The translations under genes and the position numbers were made by a program. From Alphaproteobacteria bacterium (lineage in GTDB: Bacteria; Pseudomonadota; Alphaproteobacteria; UBA7985; JAUIBT01): 55,136 nucleotides of DNA. How positions within the stretch are numbered: position 1 is the first letter of the stretch; each line of letters begins with the position of its first letter. The notes beneath the pieces were generated by a model. The model had not been told where the DNA came from. It saw only the letters and a program-made list of their open reading frames with translations, and ran no database searches. The stretch covers positions 1 to 55,136 of the forward strand of contig JAUIBT010000024.1 in NCBI GenBank assembly GCA_030428255.1, written 5' to 3'. Shown here piece after piece: positions 1 through 55,136 of the stretch.

Positions 1-882
1 CGCCAGAGCGCCGGGGTTGGCGATGACGGTACCGCTGGCGTCCTTGACGTTGATGTCGCGGTCGCCGCCGGTGCAGGCTGGCGCGCCCCCGAAGTTGGGC
101 TTGGGCAAGACCCAGGCGGTCGCACCGTCGGCAAAACCAGCCGAATTAAGCACGCTACACACGTTCCAACCGCTCAAGTCTTGGTTGAAGGCGCTGGCGT
201 TTTCGAACATAAAGCCCATATCCAGGACTTGAGATGTGTCCCAGCCGCCAATGTCCTGGTTGAAGGCGTTTGTGCCAAGGAACATGGCGCTCATAGTCAT
301 GACACTGCTGGTGTCCCAGCCGCCAATCGGTTGATTAAAGGCAAGCGCAAATGAAAACATCGTATTGAAATCAACAACACGAGATGTATTCCATCCGCTG
401 ATATTTGCATTGAATTTCTCTGTATAAGCAAACATCTCATACATTGTTTGAACGTTCGACGTATTCCAGCGACTTATATCGGCGTTGAAGACCTTTGCTT
501 GGTAGAACATTCCCTTCATGTTGGTGGCTGCCGACGTATCCCAGTTTCCAATATTTTGATTGAATGTAAATTCATCCGAAAATAAATAGGACATGTCAGA
601 AACATAACCGGTATAGACCTGCGTGACATCGGCATTTGCAGCGATCTTAGCTTTGAGCGTCGTCCCGTCGACGAGCTCAAGGCCCGCGCAGGGCACGACG
701 GTCCCGTCGCCAAGAGTATAGCTGCCAGCAGCAGCGGTATAGGTGCTGCCCACGGCGACGCCGGCTTCAACACATTTCGCGCTCGCAAAGCCCGGCAGCC
801 CCAGCGCCAAGGTCGCAAACGCGCAGACAGCCCAGGTGCGGCGCACAAGCCTGCGGAGCCCCTGCGTCCTTAGGCTGATCAT
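1..882 (-). CDS. BspA-like DUF285 repeat surface protein (C-terminus off the window)
   Basis: The reading frame is open from an ATG at 882 to the window edge, giving 294 codons with no stop, so the C-terminus is missing. A GAAGGG ribosome site precedes the ATG. Residues 1-36 form a signal peptide (basic start, hydrophobic core, FASA cleavage region). Six consecutive 25-residue units (about 115-564 on the DNA) follow the pattern FNxxIxxWDTSxVxxMxxMFxxxxx, which is the DUF285/BspA-type leucine-rich-like repeat of secreted surface proteins in Mycoplasma, Firmicutes and some marine bacteria. The repeats are clearly more AT-rich than flanking genes, which fits recent acquisition. The likely role is cell-surface binding or adhesion; the ligand is unknown. 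Family assignment is secure, function is not. Confidence 0.85.
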   Translation of the reverse strand, partial: MISLRTQGLRRLVRRTWAVCAFATLALGLPGFASAKCVEAGVAVGSTYTAAAGSYTLGDGTVVPCAGLELVDGTTLKAKIAANADVTQVYTGYVSDMSYLFSDEFTFNQNIGNWDTSAATNMKGMFYQAKVFNADISRWNTSNVQTMYEMFAYTEKFNANISGWNTSRVVDFNTMFSFALAFNQPIGGWDTSSVMTMSAMFLGTNAFNQDIGGWDTSQVLDMGFMFENASAFNQDLSGWNVCSVLNSAGFADGATAWVLPKPNFGGAPACTGGDRDINVKDASGTVIANPGALA

Positions 883-1019
883 TTTCGTATCCCTTCGGTT
901 ATCATTTCTTTTTTGGGTAGAGTGTTATAGCCAGGCAATCAATTTAAATGCGCGCGACCAAGAGCCTAAAGTTGCTTTTTCTGGCGCAACGTGACTTTGT
1001 TGCAACGCCTTAGCGCGAT

Positions 1020-1301
1020 TTATCTGGCTTTGGTGACAGGGGCCGCCCCAGCAACAATCGCTCTGGCCTCAATACCAGCCACCTCAGCGGTCCCAGCCCA
1101 AACGCGGCCACCTTCGTTGATATCATTGGTATAGGCCTTGCCATAGACCGCTGCTAGCGTGATACTTTGGCTTGACCTGAAGCAACCGCGCTGGCCGCCG
1201 CGCCCGATCCGGGCAACCGCGATGTCGGTTGCGTACAGGGCTGCGTACTGGGCTGCGTACTGGGCTGAGTCTGGCAAGCTGCACCCATCAAGGGCTACCA
1301 T
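1020..1301 (-). CDS. Doubtful small hypothetical protein
   Basis: A 93-codon frame from ATG at 1301. I recognise no family. Near the N-terminus a 12-bp DNA unit is tandemly repeated, giving the peptide pattern QYAAQYAALYAT. The second half (about residues 50-85) has codon use compatible with coding, but there is no signal peptide, no clear ribosome site and no operon partner. It may be a decayed fragment of a longer gene or a chance frame, lying between a surface-protein gene and a YbjN gene. Confidence 0.25.
   Translation of the reverse strand: MVALDGCSLPDSAQYAAQYAALYATDIAVARIGRGGQRGCFRSSQSITLAAVYGKAYTNDINEGGRVWAGTAEVAGIEARAIVAGAAPVTKAR
1231..1266. repeat. Three 12-bp tandem repeats
   Basis: Three consecutive copies of GCGTACWGGGCT (W = A or T) start at 1231, 1243 and 1255. 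They fall in the doubtful frame at 1020-1301 and are in phase with it, so length changes would preserve that frame. Confidence 0.85.
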
Positions 1302-1370
1302 TTGGGCGATTGGCGCGCTTGGCAGCGATTGCTAGGAGTTCCCAAGCGCGGCGATCAAGTCAGTGCTGAG

Positions 1371-1838
1371 CTAAAGAACGTCGTCAGCCTTCTTCAGGAT
1401 GACGCGCCACCAATCAAAGGTGTCGTCCAGGTTTCGGTGCGTATAGCCATAGGCCAAGTTATAGGCCAACTTGACGCCCAGGTCCCCCTCGTCGTCCATG
1501 AACCATTTGCCAAAAACCGTATCATTGTTCAGCGCGTTGATTTCGCGCAGGCTAATCTTGTTGCTGGTTCCTTCCGAGCCTGCTTTGAACTGCATGGCCC
1601 GGCATTGCTCTTTGTCATCGTCGCAATCATAGAAGAAAATGCCATAGAGGGTTCCCTCCATCCGCCCGACAATCAAAGGATCGCCCACGCCGTCGGTCTC
1701 CAGCCGGGCGCTGCCCCAGCCCTTGGCAATGTCCAAGATCTTGTCAACGTTTTGCCGCTCATCGTCGCTCTGCGCAGAGCTTGGCGTTGCAAAAACCATG
1801 GTGGCCAACAGGCCCAACAGGGCAAGTGTTCGAAACAT
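1371..1838 (-). CDS. Secreted YbjN-family protein
   Basis: 155 residues. The ATG at 1838 follows a strong AAAGGAGG site. Residues 1-22 form a signal peptide ending in SSAQ. The mature part matches the alphaproteobacterial YbjN family: a LETDGVGDPLIVGRMEGTLYG stretch around 46-66, then FFYDCDDDKEQC (two cysteines that could pair) and a MQFKAG strand. YbjN-like proteins share the fold of type III secretion chaperones; in this exported form the role is unknown. Single gene with its own upstream region. Confidence 0.75.
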   Translation of the reverse strand: MFRTLALLGLLATMVFATPSSAQSDDERQNVDKILDIAKGWGSARLETDGVGDPLIVGRMEGTLYGIFFYDCDDDKEQCRAMQFKAGSEGTSNKISLREINALNNDTVFGKWFMDDEGDLGVKLAYNLAYGYTHRNLDDTFDWWRVILKKADDVL

Positions 1839-1888
1839 ACCAACGTCCTCCTTTGATCGCGCGCTGGCCTTCGGTTGTGGCTTGGACC

Positions 1889-1913
1889 ACCAAAGCCGTG
1901 TCGCTTCGTGCTG
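1889..1913 (+). repeat. Dispersed CCAAAGCCG-core repeat, copy 1
   Basis: ACCAAAGCCGTGTCGCTTCG... closely matches the first 25 bases of the tandem units at 20998-21203 (ACCAAAGCCGTGCCGCTCCA...), with differences mostly C/T or A/G. It lies in the intergenic space upstream of the YbjN gene. It is one of at least four copies in this window. Confidence 0.6.
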
Positions 1914-2007
1914 TTTAAGGTCAAAATGCTAGCAGCTTTTCAGACGGCGAACAAATGGGCAGGCCGTCACGGCCCAGCGCCAACTTCGACCCCTTCGCCA
2001 AGCCCAC

Positions 2008-3414
2008 TCAATCCAGGCGCAGCCCCTGACGCTTGAGCTCGCTTTGCACTGCGATCAGGTCCAGATCGGCCAGGCCCTTGCCATGCTGCACGGACAGAGC
2101 GGCAGCCACGCCCGCCCCCTGCCCCGCCACCGCGCAGCAGGCCATATTGCGGGTCGCAGCATGGGCGATGCGGTCGCCACCAATCGCCCGCCCTGTCACC
2201 AACAGGCCCTCAACACCCTTGGGCAGCATGGCGCGGTAGGGGATCTGCATATAGCGCCCGGTAGTCGGCAAAATCAGCACGCCATAGCCATCGATGAACT
2301 CGGGATAGATGCCGATGCTGTCGTCAAAGCGGCCCTGGTCGCACACATCGGCCTCGGTCATGTTATAGACAGCATCCAGCTTGCGGGTGTCCCGGATGCC
2401 AATCGTCATACCGAAGTTGCGCAGTCGGGCGGCCTCGCAGCCGGGCACATAGCGGCGCAGCGCCTCGATGGCCAGCATGGCTTGCTTGCGGCCTTCGATC
2501 TCAAAGTGGGTCAAGCTGGCCGGGTCAGTGCCGTCACAGCCCGCCAGATGCACCAGGTTCATATAGGTCATCTCGCCGGTGTCGTGCACCGCCCCCCAAG
2601 TGCCTGCGATGGTGTTGAGATGCGCCGGGATCACCCCATCGCGAATTGCCTGTTCAAAAGGCTTGCCCAGGTAGGGTGAGAACATGGCGTCCTCTTTGCC
2701 CGAGGTCTCGATTTGCCATTCGCCCGAGGCCCAGTCGGCGTAGGTCTGAGGATCGGCGCGCACGCCCTCCATGAAGCGGGCCTTATCGACGCCCGCCATG
2801 TGAAACATGACCGAGGCGGCCTGAACGGCCTCCAGCGGGGTCTTGTGGGTGGGCGCGCCCGCGCGATAGGCCAAATCGCAGTCGCCGGTCGCGTCGATCA
2901 CACGCTGAGCCAAGATGGCTTCGCGCCCGGCCTTGGACTCGGTGATGATGCCAACGATGCGCCTGCCCGCTCCGCTGCCCTCGATGATGGGTGCCACCAC
3001 CAGGCGGTGCAGCATGGGCGTGATACCCGCTTCTTCGACCAACGCATCGGCCACCAGCTTAAAGCCTTCAGAATCAAGCTCATATGACAGCGATTGGCTC
3101 TCGGGCACCGCCGCGCCCATGGCTTTGGCGCGCTGTTCAAACTCCCAGCCGATGCCGCCCGCCTCAACGGTGTGTTCGTGGCGATACCAGGCAAAGCCCT
3201 CGACACCGACGGTGGTAATGTTGCCACCAAAGCAGCCGAAGCGCTCGACCAGCGTGGTTTCAGCGCCCGCCCGCGCCGAGGCCAACGCAGCCGCCAACCC
3301 GCCCGGCCCAGAACCCACCACCAGAACCTGGGTACGGTGAATGACGTCGATCTGGCGCGCAGGTTCGCTGATGTGTCCCAGGTTAGTCCCTGGGTTTGTC
3401 CCTGGTCTTGTCAT
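2008..3414 (-). CDS. FAD-dependent oxidoreductase (PF12831-type)
   Basis: 468 residues, ATG at 3414 behind AGGAGG. A dinucleotide-binding GSGPGG motif lies at residues 34-39, followed by an acidic residue at the end of strand 2 (LVERFGCFGG), typical of FAD-dependent oxidoreductases of the GIDA/FAD_oxidored type. The C-terminal region keeps a second FAD-contact stretch (GRAIGGDRIAHAATRNM, then VAGQGAGVAAAL). No signal peptide is present, so it is cytoplasmic. It starts 12 bp after the stop of the CocE-type hydrolase and is almost certainly co-transcribed with it. The substrate cannot be read from sequence; context suggests oxidation of a product released by the hydrolase. The N-terminal TRPGTNPGTNLGH comes from a short DNA repeat and may not be conserved. 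Confidence 0.85.
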   Translation of the reverse strand: MTRPGTNPGTNLGHISEPARQIDVIHRTQVLVVGSGPGGLAAALASARAGAETTLVERFGCFGGNITTVGVEGFAWYRHEHTVEAGGIGWEFEQRAKAMGAAVPESQSLSYELDSEGFKLVADALVEEAGITPMLHRLVVAPIIEGSGAGRRIVGIITESKAGREAILAQRVIDATGDCDLAYRAGAPTHKTPLEAVQAASVMFHMAGVDKARFMEGVRADPQTYADWASGEWQIETSGKEDAMFSPYLGKPFEQAIRDGVIPAHLNTIAGTWGAVHDTGEMTYMNLVHLAGCDGTDPASLTHFEIEGRKQAMLAIEALRRYVPGCEAARLRNFGMTIGIRDTRKLDAVYNMTEADVCDQGRFDDSIGIYPEFIDGYGVLILPTTGRYMQIPYRAMLPKGVEGLLVTGRAIGGDRIAHAATRNMACCAVAGQGAGVAAALSVQHGKGLADLDLIAVQSELKRQGLRLD

Positions 3415-3426
3415 GGCACCAGCCTC

Positions 3427-5427
3427 CTAGACCAGCTTGCGAGGTTTCTTGACCTCATAGTCTTTGGCAAAGAAGGGCTCGCCTTCGACCCGGCATTCCA
3501 GCCGGGCGTTGGCATAATAGTAGTCCTGATCGCACCACATGGAGCCGGTCGCCACCGTGGTCCACATGGCGCCAGGCCGCCCGCCTTCTTTGCGCCAGGT
3601 GATATCAGCGCGCGCCGACAGCGGATCATCGGCCCGCACCGACCAGCGCTCAGACGTCTGCGAGCTGGAGATGAGGCCGTGGTGCAAGTCACGGTTCTTG
3701 CCCGCGTCGATCTCAATTGCCACCACCGTCGTCCCGCTGTCATCGCGAAAACAGCGTCGCTCGTAGCTGGAGGGGCGCAGCGACTCGGCCTGCCAATGCG
3801 GCGCGCCTTCCGGTTCGTCGAAGCTGCATTCGTCGCCCTGGGCCAGCGGGCGCACGGGCAGCTCAAGGCTGCCTTGCGACAGGCTCAAGGTCGGCGCATC
3901 CGGCGAGGGCCAGATGTAGGGCCAATAGGCGGTGGACAGGGCCACGCGCAGCCTGTGCCCCGCCGGGATGCGATAGCCGATCTGGTCCAAATCCAGCACG
4001 ATATCAAAGTCTTGCCCCGGCACCAGCGCTTGCGGCTTGGCGTGCGAGCGCGCGTGACAAAGGTTCAAAACGCCCAAGCCGATAAAGGCCGAGCTGCCGT
4101 CAGGCCGCAGGTCACAGAGCCGCACCACCAGGTTTGCGGTCGGTGTGTCGCTGGCCAGGGTCAACCGCAGCACCGGCGCGCCCAGCAGGTCCAGCGTGTC
4201 GGCCAAGGGCGCGCTATCAAAGCAGAGCGACTTGGCGTCGTCCTGGGTCTGGTCGCCCGCCAGCTCATCGGCAAAGGCAAAGGGGAAGTATTCTGGCGCT
4301 TCGATGCCGGTGTCCTGGTCGCTGCGCACTTGGCCGGACAGCTTGCCCGGCTCGGCGCTCAGGCCCTGATCGGTCAGCGCGAAGCTCAGCGGCGCGATGC
4401 TGGGCGACGGCCAACTTGGCTCTGCCACCCATCGGCCCGGGCGTTCATCGTACCAGCGCTGGGGCGCGATCGAGTCCATGATGTAGGCGCGGTAGGCAGG
4501 CCAATCTTTGGCCTCGCTCTCAATGCCCTTCAGGTAGAGATCCCACCAGCGCTTGCTCTCTTGCAAAAAGCCGATGGCAGGCTTGGGGCCCGCGTAGTGC
4601 GGGTATTTGTGGTTCCAAGGTCCAGCCAGGCCTTTGGCCGGTGCCTCCAGATTGGCCACCAGATGCGCCATGGTATTGCGATAGCCATCCGCCCAGCCAC
4701 CCACGGTGAAAACCGCTGCTTGGATGGCGCTGTAGTCCTCGCAGACCGAGCCATGCTGCCAATAGGCGTCGCGGTGCTGGTGCTCCAGCCAGGGCTCCAT
4801 CAAGAAGTCTTGCCCGTCCAAGCGACGGTGCCACATGTCCTTCCAGCGGTTGGCCCCCACCAGCTCGGGGTCTGGCGGCCGCGACATGTAGGACAGCATG
4901 TTCATGGCCCAGCCGAAGTTTTCAATCAGTTGGCAACCGCCCTTATAGTGGATGTCATCGGCATAGCGATCGACGGTCGAACAGACCGTAATGATGGCCT
5001 TGAGCGCGGGCGGGCGCAGCGCTGCCAGTTGCAGGCTGTTGAAGCCACCCCATGAGATGCCCATCATGCCAACCGACCCACTACACCAGGGTTGCTCTGC
5101 CAGCCAGGCGATCACGTCTTGGGCGTCTTGCAGCTCTTGGGGCGAGTACTCATCATCGAACAGGCCCTCAGAGTCGCCTGATCCGCGCATATCAACCCGC
5201 ACGCAGGCATAGCCATGACCCGCTGTCCAAGGGTGGGAGAAGTCATCGCGCTCGATGGTGCCGTCGCGCTTGCGGTAGGGCAGAAATTCCAAGATGGCGG
5301 GTACGGGATGGCGGGCAGCATCATCGGGCATCCAGACCCGCGCGGACAAGCGCGTGCCATCGGGCAGCACTATGCCCATATCGGGCGTTTCGACCACAGT
5401 ATGCGGGAACTCGGTCACGATGCGCAT
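3427..5427 (-). CDS. CocE/NonD family alpha/beta hydrolase
   Basis: 666 residues from the ATG at 5427, which follows AAGAGGAGGCAGCC; an in-frame upstream start at 5490 lacks such a site. The fold is that of cocaine esterase and X-Pro dipeptidyl peptidase: the N-terminal alpha/beta domain carries DMRGSGDSEG, the nucleophile in GISWGG (Ser125), Asp247 in GGWADGY and His273 in GPWNHKY. The spacing fits the S-D-H triad of CocE. The C-terminal third is the jelly-roll domain of PF08530, ending in YRIPAGHRLRVALSTAYWP. No signal peptide, so it hydrolyses an ester or amide in the cytoplasm. It is the first gene of a two-gene unit with the FAD oxidoreductase. Substrate unknown. Confidence 0.88.
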   Translation of the reverse strand: MRIVTEFPHTVVETPDMGIVLPDGTRLSARVWMPDDAARHPVPAILEFLPYRKRDGTIERDDFSHPWTAGHGYACVRVDMRGSGDSEGLFDDEYSPQELQDAQDVIAWLAEQPWCSGSVGMMGISWGGFNSLQLAALRPPALKAIITVCSTVDRYADDIHYKGGCQLIENFGWAMNMLSYMSRPPDPELVGANRWKDMWHRRLDGQDFLMEPWLEHQHRDAYWQHGSVCEDYSAIQAAVFTVGGWADGYRNTMAHLVANLEAPAKGLAGPWNHKYPHYAGPKPAIGFLQESKRWWDLYLKGIESEAKDWPAYRAYIMDSIAPQRWYDERPGRWVAEPSWPSPSIAPLSFALTDQGLSAEPGKLSGQVRSDQDTGIEAPEYFPFAFADELAGDQTQDDAKSLCFDSAPLADTLDLLGAPVLRLTLASDTPTANLVVRLCDLRPDGSSAFIGLGVLNLCHARSHAKPQALVPGQDFDIVLDLDQIGYRIPAGHRLRVALSTAYWPYIWPSPDAPTLSLSQGSLELPVRPLAQGDECSFDEPEGAPHWQAESLRPSSYERRCFRDDSGTTVVAIEIDAGKNRDLHHGLISSSQTSERWSVRADDPLSARADITWRKEGGRPGAMWTTVATGSMWCDQDYYYANARLECRVEGEPFFAKDYEVKKPRKLV

Positions 5428-5644
5428 GGCTGCCTCCTCTTCAAGCTGCGTTTTGCTGGGCGGGTCGTTCGGCCATGCGTTGGCACGCATTGCTTGACGA
5501 GGCCGCCAAAGCGGAGCATGGCAAAAGAGGTCACAAAAATCACGCAGTTCTTTGCACCGCCATCTGATCCTGAATTGAATCTTGCAGACCGGGGCGCACT
5601 TGGGTCAGGCGGCAGCCAAGAACGACGCTCAAAAAAGGCATCCC

Positions 5645-6628
5645 ATGTCCCAAGCAGCTCCCTCCGCCCGGCGGCCCTTGCTGGCAGCCGCACTCATTGG
5701 CCCCTTGGCAGCCGTGGGCGCTTCGGCAGCCTTCACCACCAACGATGCGCTGATGAAGCTGCAGTCCTCCAGCCTGCCACTGCACGAGCTGGTCTTCTTT
5801 CGCACCCTGTTTGGCGTGGTGTTTTTGTTTGCTGTCGTGCTGCCGTTGGATGGTGGCTGGCGTTCGCTGAAGACGCGCAATTGGCGTTTGCACTTGGTGC
5901 GTGGTCTGTGTGTGGTCTTTGCCAACATGACCTTTTTTGCCGGCTTGTCTGTGCTGCCCATCGCCACCTCAACCGCGATTTTCTTTGTTGCGCCGCTGTT
6001 TATCACCGCGCTGTCGTTCATCTTCTTGCGTGAGAAGATCGGCCCGCATCGCTGGGCTGCGGTCGCTTGTGGCCTGTTGGGCATTCTGATTATTTTTGAT
6101 CTGCGCGGTCAGGCCTTGCAGTGGGCGCTGCTGTTCCCCTTGTTGGCGGCCTCGGGCTATGCCGGGCTGCACGTGCTGACCCGGCACATCGGCAAGGCCG
6201 ACAGCACCAGCGCCATGACATTTTACGTGCAACTGGCCTTCCTAAGCATCAGCTTGGTCATGGGGTTGATGTTTGGTCACGGCCGGTTTGACCCAGGCGA
6301 CGGCGGAGCTTTATCGTTCCTGCTGCGCGCGTGGCGCTGGCCACAGGGCGGCGAGTGGCTGTTCATCCTTGGTTTGGGGCTGACAAGCAGCCTGGGCGGC
6401 CTGCTGATCACCACCGCCTATCGCAGCGCCGAGGCCAGCTTGGTCGCGCCGTTTGAATACCTGGCCATGCCCCTGTCGATTTTTTGGGGCGTGGTCTTGT
6501 TTTCTGCATGGCCGACCTCGCAGGTCTGGTGGGGCAGCGCGTTGATCATCGGCGGCGGCCTCTATAGCCTGTGGCGCGAGCATCGTCGCAACCGGGTGCC
6601 GACCGAACGGCTGGGGCCAAGGCGGTAA
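5645..6628 (+). CDS. EamA/DMT-family transporter
   Basis: 327 residues from ATG 5645, chosen because the protein then starts just before the first membrane helix; the upstream site is weak (AAAAGG). About ten hydrophobic helices in two EamA halves are visible, with the usual internal duplication, a charged cytoplasmic linker around SFIFLREKIGPHRWAA, and a basic tail. DMT carriers export or import small metabolites such as amino acids or nucleotide precursors. The gene is divergent from the CocE/FAD unit, which suggests a role in moving a related substrate, but that is inference. Two short repeat copies follow its stop. Confidence 0.85.
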   Translation: MSQAAPSARRPLLAAALIGPLAAVGASAAFTTNDALMKLQSSSLPLHELVFFRTLFGVVFLFAVVLPLDGGWRSLKTRNWRLHLVRGLCVVFANMTFFAGLSVLPIATSTAIFFVAPLFITALSFIFLREKIGPHRWAAVACGLLGILIIFDLRGQALQWALLFPLLAASGYAGLHVLTRHIGKADSTSAMTFYVQLAFLSISLVMGLMFGHGRFDPGDGGALSFLLRAWRWPQGGEWLFILGLGLTSSLGGLLITTAYRSAEASLVAPFEYLAMPLSIFWGVVLFSAWPTSQVWWGSALIIGGGLYSLWREHRRNRVPTERLGPRR

Positions 6629-6669
6629 CGCAAACCCCGAGCGCAGCGATGGTGGATTTGCGTTTATAT
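6629..6669. repeat. 41-bp direct repeat, copy 1
   Basis: Begins CGCAAACCCCGAGCGCAGCG and ends GGATTTGCGTTTATAT. An identical copy lies at 6774-6814. The ends CGCAAA and TTTGCG are complementary, so each copy can form an imperfect hairpin, like a REP-type element. It starts directly after the transporter stop codon. Confidence 0.9.
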
Positions 6670-6741
6670 TAGCGCCGCGCCGCAGAGACCGCCCGCCCGC
6701 CGGATAAAATCCTGCAAAGCAAGTCCAGCTAGCGTTTGGTA

Positions 6742-6765
6742 CGGCATGGAGCGACGCGGCTTTGG
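6742..6765 (-). repeat. Dispersed CCAAAGCCG-core repeat, copy 2 (reverse)
   Basis: On the minus strand it reads CCAAAGCCGCGTCGCTCCAT, then GCCG, matching the core of 1889-1913 and 20998-21203. A partial second piece, GCGACGCGGCTTT, recurs at 6817-6829, so this core and the 41-bp repeat appear to have been duplicated together. Confidence 0.6.
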
Positions 6766-6773
6766 AATAAACC

Positions 6774-6814
6774 CGCAAACCCCGAGCGCAGCGATGGTGG
6801 ATTTGCGTTTATAT
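6774..6814. repeat. 41-bp direct repeat, copy 2
   Basis: Identical to 6629-6669 over 41 bases. It is followed by a fragment of the CCAAAGCCG-core repeat and then by the terminator of the gene to the right. Confidence 0.9.
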
Positions 6815-6837
6815 AAGCGACGCGGCTTTGCTGCATG

Positions 6838-6866
6838 AAAAAAGGGAGCCCCGGATCGAGGCTCCC
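6838..6866 (-). terminator. Rho-independent terminator of the 6898-7584 gene
   Basis: Read on the minus strand: GGGAGCC, a 9-base loop, GGCTCCC, then six T. The 7-bp perfect GC-rich stem plus T run sits about 30 bp after the stop of the secreted-protein gene. Confidence 0.85.
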
Positions 6867-6897
6867 TTTGCGTTTAGACCGGCTCTTGCCGAGCAGA

Positions 6898-7584
6898 TTA
6901 GCGCCAAGTGGTGTGGCGGATCTTCAAGGTCTTGGGCGAATGGGCGCTCAAGCCGGTGATGCGGAAGACACCGATGCGGCCTTCGCTGGTCTGATAGCAA
7001 ACCTTGGTGCCAACCGGCAGATCCCACATCGACAAGCGTGCGGTGCTCTTGCGGGCATTGCGGCAGCGGTTATAGGTGCCAGCGCCGCCAGCCAGAACGC
7101 CGATCTTGGCCCCATTGCGCGGCACCAAGTACAGGCGGTCGTGGGTCTCGGCTTGGAACCAGACATCCGCACCCGGCTGGCGCACCGCGCTTTGGTCCAG
7201 GTCAAACAGATAGGTCTGGGGCACCGACAAGATGCCTTGCGAGTGAACCGGGTTCAAATCGAGGATAATCGGCAAGCAGTTAAAGCCGCCAGGCGTCGCC
7301 GTACAGATCTGATTGTCTGGCGCGTAACGCTGGATCGCGCCACCGGCGCCGTTGGGGCCATAGAGGCACTGCAAAGACTTGCGACCGCCGATTTCAATAA
7401 CCCGAGTATTAGACAGATTGCTGATCAAAGGCGTGCTCCACCAACCATTGGGCAGATTGGTCGTCACTTCGCGGCGCACTTGCTGGGTTGGGCAGGAAAT
7501 GGACGCCGCCGAGGCGACCGAGGCCAAGCTAGCCAGAGCCAAGCCTACAAGTAACGAGGTAGAAAAAATGTGTGAAAGCCGCAT
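6898..7584 (-). CDS. Secreted protein of unknown function
   Basis: 228 residues, ATG at 7584 after a good AAAGGAG site. Residues 1-26 are a signal peptide (SVASA cleavage region). The mature protein has several cysteines (SCPTQQ, LQCLYG, NQICTATPGGFNC, YNRCRNA, TKVCYQ) consistent with periplasmic disulfides. The C-terminal half has a strand-rich module: FDLDQS, ADVWFQAETHDRLYLVPRNGAKIGVL, then a C..LPVGTKVCYQTSEGRIGVFRI stretch. I have an impression of similar modules in other secreted bacterial proteins but cannot name a family. It stands alone, with its own terminator. DsbB from this window could serve its disulfides. Confidence 0.75.
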   Translation of the reverse strand: MRLSHIFSTSLLVGLALASLASVASAASISCPTQQVRREVTTNLPNGWWSTPLISNLSNTRVIEIGGRKSLQCLYGPNGAGGAIQRYAPDNQICTATPGGFNCLPIILDLNPVHSQGILSVPQTYLFDLDQSAVRQPGADVWFQAETHDRLYLVPRNGAKIGVLAGGAGTYNRCRNARKSTARLSMWDLPVGTKVCYQTSEGRIGVFRITGLSAHSPKTLKIRHTTWR

Positions 7585-7684
7585 GGGTCGAGCTCCTTTA
7601 TTTGGGGTTTCATCCGGTCTATCAAATCAAGGCTGAATGACAACTGAACGAATGCATACCCCCGTATTATTCCGCTGAGCGACG

Positions 7685-8737
7685 CTACATGCTGCGCCGG
7701 GCAACCTTCGCTGCTTGCCCGCCGCTGCTGATCATATGCGGGGCTTGGCGGATGCTGGGGGCCTTGGTGGCCAGGCCCAAGCTGCGCCGCGCTACCACCC
7801 AGGCCACCTCCAGATTGGTCCGCCAAAATCCTGGGTCAGGTGAAGGCAAATCCGTTGCCAATGCCGCGCTGAGCTTTGGCAGCGCGTGAAAAGGCACCAG
7901 CGGATAAAGGTGGTGCTCAATATGATGGTTCATATTCATGTACAAGAAGCGACCCAGCCAGGAGGTGCGGAACGAACGCGTACTCTCCAGGATCGAAGGA
8001 TGGTCTTCTTGCATTTCCACGTGCTGGATCAGGGTAAACATCAGCATGACCGGCGCACCCAGAAGGCGCGGCAGCACCAAGAACCAGATGAGCCAGCCCT
8101 CGCCGGCCAGCATCGCCCCTGCCAGGGCCGCGTAGATCAGCGCGAACACCCAAGCATTGCGGGTCATCTTGGCAAATTCGCTTGGCGGCGTGACATCGCG
8201 CATGACCACAGAATAGCGCCGCGCCAACAGGCGCAACAGGACCAAGACATGAAAGCGCAACAGGGCAAGCCCGCTCACTTCAAGCAGCCAACCTCCAAAG
8301 CCCATCGGGGTATCGAAGGGCATCTGGCTGTCTTTGCCAGCGTGCCACGTGTAGGAGTGATGATTGGTGTGGGTATAGCGTCGATGCAAAGGCTCTTCCA
8401 TATAGACCAGCGAGGTCAGCCAGAAGACCGCCTCGTTGAGCCAGCGGCTGCGAAAGGCCGTGCCGTGGGCGGTCTCGTGGCTCATGGAATAGGCTGGCAC
8501 ACTCAGCACCGCGCCGTAAGCGGTCATGGCCACAAACAAGCTGGCCCAGGACCACAAACCCGGGTGCCACCAGGTCAAAAGCGCCCAGATGGGCAGGCCT
8601 GTCACCAGCAAAGCCAGCGCCCATAGCGCTAGATAGCGCAGCCCCGGCCCGTCACTGCGACGCGCCAGCGCCTTGAGCTGCTTTTTTTCCAGCGCGATGC
8701 CCGAAGAGGCGGCTCCGGTTGTGATTTCTTGGTCCAT
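7685..8737 (-). CDS. Membrane fatty acid desaturase
   Basis: 350 residues from ATG 8737, which follows GAGAGGG; an in-frame start at 8779 is less likely. The three histidine boxes of PF00487 desaturases are present: HETAH, HTNHH and NHHIEHH, plus QHVE before the last box, which bind the di-iron centre. Four or more membrane helices flank them. Such enzymes introduce double bonds into acyl chains or hydroxylate related lipids with O2 and reduced ferredoxin/cytochrome. The gene lies 73 bp downstream of the class II aldolase gene in the same direction. A C-terminal extension beyond the boxes is rich in basic and polar residues. Substrate and regiospecificity are not readable. Confidence 0.88.
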   Translation of the reverse strand: MDQEITTGAASSGIALEKKQLKALARRSDGPGLRYLALWALALLVTGLPIWALLTWWHPGLWSWASLFVAMTAYGAVLSVPAYSMSHETAHGTAFRSRWLNEAVFWLTSLVYMEEPLHRRYTHTNHHSYTWHAGKDSQMPFDTPMGFGGWLLEVSGLALLRFHVLVLLRLLARRYSVVMRDVTPPSEFAKMTRNAWVFALIYAALAGAMLAGEGWLIWFLVLPRLLGAPVMLMFTLIQHVEMQEDHPSILESTRSFRTSWLGRFLYMNMNHHIEHHLYPLVPFHALPKLSAALATDLPSPDPGFWRTNLEVAWVVARRSLGLATKAPSIRQAPHMISSGGQAAKVARRSM

Positions 8738-8756
8738 CGTCACCCTCTCTGCGTCG

Positions 8757-8810
8757 GATCCAGGGCTAGCTAGATCCAAGGTTGGCTAGATCCAGGGTTA
8801 GCTGGCGGCG
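8757..8810. repeat. Short GATCCA/GCTAG tandem repeats
   Basis: GATCCAGGGCTAGCTA, GATCCAAGGTTGGCTA and GATCCAGGGTTAGCTG occur consecutively (about 16 bp each), followed by GGCGGCGCTAGCTGG. They fill the gap between the aldolase-type and desaturase genes. Origin looks like local slippage duplication. Confidence 0.7.
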
Positions 8811-9581
8811 CTAGCTGGCGTAGTTCGAGCCTTCCTCGTCCAAAATCGCCATTAGCTCGCCGAAATGCATTTCGGCCTGGCCGGGGTAGGTCTCGATCTC
8901 GTAAGCGGTCTTTTCGGCCACCTCATCGCTCAAAATCCGCAAAGGCTGGCCGGTCTGTAGCGCGCGGATATAGGTCTCCGCCGCGCGCTCGAAATAATAG
9001 AGGCGGTTGAAGGTGTCGGCCACCGTGTCACCGATCACCAGCACGCCGTGGTTGCCCATGATCAAGGTCTTAACCTTGGGATCGCCCAGCAGGGTCGCGC
9101 AGCGCTGGCCCTCTTCTTCAAAAGCCAGGCCGCCGAAATCGTTGTCGATGGCATAGCGGTTAAAGAAGGTCGCCGTATTCTGATCAATTGGCGGCAGGTT
9201 GCTGTCGGCCAGGCTGGCCAGCACGGTCGCGTGGATCGAGTGCACGTGCATGACACAGCGCGCCTGCGGGCAGAGGCGATGCACCGAGCCGTGCAGGCCC
9301 CAAGCGGTGGGGTCCGGCGCGTTGGGCAGTTCCATGGTGGCAGGATCGTTGGCGTCCAACAGCAGCAGGTCCGAGGCCTTGATGCGCCGGAAATGCATCT
9401 GATTCGGGTTCATCAAAAAGCGGCTGCCATCGTCGCTCACCGCCAGGCTGAAGTGGTTGGCCACGGCCTCGTGGAAGTTCAAGCGTTCGGTCCAGCGGAA
9501 GGCGGCGGCCATTTCGATGCGCTCGGGCCAGAATTCCATATTGGCGCCAGGGTGCGGCTGCAAAGGGGTGACGCTGTTCAT
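8811..9581 (-). CDS. Class II aldolase/adducin family protein
   Basis: 256 residues, ATG at 9581 behind GAGGAG. The metal-binding HVHSIH motif (within CVMHVHSIHATVLASL) and the later MGNHGVLVIG block are typical of class II aldolase/adducin proteins, in which three histidines bind Zn2+ or another divalent ion; an upstream acidic residue would be the general base. Family members cleave sugar phosphates or decarboxylate/oxygenate aromatic keto acids, so the reaction is open. It is divergently transcribed from the LysR gene across a shared operator and is a plausible target of that regulator. Confidence 0.85.
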   Translation of the reverse strand: MNSVTPLQPHPGANMEFWPERIEMAAAFRWTERLNFHEAVANHFSLAVSDDGSRFLMNPNQMHFRRIKASDLLLLDANDPATMELPNAPDPTAWGLHGSVHRLCPQARCVMHVHSIHATVLASLADSNLPPIDQNTATFFNRYAIDNDFGGLAFEEEGQRCATLLGDPKVKTLIMGNHGVLVIGDTVADTFNRLYYFERAAETYIRALQTGQPLRILSDEVAEKTAYEIETYPGQAEMHFGELMAILDEEGSNYAS

Positions 9582-9660
9582 AAAGGCTCCTCCAGCAAAC
9601 GGGTCGTCCTTCTGCTATGCCTGCTCGGTTGGGGCTTTACAAACAAAGGTTTTGCCGCCA

Positions 9661-9694
9661 ATGCATAAGTATGACTAATGGATCACTTATGCAT
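9661..9694. promoter_or_regulatory. Palindromic operator between aldolase-type and LysR genes
   Basis: Perfect 10-bp inverted arms ATGCATAAGT (9661-9670) and ACTTATGCAT (9685-9694) separated by 14 bases. It sits 20 bp before the LysR start codon and 79 bp before the divergent aldolase start. LysR-type regulators usually bind such interrupted dyads in the intergenic region of a divergent target and repress their own gene from it; assignment to the adjacent LysR is inference. Confidence 0.75.
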
Positions 9695-9714
9695 AAAGCC
9701 CCGAGGCCCCTGCC

Positions 9715-10641
9715 ATGGCCATCCGCGCCCGCGCACAAACCGCGCCCTTTCCTCCCTTAGCCTGGTTGCGCGCCTTTGAGGCCGCTGCCCGCCACCTCTC
9801 CTTCACCCAAGCGGGCAAGGAGCTGAACATGACCCAGTCGTCCATCTCTCAGCACGTGCGCAATCTGGAGCACTGGTTGGGGCGTGAGCTGTTTGTGCGC
9901 CAGACCCGCGCCCTGGCGCTGACCGAGGCTGGGGCCAACTACCTGCCCGTGGTGCGCGAGGCCTTTGGTGTACTGGCGCGCGGCACCCGCAGTTTTGTGG
10001 GCGGCGATCCGGGCCAAGAGCTGCGCCTGCTCTGCAATCTGACCTTTGCCACCTGGTGGCTCTGTCCGCGGCTGGACCGCTTAATGAACGCGCATCCTTG
10101 GCTCAAGCTGGACCTTCAGACCGCGACATGGGGCGTCGAGGCCATCAGTACCAGCGGCGCGGGCGCGCCCAACTGGGACCTGGAGATCCGCTTTGCCCGC
10201 CCGCAAGATGTCTCCGCTTCGGCTGAATTGCTGCTTGAGGACAGCATCACGCCGATCTGCGCGCCAGACTTCGCCGATGGCGCGCCCGACTGGCGGCGCG
10301 ACCGCCTGTTCGACTGCGCGGGCACCATGTCGAATTGGGAGGCTTGGTTGGACAGCCAGGGCCTCAGCCTGCCGTCTGAGCAAGTGGTGCATCGCGCCTC
10401 GACCTACGTGATTGCACTGACCGCGGCGGTGACCGGGCAAGGGCTGGCGCTGGCGCATGGGTTTATGATCGAGGGGCTGGCCAAGACCTGTGCGGTGCAT
10501 CAGCCTTGGGCGCACCGCATGCCGCTGTTTGAGGCTTATTTCTTGCAGCCGCCGCCTGAGCACCGCCAGACCCCGGCCACCCGCGCCTTCATGGCCTGGA
10601 TTGAGGACGAGATGACGAGCGCTGCGCCGCTGACAGCCTAG
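9715..10641 (+). CDS. LysR-family transcriptional regulator (GcvA-like)
   Basis: 308 residues, ATG at 9715. The N-terminal winged helix-turn-helix has the typical LAWLRAFEAAARHLSFTQAGKELNMTQSSISQHVRNLEHWLGRELFVRQTR-type layout (residues 13-65), followed by a two-lobed effector-binding domain of the GcvA/AmpR subgroup (LRLLCNLTFATWWLCPRL). Divergent from the class II aldolase gene and 81 bp upstream of the deacylase and reductive dehalogenase genes in the same direction, so it probably controls one or both sides. The inducer is unknown. Confidence 0.9.
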   Translation: MAIRARAQTAPFPPLAWLRAFEAAARHLSFTQAGKELNMTQSSISQHVRNLEHWLGRELFVRQTRALALTEAGANYLPVVREAFGVLARGTRSFVGGDPGQELRLLCNLTFATWWLCPRLDRLMNAHPWLKLDLQTATWGVEAISTSGAGAPNWDLEIRFARPQDVSASAELLLEDSITPICAPDFADGAPDWRRDRLFDCAGTMSNWEAWLDSQGLSLPSEQVVHRASTYVIALTAAVTGQGLALAHGFMIEGLAKTCAVHQPWAHRMPLFEAYFLQPPPEHRQTPATRAFMAWIEDEMTSAAPLTA

Positions 10642-10722
10642 GGCTTGACGCTGATACGCTTGCCAGCCGACCCCACGCTGGCCATAGTCCTGTCCTTCGC
10701 TTTTGCCCATCTCGGAGCCCCC

Positions 10723-11880
10723 ATGAGCCACCTGCAAACCACTCAGGATATCTTAGAGCGCCTCATCGCCTACCCCACGGTCTCCACCGACAGCAATTTA
10801 GAGCTGATCGACTACTGTGCGACCTACCTGGAGGGCCTGGGCGCGCGGGTGCAGATTTTCAAAAACGCGGCTGGCACCAAGTCCAACTTATTTGCCACGC
10901 TGGGCCCCGAGGGCGACGGCGGAATCGTGCTGTCCGGCCACAGCGATGTGGTGCCTGCCGAAGAAAGCGGCTGGCTGTCCGACCCCTTCAGGCTGCGCGA
11001 AGACGGCGGCCTGCTCTATGGCCGCGGCACCTGCGATATGAAAGGCTTCATCGCCGCCACCCTGGCCCTGGCCCCGGTCTATGCCCGCTTGCCGCTGCGC
11101 CGCCCGCTGCACTTCAGCTTCACCCATGACGAGGAAACCGGCTGTCTGGGCGCACAAGACCTGGTGGCCGAACTGCGCCGCCAAGGGCTCAAGCCTGCGG
11201 TGGCCATCATCGGCGAACCCACCGAGCTGCGCATCATCGAAGGCCATAAGGGCTGCTGTGAATACTCCACCCATTTTAAAGGCCTAGAGGGCCACGGCTC
11301 GCAGCCAGATCTGGGCGTCTCAGCCGTGGAGTACGCCACGCGCTATGTCGCGCGCTTGCTCGAACTGCGCGAGGATCTCAAGCAACGCAGTCCTGAGGGC
11401 AGCCGCTTTGATCCGCCTTGGTCCAGCCTGCAAATCGGACGCATCGAGGGCGGCGTCGCGCACAACGTCATCGCTGGCGATTGCCGGGTTGATTGGGAGA
11501 CGCGCCCGGTGGTGGCCGCCGATCTGACTTTCGTCAAACAGGCGATCCAGGACTATTGCGACACCATGCTGTTGCCTGCCATGCGCGCCGTCCACCCCGA
11601 AGCCGACATCCACACCGAGGTTATCGGCGAAGTCGCGGGTCTGGAGCCCATGGCCGACAACGAAGCGCTGCGTTTGGTCCAAGAGCTGACCGGGGCCAAC
11701 TCGGCGGATCTGGTGGCCTTTGGAACTGAGGCGGGCTTGTTCCAATCGCTGGGCATGTCGGCGGTGGTCTGCGGGCCTGGCTCGATCCAGCAGGCCCACA
11801 AGGCCAACGAATTTGTCAGCCTGGACCAGCTCCAGCGCTGTCTGACCATGCTGGAAGGCTTGCAATCCAAGCTGGTTTAG
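10723..11880 (+). CDS. argE: M20 family deacylase, ArgE-like (acetylornithine deacetylase)
   Basis: 385 residues from ATG 10723, preceded by GGAG; this gives the normal ArgE length. Di-zinc M20 motifs are all present: SGHSDVVPA (His ligand and Asp), GTCDMKG (bridging Asp), DEETG (catalytic Glu and ligand), IGEPTEL and the C-terminal QAHKANEF His. ArgE removes the acetyl group from N2-acetylornithine in arginine synthesis. However, it sits between a LysR regulator and a reductive dehalogenase, outside any arginine cluster, so it may act on another N-acyl amino acid. The GTEAG motif and the AHKANEF ending are characteristic of ArgE, so the symbol is given with reservation. Confidence 0.8.
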   Translation: MSHLQTTQDILERLIAYPTVSTDSNLELIDYCATYLEGLGARVQIFKNAAGTKSNLFATLGPEGDGGIVLSGHSDVVPAEESGWLSDPFRLREDGGLLYGRGTCDMKGFIAATLALAPVYARLPLRRPLHFSFTHDEETGCLGAQDLVAELRRQGLKPAVAIIGEPTELRIIEGHKGCCEYSTHFKGLEGHGSQPDLGVSAVEYATRYVARLLELREDLKQRSPEGSRFDPPWSSLQIGRIEGGVAHNVIAGDCRVDWETRPVVAADLTFVKQAIQDYCDTMLLPAMRAVHPEADIHTEVIGEVAGLEPMADNEALRLVQELTGANSADLVAFGTEAGLFQSLGMSAVVCGPGSIQQAHKANEFVSLDQLQRCLTMLEGLQSKLV

Positions 11881-11937
11881 CGCCAAGCTGGCGGCCAAAC
11901 CGGGCATCCAAGTCCCGGCAGAAGGACCGACCTGCCC

Positions 11938-14900
11938 ATGGCCGCTAAGCTGTTTTCGACCGCCAAACGCCCCGTACACCTGGGCCCCTATCCGCTGGAG
12001 GGTCTCAAGCGCGTCGCCCTGCCGGATCTGGAGGCCCGCCTGCCCGCCGCGCCGCTGGACGCTGCGCCGCGCTTTGCCCGGCCGGAGGCGCCCTGGCACA
12101 TCGCCAACGCCATGGCCGATTATCAGGCCACTATGGACGCCATCCGCGACGGCCTGGTCAACGGCGCGCGGGCCGAGATCCCCAGCGACCCCGGTGCGCG
12201 GGCGCGCCATCTGAAGGGTTTCGGCTATTTTTCCGACGCCGACATGGTGGGCATCGGCCCGGTTTTGCCCGCCTGCCTGCGCGAGGCCCCGCTGCGCAAT
12301 CCCGAGATTGAGCGCCTGGCGCAAGACCTTAGGACCCGCCAGACCAAGACTCTGGCCTCGGGCATTGATGTCATCATGGCCGATCTGAAAGACTCCATGG
12401 CCGCTCCGCCTTCCGGCATCGAAGGCCACCACACCGCGCTGGTCTTTCTCTATGCCTACAATCGTGACCCCAAGGCCGACGAGCCCGGCGCGGCCTGGAT
12501 CCAAGACGCGCAGGCCGAGCGCGCCTGCCTGCGCGCCTCTGAGACCGCCGTCGTGCTGGCCAACTACATCCGCTTGCTGGGCTTTGACGCCAAGGCCCAC
12601 ACCGGCAGCTCCAGCGATGTTTGGTTGGCTCGCCTGGCGTTGGCCGCTGGCTTGGTCAGCCTAGAAGACGACGGCGCGCTGTTGGCCCCCTGGCTGGGGC
12701 AGCGCTTTGGCCTGGCGGCAGTCACCACCAACCTGGAGCTGGAACACGATCAACCGCTGGCCCCGCTGGACCAGCAGCCCTACAGCTTGATCGGCGGCTG
12801 GCGCTGGCAGCTCGGCACGCAGTCCGACAAGTCCGCGCGCAACCAAGACCCCTACGCAAAGCGGGGCTACGTCCAGGGCCCGCACCCTTTCGAGACGCTC
12901 AAGCGGGTCAAAGACCCCACCACCTACATCGACGAGGCGCATGTCGCCCGCGTACCCAAGCGCGCCGACATGTTCGCCAGAGCTCAATTCGGCGATATGG
13001 GCAAGTCGGTGCAGCAAAGCGCAGCGGGCGGCTATTACGCGCGCAAATCCGCGCCCTCTTATGCCCAGCGCCGCATGCTGGGAGCCTTCGTGCTGTTGCA
13101 AGACGGCGAGCCCGCGCCCGAACGCCAGCGCCTGGACCCGCAAGAGGCGGCCGATCTGATCAAGGCTAGCAGCTATTTTCTGGGCATTGATGCGGTGGGC
13201 ATTTCGCGCTGCCCAGACTGGGCCTGGTATTCGCACGACGCCACCGGCGCGCCCATCGAGCCGACCCAAAATCAGGCCATCTCCATGATCACCGATCAGG
13301 GTTTTGAGACCATGGAGGGTGCCAGCGGCGACGACTGGATTTCGGTCGCGCAATCCATGCGCGCTTACTTGCGCTTCTCCCTGTTGGGGGGCGTGATCGC
13401 CCAACAAATCCGCAACCTGGGCTACAGCGCCAAAGCCCACACGGTCATGGACGGCGAGGTCCTTCAGCCGCCGCTGTTGCTGCTTTCTGGCCTGGGCGAG
13501 GTCAGCCGCATTGGCGAGGTCATTCTCAACCCCTTCTTAGGCCCGCGCCTCAAGTCGGGCGTTGTGACCACCGATCTGCCCATGGCCCACGACGCGCCAA
13601 TCGACTTTGGCCTGCAAGCCTTCTGCCAGGCCTGCAACAAGTGCGCGCGCGAGTGCCCCTCTGGCGCCATCACCGCGGGCCCAAAGCGCATGTTCAACGG
13701 TTACGAAATCTGGAAGTCCGACAGCCAGAAGTGCACCACCTATCGCATCACCACCCAGGGCGGGGCCATGTGTGGGCGCTGCATGAAAACCTGCCCCTGG
13801 AACCTGGAGGGCCTGTTCGCCGAAAAGCCTTTGCGCTGGCTGGCCTCGCATGTGCCCGCGCTGGCCAAGCCGCTAGCCAAGCTGGACGATGCCACCGGGC
13901 GGGGCGGCCTGAACCCGGTCAAAAAGTGGTGGTGGGATATCGAGCTGTACGAGGACGGAGCCTATCGTGCGGCGCGCCAACCCGTTAATAGACGCGGCCT
14001 GCAGACCGACTTGGATCTGCGCTATGAGGATCAGACCTTGGCCGTCTACCCCGCGCCTTTGGCTCCGCCGCCTTGGCCTTACCCCTTCCCCATGAACCGT
14101 GAGGCAGGAATTGCTGCCTACCAGGACTTGATCAGCGCCGAGGACTATAAAGCGCGCTTGGCGGCAGGCGATGACAGCGTGATCCATCGCTATGCCGTGC
14201 CGCACGATGCACCGGTGCTGGAGGTGCGGGTCACCAAGGCCGAACCCATGACGCACGACAAGGCGTCACCTGTCACCAAGTACGAGTTTCAACGCCCCGA
14301 CGGCAGCCCGTTGCCCGCTTGGAGCGCCGGTGCGCACCTGGACATAGTGGTCGCGCCCGAGTTCTTGCGGCAATATTCCATGTCGGGCGATCCAGCCGAC
14401 ACCAGCCGCTATCAAATCGGCGTGCTGCGCGAGGACAACGGCCGTGGCGGCTCCAAGCTCATGCATCGCATTTTTGCCGAAGGGCGGCGGGTCTTTATCT
14501 CCAAGCCCATCAATCACTTTGAACTGGTGGAGAGCGCCAGCCGCACGCTGCTGATGGGCGGCGGCATTGGGGTGACGCCGATGCTTGCCTTCGCCCACCG
14601 CCTGCATGCTTTGGGCAAGGACTTCGCCCTGCACTATTCCTGCCCCAGCCGCAAAGCAGCGGGCTACCTGGCGGACCTGGCAGCGGTGCCTTGGGCCGAT
14701 CATGTTGTGTTGCACATCTCAGACGAGGGCAGCCGGGCCGACTTGGACGCGGTTCTGGCGGGCTATGAGCCGGGCTGGCATCTTTATACCTGCGGGCCCG
14801 AGCGCTACATGAGCGCCGTGGTCGAGGCCGCCGCGCGGCAGGGCTTCCCCGAAGATGCCTGCCATTTGGAATATTTCTCGCTCCCCGAGCAGCCCGACTA

Positions 14901-15174
14901 CGTCAACCGCCCGTTCCGCATCAAGCTGGCTCTCAGCGGGCGCGAGCTGGCCGTTCCCGCCGACAAAAGCGCCGCCGATGTGCTGATTGAAGCGGGATTT
15001 AAAATCGACCTCAAGTGCTCGGACGGCATTTGCGGGGTCTGCAAGTGCGGCTTGATCTCAGGCGAGGTTGAGCATCGCGACTTCGTGCTGTCCAAGGCTC
15101 AGTGCGCGACCGCCCTCATCACCTGCCAATCGCGCGCCGCTGAGGAGGACGGCCTGATCGAGCTGGATCTTTAG
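11938..15174 (+). CDS. Self-sufficient cytoplasmic reductive dehalogenase fused to flavin/[2Fe-2S] reductase
   Basis: 1078 residues, ATG 11938 after AAGGA. Residues about 1-640 form a reductive dehalogenase-like module: cobalamin-domain stretches end in two [4Fe-4S] motifs, C563-x2-C566-x2-C569-x3-C573-P and C599-x12-C612-x2-C615-x3-C619-P. Residues 206-275 and 486-556 are an internal duplicate (both contain LG[FY]xAKAHT and VTT[ND]L); only the second is followed by the cluster motifs. Lys539 in RLKSGVVTTD may be the catalytic lysine (inference). Residues about 730-1078 resemble phthalate dioxygenase reductase: RQYS flavin motif (811-814), GGGIGVTP (874-881) for NAD(P)H, and [2Fe-2S] ligands C1027-x4-C1032-x2-C1035-x27-C1063. 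There is no Tat signal and no membrane-anchor gene, as in the known catabolic enzymes NpRdhA and BhbA. Expected activity is NAD(P)H-driven B12-dependent removal of halide from an organohalide. It overlaps the next gene tail-to-tail by 4 bp. Confidence 0.85.
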   Translation: MAAKLFSTAKRPVHLGPYPLEGLKRVALPDLEARLPAAPLDAAPRFARPEAPWHIANAMADYQATMDAIRDGLVNGARAEIPSDPGARARHLKGFGYFSDADMVGIGPVLPACLREAPLRNPEIERLAQDLRTRQTKTLASGIDVIMADLKDSMAAPPSGIEGHHTALVFLYAYNRDPKADEPGAAWIQDAQAERACLRASETAVVLANYIRLLGFDAKAHTGSSSDVWLARLALAAGLVSLEDDGALLAPWLGQRFGLAAVTTNLELEHDQPLAPLDQQPYSLIGGWRWQLGTQSDKSARNQDPYAKRGYVQGPHPFETLKRVKDPTTYIDEAHVARVPKRADMFARAQFGDMGKSVQQSAAGGYYARKSAPSYAQRRMLGAFVLLQDGEPAPERQRLDPQEAADLIKASSYFLGIDAVGISRCPDWAWYSHDATGAPIEPTQNQAISMITDQGFETMEGASGDDWISVAQSMRAYLRFSLLGGVIAQQIRNLGYSAKAHTVMDGEVLQPPLLLLSGLGEVSRIGEVILNPFLGPRLKSGVVTTDLPMAHDAPIDFGLQAFCQACNKCARECPSGAITAGPKRMFNGYEIWKSDSQKCTTYRITTQGGAMCGRCMKTCPWNLEGLFAEKPLRWLASHVPALAKPLAKLDDATGRGGLNPVKKWWWDIELYEDGAYRAARQPVNRRGLQTDLDLRYEDQTLAVYPAPLAPPPWPYPFPMNREAGIAAYQDLISAEDYKARLAAGDDSVIHRYAVPHDAPVLEVRVTKAEPMTHDKASPVTKYEFQRPDGSPLPAWSAGAHLDIVVAPEFLRQYSMSGDPADTSRYQIGVLREDNGRGGSKLMHRIFAEGRRVFISKPINHFELVESASRTLLMGGGIGVTPMLAFAHRLHALGKDFALHYSCPSRKAAGYLADLAAVPWADHVVLHISDEGSRADLDAVLAGYEPGWHLYTCGPERYMSAVVEAAARQGFPEDACHLEYFSLPEQPDYVNRPFRIKLALSGRELAVPADKSAADVLIEAGFKIDLKCSDGICGVCKCGLISGEVEHRDFVLSKAQCATALITCQSRAAEEDGLIELDL

Positions 15175-15740
15175 GCCGACCCGGCCAGCACCAGCGCTTG
15201 CGCCACGATCACCTGATCGCCCTTGGTGGTCAGCGCGGGTGCGCCGTGCAGCACATAGCCCTCGGCCAAGGCCTGAGACACGCGTTCGCAAAAGCTGCGA
15301 TCATCGGGGCCCGTCAGGACGCGGTAGGCCAACTTAGCGGGCTCAGCGGCCGCCGCCTCGCTGCCGACCTGCTTTTCTTCGATCCGAAAGCGGGCGTTGG
15401 CGTCGTCCACGGTCTCCCAGGCCAAGCGCTGCCATTCATTCTTGGCCGCTTCATAGGTGGCAAAGGGGCCATAGCGACCCTCATTAACGCTTTGTTCAAA
15501 GTCGGTGGAATCGTAGGTGCCGCCCACGACCCAGAATTCGGGTTCGTCGGGCTGCTCGACGCCTTGAATGGTGAAGTAAGATTGGCAATCATCGACGGTC
15601 TGCCAGGCCAAGCCCTGCCAAACCTTCTGCGCCGCCTCATAGCTGTCGAAGGGGCCAAAGCGCTGTTCCTTCTCGCCCGGCGCAAAGGTGGTGAAGCTGG
15701 TGTCCGTATAGTTGCCGCCGGTGACCCAAAAGCGTTTCAT
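15171..15740 (-). CDS. Tandem DUF4170 plus DUF1737 protein
   Basis: 189 residues, ATG at 15740. Two DUF4170-type units are visible: FWVTGGNYTDTSF...GPFDSYEAAQKVWQGLAWQTVDDC (residues 4-55) and FWVVGGTYDSTDF...GPFATYEAAKNEWQRLAWETVDDA (69-114). Residues about 137-185 match DUF1737: AYRVLTGPDDRSFCERVSQALAEGYVLHG followed by the QAL ending. Function of both domains is unknown. The stop overlaps the stop of the dehalogenase gene on the other strand, so the two are convergent. A single-domain DUF4170 relative occurs at 34850-35089. Cytoplasmic, no signal peptide. Confidence 0.85.
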   Translation of the reverse strand: MKRFWVTGGNYTDTSFTTFAPGEKEQRFGPFDSYEAAQKVWQGLAWQTVDDCQSYFTIQGVEQPDEPEFWVVGGTYDSTDFEQSVNEGRYGPFATYEAAKNEWQRLAWETVDDANARFRIEEKQVGSEAAAAEPAKLAYRVLTGPDDRSFCERVSQALAEGYVLHGAPALTTKGDQVIVAQALVLAGSA

Positions 15741-15817
15741 AATCGTCTGTCTCCAAGTTCCTGGCCGCCTAGCGGGCCCATCGTTTCAGTGTCGGGGGCT
15801 TGGTCGGCTCGAACCTT

Positions 15818-17242
15818 TTAGCGCGGCAAGACCAGCTCAGCGCGCAAACCACCCATGGGAGAATGGCCGAGTTCTAACCTTCCGCCGTGGGCAAGAGCAA
15901 TGTCTAATGTGATCGACAGCCCCAAACCGACCCCTCCTGTGGCCTCGTTGCGGCTCTCCTCAAGACGAAAGAAGGGTTGCAGCACCTCCTCGCGCTTGTC
16001 CGCTGGAATGCCGGGGCCGTCATCATCAACCCGTATCGTGAAGGCTTGGCGGTCTGTGATCAAAGTGATGCGGATGCGATCCGCAAAGCGTTGCGCGTTC
16101 GAGACCAGATTGTCCACCGCCCGCCGCACCGCACGCGGCATGATCAGCGCCTCATAGGGGCCCATAGGCTCGGCGTCGGGCTCCAGGTCGCTGGAGAAAT
16201 CCGGGCTGTTGGTCCGCGGCATGGCACTGCGCTTAACGGGCTGAATGACGATCTGTACCTCGCTTGGACCCGTGCTAGCCTCAACAATGCGCCGCAGCAT
16301 TTCGGCCAAATCACGCCGCTCCAGCGCCTCCACGCCTTCGCCGCGCGCAAAGGACAGATAGCCTTCGATCATGGCCTCCATGTCCTTGATATCTTCTTCC
16401 ATGGCCTCGCGCGTTTCAGCGTCGCTGCTCATCGCCAGAGCCAAGCGCATGCGGGTCAGCGGGGTGCGCAGATCGTGGCTGACCCCCGCCAGCATGCTGG
16501 TGCGCTGGGTCACCTGGCGACGCAGGCGGTCGCGCATGCCGATAAAGGCGGTGGCAGCCTGGCGCACCTCGCTGGCGCCTTCGGCCTTGAAGCGTTCTAC
16601 GTCGCGGCCTTTGCCGAATTCTTCGGCCGCCAGCGCTAGGCGGTGGATGGGGCGCACCTGATTGCGCCAGAACATGCCTGCCACGCCAAACAGCAAGAAG
16701 CCTGCGCCCAAAAACCAGAATAAGAAGATATAGATGGTGGTCGAAAACAGGCGCTTGCGACTGACCCAAAAGGTCAGATAGCTCGGCGTCTCCCAGCGCA
16801 AGGCGATGTGGACCAGCACCTCGCCCTCTTGGCTCACCTCGTCGATGGAAAAAGGACGCCCGACTTTGTCCAGACCCTGCGACAGGCGTTCACGCAGCGC
16901 GGTCGGCGCCAGCCAGGTCAGCGGCGCGGCCTCGGCGCTCGGCAAGGCTCCCTCGTGCAGGCTGACCTTCAGGCTCATGGTATGGGCGGCCAAACTGAAC
17001 ACTTCTTGCTGTTCCGAGGCCTTGTGCCGATCCTCGACCAACAGCACGACAGCATGCATTTCCGACGACAGAGAGCTGGCGAGCCGCTTGGTCACCACCT
17101 GCCAGTGGCGGTCGTAAAACACCCAGGAGGCGATGATTTGCATCAGCAGCAGCGGCGTCATGATGATCAACACCGACCGCCACCAAAGCGAGCGCGGCAT
17201 GATCCCCTTGAAGATCGAGAAGGGCCGACCCGCCAGGCGCAA
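15818..17242 (-). CDS. EnvZ-like sensor histidine kinase
   Basis: 474 residues if the TTG at 17242 is used; an ATG at 17200 (MPRSLWW) with AAGGGG upstream is the alternative. One membrane helix near residues 20-43, a periplasmic domain of about 120 residues, a second helix near 180-205, then HAMP (NQVRPIHRLALAAEEFGKG), the phosphoacceptor box SHDLRTPLTRMRLAL, and a catalytic domain with N (DNLVSNAQRFA), G1 (DDGPGIP), F (LQPFFRLE) and G2 (GGVGLGLSI) boxes. It follows the response regulator gene by 11 bp and should phosphorylate it. The OmpR/EnvZ type senses envelope or osmotic cues, but the signal here is unknown. Confidence 0.9.
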   Translation of the reverse strand: MRLAGRPFSIFKGIMPRSLWWRSVLIIMTPLLLMQIIASWVFYDRHWQVVTKRLASSLSSEMHAVVLLVEDRHKASEQQEVFSLAAHTMSLKVSLHEGALPSAEAAPLTWLAPTALRERLSQGLDKVGRPFSIDEVSQEGEVLVHIALRWETPSYLTFWVSRKRLFSTTIYIFLFWFLGAGFLLFGVAGMFWRNQVRPIHRLALAAEEFGKGRDVERFKAEGASEVRQAATAFIGMRDRLRRQVTQRTSMLAGVSHDLRTPLTRMRLALAMSSDAETREAMEEDIKDMEAMIEGYLSFARGEGVEALERRDLAEMLRRIVEASTGPSEVQIVIQPVKRSAMPRTNSPDFSSDLEPDAEPMGPYEALIMPRAVRRAVDNLVSNAQRFADRIRITLITDRQAFTIRVDDDGPGIPADKREEVLQPFFRLEESRNEATGGVGLGLSITLDIALAHGGRLELGHSPMGGLRAELVLPR

Positions 17243-17253
17243 GTAGCTGCGCG

Positions 17254-17946
17254 TCAGTCGCTGAGCAACACGTAGCCAACGCCGCGTATGGTCTGTAAAT
17301 AGCGTGGGAATCGCGGATTTTCCTCGATCTTGCGCCGCAAGCGGGCGATTTGAACATCAATTGAGCGCGTCGCAACGTCTGCGCTGCCATCGCCCAAGTC
17401 TTCGCGTGGAACCGCCTCTCCAGAGGCCCGCGCAAGCTGCTGGAGCAACTGAGCCTCACCGGGGGCCAGGCGCACCAGCGCATCGCCCTCGTGCAGCTCT
17501 TGGCGGTCCATGTCGAAGCGAAAACGCCCAAAGCTAATGGAGTTGGCCGGCGCAACATCGGTCGCTTGGGCCGGCGCAGACTGGCGGCGCAAAATGCTGC
17601 GTAAGCGCGCCACCAACTCGCGTGGATCAAAGGGCTTGGACAAATAGTCATCCGCGCCCAGCTCTAACCCGCCGATGCGGTCATCAGCTTCGCCCTTGGC
17701 CGAGATCAGCAGCACCGGCATGTCCGACGACTTGCGCAGGCTTTCAATAAAGCTGAGCCCGGTTTCGCCCGGCATCATGATATCCAGCACCATGGCGTCA
17801 AAGGCGATGGACTGCATCAACTGGCGCGCCGCCTGCGCTGAGGCGGCCACGGAGACGACAAAGCCGTTGTCGCGCAAAAAGCGCTGCAACAGCGCGCGCA
17901 AGCGGTCGTCATCGTCTACAACAAGGATATGGTCTAGGCTGTCCAT
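17254..17946 (-). CDS. OmpR-family response regulator (PetR-like)
   Basis: 230 residues, ATG at 17946. Receiver domain: acidic pocket VVDDDDRLR, phosphoacceptor Asp in VLDIMMPGETG (about residue 54), Lys in LSKPFDPREL. The C-terminal winged helix has RSIDVQIARLRRKIEENPRFPRYLQTIRGVGYVL, the standard OmpR/PhoB signature. It is sandwiched between a MarR-type gene (18 bp upstream) and the sensor kinase, the arrangement of petP-petR in Rhodobacter and of many Alphaproteobacteria. In the PetR family the response regulator is needed for expression of cytochrome genes in Rhodobacter capsulatus; transfer of that role to this organism is inference. Confidence 0.9.
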   Translation of the reverse strand: MDSLDHILVVDDDDRLRALLQRFLRDNGFVVSVAASAQAARQLMQSIAFDAMVLDIMMPGETGLSFIESLRKSSDMPVLLISAKGEADDRIGGLELGADDYLSKPFDPRELVARLRSILRRQSAPAQATDVAPANSISFGRFRFDMDRQELHEGDALVRLAPGEAQLLQQLARASGEAVPREDLGDGSADVATRSIDVQIARLRRKIEENPRFPRYLQTIRGVGYVLLSD

Positions 17947-17964
17947 AGGGCGAGACTAAGCACT

Positions 17965-18537
17965 TTAGCGGCGGCGGTCTAGAGGTTGCGGCGTCGGGCG
18001 AGCGTTGACACCAGAGCGCTGGGAAAGGCCTGTGGCCTGCCCCTGAGGCTGAGGCAGTTGCGCTGCAAACCTGGCGCGATCACCGGGATCTTGGATCAAC
18101 CCCAACATGACCTTGCGAAAGCCATCAACCGAGCTTGCTTCGGCTTGCTCGTAGGCACTGAGGATCAGGTCTTGCTGCGCGCGAGCGAGGCGGTTTTGCA
18201 GGGCTTGGCCCTTGTCCGTCAAGGTCAGCTCGCGCCGCCGTCCGTCCTGCCCCGAGGCCTTAGAGGTCACATAGTCCTGCTCGACCAACTGCTTGAGCAC
18301 CCGCGAGAGCGACTGCTTGGTAATGCGCAAGGTGGCCAGCAATTCCGACACGCTCAGGCCAGGGGCTTGAGCTACAAAGTGCAAAACCCGGTGGTGGGCG
18401 CGCCCGAATCCGTGCTCGGCCAAGATGGCGTCGGCCACTCCGGTGAAATCGCGGTAGGCGAAGAACAGCAATTCGACCGCCTCGTGCAGCGAATCTTGAT
18501 GAAGAAAGAGGTTCGCGTGTTTTTTTGGGTCAGCCAT
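17965..18537 (-). CDS. MarR-family regulator (PetP-like)
   Basis: 190 residues, ATG at 18537. The MarR winged helix is clear: HHRVLHFVAQAPGLSVSELLATLRITKQSLSRVLKQLVEQDYVTSKASGQDGRRRELTLTDKGQAL at about residues 47-112, with the DGRRRE wing. The C-terminal tail after residue 165 is polar and proline/arginine-rich and probably disordered. First gene of the MarR-response regulator-kinase unit, divergent from ilvE over about 220 bp that contains a perfect TTGACA/TGTCAA palindrome, a candidate site for autoregulation. Confidence 0.88.
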   Translation of the reverse strand: MADPKKHANLFLHQDSLHEAVELLFFAYRDFTGVADAILAEHGFGRAHHRVLHFVAQAPGLSVSELLATLRITKQSLSRVLKQLVEQDYVTSKASGQDGRRRELTLTDKGQALQNRLARAQQDLILSAYEQAEASSVDGFRKVMLGLIQDPGDRARFAAQLPQPQGQATGLSQRSGVNARPTPQPLDRRR

Positions 18538-18615
18538 ATTGACTTAATTTTTACCGGGAGTAGGGTCAGCCGAAGGGTGCAAGGGCGAAAGGATAAGATG
18601 CTTGTCTGAAGATGA

Positions 18616-18632
18616 TTGACATAAACTGTCAA
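18616..18632. promoter_or_regulatory. Palindrome TTGACA-N5-TGTCAA between MarR and ilvE genes
   Basis: Perfect 6-bp arms with a TAAAC spacer. The left arm is also a consensus -35 hexamer, with TATCCT further downstream as a weak -10 for ilvE (spacing about 19). A MarR dimer bound here would block that promoter. The binding partner is inferred from position only. Confidence 0.5.
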
Positions 18633-18758
18633 GCTTCGTCTATCCTAAGACACAAGTTGCCCAAAAGACACCTTTAGCAAGGCTCAGCCTTCAGGCCCAA
18701 ACCCGCCGGTGGCCTTGGCCATTCTGGTCAAGCCGCTACGCAAGCATCGAGAGAACGC

Positions 18759-19619
18759 ATGTCCCTACTAGCATTTGACGACCGCGACGGTCAGATTTGG
18801 ATGAACGGCCAGCTCAAGCCCTGGCGTGACTGCAATACCCACATTTTGACCCACGGCCTGCACTATGGCTCGGCAGTGTTCGAGGGCAACCGCTCCTACG
18901 GCGGCAAGGTCTTCAAGTTGGAAGAGCATACTGAGCGCCTCTTCGCCTCAGCCGCGCTGATGGACATGAAGATCCCCTTCAGCCAGCAAGAGATCAACGA
19001 AGCCTGCAACCGTGTGCTGGAAGCCAACGACATCGTAGACGGCTACTTGCGCCCTGTGGCGTGGCGCGGCTCTGAAATGATGGCCGTATCGGCGCAAAAT
19101 ACCAAGATTCACGTTGCCATCGCCGCCTGGTCTTGGCCCGCCTACTTCAAGAGTGAGGCCATCTCTCTGGGCTGGGCCAAGTACCGCCGCCCCTCGCCCG
19201 AATCGGCGCCCGTCCACGCAAAGGCTGCGGGCCTGTATATGATCTGTACCTTGTCCAAGCACGCGTGTGAAAAAGAAGGCTTTGACGATGCGCTGATGCT
19301 GGACTTCCGCGGCCAGGTCGCTGAAGCCACCGGCGCCAACGTCTTCTTCGTTAAGGACGGCGAGCTGCACACGCCCATCGCCGATTGCTTCTTGAACGGC
19401 ATCACCCGCCGCACCGTGATCAGTCTGGCCCGCGATCTGGGCATCACCGTCAACGAGCGGGTCATCATGCCCGAAGACCTGGCCGACATGCAGGAGTGCT
19501 TCCTGGTTGGCACAGCCGTTGAGGTCAAGCCGGTTGCCCGTGTGGGCGACTACCACTTCCAGGTTGGCGATATCAGCAACCAGTTGGTCGACGCCTACAG
19601 CAAGCTGGTCCGCGCCTAG
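18759..19619 (+). CDS. ilvE: Branched-chain amino acid aminotransferase
   Basis: 286 residues, ATG at 18759. PLP fold type IV features: GLHYGSAVFEGNRSY near residues 33-47, the PLP lysine in PVHAKAAGLY (Lys155), EATGANVFFVKDG (191-205) and LNGITRRTVISLARDLG, all diagnostic of IlvE. It transfers the amino group between glutamate and the 2-keto acids of leucine, isoleucine and valine, as the last step of their synthesis or first step of breakdown. Monocistronic, ending in a strong terminator; divergent from the MarR/OmpR/EnvZ unit, a linkage common in Alphaproteobacteria. Confidence 0.93.
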   Translation: MSLLAFDDRDGQIWMNGQLKPWRDCNTHILTHGLHYGSAVFEGNRSYGGKVFKLEEHTERLFASAALMDMKIPFSQQEINEACNRVLEANDIVDGYLRPVAWRGSEMMAVSAQNTKIHVAIAAWSWPAYFKSEAISLGWAKYRRPSPESAPVHAKAAGLYMICTLSKHACEKEGFDDALMLDFRGQVAEATGANVFFVKDGELHTPIADCFLNGITRRTVISLARDLGITVNERVIMPEDLADMQECFLVGTAVEVKPVARVGDYHFQVGDISNQLVDAYSKLVRA

Positions 19620-19673
19620 GCCGCCGCCGCGCAGGCCGAGCCCAAACCGGGTTCGCAAAGCAAGCAGACTAGA

Positions 19674-19716
19674 GGGCCACTCGCCGCGTCAACCGCGCGG
19701 CCGGTGGCCCTTTTTT
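19674..19716 (+). terminator. Rho-independent terminator after ilvE
   Basis: Outer stem GGGCCAC (19674-19680) and GTGGCCC (19704-19710), inner CCGCG/CGCGG pairing, then TTTTTT (19711-19716). It is 55 bp after the ilvE stop. Confidence 0.9.
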
Positions 19717-19887
19717 GTCGTGGGCGCTACAGCCAGGACCGTCTCTCCTATGCATCACAACTGCGCCATCACCCAAATGCCCTTGCCTTTGTTGGACGCC
19801 GAGCGCCCTTTGTGGCAAATCGGCGCTAGAACTGCGCTGCGCTTCGCGCTAGTGCTGCGGAGCACTTCTTAGGGAGCCCTCTGGCCC

Positions 19888-20469
19888 ATGCTGAAAAACC
19901 TCTATACCTGGACGCTCAGCCAAGCCGCCAAGCCGGCGGCTGTTTGGTGGTTGGCCTTCGTGTCGGCCATCGAGTCGATTTTCTTCCCCATCCCGCAAGA
20001 CGTGATGATGATCCCCATGATGCTGGCCAACCGCAAGCGGGCCTTTGTCATCGCCACCTTTGCCTTGGGCGGCTCGGTGGTGGGCGCGGCGCTTGGTTTT
20101 GCCATCGGCTGGGGCTTCTATGAGGCCATAGGCAAGCCGATCATCCAGGCTCTGGGCTATGTCGATAAGGCTGAGGCCCTGCGTCTCAAGCTGGTCGAAA
20201 ACGCCTGGTGGATTATCTTGACCGGTGGCATCACGCCCGTGCCCTTTAAGCTGATTGTCTTGATCTCAGGCTGGGCCAAGGTGAACTTCTTTATGTTCAT
20301 GGCCCTGTCTTTGTTCGGACGCGCGCTGCGTTTTTACGCCTTCGCGCTGGCCTTCTATCTGTTCGGCGCGCCGATCAAAGCGCTGATCGATCGCTATTTC
20401 AACCTGCTGGCTGCGGCCTTTGTCGTCATTTTCATTGGCGGCTTCTTGGCCGTACACTACCTGCTCTAG
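19888..20469 (+). CDS. YqaA-type membrane protein (DedA/VTT-like)
   Basis: 193 residues, ATG at 19888. Matches the YqaA branch of the VTT/DedA superfamily: an early amphipathic segment, SAIESIFFPIPQDVMMIPMML (with the conserved E and PxP), a glycine-rich helix GGSVVGAALGFAIGWGFYEA, and TGGITPVPFKLIVLISGWAKV, where the TPxPxK element is characteristic. Four to five helices. VTT proteins are linked to lipid scrambling and membrane homeostasis; the exact role of YqaA is not established. 39 bp upstream of dsbB and likely co-transcribed. Confidence 0.88.
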   Translation: MLKNLYTWTLSQAAKPAAVWWLAFVSAIESIFFPIPQDVMMIPMMLANRKRAFVIATFALGGSVVGAALGFAIGWGFYEAIGKPIIQALGYVDKAEALRLKLVENAWWIILTGGITPVPFKLIVLISGWAKVNFFMFMALSLFGRALRFYAFALAFYLFGAPIKALIDRYFNLLAAAFVVIFIGGFLAVHYLL

Positions 20470-20508
20470 CCCCAAACGGCGCCCCTCCCAAACAAAAGGC
20501 CTCACCCT

Positions 20509-21000
20509 ATGTCGTCGCTCCTGTCGCTCCTGACGCCCCGCACCTACGCCTTGTTGGCGCTCGCCACCAGCGGCGGCATGCTGTTGGGTGCGCTCGGCTT
20601 TCAATACCTGGGCGGGCTCGAGCCGTGCCAGCTCTGCATGATCCAGCGCTTCCCGCACGTGTTGATTCTGGCCGGAGCCATCGACCTGCTGTTGTTCGGT
20701 CACGCGCGCTGGCTGGCGCGCATGGTCCTGGGCGGGGTTTTGATGCTCTATTTGGCGAGCGTCGGGCTGGGCATTTATCACGTCGGTGTCGAGCAAGGTT
20801 GGTGGCAAAACGCGATTAGCTGTTCGTCCGGCAAGACCTTCGGATCGCTCGACGATCTGATGAATCAAGAGATTGTCCGCTGCGACAAGCCCGCTTGGAT
20901 CCTGTTCGGCATTACCATGGCTGGCTACAACGCGCTGATTTCTGCGGGTTTGTTGGTGCTGGGTGGTCTGGCTTTTTGGGGCACCTACCGCAAAGCCTAA
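20509..21000 (+). CDS. dsbB: Disulfide bond formation protein B
   Basis: 163 residues, ATG at 20509. Four helices with the two redox pairs of DsbB: C40-Q-L-C43 in the first periplasmic loop (GGLEPCQLCMIQRFPH) and C105/C125 in the second loop (NAISCSSGKTF...EIVRC). It reoxidises DsbA and passes electrons to ubiquinone. It follows the YqaA gene in one unit. The TAA stop codon is the left end of the 103-bp tandem repeat described next, so the repeat junction defines the gene end. Confidence 0.93.
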   Translation: MSSLLSLLTPRTYALLALATSGGMLLGALGFQYLGGLEPCQLCMIQRFPHVLILAGAIDLLLFGHARWLARMVLGGVLMLYLASVGLGIYHVGVEQGWWQNAISCSSGKTFGSLDDLMNQEIVRCDKPAWILFGITMAGYNALISAGLLVLGGLAFWGTYRKA

Positions 21001-21203
21001 AACCAAAGCCGTGCCGCTCCATACGGCGCAAGGCGATGATTCGACCTGTCTTACAACGAGGTAGCAACCAGCAGGCGGTCACGGCGGCGCGGCGCGCGCC
21101 TAAAACCAAAGCCGTGCCGCTCCATACGGCGCAAGGCGATGATTCGACCTGTCTTACAACGGGGTAGCAGCCATCAGGCGGTCACGGCGGCACGGCGCAT
21201 ACA
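20998..21203 (+). repeat. 103-bp tandem duplication, dispersed-repeat copies 3 and 4
   Basis: Units 20998-21100 and 21101-21203 both begin TAAAACCAAAGCCGTGCCGC and stay almost identical through GCGGTCACGGCGGC, differing at only a few positions. The first unit contains the dsbB stop. A third partial start, AAACCAGAGCCGCGCGG, follows at about 21206. The core CCAAAGCCG...CGCTCCAT also occurs at 1889-1913 and, reversed, at 6742-6765; the junction GCGCGCGCCTAAACCAAAGC recurs near 25755. No open frame of interest lies inside. Confidence 0.9.
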
Positions 21204-21251
21204 TGAAACCAGAGCCGCGCGGTCGAACAAAGACAAACCGGCCGACAGGTC

Positions 21252-21818
21252 TCAGCTTTCCAGTTCAGAATCCCAGTACAGATAGTCGCGCCAGCTCTGG
21301 TGCAAATCGCGGCGCGGCAACCCGCGACCCGACTGATAGAGCTGGTGTGCCGTGGGTCTGCTCGGTTTGCGGGCCAATCGCAAGTCGGTCTCGCTCAACA
21401 GGCGGTTGGCCTTGGCCCGGTTGCAGGTCTGGCAGGCCGTGACGATGTTGGTCCACGAGGTGGCACCACCGCGCGAACGCGGGCGCACATGATCAAAGGT
21501 CAAGTCCTCGGTCGGCAGGCGCGTCAGGCAGTACTGGCATGTGAAGCGATCGCGCAAAAAGACGTTCAAGCGCGTAAAGGCGGGCCTGCGATCCAGGTTC
21601 ACGTAGTCCTTCAGCGCGATCACGCTGGGCAATTGGATGCGGCGGCTGGGCGAGGTCACCGCGCGGTCATAGCAAGCCACCACCATGACCCGCTCTTGAA
21701 AGCAGGCCTTGAGCGCATCTTGCCAGTGCCAGGTAGACAGGGGGTAGTAGGACAGCGGACGAAAGTCGGCGTTGAGCACCAGCGCAGGATAAGCGTCGAG
21801 GGGGCTGGACGCCGACAT
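21252..21818 (-). CDS. HNH endonuclease
   Basis: 188 residues from ATG 21818 (GAGGGACTAGGG upstream); a frame extension to 21875 is possible but looks non-conserved. The HNH/zinc module is at about residues 93-135: CQYC, then FDHVRPRSRGGATSWTNIVTACQTCNRAK, with the catalytic DH, the Asn and the second CxxC. The N-terminal part (ALVLNADFRPLSYYPLSTWHWQDALKACFQERVMVV) matches the widespread single-gene HNH proteins of Proteobacteria, whose function (possibly DNA repair or processing) is unknown. There is no intron, intein or phage context. Confidence 0.9.
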   Translation of the reverse strand: MSASSPLDAYPALVLNADFRPLSYYPLSTWHWQDALKACFQERVMVVACYDRAVTSPSRRIQLPSVIALKDYVNLDRRPAFTRLNVFLRDRFTCQYCLTRLPTEDLTFDHVRPRSRGGATSWTNIVTACQTCNRAKANRLLSETDLRLARKPSRPTAHQLYQSGRGLPRRDLHQSWRDYLYWDSELES

Positions 21819-22143
21819 GAGCCCTAGTCCCTCGCTGTGTCCGGCAAGGCCCGCGCAAGCCTCTGGCCGCGCCATATAGGGCGGGTGCTGGGGAAACGCG
21901 GTGGCTTGGGTCGGACCATGGTTGGTTTTTGCTCGTCGCTTTCTTTCAAAAAAGGGCTCAGTGCGGCAGTCGCGTCGCTTCGGACCGCATCACGCGGGGA
22001 GTCGGACCGGTTCCAAACCGCCTATCAGAGCGAAAAGCGGTCGCAGCGTCGCGGCGTTCGCATGCCATGTCAACGCCATGAGACCAAAGTGCGGGCATAG
22101 CTGCAAGGGCAAAGTCGATCACGCCCGCGTGCCTATCCGCCAC
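21819..22143. other. Intergenic region without a recognisable gene
   Basis: About 325 bp between the HNH gene start and the esterase gene end. Only short chance frames are present, with no clear ribosome site, hairpin terminator or tRNA-like structure. It should contain the HNH promoter on the minus strand, but I could not pick a convincing -35/-10 pair. Confidence 0.5.
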
Positions 22144-22845
22144 TCATCGGCTTTCCAATGCCTGCATGAACAGGGCGGCGCGGCCCAAGCCTTCTTGGTC
22201 GATGCCGTGCGCCAGGCCATGACAGGCGTGGGTCTGGACGGGCACCTCAAGTTGTTCCAGATGCTGCTTTGCGCTATCTAGGGCCTTGAAGGGCACGATG
22301 GGGTCTACGGTTCCGTGGACCAACAGCACCGGCGGCTTGACCTTGATCTCAGCGGCCAGGCGCTGCGGCCCGGCCAGTGAGCCCGAAAAGCCCACCACGC
22401 CCGCAGGCGCGTGCGGCAGACGCAAGCCCGCCTCCAGCGCCATCATGCAGCCCTGGCTAAAGCCCATCAGGATCAGATCGCCCCAAGCGAGCCCGCTGGC
22501 CTGCAAGGCGCGTTCCAGAAAATCAATCAGGCTAGGCCGGGCCTGTTGTGCGCCTTCGTCGCGCTCTTCTTGCGACAGGGTCATGAGCGGGAACCACTGG
22601 CGCCCGCCCATCAGCCCTGCTTGCGGTGCATTAGGCGATAACCAGAGGCTGGGCCCCGGCAAATGCGGGGCCAGCACAGGGGCCAGGCCGATTAGATCGT
22701 CCATATCAGCCCCAAAGCCATGCAGCACGACCACCAGACGCTTTGGGGCATCCGGGTCGCCGCCTGCCTCCCCCGAGCCCGTTCGGCTGTCGTATAGGCG
22801 CGCCTGGTAGGGCAAAGCGGCCAAAAGGGACTGGGGATCGGTCAT
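22144..22845 (-). CDS. Carboxylesterase/phospholipase (alpha/beta hydrolase)
   Basis: 233 residues, ATG at 22845. Belongs to the phospholipase/carboxylesterase family (PF02230): VVLHGFGADMDDLIGLAP oxyanion region, nucleophile Ser130 in GFSQG, Asp181 in HGTVDPIVP and His213 in CHGLAHGID. Acts on short-chain esters or lysophospholipids in the cytoplasm. It starts only 10 bp after the stop of the large pseudo-caspase gene in the same direction, so the two are probably in one transcript. Confidence 0.92.
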   Translation of the reverse strand: MTDPQSLLAALPYQARLYDSRTGSGEAGGDPDAPKRLVVVLHGFGADMDDLIGLAPVLAPHLPGPSLWLSPNAPQAGLMGGRQWFPLMTLSQEERDEGAQQARPSLIDFLERALQASGLAWGDLILMGFSQGCMMALEAGLRLPHAPAGVVGFSGSLAGPQRLAAEIKVKPPVLLVHGTVDPIVPFKALDSAKQHLEQLEVPVQTHACHGLAHGIDQEGLGRAALFMQALESR

Positions 22846-22855
22846 AGTCGTTTGC

Positions 22856-25675
22856 CTATAGCTTCTTCAGATCATCGAACAGGTCATCAACCAGGTCTTC
22901 CAGCGGCGAGACCTGCAAGCGCTGAGCGGCGGCTCGAGCTTCATTCACCCAGCGACCTCGCGGCCACTTGCGCAGATAGAACTCATAGCCCTGGCGCGAG
23001 TTGCGCTGCAAGACATCATCCCAGTCCTTGCGCTCGGACCCCAGGTAGGGCCCAAGCAAGGCGGCTTGAACGAAGACCGGGCGCCCGTTGACCTGAGAGC
23101 GATACCACAGGCCATCGCTGGTCTTGCCGTCCACCTGGATCGCATCTTGAGCCAGCAGGCGACGACCTATATCAACCTGATTACCATTGGGAGCATCCAA
23201 CAACTTGGTGCCGTCTTGGGTGATAACCCGCACCTCTGGTGTGATGTCTTCCACATCCAGGCCGGTGCCGCCCGACGCGCCCTCATCGCTCAGGTGAGAG
23301 AAGCGGATGTAGCCCTCAATTCGGCCACTGCCCCCACTCCGCGCACGGACTTTGACCCAATCGCGCCCCACGACACGGGCAATGACCCGCACCCGCACGC
23401 CATCGCTTAAGCTCAACAAAATGGGCGAACGACGATTGGCTTGCTCAAAGATCCGCGTGGGGCGGTTGGTGACCATGCGCACATCCATGGGCTCTTCGGT
23501 GTCCGAGGTACCGCCGCCAGTCAGCGCGGCAATCCTGGCTTGCGCATCAGCGCGGAAGTCGCTGTCTGGATAGTCACGCAAGAAGATGCGCAGCTCGCGA
23601 ACCGTTGGGTTGTCGCCCAGCGCGCGCCAAGCCTGAAGGTCTGAACCTTCGTACTCGGCCAGCAGGTTTGCAAAGATATAGCCTTCGCGACGGCTGCTGC
23701 TTGTCCGCACGCGAACCTGAATCCAGGCGCGATCGGCGGTCATGGACACAGCGTCCAGAACCGTGTTGGCAGAGATGGTATCCAGGATTGCACCATCACG
23801 GCCCGGCGTCGCGCGCAAGCGCGAGGCGCGCAGCGTGTAGTAGGGCTTGTTGATCAGAATGACTGCGGGCTCGCTGGGCGTCAGAGCATCCAACAGCGCC
23901 TGCACCTGGGCAGCAAAGGGGCTGTCCGGGAAATTGCGCAAGAAGCGGCGCAGTGCACGGCGATTGTCGCTGTTTTGCACGGCTTCCCATGCCTCAAAAT
24001 CGGACCCGGCGTAAGCTTGCAGGTCCGAGCGCTCCATAAAGCCGCGACCGCCGCGAATTTCGACCTCGAACCAGGCGGTGCCGCTGACCGCGCCGATGAC
24101 GGTCAGCTTTTGCAGCGCGTTGAAGCGGCCCAAAACGGTGCCATCACGACGCGAAGGGAAATTATAGACCTGCGCTTCGCGCTCCAAGAAATAGAGCTGG
24201 TTGATCGGCGTCACCCGCAGACGGGCAAGGCGACGATCCAGCTCAGCGGCGAAAATGGCGGCCCGCTGTTGGCGCGCCTGCGATTCAAAGCGACCATTGG
24301 GGAAGCGCTGCAAGAAATCGTCCAAGGCGGCCATGTCGCCCGAGCGATTGACCTGCTGCCAAATCACGAATTCCGAGGTTGCAGCTGGCTCGATCAAGGT
24401 AGAATAGATAAAGGCCTGCTCGCCGTTTGGCAGCTCGATCAGATACCAGGACTTGCCCGAAACCCGGCCAATGACAGTAACTTGCGTATCGCGAGACAAG
24501 GTAGTGACCTTGCCAAAGTTGGTGCCTGGGCCCTGGCGGGTGTTGGAGGTCCGCTTGGTGATGTAGGTTTCGTTGATCGCGCGCAGACCATAGGAGTCGT
24601 AGAGCGCTGCCCGCTCCCGACGTGCTTGAGCGGCAAATACCCCGCCCGGATAGTCAGCCAAATAGGCATCATAGCCCGCCAAAGTGCCGCTGGCCTGCGC
24701 CTGATCCCAGGCGTCTTGCTCGGCTTGGCTGGCAAATCCGCCCGTGGTCGAGCCGCCCGCACTGGGCTGACCCGCCAGCGTTGTCGTGGAGACGAAATCC
24801 AACGACAATTGCGGGCGCAATTCGCCATTGCTGCGCTGGGCAACACTGACAACCAAGGTCGAAAGGGCCTCCATCAGGTCCATGCGACCATCGCGAACCA
24901 GGCTGGCCAAGAAGAGATTGACGAACAATTGGCCACCGCTGGAAGTCGTCGGCGTGCCACCGGATTGAGCAAACAAGACCAAGACATCAGCGCGCCCCAT
25001 TGGCTGGGTCAATGCGGCGCTGACCAGCCCGGCGCCATCGCCCAAGATCAGCTCAACATCGCCTGCCAGAGCGTGATCGTAGCCCCCGTTGACCAGCAAA
25101 GCGCCCGGTGCGCGGCCAGCCGACAAGGCGGCGACCAGCGCGTCCATATTCAGCGCTTTGCGATACAAGTCAAAGGCGTTGGTGACTTCCGCGTCGGTGG
25201 GAAGGATATAGCTGGTATTATCGACGCTCAACGTGTGCCCGCTATAGAAAACCAGCCTTTGCGAGGCGTCTTGCGACGAGGCAAAGAAATCGCCCACGCC
25301 CGCAATTAAGTCGGCTTGGTTGGCGTTCTCCAGCCGCGTCACCCGGTACCCCAAAGCCCGCAGCTCAAAGGCCAAGTCGCGGCCCTGGCGCAGCGCTCCG
25401 GTGACACGCGGCAGTTCGTCATAATCCTGATTGGCAATCAACAAGGCGTGCGGAATTCGAAGACCTTGTGCCTGCGCGGCACGGGGCAGCAACAGCAGGC
25501 TGACCGCCAGCGCCATCAGCGCTAGCATGATAAGGGACAGCGCGCCTCTCAGCGCTTGTTCTTTACTGTTGGTCTTTGCAACCACCAGAGCTTTGGAGCC
25601 CTTGCTCGCTTGGGTCCCGATCTGGGGCGATCGCGCCTCTTGATCACGAGATGGGATTGGACGGGAAGTACGCAT
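22856..25675 (-). CDS. Pseudo-caspase with five SH3-like domains and helical repeats
   Basis: 939 residues, ATG at 25675 after GGAAGGAG. Membrane anchor or signal at about 46-69 after a long basic N-terminus. Residues 72-290 are a caspase-like (C14) domain: ALLIANQDYDELPRVTGAL...DLAFELRALGYRV, then LVFYSGHTLSVDNTSYILPTD. His147 aligns with the caspase histidine, but the usual LDACR block reads LVNGGYD (residues 194-200), so the nucleophile is missing and the domain should be inactive as a protease. After it, five SH3b-like units (about 370-430, 510-570, 640-705, 750-815, 845-900) alternate with five helical units of the type W..a...g....l..FL..FP.g.f...A. Likely an envelope scaffold or peptidoglycan-associated protein; function unknown. 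Confidence 0.82.
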   Translation of the reverse strand: MRTSRPIPSRDQEARSPQIGTQASKGSKALVVAKTNSKEQALRGALSLIMLALMALAVSLLLLPRAAQAQGLRIPHALLIANQDYDELPRVTGALRQGRDLAFELRALGYRVTRLENANQADLIAGVGDFFASSQDASQRLVFYSGHTLSVDNTSYILPTDAEVTNAFDLYRKALNMDALVAALSAGRAPGALLVNGGYDHALAGDVELILGDGAGLVSAALTQPMGRADVLVLFAQSGGTPTTSSGGQLFVNLFLASLVRDGRMDLMEALSTLVVSVAQRSNGELRPQLSLDFVSTTTLAGQPSAGGSTTGGFASQAEQDAWDQAQASGTLAGYDAYLADYPGGVFAAQARRERAALYDSYGLRAINETYITKRTSNTRQGPGTNFGKVTTLSRDTQVTVIGRVSGKSWYLIELPNGEQAFIYSTLIEPAATSEFVIWQQVNRSGDMAALDDFLQRFPNGRFESQARQQRAAIFAAELDRRLARLRVTPINQLYFLEREAQVYNFPSRRDGTVLGRFNALQKLTVIGAVSGTAWFEVEIRGGRGFMERSDLQAYAGSDFEAWEAVQNSDNRRALRRFLRNFPDSPFAAQVQALLDALTPSEPAVILINKPYYTLRASRLRATPGRDGAILDTISANTVLDAVSMTADRAWIQVRVRTSSSRREGYIFANLLAEYEGSDLQAWRALGDNPTVRELRIFLRDYPDSDFRADAQARIAALTGGGTSDTEEPMDVRMVTNRPTRIFEQANRRSPILLSLSDGVRVRVIARVVGRDWVKVRARSGGSGRIEGYIRFSHLSDEGASGGTGLDVEDITPEVRVITQDGTKLLDAPNGNQVDIGRRLLAQDAIQVDGKTSDGLWYRSQVNGRPVFVQAALLGPYLGSERKDWDDVLQRNSRQGYEFYLRKWPRGRWVNEARAAAQRLQVSPLEDLVDDLFDDLKKL

Positions 25676-26101
25676 GGCTGGTCTCCTTCCAGGTATAATC
25701 GCGTCGCACTGTTTGGGCCAACAGGCCTGAGTCTGCTGTTTGAGGTCTAGCGGCGCGCGCCTAAACCAAAGCTGAACACAGGCCCCACGGTCAGTAAAGG
25801 ACGAATTTCAAACCGATGAGGCTCCATCGCATTTCTGCAGTATGTGGGGCGATTAGGGCGACAATCCAAGCCACTAAACCGCCACGGTAAAGCGTCTAGG
25901 TCTTGGGTTTAGGCCCCTAAACCCTTTCCGAATAAACGCTCTATAGTCCGCTTGGCCCATTTCAATTTTGCGAAAAACCATCCAAGTTTGATGCAAGCCC
26001 TGTCCTCCCCAAGGGTTAAGCGTCAGCGCGCCGCACCACTTCGGGCGGCGGCCAAGCCGCTCCACCTGACTTCCCGACCCCACCGAGCCTAGAGCCTAGC
26101 T
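25676..26101. other. Intergenic region with repeat fragment and palindrome
   Basis: About 425 bp between two divergent genes, so both promoters should lie here. It holds GCGCGCGCCTAAACCAAAGC near 25755, which equals the junction of the tandem units at 21101, and a 20-bp dyad at 25905-25924. A 69-codon frame on the minus strand lacks a ribosome site and family match and is not called. Confidence 0.5.
25905..25924. promoter_or_regulatory. 9-bp inverted repeat GGGTTTAGG-CC-CCTAAACCC
   Basis: Perfect 9-bp arms around two bases, about 180 bp before the cytochrome b561-like gene. There is no T run, so a regulator-binding dyad is more likely than a terminator. The LuxR-type regulator two genes on is a possible ligand, but nothing proves it. 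Confidence 0.45.
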
Positions 26102-26626
26102 ATGACAACCAAAGCCACCTACATCTGGGATCCCCTTGTTCGCCTGTTCCACTGGAGCTTGGTGATCGCCTTTGCCGCCAACGCCCTGTTCATTGATGAC
26201 GACAGCGGGCTCCACATTTGGGTTGGCTATTTCGTGCTGGGGCTTGTGGTGCTGCGGATCATTTGGGGCCTGATTGGCACGCGCTACGCCCGCTTTTCCA
26301 GCTTTCCACCCAGCCTCAGGGGCTCCATGGAGCAAGTATCCGAAATCACCCTGGGCCGTAAAGTCCAGCACAAAGGCCACTCGCCCTTAGGTGCGTTGAT
26401 GATCTATAATCTTCTGATCACCCTGCTGGTCATCTGCGCCACCGGCTTTCTGATGACCGGCGATCCGGCTTGGGACAGCGAGTGGACGGAGGAGTTGCAC
26501 GAAGCCGCCGTGTTTTGGGCCGAACTCTCAGCCATGTTGCACATCGTGGCGGTGGGGATCGAGAGCCTGCGTAGCGGTGTCAACTTGCCAAGATCCATGG
26601 TCACTGGCTACAAGAATCTCCGCTAG
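26102..26626 (+). CDS. Cytochrome b561-like membrane protein
   Basis: 174 residues, ATG at 26102. Four hydrophobic helices with histidines in positions fitting a di-heme b-type cytochrome of PF01292: His17 (RLFHWSLV), His38 (LHIWVGY), His133 (ELHEAA) and His147 (MLHIVAVGIESL). The motif WDPLVRLFHWSLV is the typical start of this family. Such proteins carry electrons across the membrane, often as the subunit of a small redox enzyme or hydrogenase; no partner enzyme is adjacent. It is 31 bp upstream of a membrane-anchored LuxR-type regulator, probably one operon. Confidence 0.88.
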   Translation: MTTKATYIWDPLVRLFHWSLVIAFAANALFIDDDSGLHIWVGYFVLGLVVLRIIWGLIGTRYARFSSFPPSLRGSMEQVSEITLGRKVQHKGHSPLGALMIYNLLITLLVICATGFLMTGDPAWDSEWTEELHEAAVFWAELSAMLHIVAVGIESLRSGVNLPRSMVTGYKNLR

Positions 26627-26657
26627 CATTAGCACTTTATAAGCGACACACTCCCAG

Positions 26658-27173
26658 ATGCGCCCTCCTCAACTTGCCGTTCTCCTGTTTCTAATCGTGA
26701 TCCAACTTGCCTGCGCGGGCTTTTTTGCTTGGGATGTTGTGCGCGATTTCCTCGAAGCCGGTAGGCCGCACCTACCCAGCTTCCATTTGTGGATGGAAGC
26801 GGTGTCCGTGGTCGCGCTGGCGGTGGCCGTTGGCATTGAAGCGAGCATGCTGCGCCGCCTCATGCGTCGCCAACTCTACCTGCAAGAGATCAGCTCCCAG
26901 GCCTCAAAGGCCATGCACGATATCGTCGAGGAGCGCTTTAGCGATTGGAAGCTGACCCCCAGCGAGCACGACGTGGCGATGCTGGTGGTGAAGGGCTTTT
27001 CCATCGCCGAAATCGCCGGCATTCGTGGCAATGCCGAGGGCACAATCAAGGCGCACCTGAACGCCATCTACCGCAAATCGGGAACCAACAGTCGCGCTGA
27101 AATGCTGGGTCTGTTGCTCGACCCCTTGATGGGCACTGCCCTTCTGAAGAACGGCTCGCTGCCTCGGGGCTAG
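26658..27173 (+). CDS. Membrane-anchored LuxR-type transcriptional regulator
   Basis: 171 residues, ATG at 26658. Two hydrophobic helices (about 5-25 and 44-64) are joined by a short periplasmic loop (RDFLEAGRPHLPSFHLW), followed by a coiled linker rich in RRLMRRQLYLQEISSQASKAMHDIVEERF. Residues about 98-155 form a LuxR/GerE helix-turn-helix: LTPSEHDVAMLVVKGFSIAEIAGIRGNAEGTIKAHLNAIYRKSGTNSRAEML. No receiver or autoinducer domain is present. The layout places DNA binding at the inner membrane, and the coupling to a b-type cytochrome gene suggests a redox or membrane-state sensor (inference). Confidence 0.82.
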   Translation: MRPPQLAVLLFLIVIQLACAGFFAWDVVRDFLEAGRPHLPSFHLWMEAVSVVALAVAVGIEASMLRRLMRRQLYLQEISSQASKAMHDIVEERFSDWKLTPSEHDVAMLVVKGFSIAEIAGIRGNAEGTIKAHLNAIYRKSGTNSRAEMLGLLLDPLMGTALLKNGSLPRG

Positions 27174-27484
27174 CGCGGAGCAGTCGTGAGCCTGGTTGGG
27201 ATCAAGGCTGGGTCGAGCGAGCGACCACCGCGCGCGGGACGCCTGGTTTCGCCTCCGTCCCCAAGGGTTATCTAACTGATATGACAACAACTCCGTCCTG
27301 AGTTGGCACTGAATTGACGCTGGGTCGGCTCGGGTTTGGCCTTGGGTTTACCCTGGCCTCGCCCCTTACCTTGCTCTAGTGTGATGTGTGCCAGCGCCGC
27401 CAAGTGGTTCTGCAAGCCTAGTCCGCAGCAAGCCTAGTCCAAAGGTGCGCAAGTCAAACGACCATAGCCAGGAGCAAAGCCTGT
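27174..27484. other. Intergenic region upstream of the SLC13 permease
   Basis: About 310 bp with G/T-rich stretches (GGGTCGGCTCGGGTTTGGCC, then GGGTTTACCC) and no gene. An AGGAGC site sits just before the permease ATG. I cannot place a promoter with confidence. Confidence 0.4.
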
Positions 27485-29284
27485 ATGGAGCCAACGCAAC
27501 TCGAAACGCCCCTTCTTGGTTGGCAGTGGGATCAGCTAACAGCCCTCGGCCTCTTGGCTGGCGTGCTGCTGATGTTCATCTGGGGTAAACTGCGTTATGA
27601 CATCGTGGCCATGTCAGCTTTGATGGCCGCTGTGGTACTGGGCGTCGTGCCCGCCGACAGGGCCTTCAGCGGCTTTGGCCATCCCGCGGTGATCACCGTG
27701 GCGCTGGTGCTGGTGCTGAGCCAAGCCATCCAGCAGTCGGGCATCATCGACACCTTGGCGCGCCCGCTGGCCGCGCTGTCCGACCGCCCAATCCTGTTCA
27801 TGGCCGCCCTTTGCAGCTTTGCTGCGCTTTTGTCTGGTTTCATGAACAACGTCGGTGCGCTGGCGCTGCTTATGCCCTTGGCGATATCTTTGACCGACCG
27901 GCCAGCCTTGGTGCTCATGCCCTTGTCGTTCGCCACCATCTTGGGCGGTATGACCACCCTGATCGGCACCCCGCCAAACATCATCGTGTCATCCTTTCGC
28001 CAACAGATCGTCGGCGAAGGCTTCGGGCTATTTGATTTCAGTTTGGTCGGGGCCAGTCTGGCGCTGATTGGTGTGGCTTTTGTTGTGCTGATTGGCTGGC
28101 GGTTGCTGCCAAGACGCGAAGAAAAGCAGCGCCATACCGATGTCTACTCGACCCACGACTTCCTGACCGAAATCGAAGTGCCAGAGGACTCCGACCTGCT
28201 TAACACCCGCATTGGCGATCTGGAGCTGAACCACGCAGGCGAGGTCAACGTCATAGGCCTGGTCCGCCGCAACACCCGCATCTATGCCAACCTGCGGGTG
28301 GCGCTGATCCGCGCCGGTGACATCTTGATTGTCCGCGCATCACCTGAAGAGCTGGAGGCCTTTCTAGAAGAGACCGATTTGCGCGTTTGGGGAGCAGACC
28401 GCTTTGAAGAAGAGCATCTGACCGACGCTGAAGTCGGCTTGCTGGAAGTGGTGGTGTCCATGAGCTCGGTACTGGTCGGGCGCACGCCCAAGGAAATGCG
28501 CTTTCGCCGCCGCCATGGCGTCAACCTGCTGGCCATCTCCCGCGAGGGCGAGGCCATCCACCATCGCCTGGCGCACCTGAGCCTGCGTGCGGGCGATGTG
28601 CTGCTGATGCAAGGCAGCAAAGAACATATTCGCGAAACCATGATGGGCCTCGGTTGCCTGCCCATCGCGGCGCGAGAGATTTCAATTTCAAGAGCCGATC
28701 TGCGGCTCTGGCCCGTGGCCTTCTTTTTTGCCGCCATTATGGCCACCGCCTTTGGCCTGCTGCCGATTTCCATCAGCTTCGCCCTGGCCCTGGGCGCGAC
28801 CATCATTACCCGCCAATATTCGGTTGAAGGGCTCTATACCGCTATTGACTGGCCAATCATCGTGCTGTTGGCGGGCATGATCCCCTTGGGCGAGGCGCTG
28901 CTGTCCACCGGCGCGACGACCCAGATCTCTGCCCTGTTGGTGCAAGCCACGCAGGGCCTGCCCGCTTGGGGCATCTTGCTGGCTATCTTGCTGGTGACCA
29001 TGACCCTTTCGGACCTGATGAACAACGCCGCTACCGCCGTGGTCATGGCTCCCTTGGCGGCTGAGGTGGCCAACAAACTGGGCCATTCACCGGATGCCTT
29101 CTTAATGGCCGTCGCCCTGGGCGCGTCCTGCGCGTTCTTGACCCCTATCGGTCACCAAAACAACCTGCTGGTCATGGGTCCGGGCGGCTATCGGTTTGGC
29201 GATTATTGGCGCATGGGCCTGCCGGTGCAGCTGATTATCGTGCTGCTGGGCATCCCTTTGCTGTTGCTGGTCTGGCCGCTCTAA
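27485..29284 (+). CDS. SLC13-family permease with two TrkA-C (RCK_C) domains
   Basis: 599 residues, ATG at 27485 behind AGGAGC. N-terminal helices (about 18-206) include GFMNNVGALALLMPLA (116-133) and TLIGTPPNIIVSS (158-170), hallmark pieces of SLC13/DASS and ArsB-like ion transporters. Two cytosolic RCK_C domains follow (about 225-300 and 305-387), each with an ALIRAGDILIV or SLRAGDVLLM strand, then a second helical half (about 405-598) with the repeated LMNNAATAVVMAPLA and LTPIGHQNNLLVMGPGGY. It should cotransport a dicarboxylate, sulfate or similar anion with Na+ or H+. Monocistronic. Confidence 0.9.
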   Translation: MEPTQLETPLLGWQWDQLTALGLLAGVLLMFIWGKLRYDIVAMSALMAAVVLGVVPADRAFSGFGHPAVITVALVLVLSQAIQQSGIIDTLARPLAALSDRPILFMAALCSFAALLSGFMNNVGALALLMPLAISLTDRPALVLMPLSFATILGGMTTLIGTPPNIIVSSFRQQIVGEGFGLFDFSLVGASLALIGVAFVVLIGWRLLPRREEKQRHTDVYSTHDFLTEIEVPEDSDLLNTRIGDLELNHAGEVNVIGLVRRNTRIYANLRVALIRAGDILIVRASPEELEAFLEETDLRVWGADRFEEEHLTDAEVGLLEVVVSMSSVLVGRTPKEMRFRRRHGVNLLAISREGEAIHHRLAHLSLRAGDVLLMQGSKEHIRETMMGLGCLPIAAREISISRADLRLWPVAFFFAAIMATAFGLLPISISFALALGATIITRQYSVEGLYTAIDWPIIVLLAGMIPLGEALLSTGATTQISALLVQATQGLPAWGILLAILLVTMTLSDLMNNAATAVVMAPLAAEVANKLGHSPDAFLMAVALGASCAFLTPIGHQNNLLVMGPGGYRFGDYWRMGLPVQLIIVLLGIPLLLLVWPL

Positions 29285-29405
29285 CGCAAAAGCCGCCTCG
29301 CAGCATACCCTACAACGCCTTGATTCGACGGGCATCGCAACAACCGATCAGTCGGCAAAGCGATCATTGGGGCGTGGTACTCAGAGTGCCGGCCGAGTTC
29401 CCCTA

Positions 29406-29567
29406 TTAGGACATTGCCCAGGCCGCCGCCCGCAAAATCACCGCGATGCTGTCACCGGTCAGCATGGCGCCCAATATAACCAATGAGGAAATCAGGCTGG
29501 CGATTAAAGCGTATTCGGCGGCGGTCGAGCCCGCGATGTCGCGGGCAAAGTTGAGCAATAGTTTCAC
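29406..29567 (-). CDS. Flp-type IVb pilin-like protein
   Basis: 53 residues from a GTG at 29567 (VKLLLNFARD), preceded by AAAGAGAC; a longer reading would start in low-quality basic sequence. A short leader is followed by the prepilin region DIAGSTAAEYALIASLISSLVILGAML: glycine at the cleavage point, Glu at +6 relative position and the EYALIA motif of Flp/Fap pilins, with a 20-residue hydrophobic helix. Needs a TadV/PilD-type peptidase and Tad machinery, none of which is in this window. Isolated gene with nothing assigned upstream for about 380 bp. Confidence 0.82.
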   Translation of the reverse strand: MKLLLNFARDIAGSTAAEYALIASLISSLVILGAMLTGDSIAVILRAAAWAMS

Positions 29568-29949
29568 CGGTGTCTCTTTTGACGTTGAGCGATTTTTGTT
29601 TTTACGCGGCCTTTGTGGCCGTCTGGGAGAGAATGATCGGTGACGGGCTGGCAATTGCAAGCTGGCAATCGCGCCTCGCGCCGAATGAGAGCAACGCTTA
29701 TCCTTTCGTCCGGGTGTGACCTATACGAAGGAGAGGTCAAATTCGCGGGTTGCAAAGGAGCACGATCGGTTTGCAAGCCAGCCCTACCCCTAGGTTGCAT
29801 AACGCGAGTCAGGAGTAACCGAGCACTCTGTCACCGCCGCTGCGATTCGAGACCGGCAGGCTGAGGGCTCGCAAGGCCTTGGGTCCCGTCCGCGCGCGAT
29901 CACCCGCTATCTTGCCCCCCTGAGGCCACTGCTTGCCGCTGCGCTGAGG
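29568..29949. other. Intergenic region upstream of the pilin gene
   Basis: About 380 bp between two minus-strand genes. It has a local duplication (GCTGGCAATTGCAAGCTGGCAATCG around 29650) and purine-rich AAGGAGAGG near 29730 on the plus strand with no good frame behind it. I see no gene and no clear terminator. Confidence 0.4.
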
Positions 29950-30201
29950 TCAAAGCTCAGACTCGGCGCGTTCGAGTGCCGCTTGGTAGAGCGCGATGTC
30001 CTCGGGCTCGATGCGATGAAAGACCGTCGAATTGCCTGAACTGCACTTGAGTATGAGGTGGGGCTGCTTGCGTTCACACACGAACAAAGCGGCGTGCTTG
30101 CCGAGCTTGTAGGCGGCCTTGATCTTGCGACCGACCAGAAAGGTTTTGTCGATCAAGGAGGGCTTGTAGGCGCTTAGTTCGATGGTTGCAGACCTGGACA
30201 T
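29950..30201 (-). CDS. Small hypothetical protein between two pilin genes
   Basis: 83 residues from ATG 30201 with GAAGGAATTG upstream; an in-frame extension to 30297 has no ribosome site. The sequence starts MSRSATIELSAYKPSLIDKTF, then a basic GRKIKAAYKLGKHAALFVCERKQPHLILKC segment, and ends in an acidic helix EPEDIALYQAALERAESEL. No signal peptide or membrane helix. I do not recognise a family. The mixture of basic middle and acidic end would suit a small regulator or nucleic-acid-binding protein, but this is only an impression. Confidence 0.6.
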   Translation of the reverse strand: MSRSATIELSAYKPSLIDKTFLVGRKIKAAYKLGKHAALFVCERKQPHLILKCSSGNSTVFHRIEPEDIALYQAALERAESEL

Positions 30202-30368
30202 GGGCAATTCCTTCGATTGGAGGGGGTGTGCTTCAGGTGGGGCTGGATGCTGCTGCAACCAAGCGCGGAAAACTACGGCTGAAAGCCTTATCCCCAAGCC
30301 GCCCCGCAGTGACCGCCTGCTTCGATCTTACAAGTTCGCTGTTGGTGTACCGCCAAAGGCCGCTGCGG

Positions 30369-30539
30369 CTAAGGGACCACCAGATCGCTTTGGAAACCGT
30401 CCACCAGCGGCGCGAGTACCTGTTGAGTGAAGACAGACGCCGCCAGCACAAAGGCACTAGCAATGAAAGCGAGGATTAGGGCCCGTTCAATGGTCGCCGA
30501 GCCCTGTGGGTCGCGAAGAAGCTGCTGTACGGTCTTCAT
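30369..30539 (-). CDS. Second Flp-pilin-like small protein, atypical
   Basis: 56 residues from ATG 30539, with AGGAAAGG upstream. MKTVQQLLRDPQGSATIERALILAFIASAFVLAASVFTQQVLAPL has the Flp layout: short basic leader, glycine, Glu at the same distance (GSATIERALI), then a hydrophobic helix. The usual Glu-Tyr pair is Glu-Arg here, and the remaining similarity to the pilin at 29406-29567 is modest. It may be a diverged pilin, a minor pilin, or a pilin-like envelope peptide. Same strand as the other two small genes, gaps of 167 bp. Confidence 0.65.
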   Translation of the reverse strand: MKTVQQLLRDPQGSATIERALILAFIASAFVLAASVFTQQVLAPLVDGFQSDLVVP

Positions 30540-31014
30540 ATCTTTCGGCCTTTCCTGAGCTTGCCGCGCCATGTGGGGGCGGCGCTTGCGTGAGAAAGAC
30601 TGAAGATTGATCCGCCAGACATGGCAAGTGCTTCTCGAATTATCTATGCGAAATCAACAAGTTACCAAATGATTTCCGTGATAAACCTATCCCAAGGAGA
30701 CCTAGCTAGCTGGCAGTTCTACGGATGACCGCCACGCAGGCCCCGTAGTTTTACGGAGACCCCAGAGGGGCGGGCCAACCACCTCTCCACCTGGAGTCGC
30801 CGCCGTTGTCCTGAGCAAGGGCGCAGGCCAGAATGTCGATCGCTAACCCATAACGATGCCACTCGAGGCAAGCTGAAACCTGCCTGCCCACCGGCTCAAG
30901 CAACCAAACAGTTGCCAAATCGCGACGGCGTTAGAACGAAGCGACAATAATGTGTTTCTTTACATTTAGCCAATTACCGGGAATTGTAGGGATGAGATTT
31001 TTGCGGGGCCTCCT
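30540..31014. other. Intergenic region between pilin-like gene and broken MBL gene
   Basis: About 475 bp, divergent promoters expected. GC content falls toward 31000. A near-palindrome CAATTACC/GGGAATTG lies at 30971-30986, shortly before the MBL gene. No gene, tRNA or attachment-site-like repeat was recognised. Confidence 0.4.
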
Positions 31015-32295
31015 ATGATAAAGGTAATTCAACAGCAACATCCTGTGGGCCAAGGTGGCATGTTTACAGGTCAAATGAAACGCGGTGATCAGCTTATCAC
31101 CTGGATGTATGATTGCGGTTCAAAGAACCTGGCCTTGCTGGAGAAGGAGATCGACAGGCTGTCAATTAGCAGACTTGATTATCTCTTCCTTTCCCACCTT
31201 GACCAAGATCATGTGAACGGTCTCAAGCACCTTTTGAAGCGCGGAGACTTCAAAATAGGTGAGCTGATTCTACCCTATTTTAACGCTGAATACTTCCTTG
31301 TCCAAATCGCCAGAGCGGCCGAAGAGGGAGATCAAATTGAGGATCTAGTTGAGCTCGCAATCGACACAGAAGGCTGGTTTAGAGCACAAGGCTTCCAGGG
31401 GCGGCTGCTGTATGTCAAATCGCCTTTCGACCCCGAGGGCGACGGAGACAGAAAACCCGGTTCACCTGGTCCCGAAGACTTGGGTTCCCATGATCGGGCT
31501 GAGCAGAGCAGGTCGCGACGCGGCGAGGATGAGCAAGCAACTCCGCCCGAGCCGATCACGGGGAATTGGAAACCGCAATTAACGCCATCGGGCCAACACG
31601 GTAGGTCGCAAGGTTCCACTGCTTTTGCCGAACATGCAAATTGTCTTTATCTTACGGACGCGACGAACAATCCCATTTGGATTCTGCAACCCTATGTTCT
31701 TATGACATCTCACCAACAATTAACCAAATTTGCTAATAAAATATTAATCGCATTTAATAAAAAGAATTTGAATGGTGTATTGAAGGAGTTAAAGAAAAAT
31801 CCCACCAATCATAATATAAAACAGTTGAAGGGATGTTATACAATTATACAGAAAAAACATAATTTGATATCAATGATACTATTTTCTGGACCAGATCGAA
31901 ATGAAACAATTGCTTAATTTCGAACGAGTACTAGCAATCAAATATCTTTCCAAATAAATAATACTTGCTGGCTGCTGACAGGAGACATGAATTTGAAATC
32001 CAGCAAGAATATTGATGAAATAAGCGATTTCTACCTAAATTACAGTTCTAAGGTGTCGCTATTTATGATTCCTCATCACGGCGCAAATCCCGATTTTAAT
32101 CCCCAATTTCTCGATTGCCTACCAAACCTCCAGTTGTGTTACGTCGCTGCTGGCGACAACACTTATGGGCATCCATCTAAACACTTACTGGCCCGCATTC
32201 TCAAAGAGCAATCTGTACCGATCCAGCAAGTAAGCGAGCGCCCAAACAGCCGCATAGTCAGCGAATCCCTGATTGACAAGCCAAGCTCAAGCTAG
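31015..32295 (+). pseudogene. Metallo-beta-lactamase fold hydrolase split by one in-frame TAA
   Basis: One reading frame runs from ATG 31015 to the stop at 32293-32295, broken only by TAA at 31915-31917; the codons between that stop and the next ATG (31987) stay open and complete the family motif WLLTGDM. Metal motif: SHLDQDHVNGL (His61, Asp63, Asp65, His66). Downstream PHHGANPDFN and the GHPSKHLL ending also fit ComEC/MBL-type hydrolases. Residues about 140-205 are a low-complexity, charged insert. The 31680-32120 part is strikingly AT-rich compared with the rest of the window. Either a recent nonsense mutation, a sequencing error, or two separately translated halves. Function unknown; related proteins occur in defence and DNA-uptake contexts. 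Confidence 0.75.
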
Positions 32296-32397
32296 TGAAA
32301 ACCGCGAGAAAACTGCACCGCTCGTCTGCATAGATGGGTGTTGCAAGCATCATGCGCGAGCGGCCGAGCTGGAACCATGCCAGCCTGCCCAACAAAA

Positions 32398-32426
32398 AGC
32401 CCCCGCAAGCGACGCTCACGGGGGCT
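32398..32426 (-). terminator. Rho-independent terminator of groESL
   Basis: On the minus strand AGCCCCCG, 13-base loop, CGGGGGCT, then TTTTTG. It lies 48 bp after the groEL stop. Confidence 0.9.
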
Positions 32427-32473
32427 TTGGTCTTAGCGCTCAGGGCTAAGCGGTCACATGTCAGCCAACAGGC

Positions 32474-34135
<1,662 letters not shown>

Positions 34136-34175
34136 TTAAATATCGGGGACTTAGAGATGTGGGATGCGAGGGCGC

Positions 34176-34466
34176 TTAGCCTTCGATGATCGCCATGATC
34201 TCGTTTTCTTTCATCATCAGCAGCTCTTGACCGCCAACCTTAACTTCGGTGCCGTTCCACTTGCCGAACAGAACCTTGTCGCCAACCTTGACGTCCAGGG
34301 CCACCAGTTGGCCAGCTTCGTTGCGCGCGCCAGAGCCAACCGCAACAACTTCACCTTCCATGGGCTTTTCCTTAGCGGTATCAGGGATGATGATGCCGCC
34401 AGCGGTCTTTTCCTCTGAATCGGTGCGCTTGATCAGCACTCGATCGTGCAGGGGACGGAGTTTCAT
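34176..34466 (-). CDS. groES: Co-chaperonin GroES (10 kDa)
   Basis: 96 residues, ATG at 34466 with AGGAGACC upstream. [14 protein letters not shown] start, mobile loop [13 protein letters not shown], and [21 protein letters not shown] end are diagnostic. Caps the GroEL ring. First gene of the operon; promoter and CIRCE lie 80-140 bp upstream. Confidence 0.98.
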
Positions 34467-34546
34467 GTCGTGGTCTCCTGAGTAGACATGTTTAATCTAT
34501 AAGTTGATCGCCGGGGCCTGGCGAGCGAGTGGCCCGTGAGCGCCTG

Positions 34547-34573
34547 TTAGCACTCTGCCTCAGCGAGTGCCAA
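34547..34573 (-). promoter_or_regulatory. CIRCE operator (HrcA site) upstream of groESL
   Basis: TTAGCACTC, nine bases, GAGTGCCAA: the CIRCE consensus with one mismatch (C for T) in the second arm. HrcA bound here would repress groESL until heat stress. Confidence 0.92.
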
Positions 34574-34575
34574 GC

Positions 34576-34604
34576 ATGTAACGAGGCCCTGTGGCAAGTT
34601 CAAG
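34576..34604 (-). promoter_or_regulatory. Candidate RpoH-type heat-shock promoter of groESL
   Basis: On the minus strand CTTGAA (-35-like) is followed after about 15 bases by CGTTACAT (-10-like), resembling the alphaproteobacterial RpoH pattern CTTG-N17-CYTATNT. It directly precedes CIRCE, so the operator would overlap the start point. Match is partial. Confidence 0.45.
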
Positions 34605-34707
34605 GCCCGAATGCCAAAAAAAGTGATGAAATTTTAGATTGCGGGCGCTGCGGCTTCGGCTGCCGGTCCCAAGCGCTGCCGAGGGGCCCATGCGCAGCAC
34701 AAAAAAA

Positions 34708-34733
34708 CGCCCGTCCCAGCAGAGGGACGAGCG
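34708..34733 (-). terminator. Rho-independent terminator of the DUF4170 gene
   Basis: On the minus strand CGCTCGTCCC, loop of six, GGGACGGGCG, then seven T (34701-34707). It lies about 115 bp after the stop at 34850. Confidence 0.85.
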
Positions 34734-34849
34734 CAGGCGGGCAAGTTGAACTTGGCGGTGCAGCGCCGCCAGATGTAAACAGGGATCAAATGCGGGTGCG
34801 CTTTGCGGGGCCAGCCGCAGTGACCAGCCCCTCTAGGCCACCAAAATCT

Positions 34850-35089
34850 TTAGCCCGCTTGGCCCATAGCCAGCATGGCTTTGCGATCCAGGGTGTGAGA
34901 CAGCTCAACCACATCATAGCGCACCAGGACGTTAGAGGTGCTGGCTTGCGACAGCTCTTTCCAGCGCGCTTCAGCATCGTTGCGCTCGGCGAAGGGGCCC
35001 TGCATGACCGAGGTGCCGGCCCGCAGCGCGGTGAAGTTGGCATCAGTGTATTCACCGCCCAGAACGTAGTAGAATTTCTTGTCTGACAT
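34850..35089 (-). CDS. DUF4170 protein
   Basis: 79 residues, ATG at 35089 behind AGGAAAG. FYYVLGGEYTDANF...GPFAERNDAEARWKELSQASTSNVLVRYDVVEL is a single DUF4170 unit; two diverged copies are in the protein at 15171-15740. Small cytoplasmic protein restricted mostly to Alphaproteobacteria, function unknown. It stands between groESL and aceA with its own terminator. Confidence 0.88.
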   Translation of the reverse strand: MSDKKFYYVLGGEYTDANFTALRAGTSVMQGPFAERNDAEARWKELSQASTSNVLVRYDVVELSHTLDRKAMLAMGQAG

Positions 35090-35155
35090 GGTGTTAGCTT
35101 TCCTGTTCGGACTCTGGTTGAGTGTTATTGCTTTAGGGGTTGGAGGTTAAAGGGG

Positions 35156-35188
35156 CCTTGGCAGCCACCGAAGCAGCGGCCGCCAAGG
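35156..35188 (-). terminator. Strong hairpin after aceA, possible terminator
   Basis: Arms CCTTGGCAGCCAC (35156-35168) and GCGGCCGCCAAGG (35176-35188) pair over most of 13 bp with a short loop. On the minus strand it is followed by CCCCTTTAA, a weak T tract, about 25 bp after the aceA stop. Confidence 0.5.
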
Positions 35189-35211
35189 GTTGGGGAAATC
35201 AAAGCGTCGGC

Positions 35212-36513
35212 TTATTCAGCAGCGTTGCTGAACTGCTCTTCTTCGGTCGAGCCGTCCAAAGCGCGGACCGATGACACGCCACCTTGAATGCAGGTTGTGA
35301 CCTTGTCAAAGTAACCCGCACCCACCTCTTGCTGGTGGCTAGAGAAGGTGTAGCCGCGGTCGAGATCGCCGAATTCGCGCTGTTGCAGCTCGACGTAGGC
35401 GGTCATGCCTTCGCGGGCATAGCCGTGCGCCAAATCGAACATGGAGTGCCACATGGAGTGGACACCGGCCAAGGTGATGAACTGGTACTTATAGCCCATG
35501 GCACCCAACTCACGCTGGAACTTAGCGAGGGTGGCGTCGTCCAGGTTCTTCTTCCAGTTGAAAGAGGGCGAGCAGTTGTAGGCCAAAAGCTGGTCCGGGT
35601 ATTCCTTGCGGATCGCTTCGGCAAAGCGGCGCGCTTCGTCCAGGTCGGGCTTGGCGGTCTCGCACCAGACCAGATCGGCGTAAGGCGCGTAGGCCAGACC
35701 ACGAGCAATGGCCTGATCCAAGCCTGGCTTCATGCGATAGAAGCCTTCAGAGGTGCGCTCGCCCGTCACGAAGGGTGCATCATAGGGGTCGATGTCCGAG
35801 GTCATGAGGTCAGCGGCGTTGGCGTCGGTGCGCGCGCACAAGATGGTGGGGACGCCCATGGTGTCGGCTGCAAAGCGGGCTGCGATCAGCTTTTGCACCG
35901 CTTCTTGGGTTGGAACCAGCACCTTGCCGCCCATGTGGCCACACTTCTTAACCGAAGCAAGCTGGTCTTCGAAGTGGACGCCCGCCGCGCCCTTCTCGAT
36001 CATGTTTTTCATCAGCTCGAAGGCGTTCAGAACACCGCCAAAGCCGGCTTCCGCGTCTGCGACGATCGGCAAGAAGTAGTCGATCATGTCCTGCTCGGGC
36101 GTGCCGTTGGACCATTGGATCTCGTCGGCGCGCTTGAAGGCGTGGTTGATGCGCTCAACGACAGTCGGAACGGAATCGACTGGATAGAGCGACTGATCGG
36201 GGTACATGGTGGTACCGGTGTTGTTGTCGGCAGCCACCTGCCAGCCAGACAGATAGATGGCCTTGATGCCAGCTTTGGCTTGCTGCACGGCTTGACCGCC
36301 AGTCAAAGCGCCCAAGCAGGCGACATAATCTTCGGTGTTCACCAAGTCCCACAGCTTCTCGGCGCCGCGACGGGCCAGCGAGTGCTCGGGCTGGAAGGAG
36401 CCGCGCAGGTTGACTACCTCTTCTGCGCTATAGCCGCGCTTGACGTTGGCCCAACGGGGGTTGGTGGCCCACTCTTTTTCCAATTGAGCGATTTGGTCTT
36501 GCTTGCGTGTCAT
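35212..36513 (-). CDS. aceA: Isocitrate lyase
   Basis: 433 residues from ATG 36513 (GGAG upstream, [15 protein letters not shown]); an in-frame start 30 bp earlier is possible. The signature [15 protein letters not shown] holds the catalytic cysteine, and [20 protein letters not shown] and [14 protein letters not shown] are further family blocks. It splits isocitrate into succinate and glyoxylate, opening the glyoxylate shunt for growth on acetate and fatty acids. Malate synthase is not in the window. Divergent from a RamB/ScfR-type regulator that likely controls it through the palindrome at 36601-36617. Confidence 0.96.
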
Positions 36514-36600
36514 TCTTGTAACTCCGTCCAATCTTGGGTGCATTCGATAGCCCCAGAGTGGCCGAGGCGTTCGCGTCTGACCAGGCGTAGCCGAGTGAGG

Positions 36601-36617
36601 TTGTAAAGACTTTACAA
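36601..36617. promoter_or_regulatory. Perfect palindrome TTGTAAAG-A-CTTTACAA between aceA and its putative regulator
   Basis: 8-bp arms around one base, 88 bp before the aceA start and 123 bp before the regulator start. Related regulators (RamB, PccR) bind TTTGCAAA-like dyads next to genes for acetate or propionate use, so this is a good candidate operator; the pairing is inferred. Confidence 0.7.
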
Positions 36618-36739
36618 AAAATCCGATAGAATTTGTTAATTTGCTGCATGCACGGCCAGTCTTGCGCTACAAAGGGCCCTGTCACCTCTTTCAATCTTTC
36701 CAGATTTACGCCCTCCCGATCAAATCGCCGAGCCGTCCC

Positions 36740-38152
36740 ATGTCCGAAAAGAAGCTCATGCTGGGCCACAAGGTCCGCCGTCTGCGCCGCCAAGAGAATC
36801 TGAGCCAAGCTCAGATGGCCGCCGACCTGGATATTTCGCCCGCATATCTCAACCTGATCGAGCACAACCAACGGCCCGTGTCAGCCCAAGTGCTGATCAA
36901 GCTGGCGGGGGCCTATGACCTGGATCTGGCCAGCTTTGCCAAGGACGATGAAGCCGAGCTGATCCAGCGTTTTTCAGAGATCTTCGCCGATCCCTCCTTG
37001 CAAGAAATCAAGCTCAACAAACAGGATCTACGCGACCTGGCCGCCCTCTCGCCCGAGGTGGTGACCGCCATACAGATCATGTCTGACCGCATCAAGCAGC
37101 AACGCGAGCAACTGCAATCCAGCCAAGCGCAGGAGATGGACCCGACCCAGTTCGAGGCCTACGATCCCAACGGCGAAGTGCGCGATTTCTTCCACGAGCA
37201 CGCCAACCACTTCCCCGATTTGGAGGCCTTGGCAGGCGAAATCCGCAGCGCGGCCGGTTTGGCGACCCCGCGCGACAACAACAAAGCCGTCGAGGCTCTG
37301 TCTAAGCTGCTGGGCATGAGGGTGCAGCTCATGCCAATCCAGGTCATGGGCTCGATCCTGCGCCGCTATGACATTCACCAGCGCCGCCTCATGCTGAACG
37401 AGGTGATGGACCACGCCAGTCAGGCCTTTCAGATCGCCGTGCAGTTGATTTTGGACCAGCACCGCAAGAAGCTGGACGCCGTGCTGGGTCCCTACCCCTT
37501 TCACCACAAGGCCGCGCCCGGCTTGGCGCGCCAGGGCCTGGCCAACTATGCCGCCAGCGCCATCCTCATGCCCTACCAACGCTTCTTGCAGGCCGCTGAG
37601 GAGCTGCGCCACGACATCGACCTGATGTCGCAACGCTTTTGCGTCAAGCGCGAGCAGGTCGCCCATCGCTTGACCACGCTGCAACGCCCGGGGGCCAAGG
37701 GGATTCCCTTCTTTCTGATCCGTATGGATCGGGCAGGCAACGTTTCAAAGCGCTTCGCAGCGGGCGGTTTCCACTTCGCGCGCCAAGGCGGCACCTGTCC
37801 GCGCTGGCACCTGCACGATCCGCCTTCGCCCAGCATGGACATTGGCCGCCAGGTGGTGGAGATGCCCGAAGGCACGCGCTATCTCTCGCTGGCCATTCCC
37901 TGCCGCAAGCCGGGACTGGGCCACCACGAACCCGGCCAGCCCTATATGATCGGTCTGGGGTGTCACCTGGATTTGGCGGACAAACTGGTCTATGCCGATG
38001 GCTTGGACTTGGCCAAGCTGGTGCCGACGCCGATTGGCATCACCTGCCGCCTGTGCGAGCGCTTGTCCTGCACCCACCGCGCTTTCCCGCCGGTCAACCA
38101 CCCTATCGCAGCCGACGAAACCCGCCGCGAGCTGGTGCCCTTTGTGTTTTGA
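36740..38152 (+). CDS. XRE-family short-chain acyl-CoA regulator (RamB/ScfR type)
   Basis: 470 residues from ATG 36740 (MSEKKLMLGHKVRRLRRQENLSQ), giving the normal family length. Residues 9-63 are an XRE helix-turn-helix (LSQAQMAADLDISPAYLNLIEHNQRPVS), followed by an IrrE/ImmA-like domain (about 150-300) and the C-terminal ScfR domain (DUF2083) with a cysteine cluster, CRLCERLSCTHRAFPP. RamB in Corynebacterium and Paracoccus and PccR in Rhodobacter control glyoxylate-cycle or propionyl-CoA genes. The divergent aceA is the obvious target here. The ImmA-like region lacks an intact HExxH that I can see, so peptidase activity is not expected. Confidence 0.9.
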   Translation: MSEKKLMLGHKVRRLRRQENLSQAQMAADLDISPAYLNLIEHNQRPVSAQVLIKLAGAYDLDLASFAKDDEAELIQRFSEIFADPSLQEIKLNKQDLRDLAALSPEVVTAIQIMSDRIKQQREQLQSSQAQEMDPTQFEAYDPNGEVRDFFHEHANHFPDLEALAGEIRSAAGLATPRDNNKAVEALSKLLGMRVQLMPIQVMGSILRRYDIHQRRLMLNEVMDHASQAFQIAVQLILDQHRKKLDAVLGPYPFHHKAAPGLARQGLANYAASAILMPYQRFLQAAEELRHDIDLMSQRFCVKREQVAHRLTTLQRPGAKGIPFFLIRMDRAGNVSKRFAAGGFHFARQGGTCPRWHLHDPPSPSMDIGRQVVEMPEGTRYLSLAIPCRKPGLGHHEPGQPYMIGLGCHLDLADKLVYADGLDLAKLVPTPIGITCRLCERLSCTHRAFPPVNHPIAADETRRELVPFVF

Positions 38153-38241
38153 GGCACGGCGACGAACAGCCTGCCGCTGCTGCAAGCAACAGGCCTGCGC
38201 TCGCCACCCAGCACAGCCGCGGCGCGGCGCGTATCACAAAA

Positions 38242-39609
38242 TCAAAAGAACTCCAGGTGGACGCTGAACAGCCGCTCCACCTTCTTGACCTGATCGGGCT
38301 CGGCGAAGACCACCACCAAATCGCCCGCCTCAATTACCGTATCGGCGCGCGGCAAAATGAAGGTCTCGTCACGCATAATGCCGCCGATCAACACCCGGCG
38401 CGGCAGCCCCGCTGAGCGCAGCGTCTTGCCGACAATCTTCGAGGTCTCAAGCGCCTGCAACTCAAAGACCTCGCCCATGGTGTTGGGCAGTGAATGCACC
38501 GCACGCACCCGCCCACGGCGGATATACTGCAAGATACTGGAGACCGTAATCGAACGCGGGCTGACCACGGTATCAATGCCAAGCTGGCCAATCAGCGAAC
38601 CGTAGGCGTTCTTGTTGACCAGCGAGACCACGCGCAGGCAGCCTGCGCGCTTGGCCAACAGAGCGGCAAGAATATTGACCTCATCATCGTTGGTGACCGC
38701 AACGACGGTCTCAGTTGTTGAGCTGGCCTCGGTCAGGATATCGCTATCCAAGGCATCACCGTGCAACACCACCGAACGCTGGAGCTGTTCGGCCACGGCC
38801 TCGGCGCGCTCCTTATTCGATTCAACCAGTTTGACGCGAATATGGTCGGCCTCTAGCTTTTCAGCCAACTGCGCGCCGATATTGCCCGCACCCAGCACCA
38901 GGACGCGTCGGCTCTCGTCTTCTTCGTGGCCATAGAGCGACAAGAAGCGCTTCAGATGGTCTTGATCAACAACGGCATAGATTTCATCGCCCACCTGCAG
39001 GACTGTGTCTTTGTTGGTGGTCTCAACCTTGTTGTCGCGCACCACCAAGACAATCGTAGCGTGAAGATCGGTGAAGAGATCTGCCAGCTTACGCAGCGGG
39101 TGGCCGGTCATGGCGGTGTCGTCCAACACCGCGACCCCGATCAGGCGAATGCGCCCGCCGACGAAGTTGATGACATCAAAGGCGCCCGGCACCTCCAAGC
39201 GGCGGTGAATGGCTTCGGCCACCTCTTGTTCGGGCGAAATAATGCGGTCGATGGGCAGATTATCGCGGCTGAACAAGCCCGCCCAGCGGCTGGACAAAAA
39301 CGACTTGTCACGAACCCGCGCAATTTTGGTCTGCACGTTGAACAAGGAGTGCGCCACTTGGCAGGCCATCATGTTGACCTCGTCCACTTGGGTCACTGCG
39401 ATCAGCATGTCCGCGTCGGCAGCCCCGGCCTCGTCCAGCACATCGGGTGAGGCTGCGTGCCCCACCACCCCGCGCACATCCAAGGTCTCGGTGGCCTTGG
39501 TGATGAGATCGCGGTTCTTATCGATCAAAGTGACGTGGGTCTCAGGCGAGGCGATATAGCGGGCAATGTTATAGCCAACCTGGCCGGCTCCAGAGATAAT
39601 AACGCGCAT
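38242..39609 (-). CDS. trkA: Trk potassium uptake regulator TrkA
   Basis: 455 residues, ATG at 39609. Two RCK modules: the first begins MRVIISGAGQVGYNIARYIA with an NAD-binding GxGxxG, the second LVLGAGNIGAQLAEKLEADHI near residue 230; each is followed by a TrkA-C domain (FVGGRIRLIGVAVLDD; VFELQALETSKIVGKTL). Binds NAD(H) and gates the TrkH/TrkG potassium channel at the membrane. It follows ntrX by 8 bp as usual in Alphaproteobacteria. hfq, which often comes next, is absent; a convergent regulator gene follows instead. Confidence 0.95.
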   Translation of the reverse strand: MRVIISGAGQVGYNIARYIASPETHVTLIDKNRDLITKATETLDVRGVVGHAASPDVLDEAGAADADMLIAVTQVDEVNMMACQVAHSLFNVQTKIARVRDKSFLSSRWAGLFSRDNLPIDRIISPEQEVAEAIHRRLEVPGAFDVINFVGGRIRLIGVAVLDDTAMTGHPLRKLADLFTDLHATIVLVVRDNKVETTNKDTVLQVGDEIYAVVDQDHLKRFLSLYGHEEDESRRVLVLGAGNIGAQLAEKLEADHIRVKLVESNKERAEAVAEQLQRSVVLHGDALDSDILTEASSTTETVVAVTNDDEVNILAALLAKRAGCLRVVSLVNKNAYGSLIGQLGIDTVVSPRSITVSSILQYIRRGRVRAVHSLPNTMGEVFELQALETSKIVGKTLRSAGLPRRVLIGGIMRDETFILPRADTVIEAGDLVVVFAEPDQVKKVERLFSVHLEFF

Positions 39610-39617
39610 GGCAGCCT

Positions 39618-41012
39618 CTAGACGATGTTGAGGGACTTGAGTTTGCGATGCAGCGCCGAGCGCTCCATGCCGACGAATTGCGCGGTCTTGGTCACGTTGC
39701 CGTTGAAGCGCTTCACCTGGGCCTCCAGATAGGCGCGCTCAAAGGCTTCGCGCGCCTCGCGCAGCGGCAAAGCGATCAGCGAGGAGACCCCGGCCGATCC
39801 GCTGCCGACCGACGGCCCTTCGCCGCTGACTTCGGGGGGCAAAGCATCCAGGCCCACAGGCTCGTCGCTTTCGCCGGTATCCATGATCAACATCCACTCA
39901 ATCGCGTTACGCAACTGGCGCACATTGCCCGGCCAGGCATAGGTGGTCAGGGCCGCATTGGTTGCCTCGTCCAAACTGCGCTTGGGTTGGCCATTGACCT
40001 GAGCAAAATAGGCTAAGAAGTGGTCGGCCAGCATCGCGATATCCTCTGACCGCTCGGCCAATCCAGGTACGTGGACGGGAAAGACCCGCAGGCGGTAATA
40101 GAGATCTTCGCGGAACTCGCCGCTTCGAACCAAGCCTTCAAGGTCGTTCTGCGTGGTGGCCAGCACGCGCACATCCAGCTCAATGCGTTGGGTGCCGCCG
40201 ACCCGCGTAAAGCTCAGGTCTTGCAGCATGCGCACGATCTTGCCTTGGGTGTTGATCGGCATGTCGGCCACTTCGTCCAACAGCAAGGTGCCGCCGTTGG
40301 CGGTCTCAAAGATACCGGCCTTAGAGCGGCCATCGGGGAAGTCTTCGCCGAACAGCTCTTGTTCGATGCGCTCGGGGTGCAAGGTGGCGCAGTTGACCAC
40401 CACGAAGGGGCGATCCGCGCGGCCGGACTGCGCATGGATGGCGCGGGCTACCACTTCTTTGCCCGATCCGGCGGGCCCGGTGATCAAGACCCGGCTTGCT
40501 GAGGGGCCAACCCTTGAAATGGTGTTGCGCAGCGCCTCTATTTGCGGCGAACCACCTTGCAACTCGGTGACATCAGCGGCCTGCAAGCGGGCGCGCAGCG
40601 CGGCGTTTTCGCGCTTGAGCTTCAGGTTCTCCTGAGCGCGGTCCAGCAAGTGATAGATGCGGTCGATGTTGAAGGGTTTTTCGATGAAATCGTAAGCACC
40701 GGTCTGAATGGCCTTGACCGCAGTCTCGATTGTACCGTGGCCCGACATCATGATCACGGTTGTATCGGGCTTGGTGGCTAAGGTGGCCTCTAACACGCCG
40801 ATGCCATCGCGCTTGGAGCCCTCAAGCCAGATGTCTTGCAGCACGATATCGGGTTGGTCCTGTTCGACCTTGGCGATGGCATCCTCGTCGTTGCCGGCTT
40901 CAAACACCTCATAGCCCTCGTCCTCCAGAAGACCTGAGAGGGACAAGCGAATGTCGCGTTCGTCATCGACGATCAAGATGCGGGGTTTTGTGATCAGACT
41001 AGCGAGAGACAT
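39618..41012 (-). CDS. ntrX: Nitrogen regulation response regulator NtrX
   Basis: 464 residues, ATG at 41012. Receiver domain (ILIVDDERDIRLSLSGLLEDEGYEV, phosphoacceptor Asp in IVLQDIWLEGSKRDG), AAA+ domain with Walker A GPAGSGKE and Walker B GGTLLLDEVADMP, and a Fis-type helix-turn-helix at the end (ETAQFVGMERSALHRKLKSL-like). The GAFTGA loop that contacts sigma-54 is absent: the stretch reads ELFGEDFPDGRSKAGIFETANGG, as known for NtrX, so it probably acts without canonical sigma-54 activation. Pairs with NtrY, 24 bp upstream. Confidence 0.95.
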   Translation of the reverse strand: MSLASLITKPRILIVDDERDIRLSLSGLLEDEGYEVFEAGNDEDAIAKVEQDQPDIVLQDIWLEGSKRDGIGVLEATLATKPDTTVIMMSGHGTIETAVKAIQTGAYDFIEKPFNIDRIYHLLDRAQENLKLKRENAALRARLQAADVTELQGGSPQIEALRNTISRVGPSASRVLITGPAGSGKEVVARAIHAQSGRADRPFVVVNCATLHPERIEQELFGEDFPDGRSKAGIFETANGGTLLLDEVADMPINTQGKIVRMLQDLSFTRVGGTQRIELDVRVLATTQNDLEGLVRSGEFREDLYYRLRVFPVHVPGLAERSEDIAMLADHFLAYFAQVNGQPKRSLDEATNAALTTYAWPGNVRQLRNAIEWMLIMDTGESDEPVGLDALPPEVSGEGPSVGSGSAGVSSLIALPLREAREAFERAYLEAQVKRFNGNVTKTAQFVGMERSALHRKLKSLNIV

Positions 41013-41036
41013 GAGCGGCGGTACTAACTTTTAGCA

Positions 41037-43445
41037 TTATGTGATGGACCCGGACGAGTTGGGCCGTGTGGAATCAGACGATAAGGCGGAGTTTGCTTCG
41101 GGCTCGATGATGACCGCTTGCGGGCTGAGCGGGAAGACCAGCCGCACTTGCGCGCCCGACACGGAACCATCTGGGGCCCTGCGGTTGGCCAAGCTGAGCT
41201 GACCTCCATGGTCCTGAACGATCTTTTTGACAATCGCAAGGCCAAGCCCCGTCCCCTTTTCTTTAAAGGTCACATAGGGGTCGGTCAGACGGTCGAGCTG
41301 GTCGGCAGGCAATCCAGGCCCATTATCAACCACGCAGAGCGTCAAGGTCTTGTCGGCTTCATCGCGCTCGACCTTCAAAACAATTTCTGGCTCAAAGGGC
41401 GGCTGGTGATCGTCGGGCAGAGCATTGGCGTAATCGAGCAAAGCATCGGCCGCATTGCGCAGCACGTTGAGCAAGGCTTGGTTGAACAGCCGTGAGTCTA
41501 GGCTCGCCTGGGCGGTCTCCTCAAGGCTCTCAAGCTGATAGCGAATGCTGCGGTGGGCTTGGCTTTCCAGGAACACAGCCTGCTTGCACAGCCCCAGCAC
41601 TTCAACGCGCTCCAGCTTGGGATTGGTCGAGCGGGCAAAGGATGAAAACTCGTCCACCATCTGGCGGATGTCATCGACCTGGCGCACGATGGTGTCGGTG
41701 CAAAGATCAAAGGTCTCAAGCCCCTCGGTCAGTTGCTTGCGATAGCGCCGCTTCAGCCGCTCTGCGGAAAGCTGGATCGGGGTCAGAGGGTTCTTGATTT
41801 CGTGCGCCACGCGACGGGCTACGTCCGACCAGGCCGCGGAGCGTTGCGCTGCCACCAGCTCGGTCACATCGTCAAAGGTCACGATATAGCCCAAGACTTC
41901 GTCCTCCCGGCGTTCTGCCAGGACTGCGGCCTTTAGGGTGAGTTTCTCCAGGTTGCGATTGACCAGCGGCAGTTCTTCGGCGTGGATTTTTGCGGGGCTG
42001 GCGATGGCGCGCTTCAGCAGCTCCGCCAGTTCGGGCACCAAGTCGGCCAGGCCGCGGCCTGCCTCTTTTTCCAGCTCGATTCCCAACAGCTCGGAGCCGC
42101 GACGGTTGGCCAAGCGGATGTTGCCTTGTGGATCTAGGCCAATGACGCCTGCGGATACGCCCGCCAGTACAGCCTCAGTAAAGCGGCGGCGCTCGTCGAG
42201 CTGACTGTTGACGCCCAGAAGGGCGGAGCGTTGGCTCCGAAGTTGGCCAATCATTCGATTAAATGCTTGAATAAGCTTAGAAAACTCGTCCTTGCCACTG
42301 GTGTTCGGCACCGGTATATGCACGTCCAGCCGCCCCGCACCGACCTGATCGGCTGCCTGCATGAGCCAAGAGATCGGCGCTGATATCGACGCCGCGAAGA
42401 ACAGGCCCATGCCGCCCGCCGTCAGAACCAGTGCGGCTGCAATCACGGCAAAAATCATCAGGGCCGAGCGCTGGGTCTGCTCGGTCGAGGCCTCAAGACC
42501 TTCATAGACGCTGGCCGCACGCCGGGTGAGATTGACCCGCGCCAAGACGTCCGGGTCCACTTCCTGCGTCACCAGAAGGTAGAGCGGCAAGCTGATATCG
42601 GGTTTGAGCAGCACCGACACGCGGCTTTGGATCGAACCGGGCAGCGGCACCAGCGCCCCTTCGTCGGCTTGCCTCAAATCCTGAAAGGTGAACTCGACCT
42701 GCCGCGCCTGACTGAAGTCATCGGTACCCGCTTTGGCGATCGGCGCCGTGTCCTGCTGGCCTTGCTGGATTTGGATCAACAAGACCTCGGCGATGTTGCG
42801 CAAGGCAGCCTCTTGATCCATGACGCGGGTCAAACCGACGGTATCCAGCGTGCGCAGCTCCTCGCTGCCCGCCAGGCGCCCGGCCAGAGCTGTCGCGTTG
42901 TTGCGCACGGTATTCTCGCGCTCCGACAGATAGATTTCGGCGATCTTGCGCGATTCCTTGACCGCAGTTGACACGGGCGAAGCAAACCAAGATTGCAGGC
43001 CGAAATTGACCAGCAAAATCGACACAGCCGTCACGGTCACTGTCGGCACCAGCGCGACCAGGCTGAAGAACAGCACCATGCGCAGCAGCAAGCGCCGCCC
43101 AGCACGCGCCACCGCCAAGCCGCCCAGCGAGCGCAAGAAGCGGCGGATCAGCAGCAGGGCCACCACGACAATCAAGCCCAGATCGATCAGCAAGATGGTC
43201 GGCAGGCCCGTGTTCTCGGCGCTGGGCACAAAGCCTTGCGACAAGCGAATAAAGGTCATGTAGCCTGAAATCATCGCCGCCGAGACCAGGAAAGCCAAGA
43301 CCGGCGCTTCCAGCTCGTCAGCCAAGAAAGACTGCAGGCGACGATCCAGAGCGACGCGCGGCAAAGCGATCCTGGTTGCCGCGACCTCCAACAACCGCTT
43401 CAGCGCCGATTGCGCGCTTTGCCACCACTGCTTAGGCCCCGCCAC
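41037..43445 (-). CDS. ntrY: Nitrogen regulation sensor histidine kinase NtrY
   Basis: 802 residues from a GTG at 43445 with GAGGTGAGCC before it; it overlaps the ntrC end by 14 bp. Three N-terminal helices, a periplasmic sensory segment (about 150-330), a further helix, HAMP ([23 protein letters not shown]), a PAS domain ([27 protein letters not shown]), the phosphoacceptor box [25 protein letters not shown], and a catalytic domain ending with [18 protein letters not shown]. With NtrX it responds to nitrogen or redox state. C-terminal tail is polar. Confidence 0.95.
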
Positions 43446-44886
43446 GGCTCACCTCAATTCCCAGATCTTTGATCTTCTTGCGCAGCGTGTTGCGATTGAG
43501 CCCCAGCACCTCGGCGGCCTTGAACTGATTGCCGTGCGTCGCCTTCAAAGTCATGACGATCAGTGGGCGCTCCAATTCGGGCAACACACGATTATACAGG
43601 CCAGGCGAGGGCAAACCGTCCACGTGCTGGTCGAAATAGCTTTGCAGATTGCGGGCGATGGCTGCGCTCAGGCCCTCTTGGTCGTCGGCGCTGTCTTGGC
43701 GCTGTGCGCTGCGTCGCTCGGCTTCCAGCTCGGCACGCACCTGTTGGGCATCGATTTGGTCCTGCGGGTGCAGCACAGCCATGCGGCGCACCAGGTTTTC
43801 CAGCTCGCGCACGTTGCCGTGCCAAGGCTGCTGCTTGAGCAGCTCGAGCGCCTCGCTGCTATAGCGCTTGGGCGGCAGGCCCTCGTCCTGCATTTTGCTG
43901 GCAAAGTGGGTGATCAACAGCGGGATGTCCTCGCTGCGCTCTCGCAAAGGCGGCAAGCGAAGCGGCACAACATTCAAGCGATAGAACAGGTCTTCGCGAA
44001 ACAGCCCTTGCTTGACGAGCTGGCGCAAATCGCGGTGCGTGGCGGCGATCACGCGCACATCGGACTTGATGGCCTCGCGCCCGCCGACGCGGGTAATCTG
44101 TTGCTCTTGCAAGACTCGCAGCAAGCGGGTCTGCGCTTCGGGCGGCATATCGCCGATTTCGTCCAAGAACAGCGTGCCCTTTTGCGCTTGCTCAAACTTG
44201 CCCAGATAGCGCGCCACGGCCCCGGTAAAGGCCCCCTTTTCGTGGCCGAACAGCTCGCTTTCGATCAGGTCCTTAGGGATCGCTCCCATGTTGAGCGCCA
44301 CAAAGGGCCCATTGCGGCGCTTAGAGAAATCGTGCAGCGCGCGGGCTACCAGCTCCTTGCCCGTGCCGCTTTCGCCGCTGACCAGCACCGTCAGATCGGT
44401 CACCACCAAGCGCGACAGGATGCGGTAGATGTCCTGCATGGCCGGAGACCGGCCAATCAAGGGCAGGTCTTCGTCTTCTTGCGCGGCTCCCGGCGCATCG
44501 CTGGAGGGCTCAAAATCAGGTGGCGAGGCCAGAGCGGTCTTCACGTGCCGCAAAAGGTCAGCAATATCAAAGGGTTTTGGCAAGTACTCGAAGGCACCGC
44601 GCTTGCTGGCCTTAACCGCGGTCAACAGCGTGTTTTGCGCCGACATGGCGATGATGCGCAACTGCGGACGCTTGGCGGCGATCTGCGGGATCAGCTCCAG
44701 GCCGTTGCCATCGGGCAGATTGACATCGGTGACGATCAGGTCGCCCAGCCCCTCTTCGACCCACTGCCAAAGCTGGGCGGCCTGGTCGGTGGACTTGATG
44801 TCATAGCCGTCGCGCGTCAGGGCATGGCTGACCACCGTGCGAATGCTCCGGTCGTCTTCAGCCAGCAAAATCAAGCCCTTACTCAT
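43432..44886 (-). CDS. ntrC: Nitrogen regulation response regulator NtrC (NRI)
   Basis: 484 residues, ATG at 44886 behind GAGGGTGAGCC. Receiver with DxN at [14 protein letters not shown]+ sigma-54 domain with Walker A GESGTGKE, the intact GAFTGA motif ([18 protein letters not shown]) and [16 protein letters not shown], then a Fis domain ([33 protein letters not shown]). Activates sigma-54 promoters of nitrogen-assimilation genes when phosphorylated by NtrB. 22 bp after ntrB. Confidence 0.97.
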
Positions 44887-44910
44887 GGCTCACCCTCATG
44901 GCTCACCCTC
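44885..44910. repeat. 13-bp tandem duplication at the ntrC start
   Basis: Two exact copies of ATGGCTCACCCTC (plus strand) at 44885-44897 and 44898-44910. On the coding strand this duplicates the GAGGGTGAGCC-ATG ribosome site plus start codon; the upstream ATG is out of frame and stops within a few codons. Confidence 0.9.
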
Positions 44911-46105
44911 ATAGCGCTGGCCCCTCCGACTCACGTCTGCTCGTGGCACTGGGGACCATGAGATCACCGGTCAAGGGATCATCAAGCGGCCCATTTTGGT
45001 GCTGATACTCGGGCAGAAGCAAGCGAAATTCGGTGGCCCCAGGTTCGCTATCCAGCTCAATAACGCCGTTCATATCTTGCACCATCTTGGACACAAGCGC
45101 CAAACCCAGACCCTTGCCGCCCGCTTTCGAGGTCACGAAGGGCGAAAACAGATTGGCCTTAATCTCTTCGCGGATGCCCGGGCCATTGTCGCGCACAATA
45201 ACTTGCAGCGGCAGGCGCAAAGGGGCCTCGCTGCCCGGCAAGGTGATCTGCACCCCGTGGCGATAGCGAGTTGTCAGCGTAATCTGGGGGTTGGGCTGGC
45301 CTTCTAAGGCCTCGGCTGCGTTCTTGACCAGGTTCATGAGGACCTGAATCAGCATGTTGAGGTCTCCGGCCACCGGTGGCAAGGACGGGTCAAACGACTC
45401 CACGAAATTCACCCGCGCCGCAAATCCCGCCCGCGCTGACGTAACCACGCGTTTGAGCACCCGGTGGATATTGACGCGCTCTGGACGGAAGCGCAGCGGT
45501 TGGCTGAAGGCCTCCATGGAGTCGACCAGGGCTGCGACCCGTTCGGTCTCTTCGACGATCAGCGACACCAGCTCGCGATCTTCGCTGGCCTCCAACGCGG
45601 GTGCCAGCAGTTGCGCGGCGCCGCGAATGCCCGACAGCGGATTCTTGATCTCGTGCCCCAGCATGCCCGCCAGGCCATCCATGGTGCGCGCCACCGAGCG
45701 CTGCGCCCAATGCTCGGAGAACTTCTGACTTTGATCTTGCGGCGTTAGCGCAATCACCACCGGATCGCCCTCTTCGTCCAAGCAGGTCAGATTGACCGAA
45801 ACCTGGTGCGTGCCGATCAAAGGCGAGGATAAATTCAAGCCGTGATCGGTAATGCGGTTGCGCCGTTGGCGGGCGCGGGCAATCAGCAAAAACAGCGGAT
45901 GATCGACCGCGATAAAGCGCGACAAGGGATGGCCCAGCAGGCTGCCTTGCGACAGCCCCACCAGCGTCTCCACCGCGGCGTTGACGTAAAGAATATGGTT
46001 GTCGGTCGAAACCACCAGCACCGGCGTTGGCAGCGCAGCCAAAACGCGCGCAGGATCGCAAGTCTCAAGAAAGGCGTCGGTCTGAACGCGGGGCGCTTTG
46101 CTCAT
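44909..46105 (-). CDS. ntrB: Nitrogen regulation histidine kinase NtrB (NRII)
   Basis: 398 residues from ATG 46105 (MSKAPRVQTDAFLETCDP), 2 bp after the dusB stop. An open frame continues upstream over dusB but is a shadow. PAS domain (LAALPTPVLVVSTDNHILYVNAAVETLVG), phosphoacceptor His in GLAGMLGHEIKNPLSGIRGAAQLL, N box LVKNAAEALEG, G1 VRDNGPGI and G2 GGKGLGLALVSKMVQDMNG. No membrane helix: a cytosolic kinase/phosphatase for NtrC, normally governed by PII protein. Confidence 0.95.
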   Translation of the reverse strand: MSKAPRVQTDAFLETCDPARVLAALPTPVLVVSTDNHILYVNAAVETLVGLSQGSLLGHPLSRFIAVDHPLFLLIARARQRRNRITDHGLNLSSPLIGTHQVSVNLTCLDEEGDPVVIALTPQDQSQKFSEHWAQRSVARTMDGLAGMLGHEIKNPLSGIRGAAQLLAPALEASEDRELVSLIVEETERVAALVDSMEAFSQPLRFRPERVNIHRVLKRVVTSARAGFAARVNFVESFDPSLPPVAGDLNMLIQVLMNLVKNAAEALEGQPNPQITLTTRYRHGVQITLPGSEAPLRLPLQVIVRDNGPGIREEIKANLFSPFVTSKAGGKGLGLALVSKMVQDMNGVIELDSEPGATEFRLLLPEYQHQNGPLDDPLTGDLMVPSATSRRESEGPAL

Positions 46106-46107
46106 CG

Positions 46108-47223
46108 CTAGGCCGCCTGTGCTTGAAGGACTGAGGCCTCTGCCAGGTCGCGCTCTGAGCCCACGTGAAGACCTTGGGTCAAGGGGCCGTCGAAATGGTG
46201 CTGCAGGCAGGCCTCGACCTCGGCCAGGCGGCTGGCCTGCATGACCTGGCGGCGAAACTCTGCGGCCTGGGGCAAACCATGTGCGAACCAGGCCAGGTGC
46301 TTGCGGGCATTGCGCAGCCCCAGTGCCTCGCCATAGTGCGCCACCATGTCGTGCATGAACTCCAGCACCGCCGCGCGCTTGGCCTGCCAACAGGGCTCTG
46401 CCAAGACCGATCGCCCCTGCAGAGCGTCGGCCACTTGCCGCATCAACCAGGGCCGACCCTGTGCGGCACGACCCAGCATGACGCCCTGCGCGCCGCTGTC
46501 GGCCAGCGCCTGGCGTGCGCTTTGGGCATCGTAGATGTCGCCATTGACCAACACCGGCAGGCTGACCGCGTGTGTGACGGCGGCGACCGCCCGCCAATCC
46601 GCCTGCCCCTTATAGAACTGGCAACGCGTGCGGCCATGCACCACCACCAGCGCAAAGCCCAGATCCTCGGCGACCTTGGCCAGCTTGGGCGCATTCAAGC
46701 TCTGCTGGTCCCAACCCAGACGCATCTTCACGCTGACCGGCAGGCCCGGTGCGTGGCTCTGAGCGGCGGCGGCCACGGCCTTTAGGATGGCGATGGCACG
46801 CGGCTCGTCGCGCATCAGCGCAGAACCGGAGGCCTTGGCGGTGACCTTTTTGGCGGGGCAGCCAAAATTCACATCCACCATGTTCGCGCCGCGATCGATG
46901 GCAACGCGGGTCGCAGCGCCCATACTCTCGGGCTCGACACCAGCCAACTGCACGACAATCGGGCTCTCGTCATCGACCCGTTCGCTCAGCTTGCGGCTGT
47001 CGCGGATCTGACGCAACAGGGCCTCGCTGGCAATCATCTCGGTCACCAGCAACTGAGCGCCAAAGCGGCGCGCCATGCGGCGAAAGGGCTTGTCGGTCAC
47101 GCCTGACATGGGAGCCAGCACCACCGGGTCCAACGGCGGCAATCCGGACAAGCGCAAAGGCTCCAGCGGCTCGAAGGGCTGGGAGGCAGGAGTCGCAGCA
47201 GCGGACGGCGGAGGGTCAAACAC
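46108..47223 (-). CDS. dusB: tRNA-dihydrouridine synthase B
   Basis: 371 residues if the GTG at 47223 is the start; a TTG at 47280 would add 19 residues and neither has a strong ribosome site, so the exact start is open. FMN barrel with VVLAPMSGVTDKPFRRMARRFGAQLLVTEMI, the catalytic cysteine in DVNFGCPAKKVTAKASGSALMRD, HGRTRCQFYKGQADW, and GVMLGRAAQGRPW. Reduces uridine to dihydrouridine in tRNA. Known as nifR3 in Rhodobacter, where it also heads the ntr operon. Confidence 0.95.
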   Translation of the reverse strand: MFDPPPSAAATPASQPFEPLEPLRLSGLPPLDPVVLAPMSGVTDKPFRRMARRFGAQLLVTEMIASEALLRQIRDSRKLSERVDDESPIVVQLAGVEPESMGAATRVAIDRGANMVDVNFGCPAKKVTAKASGSALMRDEPRAIAILKAVAAAAQSHAPGLPVSVKMRLGWDQQSLNAPKLAKVAEDLGFALVVVHGRTRCQFYKGQADWRAVAAVTHAVSLPVLVNGDIYDAQSARQALADSGAQGVMLGRAAQGRPWLMRQVADALQGRSVLAEPCWQAKRAAVLEFMHDMVAHYGEALGLRNARKHLAWFAHGLPQAAEFRRQVMQASRLAEVEACLQHHFDGPLTQGLHVGSERDLAEASVLQAQAA

Positions 47224-47457
47224 GGCGGTGAACAGCCAAACTTTAAGCGAGGAGGGGCAGCAAGTGTTGCTTTTGCGCAACAGATATCAATCCGGCGGCG
47301 GCTTGGCAAGCAGGCATGGCGGCACGCGGCGTCATTCCTTGTTCGCGCCCTATTTGCGCCTTGGGTCACGGCTGAGCGACGCGAGGCTTCACAAAGCCCG
47401 CAGCTTTGGTCATGGTGGGGCATCTGTCCCTTGCTGTACCGGTTGGCTTTTCGCCCT

Positions 47458-48201
47458 ATGCCCACGCCTCACGCCCCCCTAACCCCGCCGCCGTCTGCCT
47501 TGGCCCTGATCGTTGCCGCTGGCTCTGGGCAGCGCTTTGGCTCGCCCCTGCCCAAGCAGTACCACGCGCTCGGCCAGACCAGTGTGCTGGGGGAAACGCT
47601 GGCGCGCCTGCACCGCGCCGCCGCGCCACGCCGCACAGCCTTGGTGATCCATCCCGACTACCGCGCGCAAGCCCAAGCTGCGCTGGCGGTCCTGCCCGAA
47701 GACGCCCGCGCGGCCTGCCTGCTGGTTGAGGGCGGCGCCAGTCGCCAGGCCTCGGTGCGCTTGGGCCTGGAAGCGCTGGCCCCGGTGGCCAGTGATGGGG
47801 AGCTGGTTTTCATCCACGACGCCGCGCGGCCCTTGCTGAGCGCTGCTTTGGTCCGGCGGTTGATGGATGCCGCCACGCTCAGCGGTGCCAGCCTGCCGGT
47901 CCTGCCCGTCGCTGACACGCTCAAGCGCCTGGATGGCAGCGGCCAGACCCTGGTTGCGACCCAAGACCGGAGCGGCCTGATGCGCGCCCAGACGCCGCAG
48001 GTCTTTGCCTTTGCCGCCATTTTCGACGCCCACCAGCGCTTAGCTGCGCGCGATGATTTGACCGACGATGCCAGCGTGTTCGAGGCCCAAGGCCTGCCCG
48101 TGACCGCCGTTGAGGGCGACGAGCGTTTGCTTAAAATCACCAGCCAAGCCGATCTTGACCTGGTGCGGGCCTTGCAGCATCTCGAAGCGGCGCAGAACTA
48201 A
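47458..48201 (+). CDS. ispD: 2-C-methyl-D-erythritol 4-phosphate cytidylyltransferase
   Basis: 247 residues from ATG 47458. ALIVAAGSGQRFGSPLPKQYHALG is the nucleotide-binding signature, with VEGGASRQASVRLGL, FIHDAARPL and AQTPQVFAF as further IspD blocks. Transfers CMP to MEP in the non-mevalonate isoprenoid pathway. In many Alphaproteobacteria ispD and ispF are one fused gene; here they are separate, 110 bp apart. Divergent from dusB. Confidence 0.95.
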   Translation: MPTPHAPLTPPPSALALIVAAGSGQRFGSPLPKQYHALGQTSVLGETLARLHRAAAPRRTALVIHPDYRAQAQAALAVLPEDARAACLLVEGGASRQASVRLGLEALAPVASDGELVFIHDAARPLLSAALVRRLMDAATLSGASLPVLPVADTLKRLDGSGQTLVATQDRSGLMRAQTPQVFAFAAIFDAHQRLAARDDLTDDASVFEAQGLPVTAVEGDERLLKITSQADLDLVRALQHLEAAQN

Positions 48202-48311
48202 GCCCGCGCCTGCCCCTTCTTCCGCCTCCGTTTTAGCTTTTGAGCTTTTCGACAAAACTTGCTACCCAAGAAGCGATTTTGACACCCAGCAGCAGCAAAC
48301 AGGGCGGCTCT

Positions 48312-48872
48312 ATGCAGACCGAAACCCGCGTCGGCTTTGGCTATGACGTGCACCGATTTGGCCCCAACACCTATGAACAGGGCCTGGTGCGGCTGTGCGG
48401 TGTGGACATTCCCTTCGACCAAGCCCTGACCGGGCATTCGGATGCGGATGTCGGCATGCACGCGCTCTGCGATGCCATTTATGGCGCGTTGGCTGACGGC
48501 GATATCGGCGCACACTTCCCACCCTCGGACCCGCAATGGAAAGGCGCTGAGAGCCACGTCTTCTTGCGTCATGCCGCCGGACTGATCGCCAAAGCTGGCG
48601 GCCGCCTGGTCAATTGCGACGTGACGCTGGTCTGCGAACAGCCCAAAATCAGCCCGCACCGCCCCGCCATGCGCGCCGCCCTTGCGGACATTTTGGGCGT
48701 GGCGGTCAGCCGCGTGGCGGTCAAGGCCACCACCAGCGAGGGCCTGGGCTTTACCGGACGCCAAGAGGGCATTGCCGCTCACGCTGTGGTGTCAGTTGAA
48801 GTGCCCCGCAGCGATGATGCCGCGCAGGCCGCTGCGGTTGACGCCTTGATGGCTGGAGGCCTGCTGGAATGA
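48312..48872 (+). CDS. ispF: 2-C-methyl-D-erythritol 2,4-cyclodiphosphate synthase
   Basis: 186 residues from ATG 48312 (AGGGCGGCTCT upstream, [17 protein letters not shown]). Zinc ligands in DVHRF and [22 protein letters not shown], plus the [18 protein letters not shown] and [21 protein letters not shown] blocks. Cyclises CDP-ME-2-phosphate to MEcPP. Its stop overlaps the pgpA start (ATGA), showing translational coupling. Confidence 0.96.
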
Positions 48873-49330
48873 GCCCCAAACTCCTGCGCTCGATGACCAC
48901 GCTTGGCCGCCTGGGTCACGCCAACACGGCCCCTGGCACCGTCGGTTCGATCGCGTCTGCGCTGGTGCTGTATTGGCCCTTTGCGGTTCTGCCGGGGCTG
49001 CTGGATCTGCTGCTGGTGGTTGCGGTCTGTGCGGGCTGCGCCATCATCCTGATCCTGGCCGATCCACAAGAAGACGAATCCTGCATCGTGATCGACGAGA
49101 CAGCAGGCGTGGCGCTGGCGCTCTATTTTTGCCACGCCAGTTTTACGCATGCCTTTTTGGCTCTGTTCTTGTTCCGCGTTTTTGACATCCTCAAGCCCGG
49201 GCCGATCCGTAGCCTGGAGCGCTGGCAACCGCCCTGGCTTGGCATCTATGCCGACGACATGGGCGCGGGCTTGGTCGCTGGACTCAGTGCCATGCTGCTG
49301 ATGTACGGAGCCCGCCTTGCTGGCTTCTGA
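48869..49330 (+). CDS. pgpA: Phosphatidylglycerophosphatase A
   Basis: 153 residues, ATG at 48869 overlapping ispF by 4 bp. [37 protein letters not shown] and [20 protein letters not shown] are the family blocks, in four helices. Dephosphorylates phosphatidylglycerol phosphate to phosphatidylglycerol at the inner membrane. The ispF-pgpA-cinA order is common in Rhodospirillales and relatives. Confidence 0.93.
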
Positions 49331-49853
49331 GGCCCAGAGCAAGCCGGTCGGCCCGGCCGACGACGATCTTAGCGCCGACATCAATGCTTTGATTGCTCAA
49401 GGGCGTCCGCTGGCACTGGTTGAGACCTGCACAGGCGGCGCGCTGACCGCCGCCATTGCGGGCCAGCCGGGCGCCTCGCGGGTGCTGCGCTGGGGCCTGA
49501 CCCTCTATGATCACGCCAGCAAGAGCCGCTTTTTGGGCCTGAGCCCCCAGGTGTTCTTAGACCAAGGCAGCGTCAGCGCCGCCGCCGTTCAGGCCATGGC
49601 AGCCGCAGCACTCGACCAGGTGCTGGCAAGCTTACACAGCGATCCGGATGAGGAGCGGCAGGCCGCCCAAGCGCTGGCCATCAGCGGTGTCGCTGGGCCC
49701 GGTGGTGGCAGCGCAGCCAAGCCGGTCGGCACCTGCTTCATGGCGCTGGCCAGGCCCGGGGCGCTCAGCAGTCGGCGCTTTGCCTTCGGCGGGCCGCGAT
49801 CAACTTACCGCGAGCAAGCCTGCCGAAGCGCCTTGCACTGGTTGCTGGAGTAA
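49317..49853 (+). CDS. CinA C-terminal-type nicotinamide-nucleotide amidohydrolase
   Basis: 178 residues from a TTG at 49317 that overlaps the pgpA end by 14 bp. Stand-alone CinA_C/PncC domain: LALVETCTGGALTAAIAGQPGASRVLRWGLTLYDHASKSRFLGL, then ISGVAGPGGGSAAKPVGTCFMALA, and a closing TYREQACRSALHWLLE. Deamidates nicotinamide mononucleotide in NAD recycling. The usual ESCTGG reads ETCTGG, a mild change. Last gene of the ispD-ispF-pgpA run. Confidence 0.9.
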   Translation: MLASEAQSKPVGPADDDLSADINALIAQGRPLALVETCTGGALTAAIAGQPGASRVLRWGLTLYDHASKSRFLGLSPQVFLDQGSVSAAAVQAMAAAALDQVLASLHSDPDEERQAAQALAISGVAGPGGGSAAKPVGTCFMALARPGALSSRRFAFGGPRSTYREQACRSALHWLLE

Positions 49854-50043
49854 GGCGCGCATGGCACAAACATCGCCTGGGCTTGGTGGCACATACCGCG
49901 TCTCCATCAGCCGGCGTTTTGCCACCTAGGGTTGATTTTCGGCGTGAATTTCGCTACCACCTCTCTAAAACCATGTGCATTTTGCAAGGCATTTTGCAAT
50001 AACGGACCAAACGCCCCCGCAGCGACCACACATAGGATTTTGC

Positions 50044-52428
50044 ATGCGCTCGAAAATATATCGATTAACTTATTGTTTATGCTCTTTTTTCTTAGCCGCG
50101 ATCGTAGGGCTAGGCGTCACTTTCAGCACTGCTGAGGCGCAAGATTATCGACTGGTCTATCTGCCGCTGTCCGAACAAACCGCCTTGGATCTGTCCAGCG
50201 ACGCCTTTCAGATCGGCTCCGATGAGGCCTTTAAACCCATATTTGATGCAAACATCCTGAGCGGGCTGGGTGACGAGAGCTTTGTCTTGCAGCACACAAA
50301 CCCGCTCAGCCTGGCACGCAGCTTCTACATGGAGGGGCGTATTGGGCGCGCCGAGAGCGGCCTGACCGTCACCATGGGTTCGGCAGCGGTCGATCTTGAA
50401 ACCCTCAAGGCCTTTGCTGGCCGACTGGACGCCAGTCTGCAAGCCAAGGGCGGTTCGCCGTCGGGCTTGCTGGTGCTCAACCTGACCCAAGGGCAAGACA
50501 GCGCTGTCAGCGCTCTGCACCTGCTGGCCAGCGACTTGAACGCCCAGCTTGAGGCCTTATCGGTGGTCATCCTGCTCAGCCAAGCCGCAGCCGCCCCCAA
50601 CGCTGCCGACTTCGCAGATGCATCGACCACCTTGCGCCGCATCCTGTCCGGCTATGCGGACCGCGCGCCCTTCGGCAATGACGACAGTCAAGTTTCCGCC
50701 AAAGAGGTCGAGAGCTATCTGTTGCGCATGACCGAGATCAAGCCGGGCCTGGTCTATGCCCGTGTCGCTGCTGCCAAAGGTCAGACCCTGCTGACCATCA
50801 ACCCCAACCTGCCCCGCGATGCGCGCGATGAGATCGACTACCAGCGTGAATTGGCCGAAGCGCAGTTCTCAATCATCATGGAAGACGGCATGGCTCTGAC
50901 CAGCTATCTGGCGAGCTGCGAGTTCTGCCCGCAACGCGATCAGGCGCAAAAGGTCAGCAGCCAGTTGCAGCAATCCGACGCGCGCTTGATGGCTGAAACC
51001 CAACTGGCCAAGCGGGTCATCGCGGCCGAAAAAGCCGACGGCCTGCAAGCCTACCTCAAGACCTGTGAAATCTGCCCGCGCCGCGCCGAGGCCGAAAGCC
51101 TCTTGTTCTCCGTTAAGCAGAACCAAGCTCGCGACGATGAAACCAAGCAGTGGGAGACCGCCAAACGCTTTGGCGACGCCTTGCAGATCACCAATTACCT
51201 CACCGCCTGCCGCTTCTGCGAGCATCAAATCGAGGCGGTCGCGCTGCGCGAGACCCTGTTGGCCGAAGCCGAAGATCAAAGCGCTTGGGATGAAGCGCGC
51301 GCCTTGGGCAGCGAGGCCGCTTTGCGCGGTTATATCGACAGTTGTACCGCTTGCCGCTTTAAGCCGGTAGCGCAAGTGCAGCTTGATCAGGTCTTGGCCG
51401 TCGCGCGCAAAGACCGAGAGACGGCCAGCGCAAAAGCCGCCTTGGCGAACAATGACATCAAGGCTCTGCGCGGCTATTTGGATAGCTGCGAATTCTGCGA
51501 GCAGAAGGCCGCCGCGCGTGCGGCTCTGGACGCTCTGCAAGCCAAAATGCAGGACCAAGTTGCTGGTATGATGGGTGATTGCCGCCTGGTCGCGCCGCGC
51601 ATCAAAGCCCGCGGTCTGGTGTTGAGCGCTGCGGATCTGGCCAAGGCGAGCCAAGCCTGCCAGGCGGTGCGCGATCTGGACCCGAGCCAGGCTGAAGCGG
51701 CGACCCTCTTGGCCCGCAGCCTCATCGCTCAGGGCCAGAACAGCAAGGCACTGGAAATGCTCAAAGGCGTGGCGCTGGATGACTACCCGCATGCCTACAG
51801 CGTGCGCGCGTGGCTCTTGCTGCGCGGCGAAGACAGCGAGACCCAATTTGACCAGGCCATCAGCGATTTAAAAGCTGCCGATGCGGCTGGGGATGCCTTT
51901 GCGGCTTTGCACTTGTCCGGCCTGATTCTCTCTGGCCGCTTGCAGGATCAGGGCCCGGCAGACGCCTTCGAACTGTTGGAAAAGACCGCCAATCTGGACA
52001 ACGCCTACAGCCAAACCACGCTGGGCTGGATGTACGAGAACGGCACCGGTACCGATGCCAACACCGAGCAAGCCGCCACTTGGTATCAAGCCGCAGCCAA
52101 CCAAGGCGAGGGCACCGCTCTGGGCTACCTGGGCAGTCTGTACGAGACCGGCAACGGTGTGAAGCGTTCCAGCGGGGCCGCCGCCGATCTTTATATCCAA
52201 GCGCTAGATCGCGGCTCGGCATGGGTGGCCAATCGCCTGACCAACCAGTGGCAAGACCGCGAGGCTGAGCTGCTCAAGGCGGTGCAAGTCAAGCTGCAAG
52301 AACGAGGCCTTTATGAAGGCGATATTGATGGCCTGTTCGGGCCGGGCACCAACGCAGCCATTCGCGGCTTGCAGGAGTCCAAGATCGTCACCGCCTTCCC
52401 GCTGTTGGGCATCGAGCTGAAGGGCTAA
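50044..52428 (+). CDS. Periplasmic protein with five CxxC repeats, Sel1 repeats and a peptidoglycan-binding domain
   Basis: 794 residues from ATG 50044; upstream in-frame codons lack a ribosome site. Signal peptide 1-33 (YCLCSFFLAAIVGLGVTFSTAEAQ). Residues 34-270 resemble a degenerate caspase-like or receptor region but match nothing I can name. Five helical repeats each carry a CxxC in the turn: C292/295, C341/344, C389/392, C434/437, C482/485, spaced 45-49 residues, in the pattern A...g....L..YL.sC.fC.....A. Residues about 600-710 hold Sel1-like units (AYSQTTLGWMYENGTGTDANTEQAATWYQAAANQGEGTALGYLGSLYETGNGVK). The end (about 735-794) is a PG_binding_1 domain (VQVKLQERGLYEGDIDGLFGPGTNAAIRGLQ). 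Likely an envelope scaffold; the cysteines may bind metal or form disulfides. Confidence 0.8.
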   Translation: MRSKIYRLTYCLCSFFLAAIVGLGVTFSTAEAQDYRLVYLPLSEQTALDLSSDAFQIGSDEAFKPIFDANILSGLGDESFVLQHTNPLSLARSFYMEGRIGRAESGLTVTMGSAAVDLETLKAFAGRLDASLQAKGGSPSGLLVLNLTQGQDSAVSALHLLASDLNAQLEALSVVILLSQAAAAPNAADFADASTTLRRILSGYADRAPFGNDDSQVSAKEVESYLLRMTEIKPGLVYARVAAAKGQTLLTINPNLPRDARDEIDYQRELAEAQFSIIMEDGMALTSYLASCEFCPQRDQAQKVSSQLQQSDARLMAETQLAKRVIAAEKADGLQAYLKTCEICPRRAEAESLLFSVKQNQARDDETKQWETAKRFGDALQITNYLTACRFCEHQIEAVALRETLLAEAEDQSAWDEARALGSEAALRGYIDSCTACRFKPVAQVQLDQVLAVARKDRETASAKAALANNDIKALRGYLDSCEFCEQKAAARAALDALQAKMQDQVAGMMGDCRLVAPRIKARGLVLSAADLAKASQACQAVRDLDPSQAEAATLLARSLIAQGQNSKALEMLKGVALDDYPHAYSVRAWLLLRGEDSETQFDQAISDLKAADAAGDAFAALHLSGLILSGRLQDQGPADAFELLEKTANLDNAYSQTTLGWMYENGTGTDANTEQAATWYQAAANQGEGTALGYLGSLYETGNGVKRSSGAAADLYIQALDRGSAWVANRLTNQWQDREAELLKAVQVKLQERGLYEGDIDGLFGPGTNAAIRGLQESKIVTAFPLLGIELKG

Positions 52429-52518
52429 AGGCCGATCCAAAGGCGGAGCGCTCAGGCTTGGCTTGGGGCTTCGCTGCGGACCTGCCGTGCCTTTGCAGTC
52501 GCTGCATCCCTGAACAGC

Positions 52519-52555
52519 AATGGGCTGCCTTGCTTGGCAGCCCAAGATTGTTTTT
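52519..52555 (+). terminator. Rho-independent terminator after the CxxC-repeat gene
   Basis: GGGCTGCC (52522-52529), short loop, GGCAGCCC (52536-52543), with outer CAAT/ATTG pairing, then TTTTT. It also excludes the long upstream start of the following SGNH gene. Confidence 0.85.
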
Positions 52556-52619
52556 ACTTTCCTGGGGCCGGCTCACGCCGAGCGTCCCAGCCACTTTAAA
52601 AGAAACTGATATCTCCTCC

Positions 52620-53720
52620 GTGTTGCTCCCTAGCCTTCGTTCCATTTTACCGGTCTTTCACTGGCCCGTTTTCACCAGGCATATCGAGCGTTGCCGTGCG
52701 CATCTTGGCGCGCGCCTGCTTGCGATCCTGCTCGCGGTCGGCCTGCTTGGCCTCGCGGGCAGCCCATCGCTCTTCGCGCAAGAGGCCGCCAAGCCCTCGC
52801 CGTTTTCGATCCTCATGCAGACTGCCTCCAAAACGGCAGTGCCGGGCAGCATCGCCTCCAAGTCCGTCAAAGCGCGTGGCACCCAAGGGCGCGCGCCCAG
52901 TGTCATCTTGTTTGGCTCTTCTGTTTTGGTTGGCCATGTCGGCCAGTGCTTCCACGAAACCCTGGAAGCAAACGGAGCAACCGCCAATTCGCTCGCGCTC
53001 TGCGGAGCCTCAAGCCGCACCTTTGAAGAAGGCCGCCCCTACGCGTGCGATTTCGCCAAAGCTCGCGGAACAGGCATGCGCAGCTATCTGGGACGCAAGA
53101 CGCCCTTTCGATCGGCCTTTCGCGATGACATCTCATTTTCAGGCAAGGCCGTACCGCTCAAAACAAACGATGGTCGCCTGCTGATCCACGATGCCATTGC
53201 CGACCTTAAACCCGACCTGATTGGCTTTATTTTGGGTGACAACGAAAGCGGCTATGGCAGAGACCGCAACCTGTCCAGCGCCGCCGCGCGCGACGCCTAC
53301 AAGACCAAATTGCGGGCCTATATCCACGCCAACAACTTGGTCGACCTGATCCCCGAAGGCCAGGCTTGCTTTTATGTGGCCCCCACTTGGGTTTCCAAGT
53401 TCAACCCCAAGTACGGCAAGACCAACGAGGAAGTGGCGCTGGTCAACGAGGTGATCCAAGAAGAGACCGCTGGCCGCTGTCAGTTCATCTCGGGCACCAA
53501 GCTGATGGCCAAGAGCGAGGTAGCGACCTCGGATGGCCTGCACCTCAACCGCCCCAATGCCTGTGTGTTTGGCACCCGCATCGCCCAGAGCTTGATCCGC
53601 GCCAATCCTCAGCTTGGTTGGCAGGCCCCCGCCGCACCCTCCGAAGGCTCCGGCGGCGTGCAGACTTCTGCCAAGCGCTCCCAGGCACCCAAGCCGCTGC
53701 CGTCTTTCTTGTCACCCTGA
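52620..53720 (+). CDS. Secreted SGNH/GDSL-type hydrolase
   Basis: 366 residues from a GTG at 52620, chosen because the terminator at 52519-52555 rules out the longer frame; the ribosome site is poor and the true start could be slightly later. A hydrophobic segment near 33-52 (LLAILLAVGLLGLAGSPSLFAQ) is a signal peptide or anchor. Block I ILFGSSVLVGH (Ser100 or 101), block III-like LGDNE (206-209) and block V DGLHLN (Asp305, His308) give a plausible SGNH catalytic set. Substrate could be a polysaccharide acetyl ester or lipid ester. C-terminal tail rich in Pro/Ser. Convergent with the HDAC-family gene. Confidence 0.7.
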   Translation: MLLPSLRSILPVFHWPVFTRHIERCRAHLGARLLAILLAVGLLGLAGSPSLFAQEAAKPSPFSILMQTASKTAVPGSIASKSVKARGTQGRAPSVILFGSSVLVGHVGQCFHETLEANGATANSLALCGASSRTFEEGRPYACDFAKARGTGMRSYLGRKTPFRSAFRDDISFSGKAVPLKTNDGRLLIHDAIADLKPDLIGFILGDNESGYGRDRNLSSAAARDAYKTKLRAYIHANNLVDLIPEGQACFYVAPTWVSKFNPKYGKTNEEVALVNEVIQEETAGRCQFISGTKLMAKSEVATSDGLHLNRPNACVFGTRIAQSLIRANPQLGWQAPAAPSEGSGGVQTSAKRSQAPKPLPSFLSP

Positions 53721-53765
53721 TGCGCCGGAGCCTGGGCCAAAGTTGGCGCCAAGACCGGCGCTCGC

Positions 53766-54671
53766 TCAGCTCTGCTTTTTGAGGACTTCGCCCGCTAGTA
53801 AGACCGTCTGAGCGTGCAGCGCTGCCAATGGCCGCAAATCGCGCTGATAGCCCCCGCCCATCACGGTGACCAGCGCCAGCCCCTGCCCCTGCGCCCAGGA
53901 CAGCACGCGCCGGTCGCGCGCGGCCAGATCTGCGCCGCTCAGCGCCATCTTCCCCAGAGCATCGTCCTGGTGCGGATCAACGCCAGCATTATAGAACACC
54001 AAATCAAAGCTCTGGTTCTGCAAGCGCTCCAACAGGCTCTCTAGCGCATGGGAGTAAGCCGGACCCTGGCTGCCCTTGGCCAGCGCCACATCCATATCTG
54101 AGCGCGCCTTTTCAAAGGGATAGTTGTCCGCGCAATGCAGTGAGGCAGTGACCACGCGCGGCTCGCTGGCAAACATGCGCGCGGTGCCGTCGCCCTGGTG
54201 GACATCCAGATCCAGAGCCAAGATGCGCTGCACCCGCCCCTGGTCCAGCAAGGCTCGGGCGGCAATCCCAACATCGTTCAGGGTGCAAAACCCCGCCGGG
54301 CTGGCTTGGTCGGCATGGTGCGATCCCCCAGCCAAATTACAGGCGATGCCCATGTCCAGCGCGGTCAGGGCCGCAGCATAGCTGCCCGCCGCCGCCGCCA
54401 AGGCCCGGTCGCGCACATCGGCTTGCATGGGCAAGCCCAGGCGCTTTTCCATCGCACGCGGCAGCGCCAGATCGCGGACCAAGGGCCAATAGTCATGAGC
54501 GCGGGCAAGCTGGGCCTCACTGAGCGTCTTGGGGCGCAAGAAGCGCATGTCCCGCGCCGCGCTGTGGGCGCGCAGAGCCTCGGCGACCGCCACGTACTTG
54601 CCCATAGGGAAGCGGTGCCCGGCGGGCAGACGCGGGCGAAAGCGGGTATCCAAGAAGACGGGTAGATGCAT
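53766..54671 (-). CDS. Histone-deacetylase-family deacetylase
   Basis: 301 residues from ATG 54671; a TTG at 54701 is possible. Zinc-hydrolase motifs of the HDAC/AcuC superfamily: His118-His119 in GGSHHADQASPAGFC, Asp156 and His158 in LDLDVHQGDGTARMF, Asp232 in NAGVDPHQDD, and Tyr275 in GGGYQRD. The compact length and motif spacing fit the class IV (HDAC11-like) bacterial proteins. Substrate may be an acylated lysine, polyamine or acetyl-CoA-related compound. Cytoplasmic. Confidence 0.9.
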   Translation of the reverse strand: MHLPVFLDTRFRPRLPAGHRFPMGKYVAVAEALRAHSAARDMRFLRPKTLSEAQLARAHDYWPLVRDLALPRAMEKRLGLPMQADVRDRALAAAAGSYAAALTALDMGIACNLAGGSHHADQASPAGFCTLNDVGIAARALLDQGRVQRILALDLDVHQGDGTARMFASEPRVVTASLHCADNYPFEKARSDMDVALAKGSQGPAYSHALESLLERLQNQSFDLVFYNAGVDPHQDDALGKMALSGADLAARDRRVLSWAQGQGLALVTVMGGGYQRDLRPLAALHAQTVLLAGEVLKKQS

Positions 54672-54780
54672 AGCGTTAGCAAGCAGGTGGCTGGGTCTCA
54701 ATCAAGATAAATCGGTTGCGCGGCCAGCCAAGAGCGGCCAACCAAGAGCGCCTCCCCACAAACCCTGCTCTGCCCGCCTG

Positions 54781-54999
54781 TCACAGGGGTTTGGCGGGGA
54801 ACAGCCAGCGCCCCATGCCCAGCACAAAGGCCGCTGATTGGGCGACCGTCGCCGCGATAACCGACAAGATTATCTGGCTCTCTAGGACCGGCTGGTAGCC
54901 GCTGCCCTGCCAAAGCGCAACCAGAGGCAGCATCAGGCGGTCCACCAAGATCAGCAGACTGAACAGGCCCAAATTGATGCAATAGCCGATGACGAACAC
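54781..54999 (-). CDS. Small membrane protein, possibly GtrA-like
   Basis: 72 residues from a GTG at 54999; the frame is open back to a stop about 70 bp earlier, so the start is uncertain. Two or three hydrophobic segments are clear (VIGYCINLGLFSLLILVDRLMLPLVAL; IILSVIAATVAQSAAFVLGMGRWLF). The beginning FVIGYCINLGLF recalls the first helix of GtrA proteins, but the rest is too short for certainty. It ends 109 bp before the deacetylase start on the same strand. Confidence 0.45.
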   Translation of the reverse strand: MFVIGYCINLGLFSLLILVDRLMLPLVALWQGSGYQPVLESQIILSVIAATVAQSAAFVLGMGRWLFPAKPL

Positions 55000-55136
55000 G
55001 GGGAAAATGGTAAGCGGTGGCTGGACCGCACGTTGCTTGGCTGGGTCCGGCCTGCGAGTTGATACCCATCACATGATGGGGAGTTCTTTAGGCTATGGAA
55101 TCTCAGACTGCGTTTCTCAGGTCGCTCGAGGTTGAG

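Follow-up and report, generated by a model that had tools for sequence, protein, structure and literature searches.

Introduction

Bacterial caspase homologues of the C14 family with a broken catalytic dyad have been reported in several surveys. In a 2012 count, only 75% of the alphaproteobacterial homologues kept the dyad (PMC3501461), and a 2019 survey listed 582 pseudo-orthocaspases in Alphaproteobacteria, over 96% of them in Rhizobiales (PMC6426788). In some cyanobacteria the only C14 gene is an inactive one (PMC5756287), and knocking out SyOC in Synechocystis produces a phenotype when the cells are under oxidative stress (PMC7889975). In Arg/Lys-specific relatives, the P1 residue of the substrate is held in the S1 pocket by an Asp of helix 1 and by an Asp located two residues before the Cys: Asp95 and Asp211 in TbMCA2 (PMC4357240), with Asp365 and Asp462 as their MALT1 counterparts (PMC4626109). 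According to the 2019 survey, pseudo-orthocaspases keep both Asp to a high degree irrespective of their dyad (PMC6426788). Peptides of peptidoglycan are the presumed ligands of secreted bacterial SH3 domains, including those fused to caspases (PMC5906684).

We describe here a pseudo-caspase encoded in a stretch of 55,136 nucleotides from an alphaproteobacterium (the window), and compare it across the 11 available genomes of the same order. These genomes, all draft MAGs, fall into three families named f1 (which holds the window's genus), f2, and f3. An earlier note on the window regarded inactive caspases used as scaffolds as poorly described in bacteria; this was inaccurate, as hundreds of alphaproteobacterial and cyanobacterial pseudo-orthocaspases are on record (PMC3501461, PMC6426788).

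Results

The Gene and Its Caspase Domain

The gene lies on the minus strand, and a clear ribosome-binding site precedes it:
22856–25675, minus strand: pseudo-caspase open reading frame of 939 aa with SH3b and helical repeats (ORF call, Pfam, genus orthologues)
25683–25690, minus strand: Shine-Dalgarno-like sequence GGAAGGAG, 7 nt before the start codon ATG (read directly)

The remaining two genomes of the genus each carried an orthologue with 68–69% identity, and these two genus members were the only matches when the GTDB contigs were scanned with the single window protein. Among the matches listed for a plasmid collection, all were distant (26–30%) and covered the caspase part of the protein. 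The caspase part and its key residues were positioned as follows:
24803–25450, minus strand: Peptidase_C14 (caspase p20-type) domain, residues 76–291 (Pfam, hhalign, family profile)
25385–25387, minus strand: Q97, at the position of an S1-pocket Asp found in 47/47 active domains and in MALT1 (alignment, gap-free from Y85 to G109)
25235–25237, minus strand: H147, the retained catalytic-type His, followed by T (alignment)
25082–25090, minus strand: N196-G197-G198 in place of Asp-x-Cys, the S1 Asp being replaced by Asn and the Cys by Gly (alignment)

Pfam Peptidase_C14 matched residues 76–291 with an E-value of 3.3e-10 and 40.5 bits (cut-off 21.4), and hhalign of the three genus proteins against five active alphaproteobacterial C14 domains gave a probability of 99.1. 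Among solved structures, the MALT1 paracaspase and caspase-1 were the best sequence matches. These matches were weak when the window protein was used by itself and strong when the family profile was used, MALT1 then reaching an E-value of 1.8e-15 and caspase-1 being matched too. We consider the caspase homology of the domain as settled at the sequence level. AF2 models, made for the full mature protein and for the caspase domain with an input of three sequences (that of the window and two relatives), had a pLDDT of about 30–36 in the caspase part (mean 36 for the domain alone). The 50 matches listed by Foldseek for the latter model were all caspases or MALT1, none with an E-value ≤ 0.001, a result at most consistent with a caspase-hemoglobinase fold. 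Since the mean pLDDT of the domain was 36, the fold assignment relies on the profiles, and the models were set aside as a proof of fold. Thus, of the caspase fold claimed in the earlier note, the homology stands, and the structure prediction proposed there as a check reached a pLDDT of about 30–36. No p10 domain was present, helical and SH3b units being the only ones found beyond residue 291.

The caspase His is H147, within the motif SGHTLS, and the LDAC of active relatives is replaced by VNGG (residues 195–198), with G198 at the position of the Cys. Both observations had been made in the earlier note, with the Cys block read as VNGGYD, and they proved correct. The window protein has no cysteine over its entire length, and a Cys located after the first caspase strand was found in 0/11 family members; there is therefore no substitute Cys nucleophile, and the objection foreseen in the note, that another Cys might do the work, cannot apply. 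The loss of the dyad is certain from the sequence. Keeping H147 and having G198 instead of Cys, the protein falls outside the active caspases and orthocaspases, defined by a His-Cys dyad, and inside the pseudo-orthocaspases, which are p20-type domains with a substituted dyad. The residue after the His, Gly in 96% of active domains, is T in the window protein, and this Gly was lost in f1 and f2.

A Cys-Less Protein Conserved in the Order

A Cys-less member was present in 11/11 genomes of the order, with one copy each. The His was kept in all of them. In the nucleophile column, f1 had Gly, f3 had Ala, and f2 varied between Gly, Ser, and Asn. All of the 47 further C14 domains compared, drawn from the same order and from the class, retained the His-Cys dyad. 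One could imagine that another residue has taken the place of the Cys, for instance in a Ser or His-based hydrolase, as Ser occupies the position in one member (L007) and H147 is invariant. The variation of this position between G, S, N, and A, never Cys, together with the erosion of the S1 and neighbouring active-site residues, makes such alternative catalysis very improbable.

In the tree, f1 and f2 formed one clade (SH-aLRT 99), and a single loss of the Cys, at or before their split, covers both families. The f3 Cys-less proteins joined this clade with a weak support (62), so f3 may have lost its Cys independently. Their placement with the active f3 proteins came near to rejection but fell short of it (p-AU 0.054). 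One f3 protein (L013, in G004:C21) keeps GHG and both S1 Asp, possesses only two SH3b units, and ends with an extra, unassigned C-terminal region.

Purifying selection acts on the dead caspase domain. Its dN/dS ranged from 0.04 to 0.16 for the pairs tested, most of which were near dS saturation, and was about equal in the repeats; the unsaturated pair L009/L010 (dS 0.27) showed a dN/dS of 0.16. Open reading frames were long and intact across the order's genomes, except for L019, a fragment of 377 aa located where its contig ends. The loss of several active-site positions is what would be expected of a gene decaying without function, but the intact frames and the low dN/dS, which largely refutes it, leave this explanation with hardly any credit.

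The reaction-centre family Photo_RC (PF00124) matched in 0/11 genomes of the order. A link to phototrophy was therefore rejected for these pseudo-caspases, and the tie proposed for pseudo-orthocaspases fails in this order.

Erosion of the S1 Pocket

Both S1 positions are Asp in the f2 and f3 members and are replaced by Gln and Asn (Q97 and N196) in 3/3 f1 proteins. The window protein thus lacks the acidic S1 pocket for Arg or Lys. Asp100, conserved in f1 and located one helical turn after Q97, could partly replace the lost S1 Asp. Because both Asp are highly conserved in the 2019 survey (PMC6426788), the window's genus is an exception.

These residues bear on the main rival to the role that we propose below. 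According to it, the protein would be a pseudo-protease, the pocket of which binds basic peptides without cutting them and acts as a sensor or a trap. The same has been argued for cyanobacterial pseudo-orthocaspases, in which the two Asp are highly conserved (PMC6426788), and the retention of both S1 Asp in f2 and f3 and of the His in 11/11 members agrees with it. In the three f1 proteins, however, both Asp are replaced and the Gly after the His is lost, so that substrate binding, plausible in f2 and f3, is less so in the window protein, and on the whole unlikely.

The distribution of the substitutions also allows a tentative two-step origin, which we consider possible rather than probable. 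The nucleophile would have been lost first, leaving a peptide-binding pocket as in f2 and f3, and the charge of the pocket next, giving the pure scaffold of f1; an order-wide core periplasmic scaffold would thus have arisen from a protease. If true, this would provide a graded natural series from a protease-like binder to a structural adaptor within one vertically inherited bacterial gene.

Probable Export Signal and Repeat Array

The caspase domain is preceded by a hydrophobic segment (the slash marks the putative cleavage point):
25469–25675, minus strand: N-terminal tail and hydrophobic segment, residues 1–69, ending with RAAQA/QG (read directly)

An A-x-A/Q-like site recurs across the genus and in f2. 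In f2 the signal peptides are short and of the ordinary kind; the f1 proteins have a 45-residue n-region. Given RAAQA/QG after the hydrophobic segment and the recurrent site, we favour a cleavable Sec signal peptide (AQA/Q) with a long n-region over a permanent anchor, and the membrane anchor proposed earlier was not supported. In view of this n-region, the f1 proteins could instead have a signal anchor.

Beyond the caspase domain, ten repeat units were delineated:
24599–24715, minus strand: helical (TPR-like) unit H1, residues 321–359 (family profiles)
24386–24577, minus strand: SH3b unit S1, residues 367–430, best Pfam SH3_3 match, pLDDT about 70–86 (Pfam, profiles, model)
24248–24370, minus strand: helical unit H2, residues 436–476 (family profiles)
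24011–24205, minus strand: SH3b unit S2, residues 491–555 (family profiles)
23876–23998, minus strand: helical unit H3, residues 560–600 (family profiles)
23651–23854, minus strand: SH3b unit S3, residues 608–675 (family profiles)
23519–23638, minus strand: helical unit H4, residues 680–719, overlapping a Pfam YfiO/BamD match at 691–718 (Pfam, profiles)
23285–23485, minus strand: SH3b unit S4, residues 731–797 (family profiles)
23045–23233, minus strand: SH3b unit S5, residues 815–877, directly after S4 (family profiles)
22910–23032, minus strand: helical unit H5, residues 882–922 (family profiles)

Pfam SH3_3 matched four stretches of the protein (E-value 2.6e-26). The repeat profiles were built from the family and include units hand-picked from the window protein, so their E-values lean towards it; the same layout was recovered in relatives left out of profile building. 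The order after the caspase domain is H-S-H-S-H-S-H-S-S-H. The five SH3-like and five helical repeats announced in the earlier note were thus recovered, and the alternation is not strict as had been stated there, because S4 and S5 are adjacent. In f2, five helical and four SH3b units alternate strictly. Compared with f1, these proteins are one SH3b unit short in the S4/S5 region (window positions 22910–23233, residues 815–922), which suggests a gain in f1 or a loss in f2. The final helical unit shows good conservation (GSERxxWD).

The helical unit resembles a BamD-type TPR, as indicated by the YfiO match. The first SH3b unit and its neighbouring helices were modelled by AF2 at a pLDDT of about 70–86, and the best Foldseek structural matches included SH3b-containing cell-wall enzymes and internalin B. 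Units S2 to S5 are diverged SH3b that may fail to recognise the canonical ligand. Five active C14 proteins from elsewhere in the class (L014, L015, L031, L060, and L082) share the helical unit and also carry an SH3b, and the array is therefore older than the loss of catalysis.

Gene Neighbourhood and Active Paralogues

The next gene downstream is on the same strand:
22144–22845, minus strand: Abhydrolase_2 carboxylesterase, 10 nt away, an operon partner at the genus level

The pair was tight in 3/3 genomes of the genus, with a 10-nt gap or, in L034 and L035, a 4-nt overlap, and about 10 kb downstream of the pseudo-caspase were collinear. The f2 neighbours differ (a MOSC protein, an RTX/M10_C protein, and a capsule-type protein), and the pairing with Abhydrolase_2 is not conserved there. 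Because of this difference no conserved partner emerges; the neighbourhood, syntenic in the genus only, was discarded as a clue. The esterase, the pairing of which is not conserved and which has no apparent signal peptide, was rejected as a general partner. In the f2 locus L086 (7893–11804), the pseudo-caspase adjoins a MOSC-domain gene, an RTX/Peptidase_M10_C gene is nearby, and the pseudo-caspase is followed by a 124-aa protein, common within f2, without any Pfam match.

The genome of the window contains three other C14 genes, all with an intact His-Cys dyad. Apparent signal peptides were seen in two of the active paralogues, L001 and L003; L001 contains 24 cysteines, unusual for a secreted protein. 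Two divergent active C14 genes with a SCFSG-type Cys lie back to back at L092 (G000:C28, 77250–78041 on the minus strand and 78803–79540 on the plus strand), and the two further genomes of the genus also have this pair. These paralogues open the possibility of a decoy, similar to c-FLIP, by which the dead protein would pair with active C14 enzymes of the same compartment and control them, as inactive homologues regulate active caspases in mammals (PMC3501461). However, the active paralogues branch far from the dead protein in the tree, and in five of the six f2 genomes, two of which are 94–96% complete, the conserved pseudo-caspase is the sole C14 domain and therefore cannot exist there mainly to regulate active caspases. 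The decoy is quite unlikely as the principal role, and could still be an added one in f1.

Discussion

We propose that the pseudo-caspase is secreted and probably serves as a non-catalytic adaptor of the periplasm or cell wall, the role that we consider the most likely. The Cys nucleophile of the caspase domain disappeared no later than the split of f1 and f2, and the domain cannot cleave peptides by the caspase mechanism. The acidic S1 pair has also been replaced in the window's genus (Q97 and N196). In this model, the protein would have been retained as an adaptor. The SH3b units would tether it to periplasmic proteins or to the peptide stems of peptidoglycan. The TPR-like helical units would keep the SH3b units apart and recruit partners, and the dead caspase domain would act as a protein-protein interaction module. 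Of the earlier note's suggestion of a dead caspase used as a scaffold, the loss of the nucleophile is supported, and the scaffold use would fit.

The dead protein is conserved in all 11 genomes examined, often without an active caspase alongside. The order breaks the proposed tie between pseudo-orthocaspases and photosynthesis, and the window's genus breaks the acidic-pocket rule. Its sister families differ in how far the active site has eroded, which makes the order a clean case for studying what the bacterial caspase fold does after the loss of proteolysis.

Comparison with Known Systems

The window protein resembles the bacterial pseudo-orthocaspases (PMC6426788; SyOC, PMC7889975) by its broken-dyad p20-type C14 domain, the absence of p10, and its conservation in clades. 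HA-type dyads, with the His kept and the Cys lost, have been reported among them, and some are predicted to be exported. The alphaproteobacterial ones are mostly from Rhizobiales, with YS, YA, FS, QC, or HA dyads, whereas the dyads observed here are H-G, H-S, H-N, or H-A. Pseudo-orthocaspases were proposed to occur in phototrophic orders and to have a highly conserved acidic pocket, neither being strictly defining; the present order has no reaction centres, and the pocket was lost in f1 and kept in f2 and f3. Neither PMC3501461 nor PMC6426788 refers to SH3 in its main text, while an SH3b and TPR-like array is present here.

The five active relatives cited above carry C14 followed by the same helical unit and SH3b as the window protein, but their His-Cys dyad is intact and they have two to four repeat units instead of nine or ten. 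MALT1 and caspase-1, the best matches among solved structures, are active His-Cys enzymes, and MALT1 keeps the S1 Asp where the window protein has Q97. The SH3b fold is shared with cell-wall proteins such as NlpC/P60 enzymes and internalin B, in which it targets a live peptidase or an adhesin, whereas the peptidase attached to it here is dead.

As broken bacterial caspases and SH3-caspase fusions have already been published, the window protein is a variant within a known kind. What is new is the dyad of His plus a small residue fixed in an order, the long array of SH3b and helical units, the disappearance of the S1 acids from one genus, the lack of phototrophy, and the status of sole C14 domain in f2.

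Follow-up and report, generated by a model that had tools for sequence, protein, structure and literature searches.

What holds together a helical solenoid that carries a pair of cysteines in the turn of every repeat? This question is raised by an 817-residue open reading frame (positions 49975..52428, + strand) in the window, the whole 55,136-nucleotide stretch of DNA that was analysed. The longest start of the frame is a GTG, with the probable start being the ATG at 50044. From this ATG the protein opens with a signal-peptide-like segment (residues 24-55, 50044..50139, + strand; MRSKIYRL...STAEA, followed by Q), whose boundary, between ...STAEA and QDYRL, was read by eye and which resembles the N-terminal segment of two orthologues. 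The segment is followed by an α/β N-terminal domain (50143..50784, + strand), five CxxC repeats, a TPR/Sel1 part and a PG_binding_1 domain. The N-terminal domain has no Pfam match, and its strands and helices come from a low-confidence AlphaFold2 prediction. Downstream, Pfam places TPR_19 (residues 550-612) and Sel1 repeats (best 678-711) at 51622..52209 (+ strand) and PG_binding_1 (residues 765-801) at 52267..52377 (+ strand), all above their cut-offs, while the CxxC repeats gave Pfam matches below cut-off only. The stretch between an invariant cysteine pair, C536 and C562, lies ahead of the TPR/Sel1 part (51580..51660, + strand), the two residues being 26 apart. AlphaFold2 modelled the mature protein from a nine-row alignment with a mean pLDDT of 68.9. 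In structure searches with the whole model, Sel1 and TPR proteins lead among the best 50 rows listed, and Sel1 proteins lead in a viral library. Judged from its sequence, the protein is probably secreted. The periplasm, where the initial annotation had placed it outright, is where we infer it to reside from the eye-read signal-peptide-like N-terminus and the PG_binding_1 domain.

The five CxxC motifs had been described as recurring every 45-49 residues in the turn of a helical repeat; the spacing was confirmed, and the turn position is supported by a structure model. The motifs occupy residues 315-318 (CEFC; C315 and C318, 50917..50928), 364-367 (CEIC; C364 and C367, 51064..51075), 412-415 (CRFC; C412 and C415, 51208..51219), 457-460 (CTAC; C457 and C460, 51343..51354) and 505-508 (CEFC; C505 and C508, 51487..51498), all on the + strand, with spacings of 49, 48, 45 and 48 residues. 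In 20,000 shuffles of the mature protein, which has 12 cysteines, the mean number of CxxC motifs was 0.17 and the maximum 4, against five in the real sequence. Modelled alone, residues 266-535 reached a pLDDT of 89.0 and a pTM of 0.53, the latter making the arrangement between repeats less certain than the individual units. In all five units of this model, the motif lies in the loop that joins a short helix to a long one: a 10-residue helix is immediately followed by the first cysteine, which opens a six-residue loop, and then by a long helix of 24-31 residues, the last of which is truncated by the end of the modelled piece. On the basis of spacing and model, the array of five 45-49-residue repeats (short helix, CxxC loop, long helix) spans 50827..51579 (+ strand). 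The array (about 50827-51579) extends beyond the stretch first annotated and is part of a larger protein. A structure search with the CxxC repeats alone gave no significant match; BamD chains top both structure lists, weakly, with a Foldseek E of 0.1 and a VIA Z of 6.6 (rmsd 4.6, 91 residues), a Z under the tool's meaningful level for helical repeats. A sequence search of solved structures with the same repeats gave a best E of 0.27.

Free variation of the cysteines among homologues, which would count against the initial annotation, was not what we found. The window's genome (G000) holds two tandem paralogues of the window protein at G000:C49, and the three proteins, A (the window protein), B and C, are present in each of three genomes of one genus (G000, G001 and G002). 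Identity to the window protein is 63-66% for the A orthologues and 23-25% for B and C. All ten cysteines are kept by A in three of three genomes, and B likewise has ten in three of three. Paralogue C has four CxxC motifs (eight cysteines) in all three, the other two cysteines being absent as a pair: in its unit 2, the counterpart of the CEIC of the window protein, both are swapped together for YPNA or YPNS in all three orthologues. Across the nine A, B and C proteins, 10 of 12 cysteine columns are invariant, compared with 14 of the 255 other columns in the aligned region, and the two that vary are the unit 2 pair.

Two further paralogues extend this pattern. In G000 and G002, the M23 gene of the B-C row is adjoined by paralogue E (the G001 contig stops short of the site), which has two CxxC units 63 residues apart; one E unit reads CPNC, retaining the proline of FPxG. 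Paralogue D lacks CxxC but has the cysteine pair 26 apart in three of three genomes. In the A, B, C and E proteins, the CxxC is complete in 46 of 46 units, with no half-pairs, and all 11 mature proteins, their starts judged by eye, have an even number of cysteines (12 in nine, 6 in two). Outside the motifs, cysteines occur just as the 26-spaced pair and, in C, as one N-terminal pair 5-6 apart. The two residues inside CxxC vary among units, and the units of one protein are strongly diverged, both cysteines still being retained. As all 46 units come from one genus and three genomes, they represent few independent changes. Pfam matched B0 to no family, and C0 and C1 to Sel1 only, below threshold, so that a PG-binding domain is established for A alone; in E0, PG_binding_1 is matched below threshold. 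Cysteines at such turns also occur in caspase-domain paralogues of the same genus, with one CxxC unit each in L057, L063, L064 and L065, and CxxC or CxxxC motifs in L055, L056, L058 and L062. A pairing of the turn cysteine with a helix cysteine 26 residues earlier was considered for these caspase-domain paralogues and discarded, the number of 26-spaced pairs being not unusual: it was reached in 165, 575, 174 and 344 of 2000 shuffles for L057, L063, L064 and L065, respectively, and no such pair occurs in L055, L056, L058 and L062.

The initial annotation had likened the repeat scaffold to the FP unit of a second protein in the window, with the FP turn replaced by CxxC. This comparison protein, P0002 (22856..25675, − strand), comprises a caspase-like domain, SH3_3 domains and four cysteine-free units of the FPxG/S type, and it reaches the Pfam cut-off for YfiO (BamD family). 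An HMM, the FP profile, was built from 39 cysteine-free FPxG/S/D/N-type units of 13 proteins including P0002 (14 examined) and run with permissive settings on the eleven A, B, C and E proteins. It gave 45 local matches, 33 of which project within 12 residues of a CxxC; in 33 of 33 the F column falls exactly on the first cysteine, a register that sets the G on the second, covering 28 of the 46 units, with 30 of the 33 aligning via one side of the CxxC only. Many of the FP-profile matches are weak. Of 450 shuffled proteins, 324 gave any match and the top score was 4.1 bits; eleven of the real matches exceed it, eight on CxxC units and three on the YPN unit of paralogue C. Since every source protein except P0002, 12 of the 13, had entered the set as a match to the CxxC profile, the register test is not fully independent. 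A control profile was therefore made from six units not picked via the CxxC profile, four from P0002 and two from Ruegeria. It found exact register in 21 of 23 matches near a CxxC, with the remaining two off by two residues, both in paralogue E; only four matches outscored all 440 shuffles, two of them lying on CxxC and two on YPN units. The register of both profiles supports the proposed replacement, and as F is placed on the first cysteine, we conclude that F-P-x-G became C-x-x-C.

The larger architecture points to the same origin. By hhalign, the nine proteins matched a Ruegeria/Leisingera pair of 'caspase family protein' at 99.7% probability (E 1.3e-25, 366 columns), with CTAC, the fourth motif of the window protein, opposite YPQG, and CEFC, the fifth, opposite YPNG. 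The repeat region alone gave 17%, in register, with CEIC and CRFC opposite these same two turns, which means that most of the hhalign significance comes from the TPR/Sel1 and C-terminal parts. In Ruegeria conchae WP_260027189.1 (locus L084), Peptidase_C14 is followed by two YPxG repeats, Sel1 and PG_binding_1, the latter below cut-off. The window protein resembles it in the order of its parts, in the cysteine pair ahead of the TPR/Sel1 part, in the Sel1 repeats and in a C-terminal PG_binding_1 match (sub-threshold in Ruegeria), and the YPxG repeats are in register with its CxxC repeats 4 and 5. The Ruegeria protein, however, has a Pfam-detectable caspase domain and two repeats without CxxC, whereas in the window protein no caspase domain is detectable and the repeats number five, each with CxxC. 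Of the features of this architecture, the window protein thus has the FPxG-type repeat in register, as CxxC, together with Sel1 and C-terminal PG_binding_1 above the Pfam cut-off, and the profile match places it in this lineage of architectures, with more repeats and a changed turn.

For the N-terminal domain, the relation to caspases is fainter. Pfam found no caspase domain (PF00656) in the window protein at E <= 1, nor in B0, C0 and C1 at E <= 0.01. The segment TLRRILSGYADRAPFGNDDSQVSAKEVESYLLRM (50629..50730, + strand) is like the C-terminal stretch of the caspase domains of the paralogues, and LSGYADRAPFGNDDSQVSAKEVESYL lines up with the C-terminal motif of the caspase-domain paralogues, the sole link, at an hhalign value of 27%. 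Against these paralogues, hhalign of the N-terminal domain gave 4.8% for B, 13.7% for A and 27% for all nine proteins. With hhalign support this weak, caspase identity was kept as a possibility; the architecture makes a degenerate caspase origin likely.

How widely is the cysteine form of the repeat distributed? The nine-row repeat profile was searched in 385 class, 398 phylum, 386 relative and 11 order genomes, sets that overlap. At E <= 0.001, matches were found in 7 of 385 class, 19 of 398 phylum and 8 of 386 relative genomes, and at E <= 0.1 in 10 of the 11 order genomes. No CxxC occurs in the matched stretch at any of the 31 loci from the 29 matching genomes outside the genus, a count that includes two loci for one G520 gene. 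The single CxxC noted at these outside loci, in L093, is located close to the beginning of the open frame, far from the matched stretch. A tblastn search of the repeat region against plasmids and phages gave no match at E <= 1, a scan of genome contigs returned two loci, matching the TPR/Sel1 part only, and a scan of viral contigs returned no match. In a literature search, no description of such CxxC repeats was recognised.

Taken together, we favour, with a probability of roughly 0.6, a reading in which each repeat holds one structural disulfide, within a probably secreted, peptidoglycan-associated scaffold that arose from the caspase - FPxG repeat - Sel1 - PG_binding_1 architecture. No metal or redox role, as suggested in the initial annotation for the ten cysteines, was established; the balance of evidence is towards structural disulfides because cysteines come in complete pairs only and in even counts, genes for DsbA-like proteins and DsbB are present, and there is neither a conserved histidine nor a CxxCH. 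At the level of gene presence, the genome has one DsbB and two DsbA-like (Thioredoxin_4) genes; the window itself contains a DsbB match (20539..20964, + strand), as context only. Against this reading, the CxxC spacing also fits redox and metal sites.

Under the disulfide reading, DsbA/DsbB would oxidise each CxxC after export to a short disulfide within the turn, clipping the short helix to the next long helix and replacing the hydrophobic F-P wedge. The clips would stiffen the solenoid, whose task would be to space or to present the TPR/Sel1 interaction surface, with C536-C562 as a further structural disulfide and PG_binding_1 anchoring the protein on the cell wall. The likeliest role would be to assist in the control of cell-wall enzymes, as in G000 the genes for B, C and E are flanked by those for an L,D-transpeptidase (YkuD) and an M23 peptidase. 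In the other genomes, the B/C/E gene order, followed by open-reading-frame ends only, seems to be retained up to where the contigs stop.

Two alternatives assign the cysteines a chemistry of their own. In a redox-active array, the motifs would cycle between thiol and disulfide, and the solenoid would sense redox conditions in the periplasm, buffer thiols or act as an oxidoreductase, its stiffness or its binding of partners changing with redox state. CxxC is the usual spacing of redox motifs, both cysteines are kept in every unit, and the DsbA-like proteins are possible electron partners. We nevertheless regard such an array as unlikely: the CxxC part is predicted to be all-helical (pLDDT 89) and no thioredoxin-like family is among the Pfam matches, the two inner residues vary where those of catalytic CxxC motifs are usually fixed, and paralogue C lacks one whole pair. 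Binding of Zn, Cu or Fe in the periplasm, by pairs singly or two together, would suit ten cysteines at regular positions and finds an echo in weak NCBIfam profile matches to zinc anti-sigma factors (RsrA), but is likewise improbable. The first pair of paralogue C has no CxxC neighbour, being set apart by a 97-residue gap with the YPN unit inside, and the two pairs of paralogue E are 63 residues apart, which means that Cys4 sites formed by neighbouring units are not a conserved feature; two-cysteine metal sites are possible. Moreover, no histidine occurs at a fixed position within 25 residues of the motif (at most 3 of 46 units, at -4), and CxxCH occurs in 0 of 46. The motif of zinc anti-sigma (ZAS) factors is HxxxCxxC, and a ZAS-like HxxxCxxC was set aside, being found in 3 of 46 units only, all of them unit 1 of paralogue C. 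A speculative and somewhat less likely prospect, which builds on both ideas, is an element that responds to redox state or metal: oxidation or metal load of the five turn clips would set the stiffness of the wall-anchored solenoid and so gate the nearby L,D-transpeptidase and M23 peptidase, the F-P-x-G to C-x-x-C swap having created a thiol sensor in a pseudo-caspase scaffold.

The remaining explanations can be weighed against the conservation of the motif and its ancestry. If the repeat had expanded from one copy with a chance CxxC, the cysteines would be a functionless relic. The array is found in one genus only among the genomes sampled, and duplication can spread one repeat variant, as such a relic would have it. 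However, 10 of 12 cysteine columns are invariant in A, B and C while 241 of 255 others vary, and strongly diverged units of one protein retain both cysteines, making neutral spread very unlikely. Haem attachment by the CxxC motifs, as in a c-type cytochrome, is prompted by a weak NCBIfam match to TmcA, a tetraheme cytochrome, in three of nine members (best E 0.0037); with the histidine that follows the haem motif (CxxCH) absent from all 46 units, and with FPxG units as the cysteine-free relatives of the motif-bearing repeat, we give it almost no credence.

The natural series of F-P-x-G, C-P-N-C and C-x-x-C, with a YPN unit inside a CxxC array, suggests that, at one turn of a common periplasmic repeat, a cysteine pair can stand in for a buried aromatic-proline wedge and vice versa. 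This would amount to a directly testable rule for the disulfide clipping of helical-repeat scaffolds. It also points to a group of probable cell-wall scaffolds peculiar to this lineage, the genes of some of which adjoin those of cell-wall enzymes. Were the responsive element to prove true, the turn swap would have made a thiol-based sensor in a pseudo-caspase scaffold.

Among known systems, a parallel for disulfides in a solenoid is that of HcpB and HcpC of Helicobacter, helical-repeat proteins in which, according to the portion of PMC3851747 considered here, disulfides stabilise the solenoid; among Sel1-like proteins, the same geometry is held in HcpC by disulfides and in c5321 by a stronger hydrophobic core (PMC3851747). 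The Hcp disulfides lie within Sel1-like repeats, where they link the end of each repeat with the beginning of its successor (PMC3851747). In the window protein, by contrast, the CxxC motifs sit inside the turn of a 45-49-residue repeat, at residues 315-508 and outside the Sel1 part (678-711), and do not join successive Sel1-like repeats. With regard to architecture, the part of PMC3501461 considered here describes prokaryotic caspase homologues as abundant with TPR, Sel1 and peptidoglycan-binding domains, and the catalytic dyad of prokaryotic metacaspases as often lost in Alphaproteobacteria; it makes no mention of cysteine-substituted repeats, in which the window protein differs from these metacaspases. 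With P0002 and other FPxG/YPxG repeat proteins, the window protein shares a common repeat register, but the 39 FPxG-type units of P0002 and the other proteins contain no cysteine. The CxxC array is thus explained as a cysteine-bearing version, particular to one lineage, of a periplasmic repeat that is already known, within an architecture that is known as well.

The gene for the CxxC-repeat protein is followed by one for an SGNH/GDSL-like hydrolase (52458-53720), assigned from a sub-threshold Pfam match, which, judging from ORF ends, apparently stays adjacent in two other genomes. Next, on the opposite strand, lies a gene for a histone-deacetylase-family protein (53766-54701; PF00850, E = 4.8e-47). 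The window also carries a DsbB gene (20539-20964); at the threshold used, the search detected no other DsbB in the genome.

Paralogue E, a further CxxC-repeat protein encoded beside the genes for paralogues B and C and the M23 peptidase (loci L040:3620-5215 and L039:3829-5589), has two CxxC units, one of which is CPNC in L040, and a Cys pair spaced by 26 residues in both copies. The L040 copy additionally gave a sub-threshold match to PG_binding_1. Elsewhere in the order, the repeat profile weakly matches a 916-residue open frame (L096, G010:C34), which contains 18 Cys and lacks CxxC.

Cysteines also occur in caspase-domain proteins. Those at loci L057, L063, L064 and L065 contain 24-28 Cys, with one CxxC unit, several units bearing a single turn Cys, and further Cys spaced by 26 or 29 residues, possibly representing a second pairing mode; the count of 26-spaced pairs in these four proteins is not unusual. 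Those at L055 (G000:C21, in the window's genome), L056 (G002:C107) and L062 (G001:C17) have turns resembling those of the repeats, with CxxC and CxxxC motifs in them. Read by eye, these three proteins also show SGHG and D-TCFSG motifs that look catalytic, and their C-terminus is FGE-sulfatase-like. A DsbA-like gene (C21:10463-10933) lies ~3.6 kb from the L055 gene.

In the window's own caspase-like protein, P0002 (22856-25675), SH3_3 domains alternate with FPxG units. The protein matches Peptidase_C14 and has SGH, with NGGYDH, by eye, at the expected position of the catalytic Cys, in agreement with its initial annotation as a pseudo-caspase.
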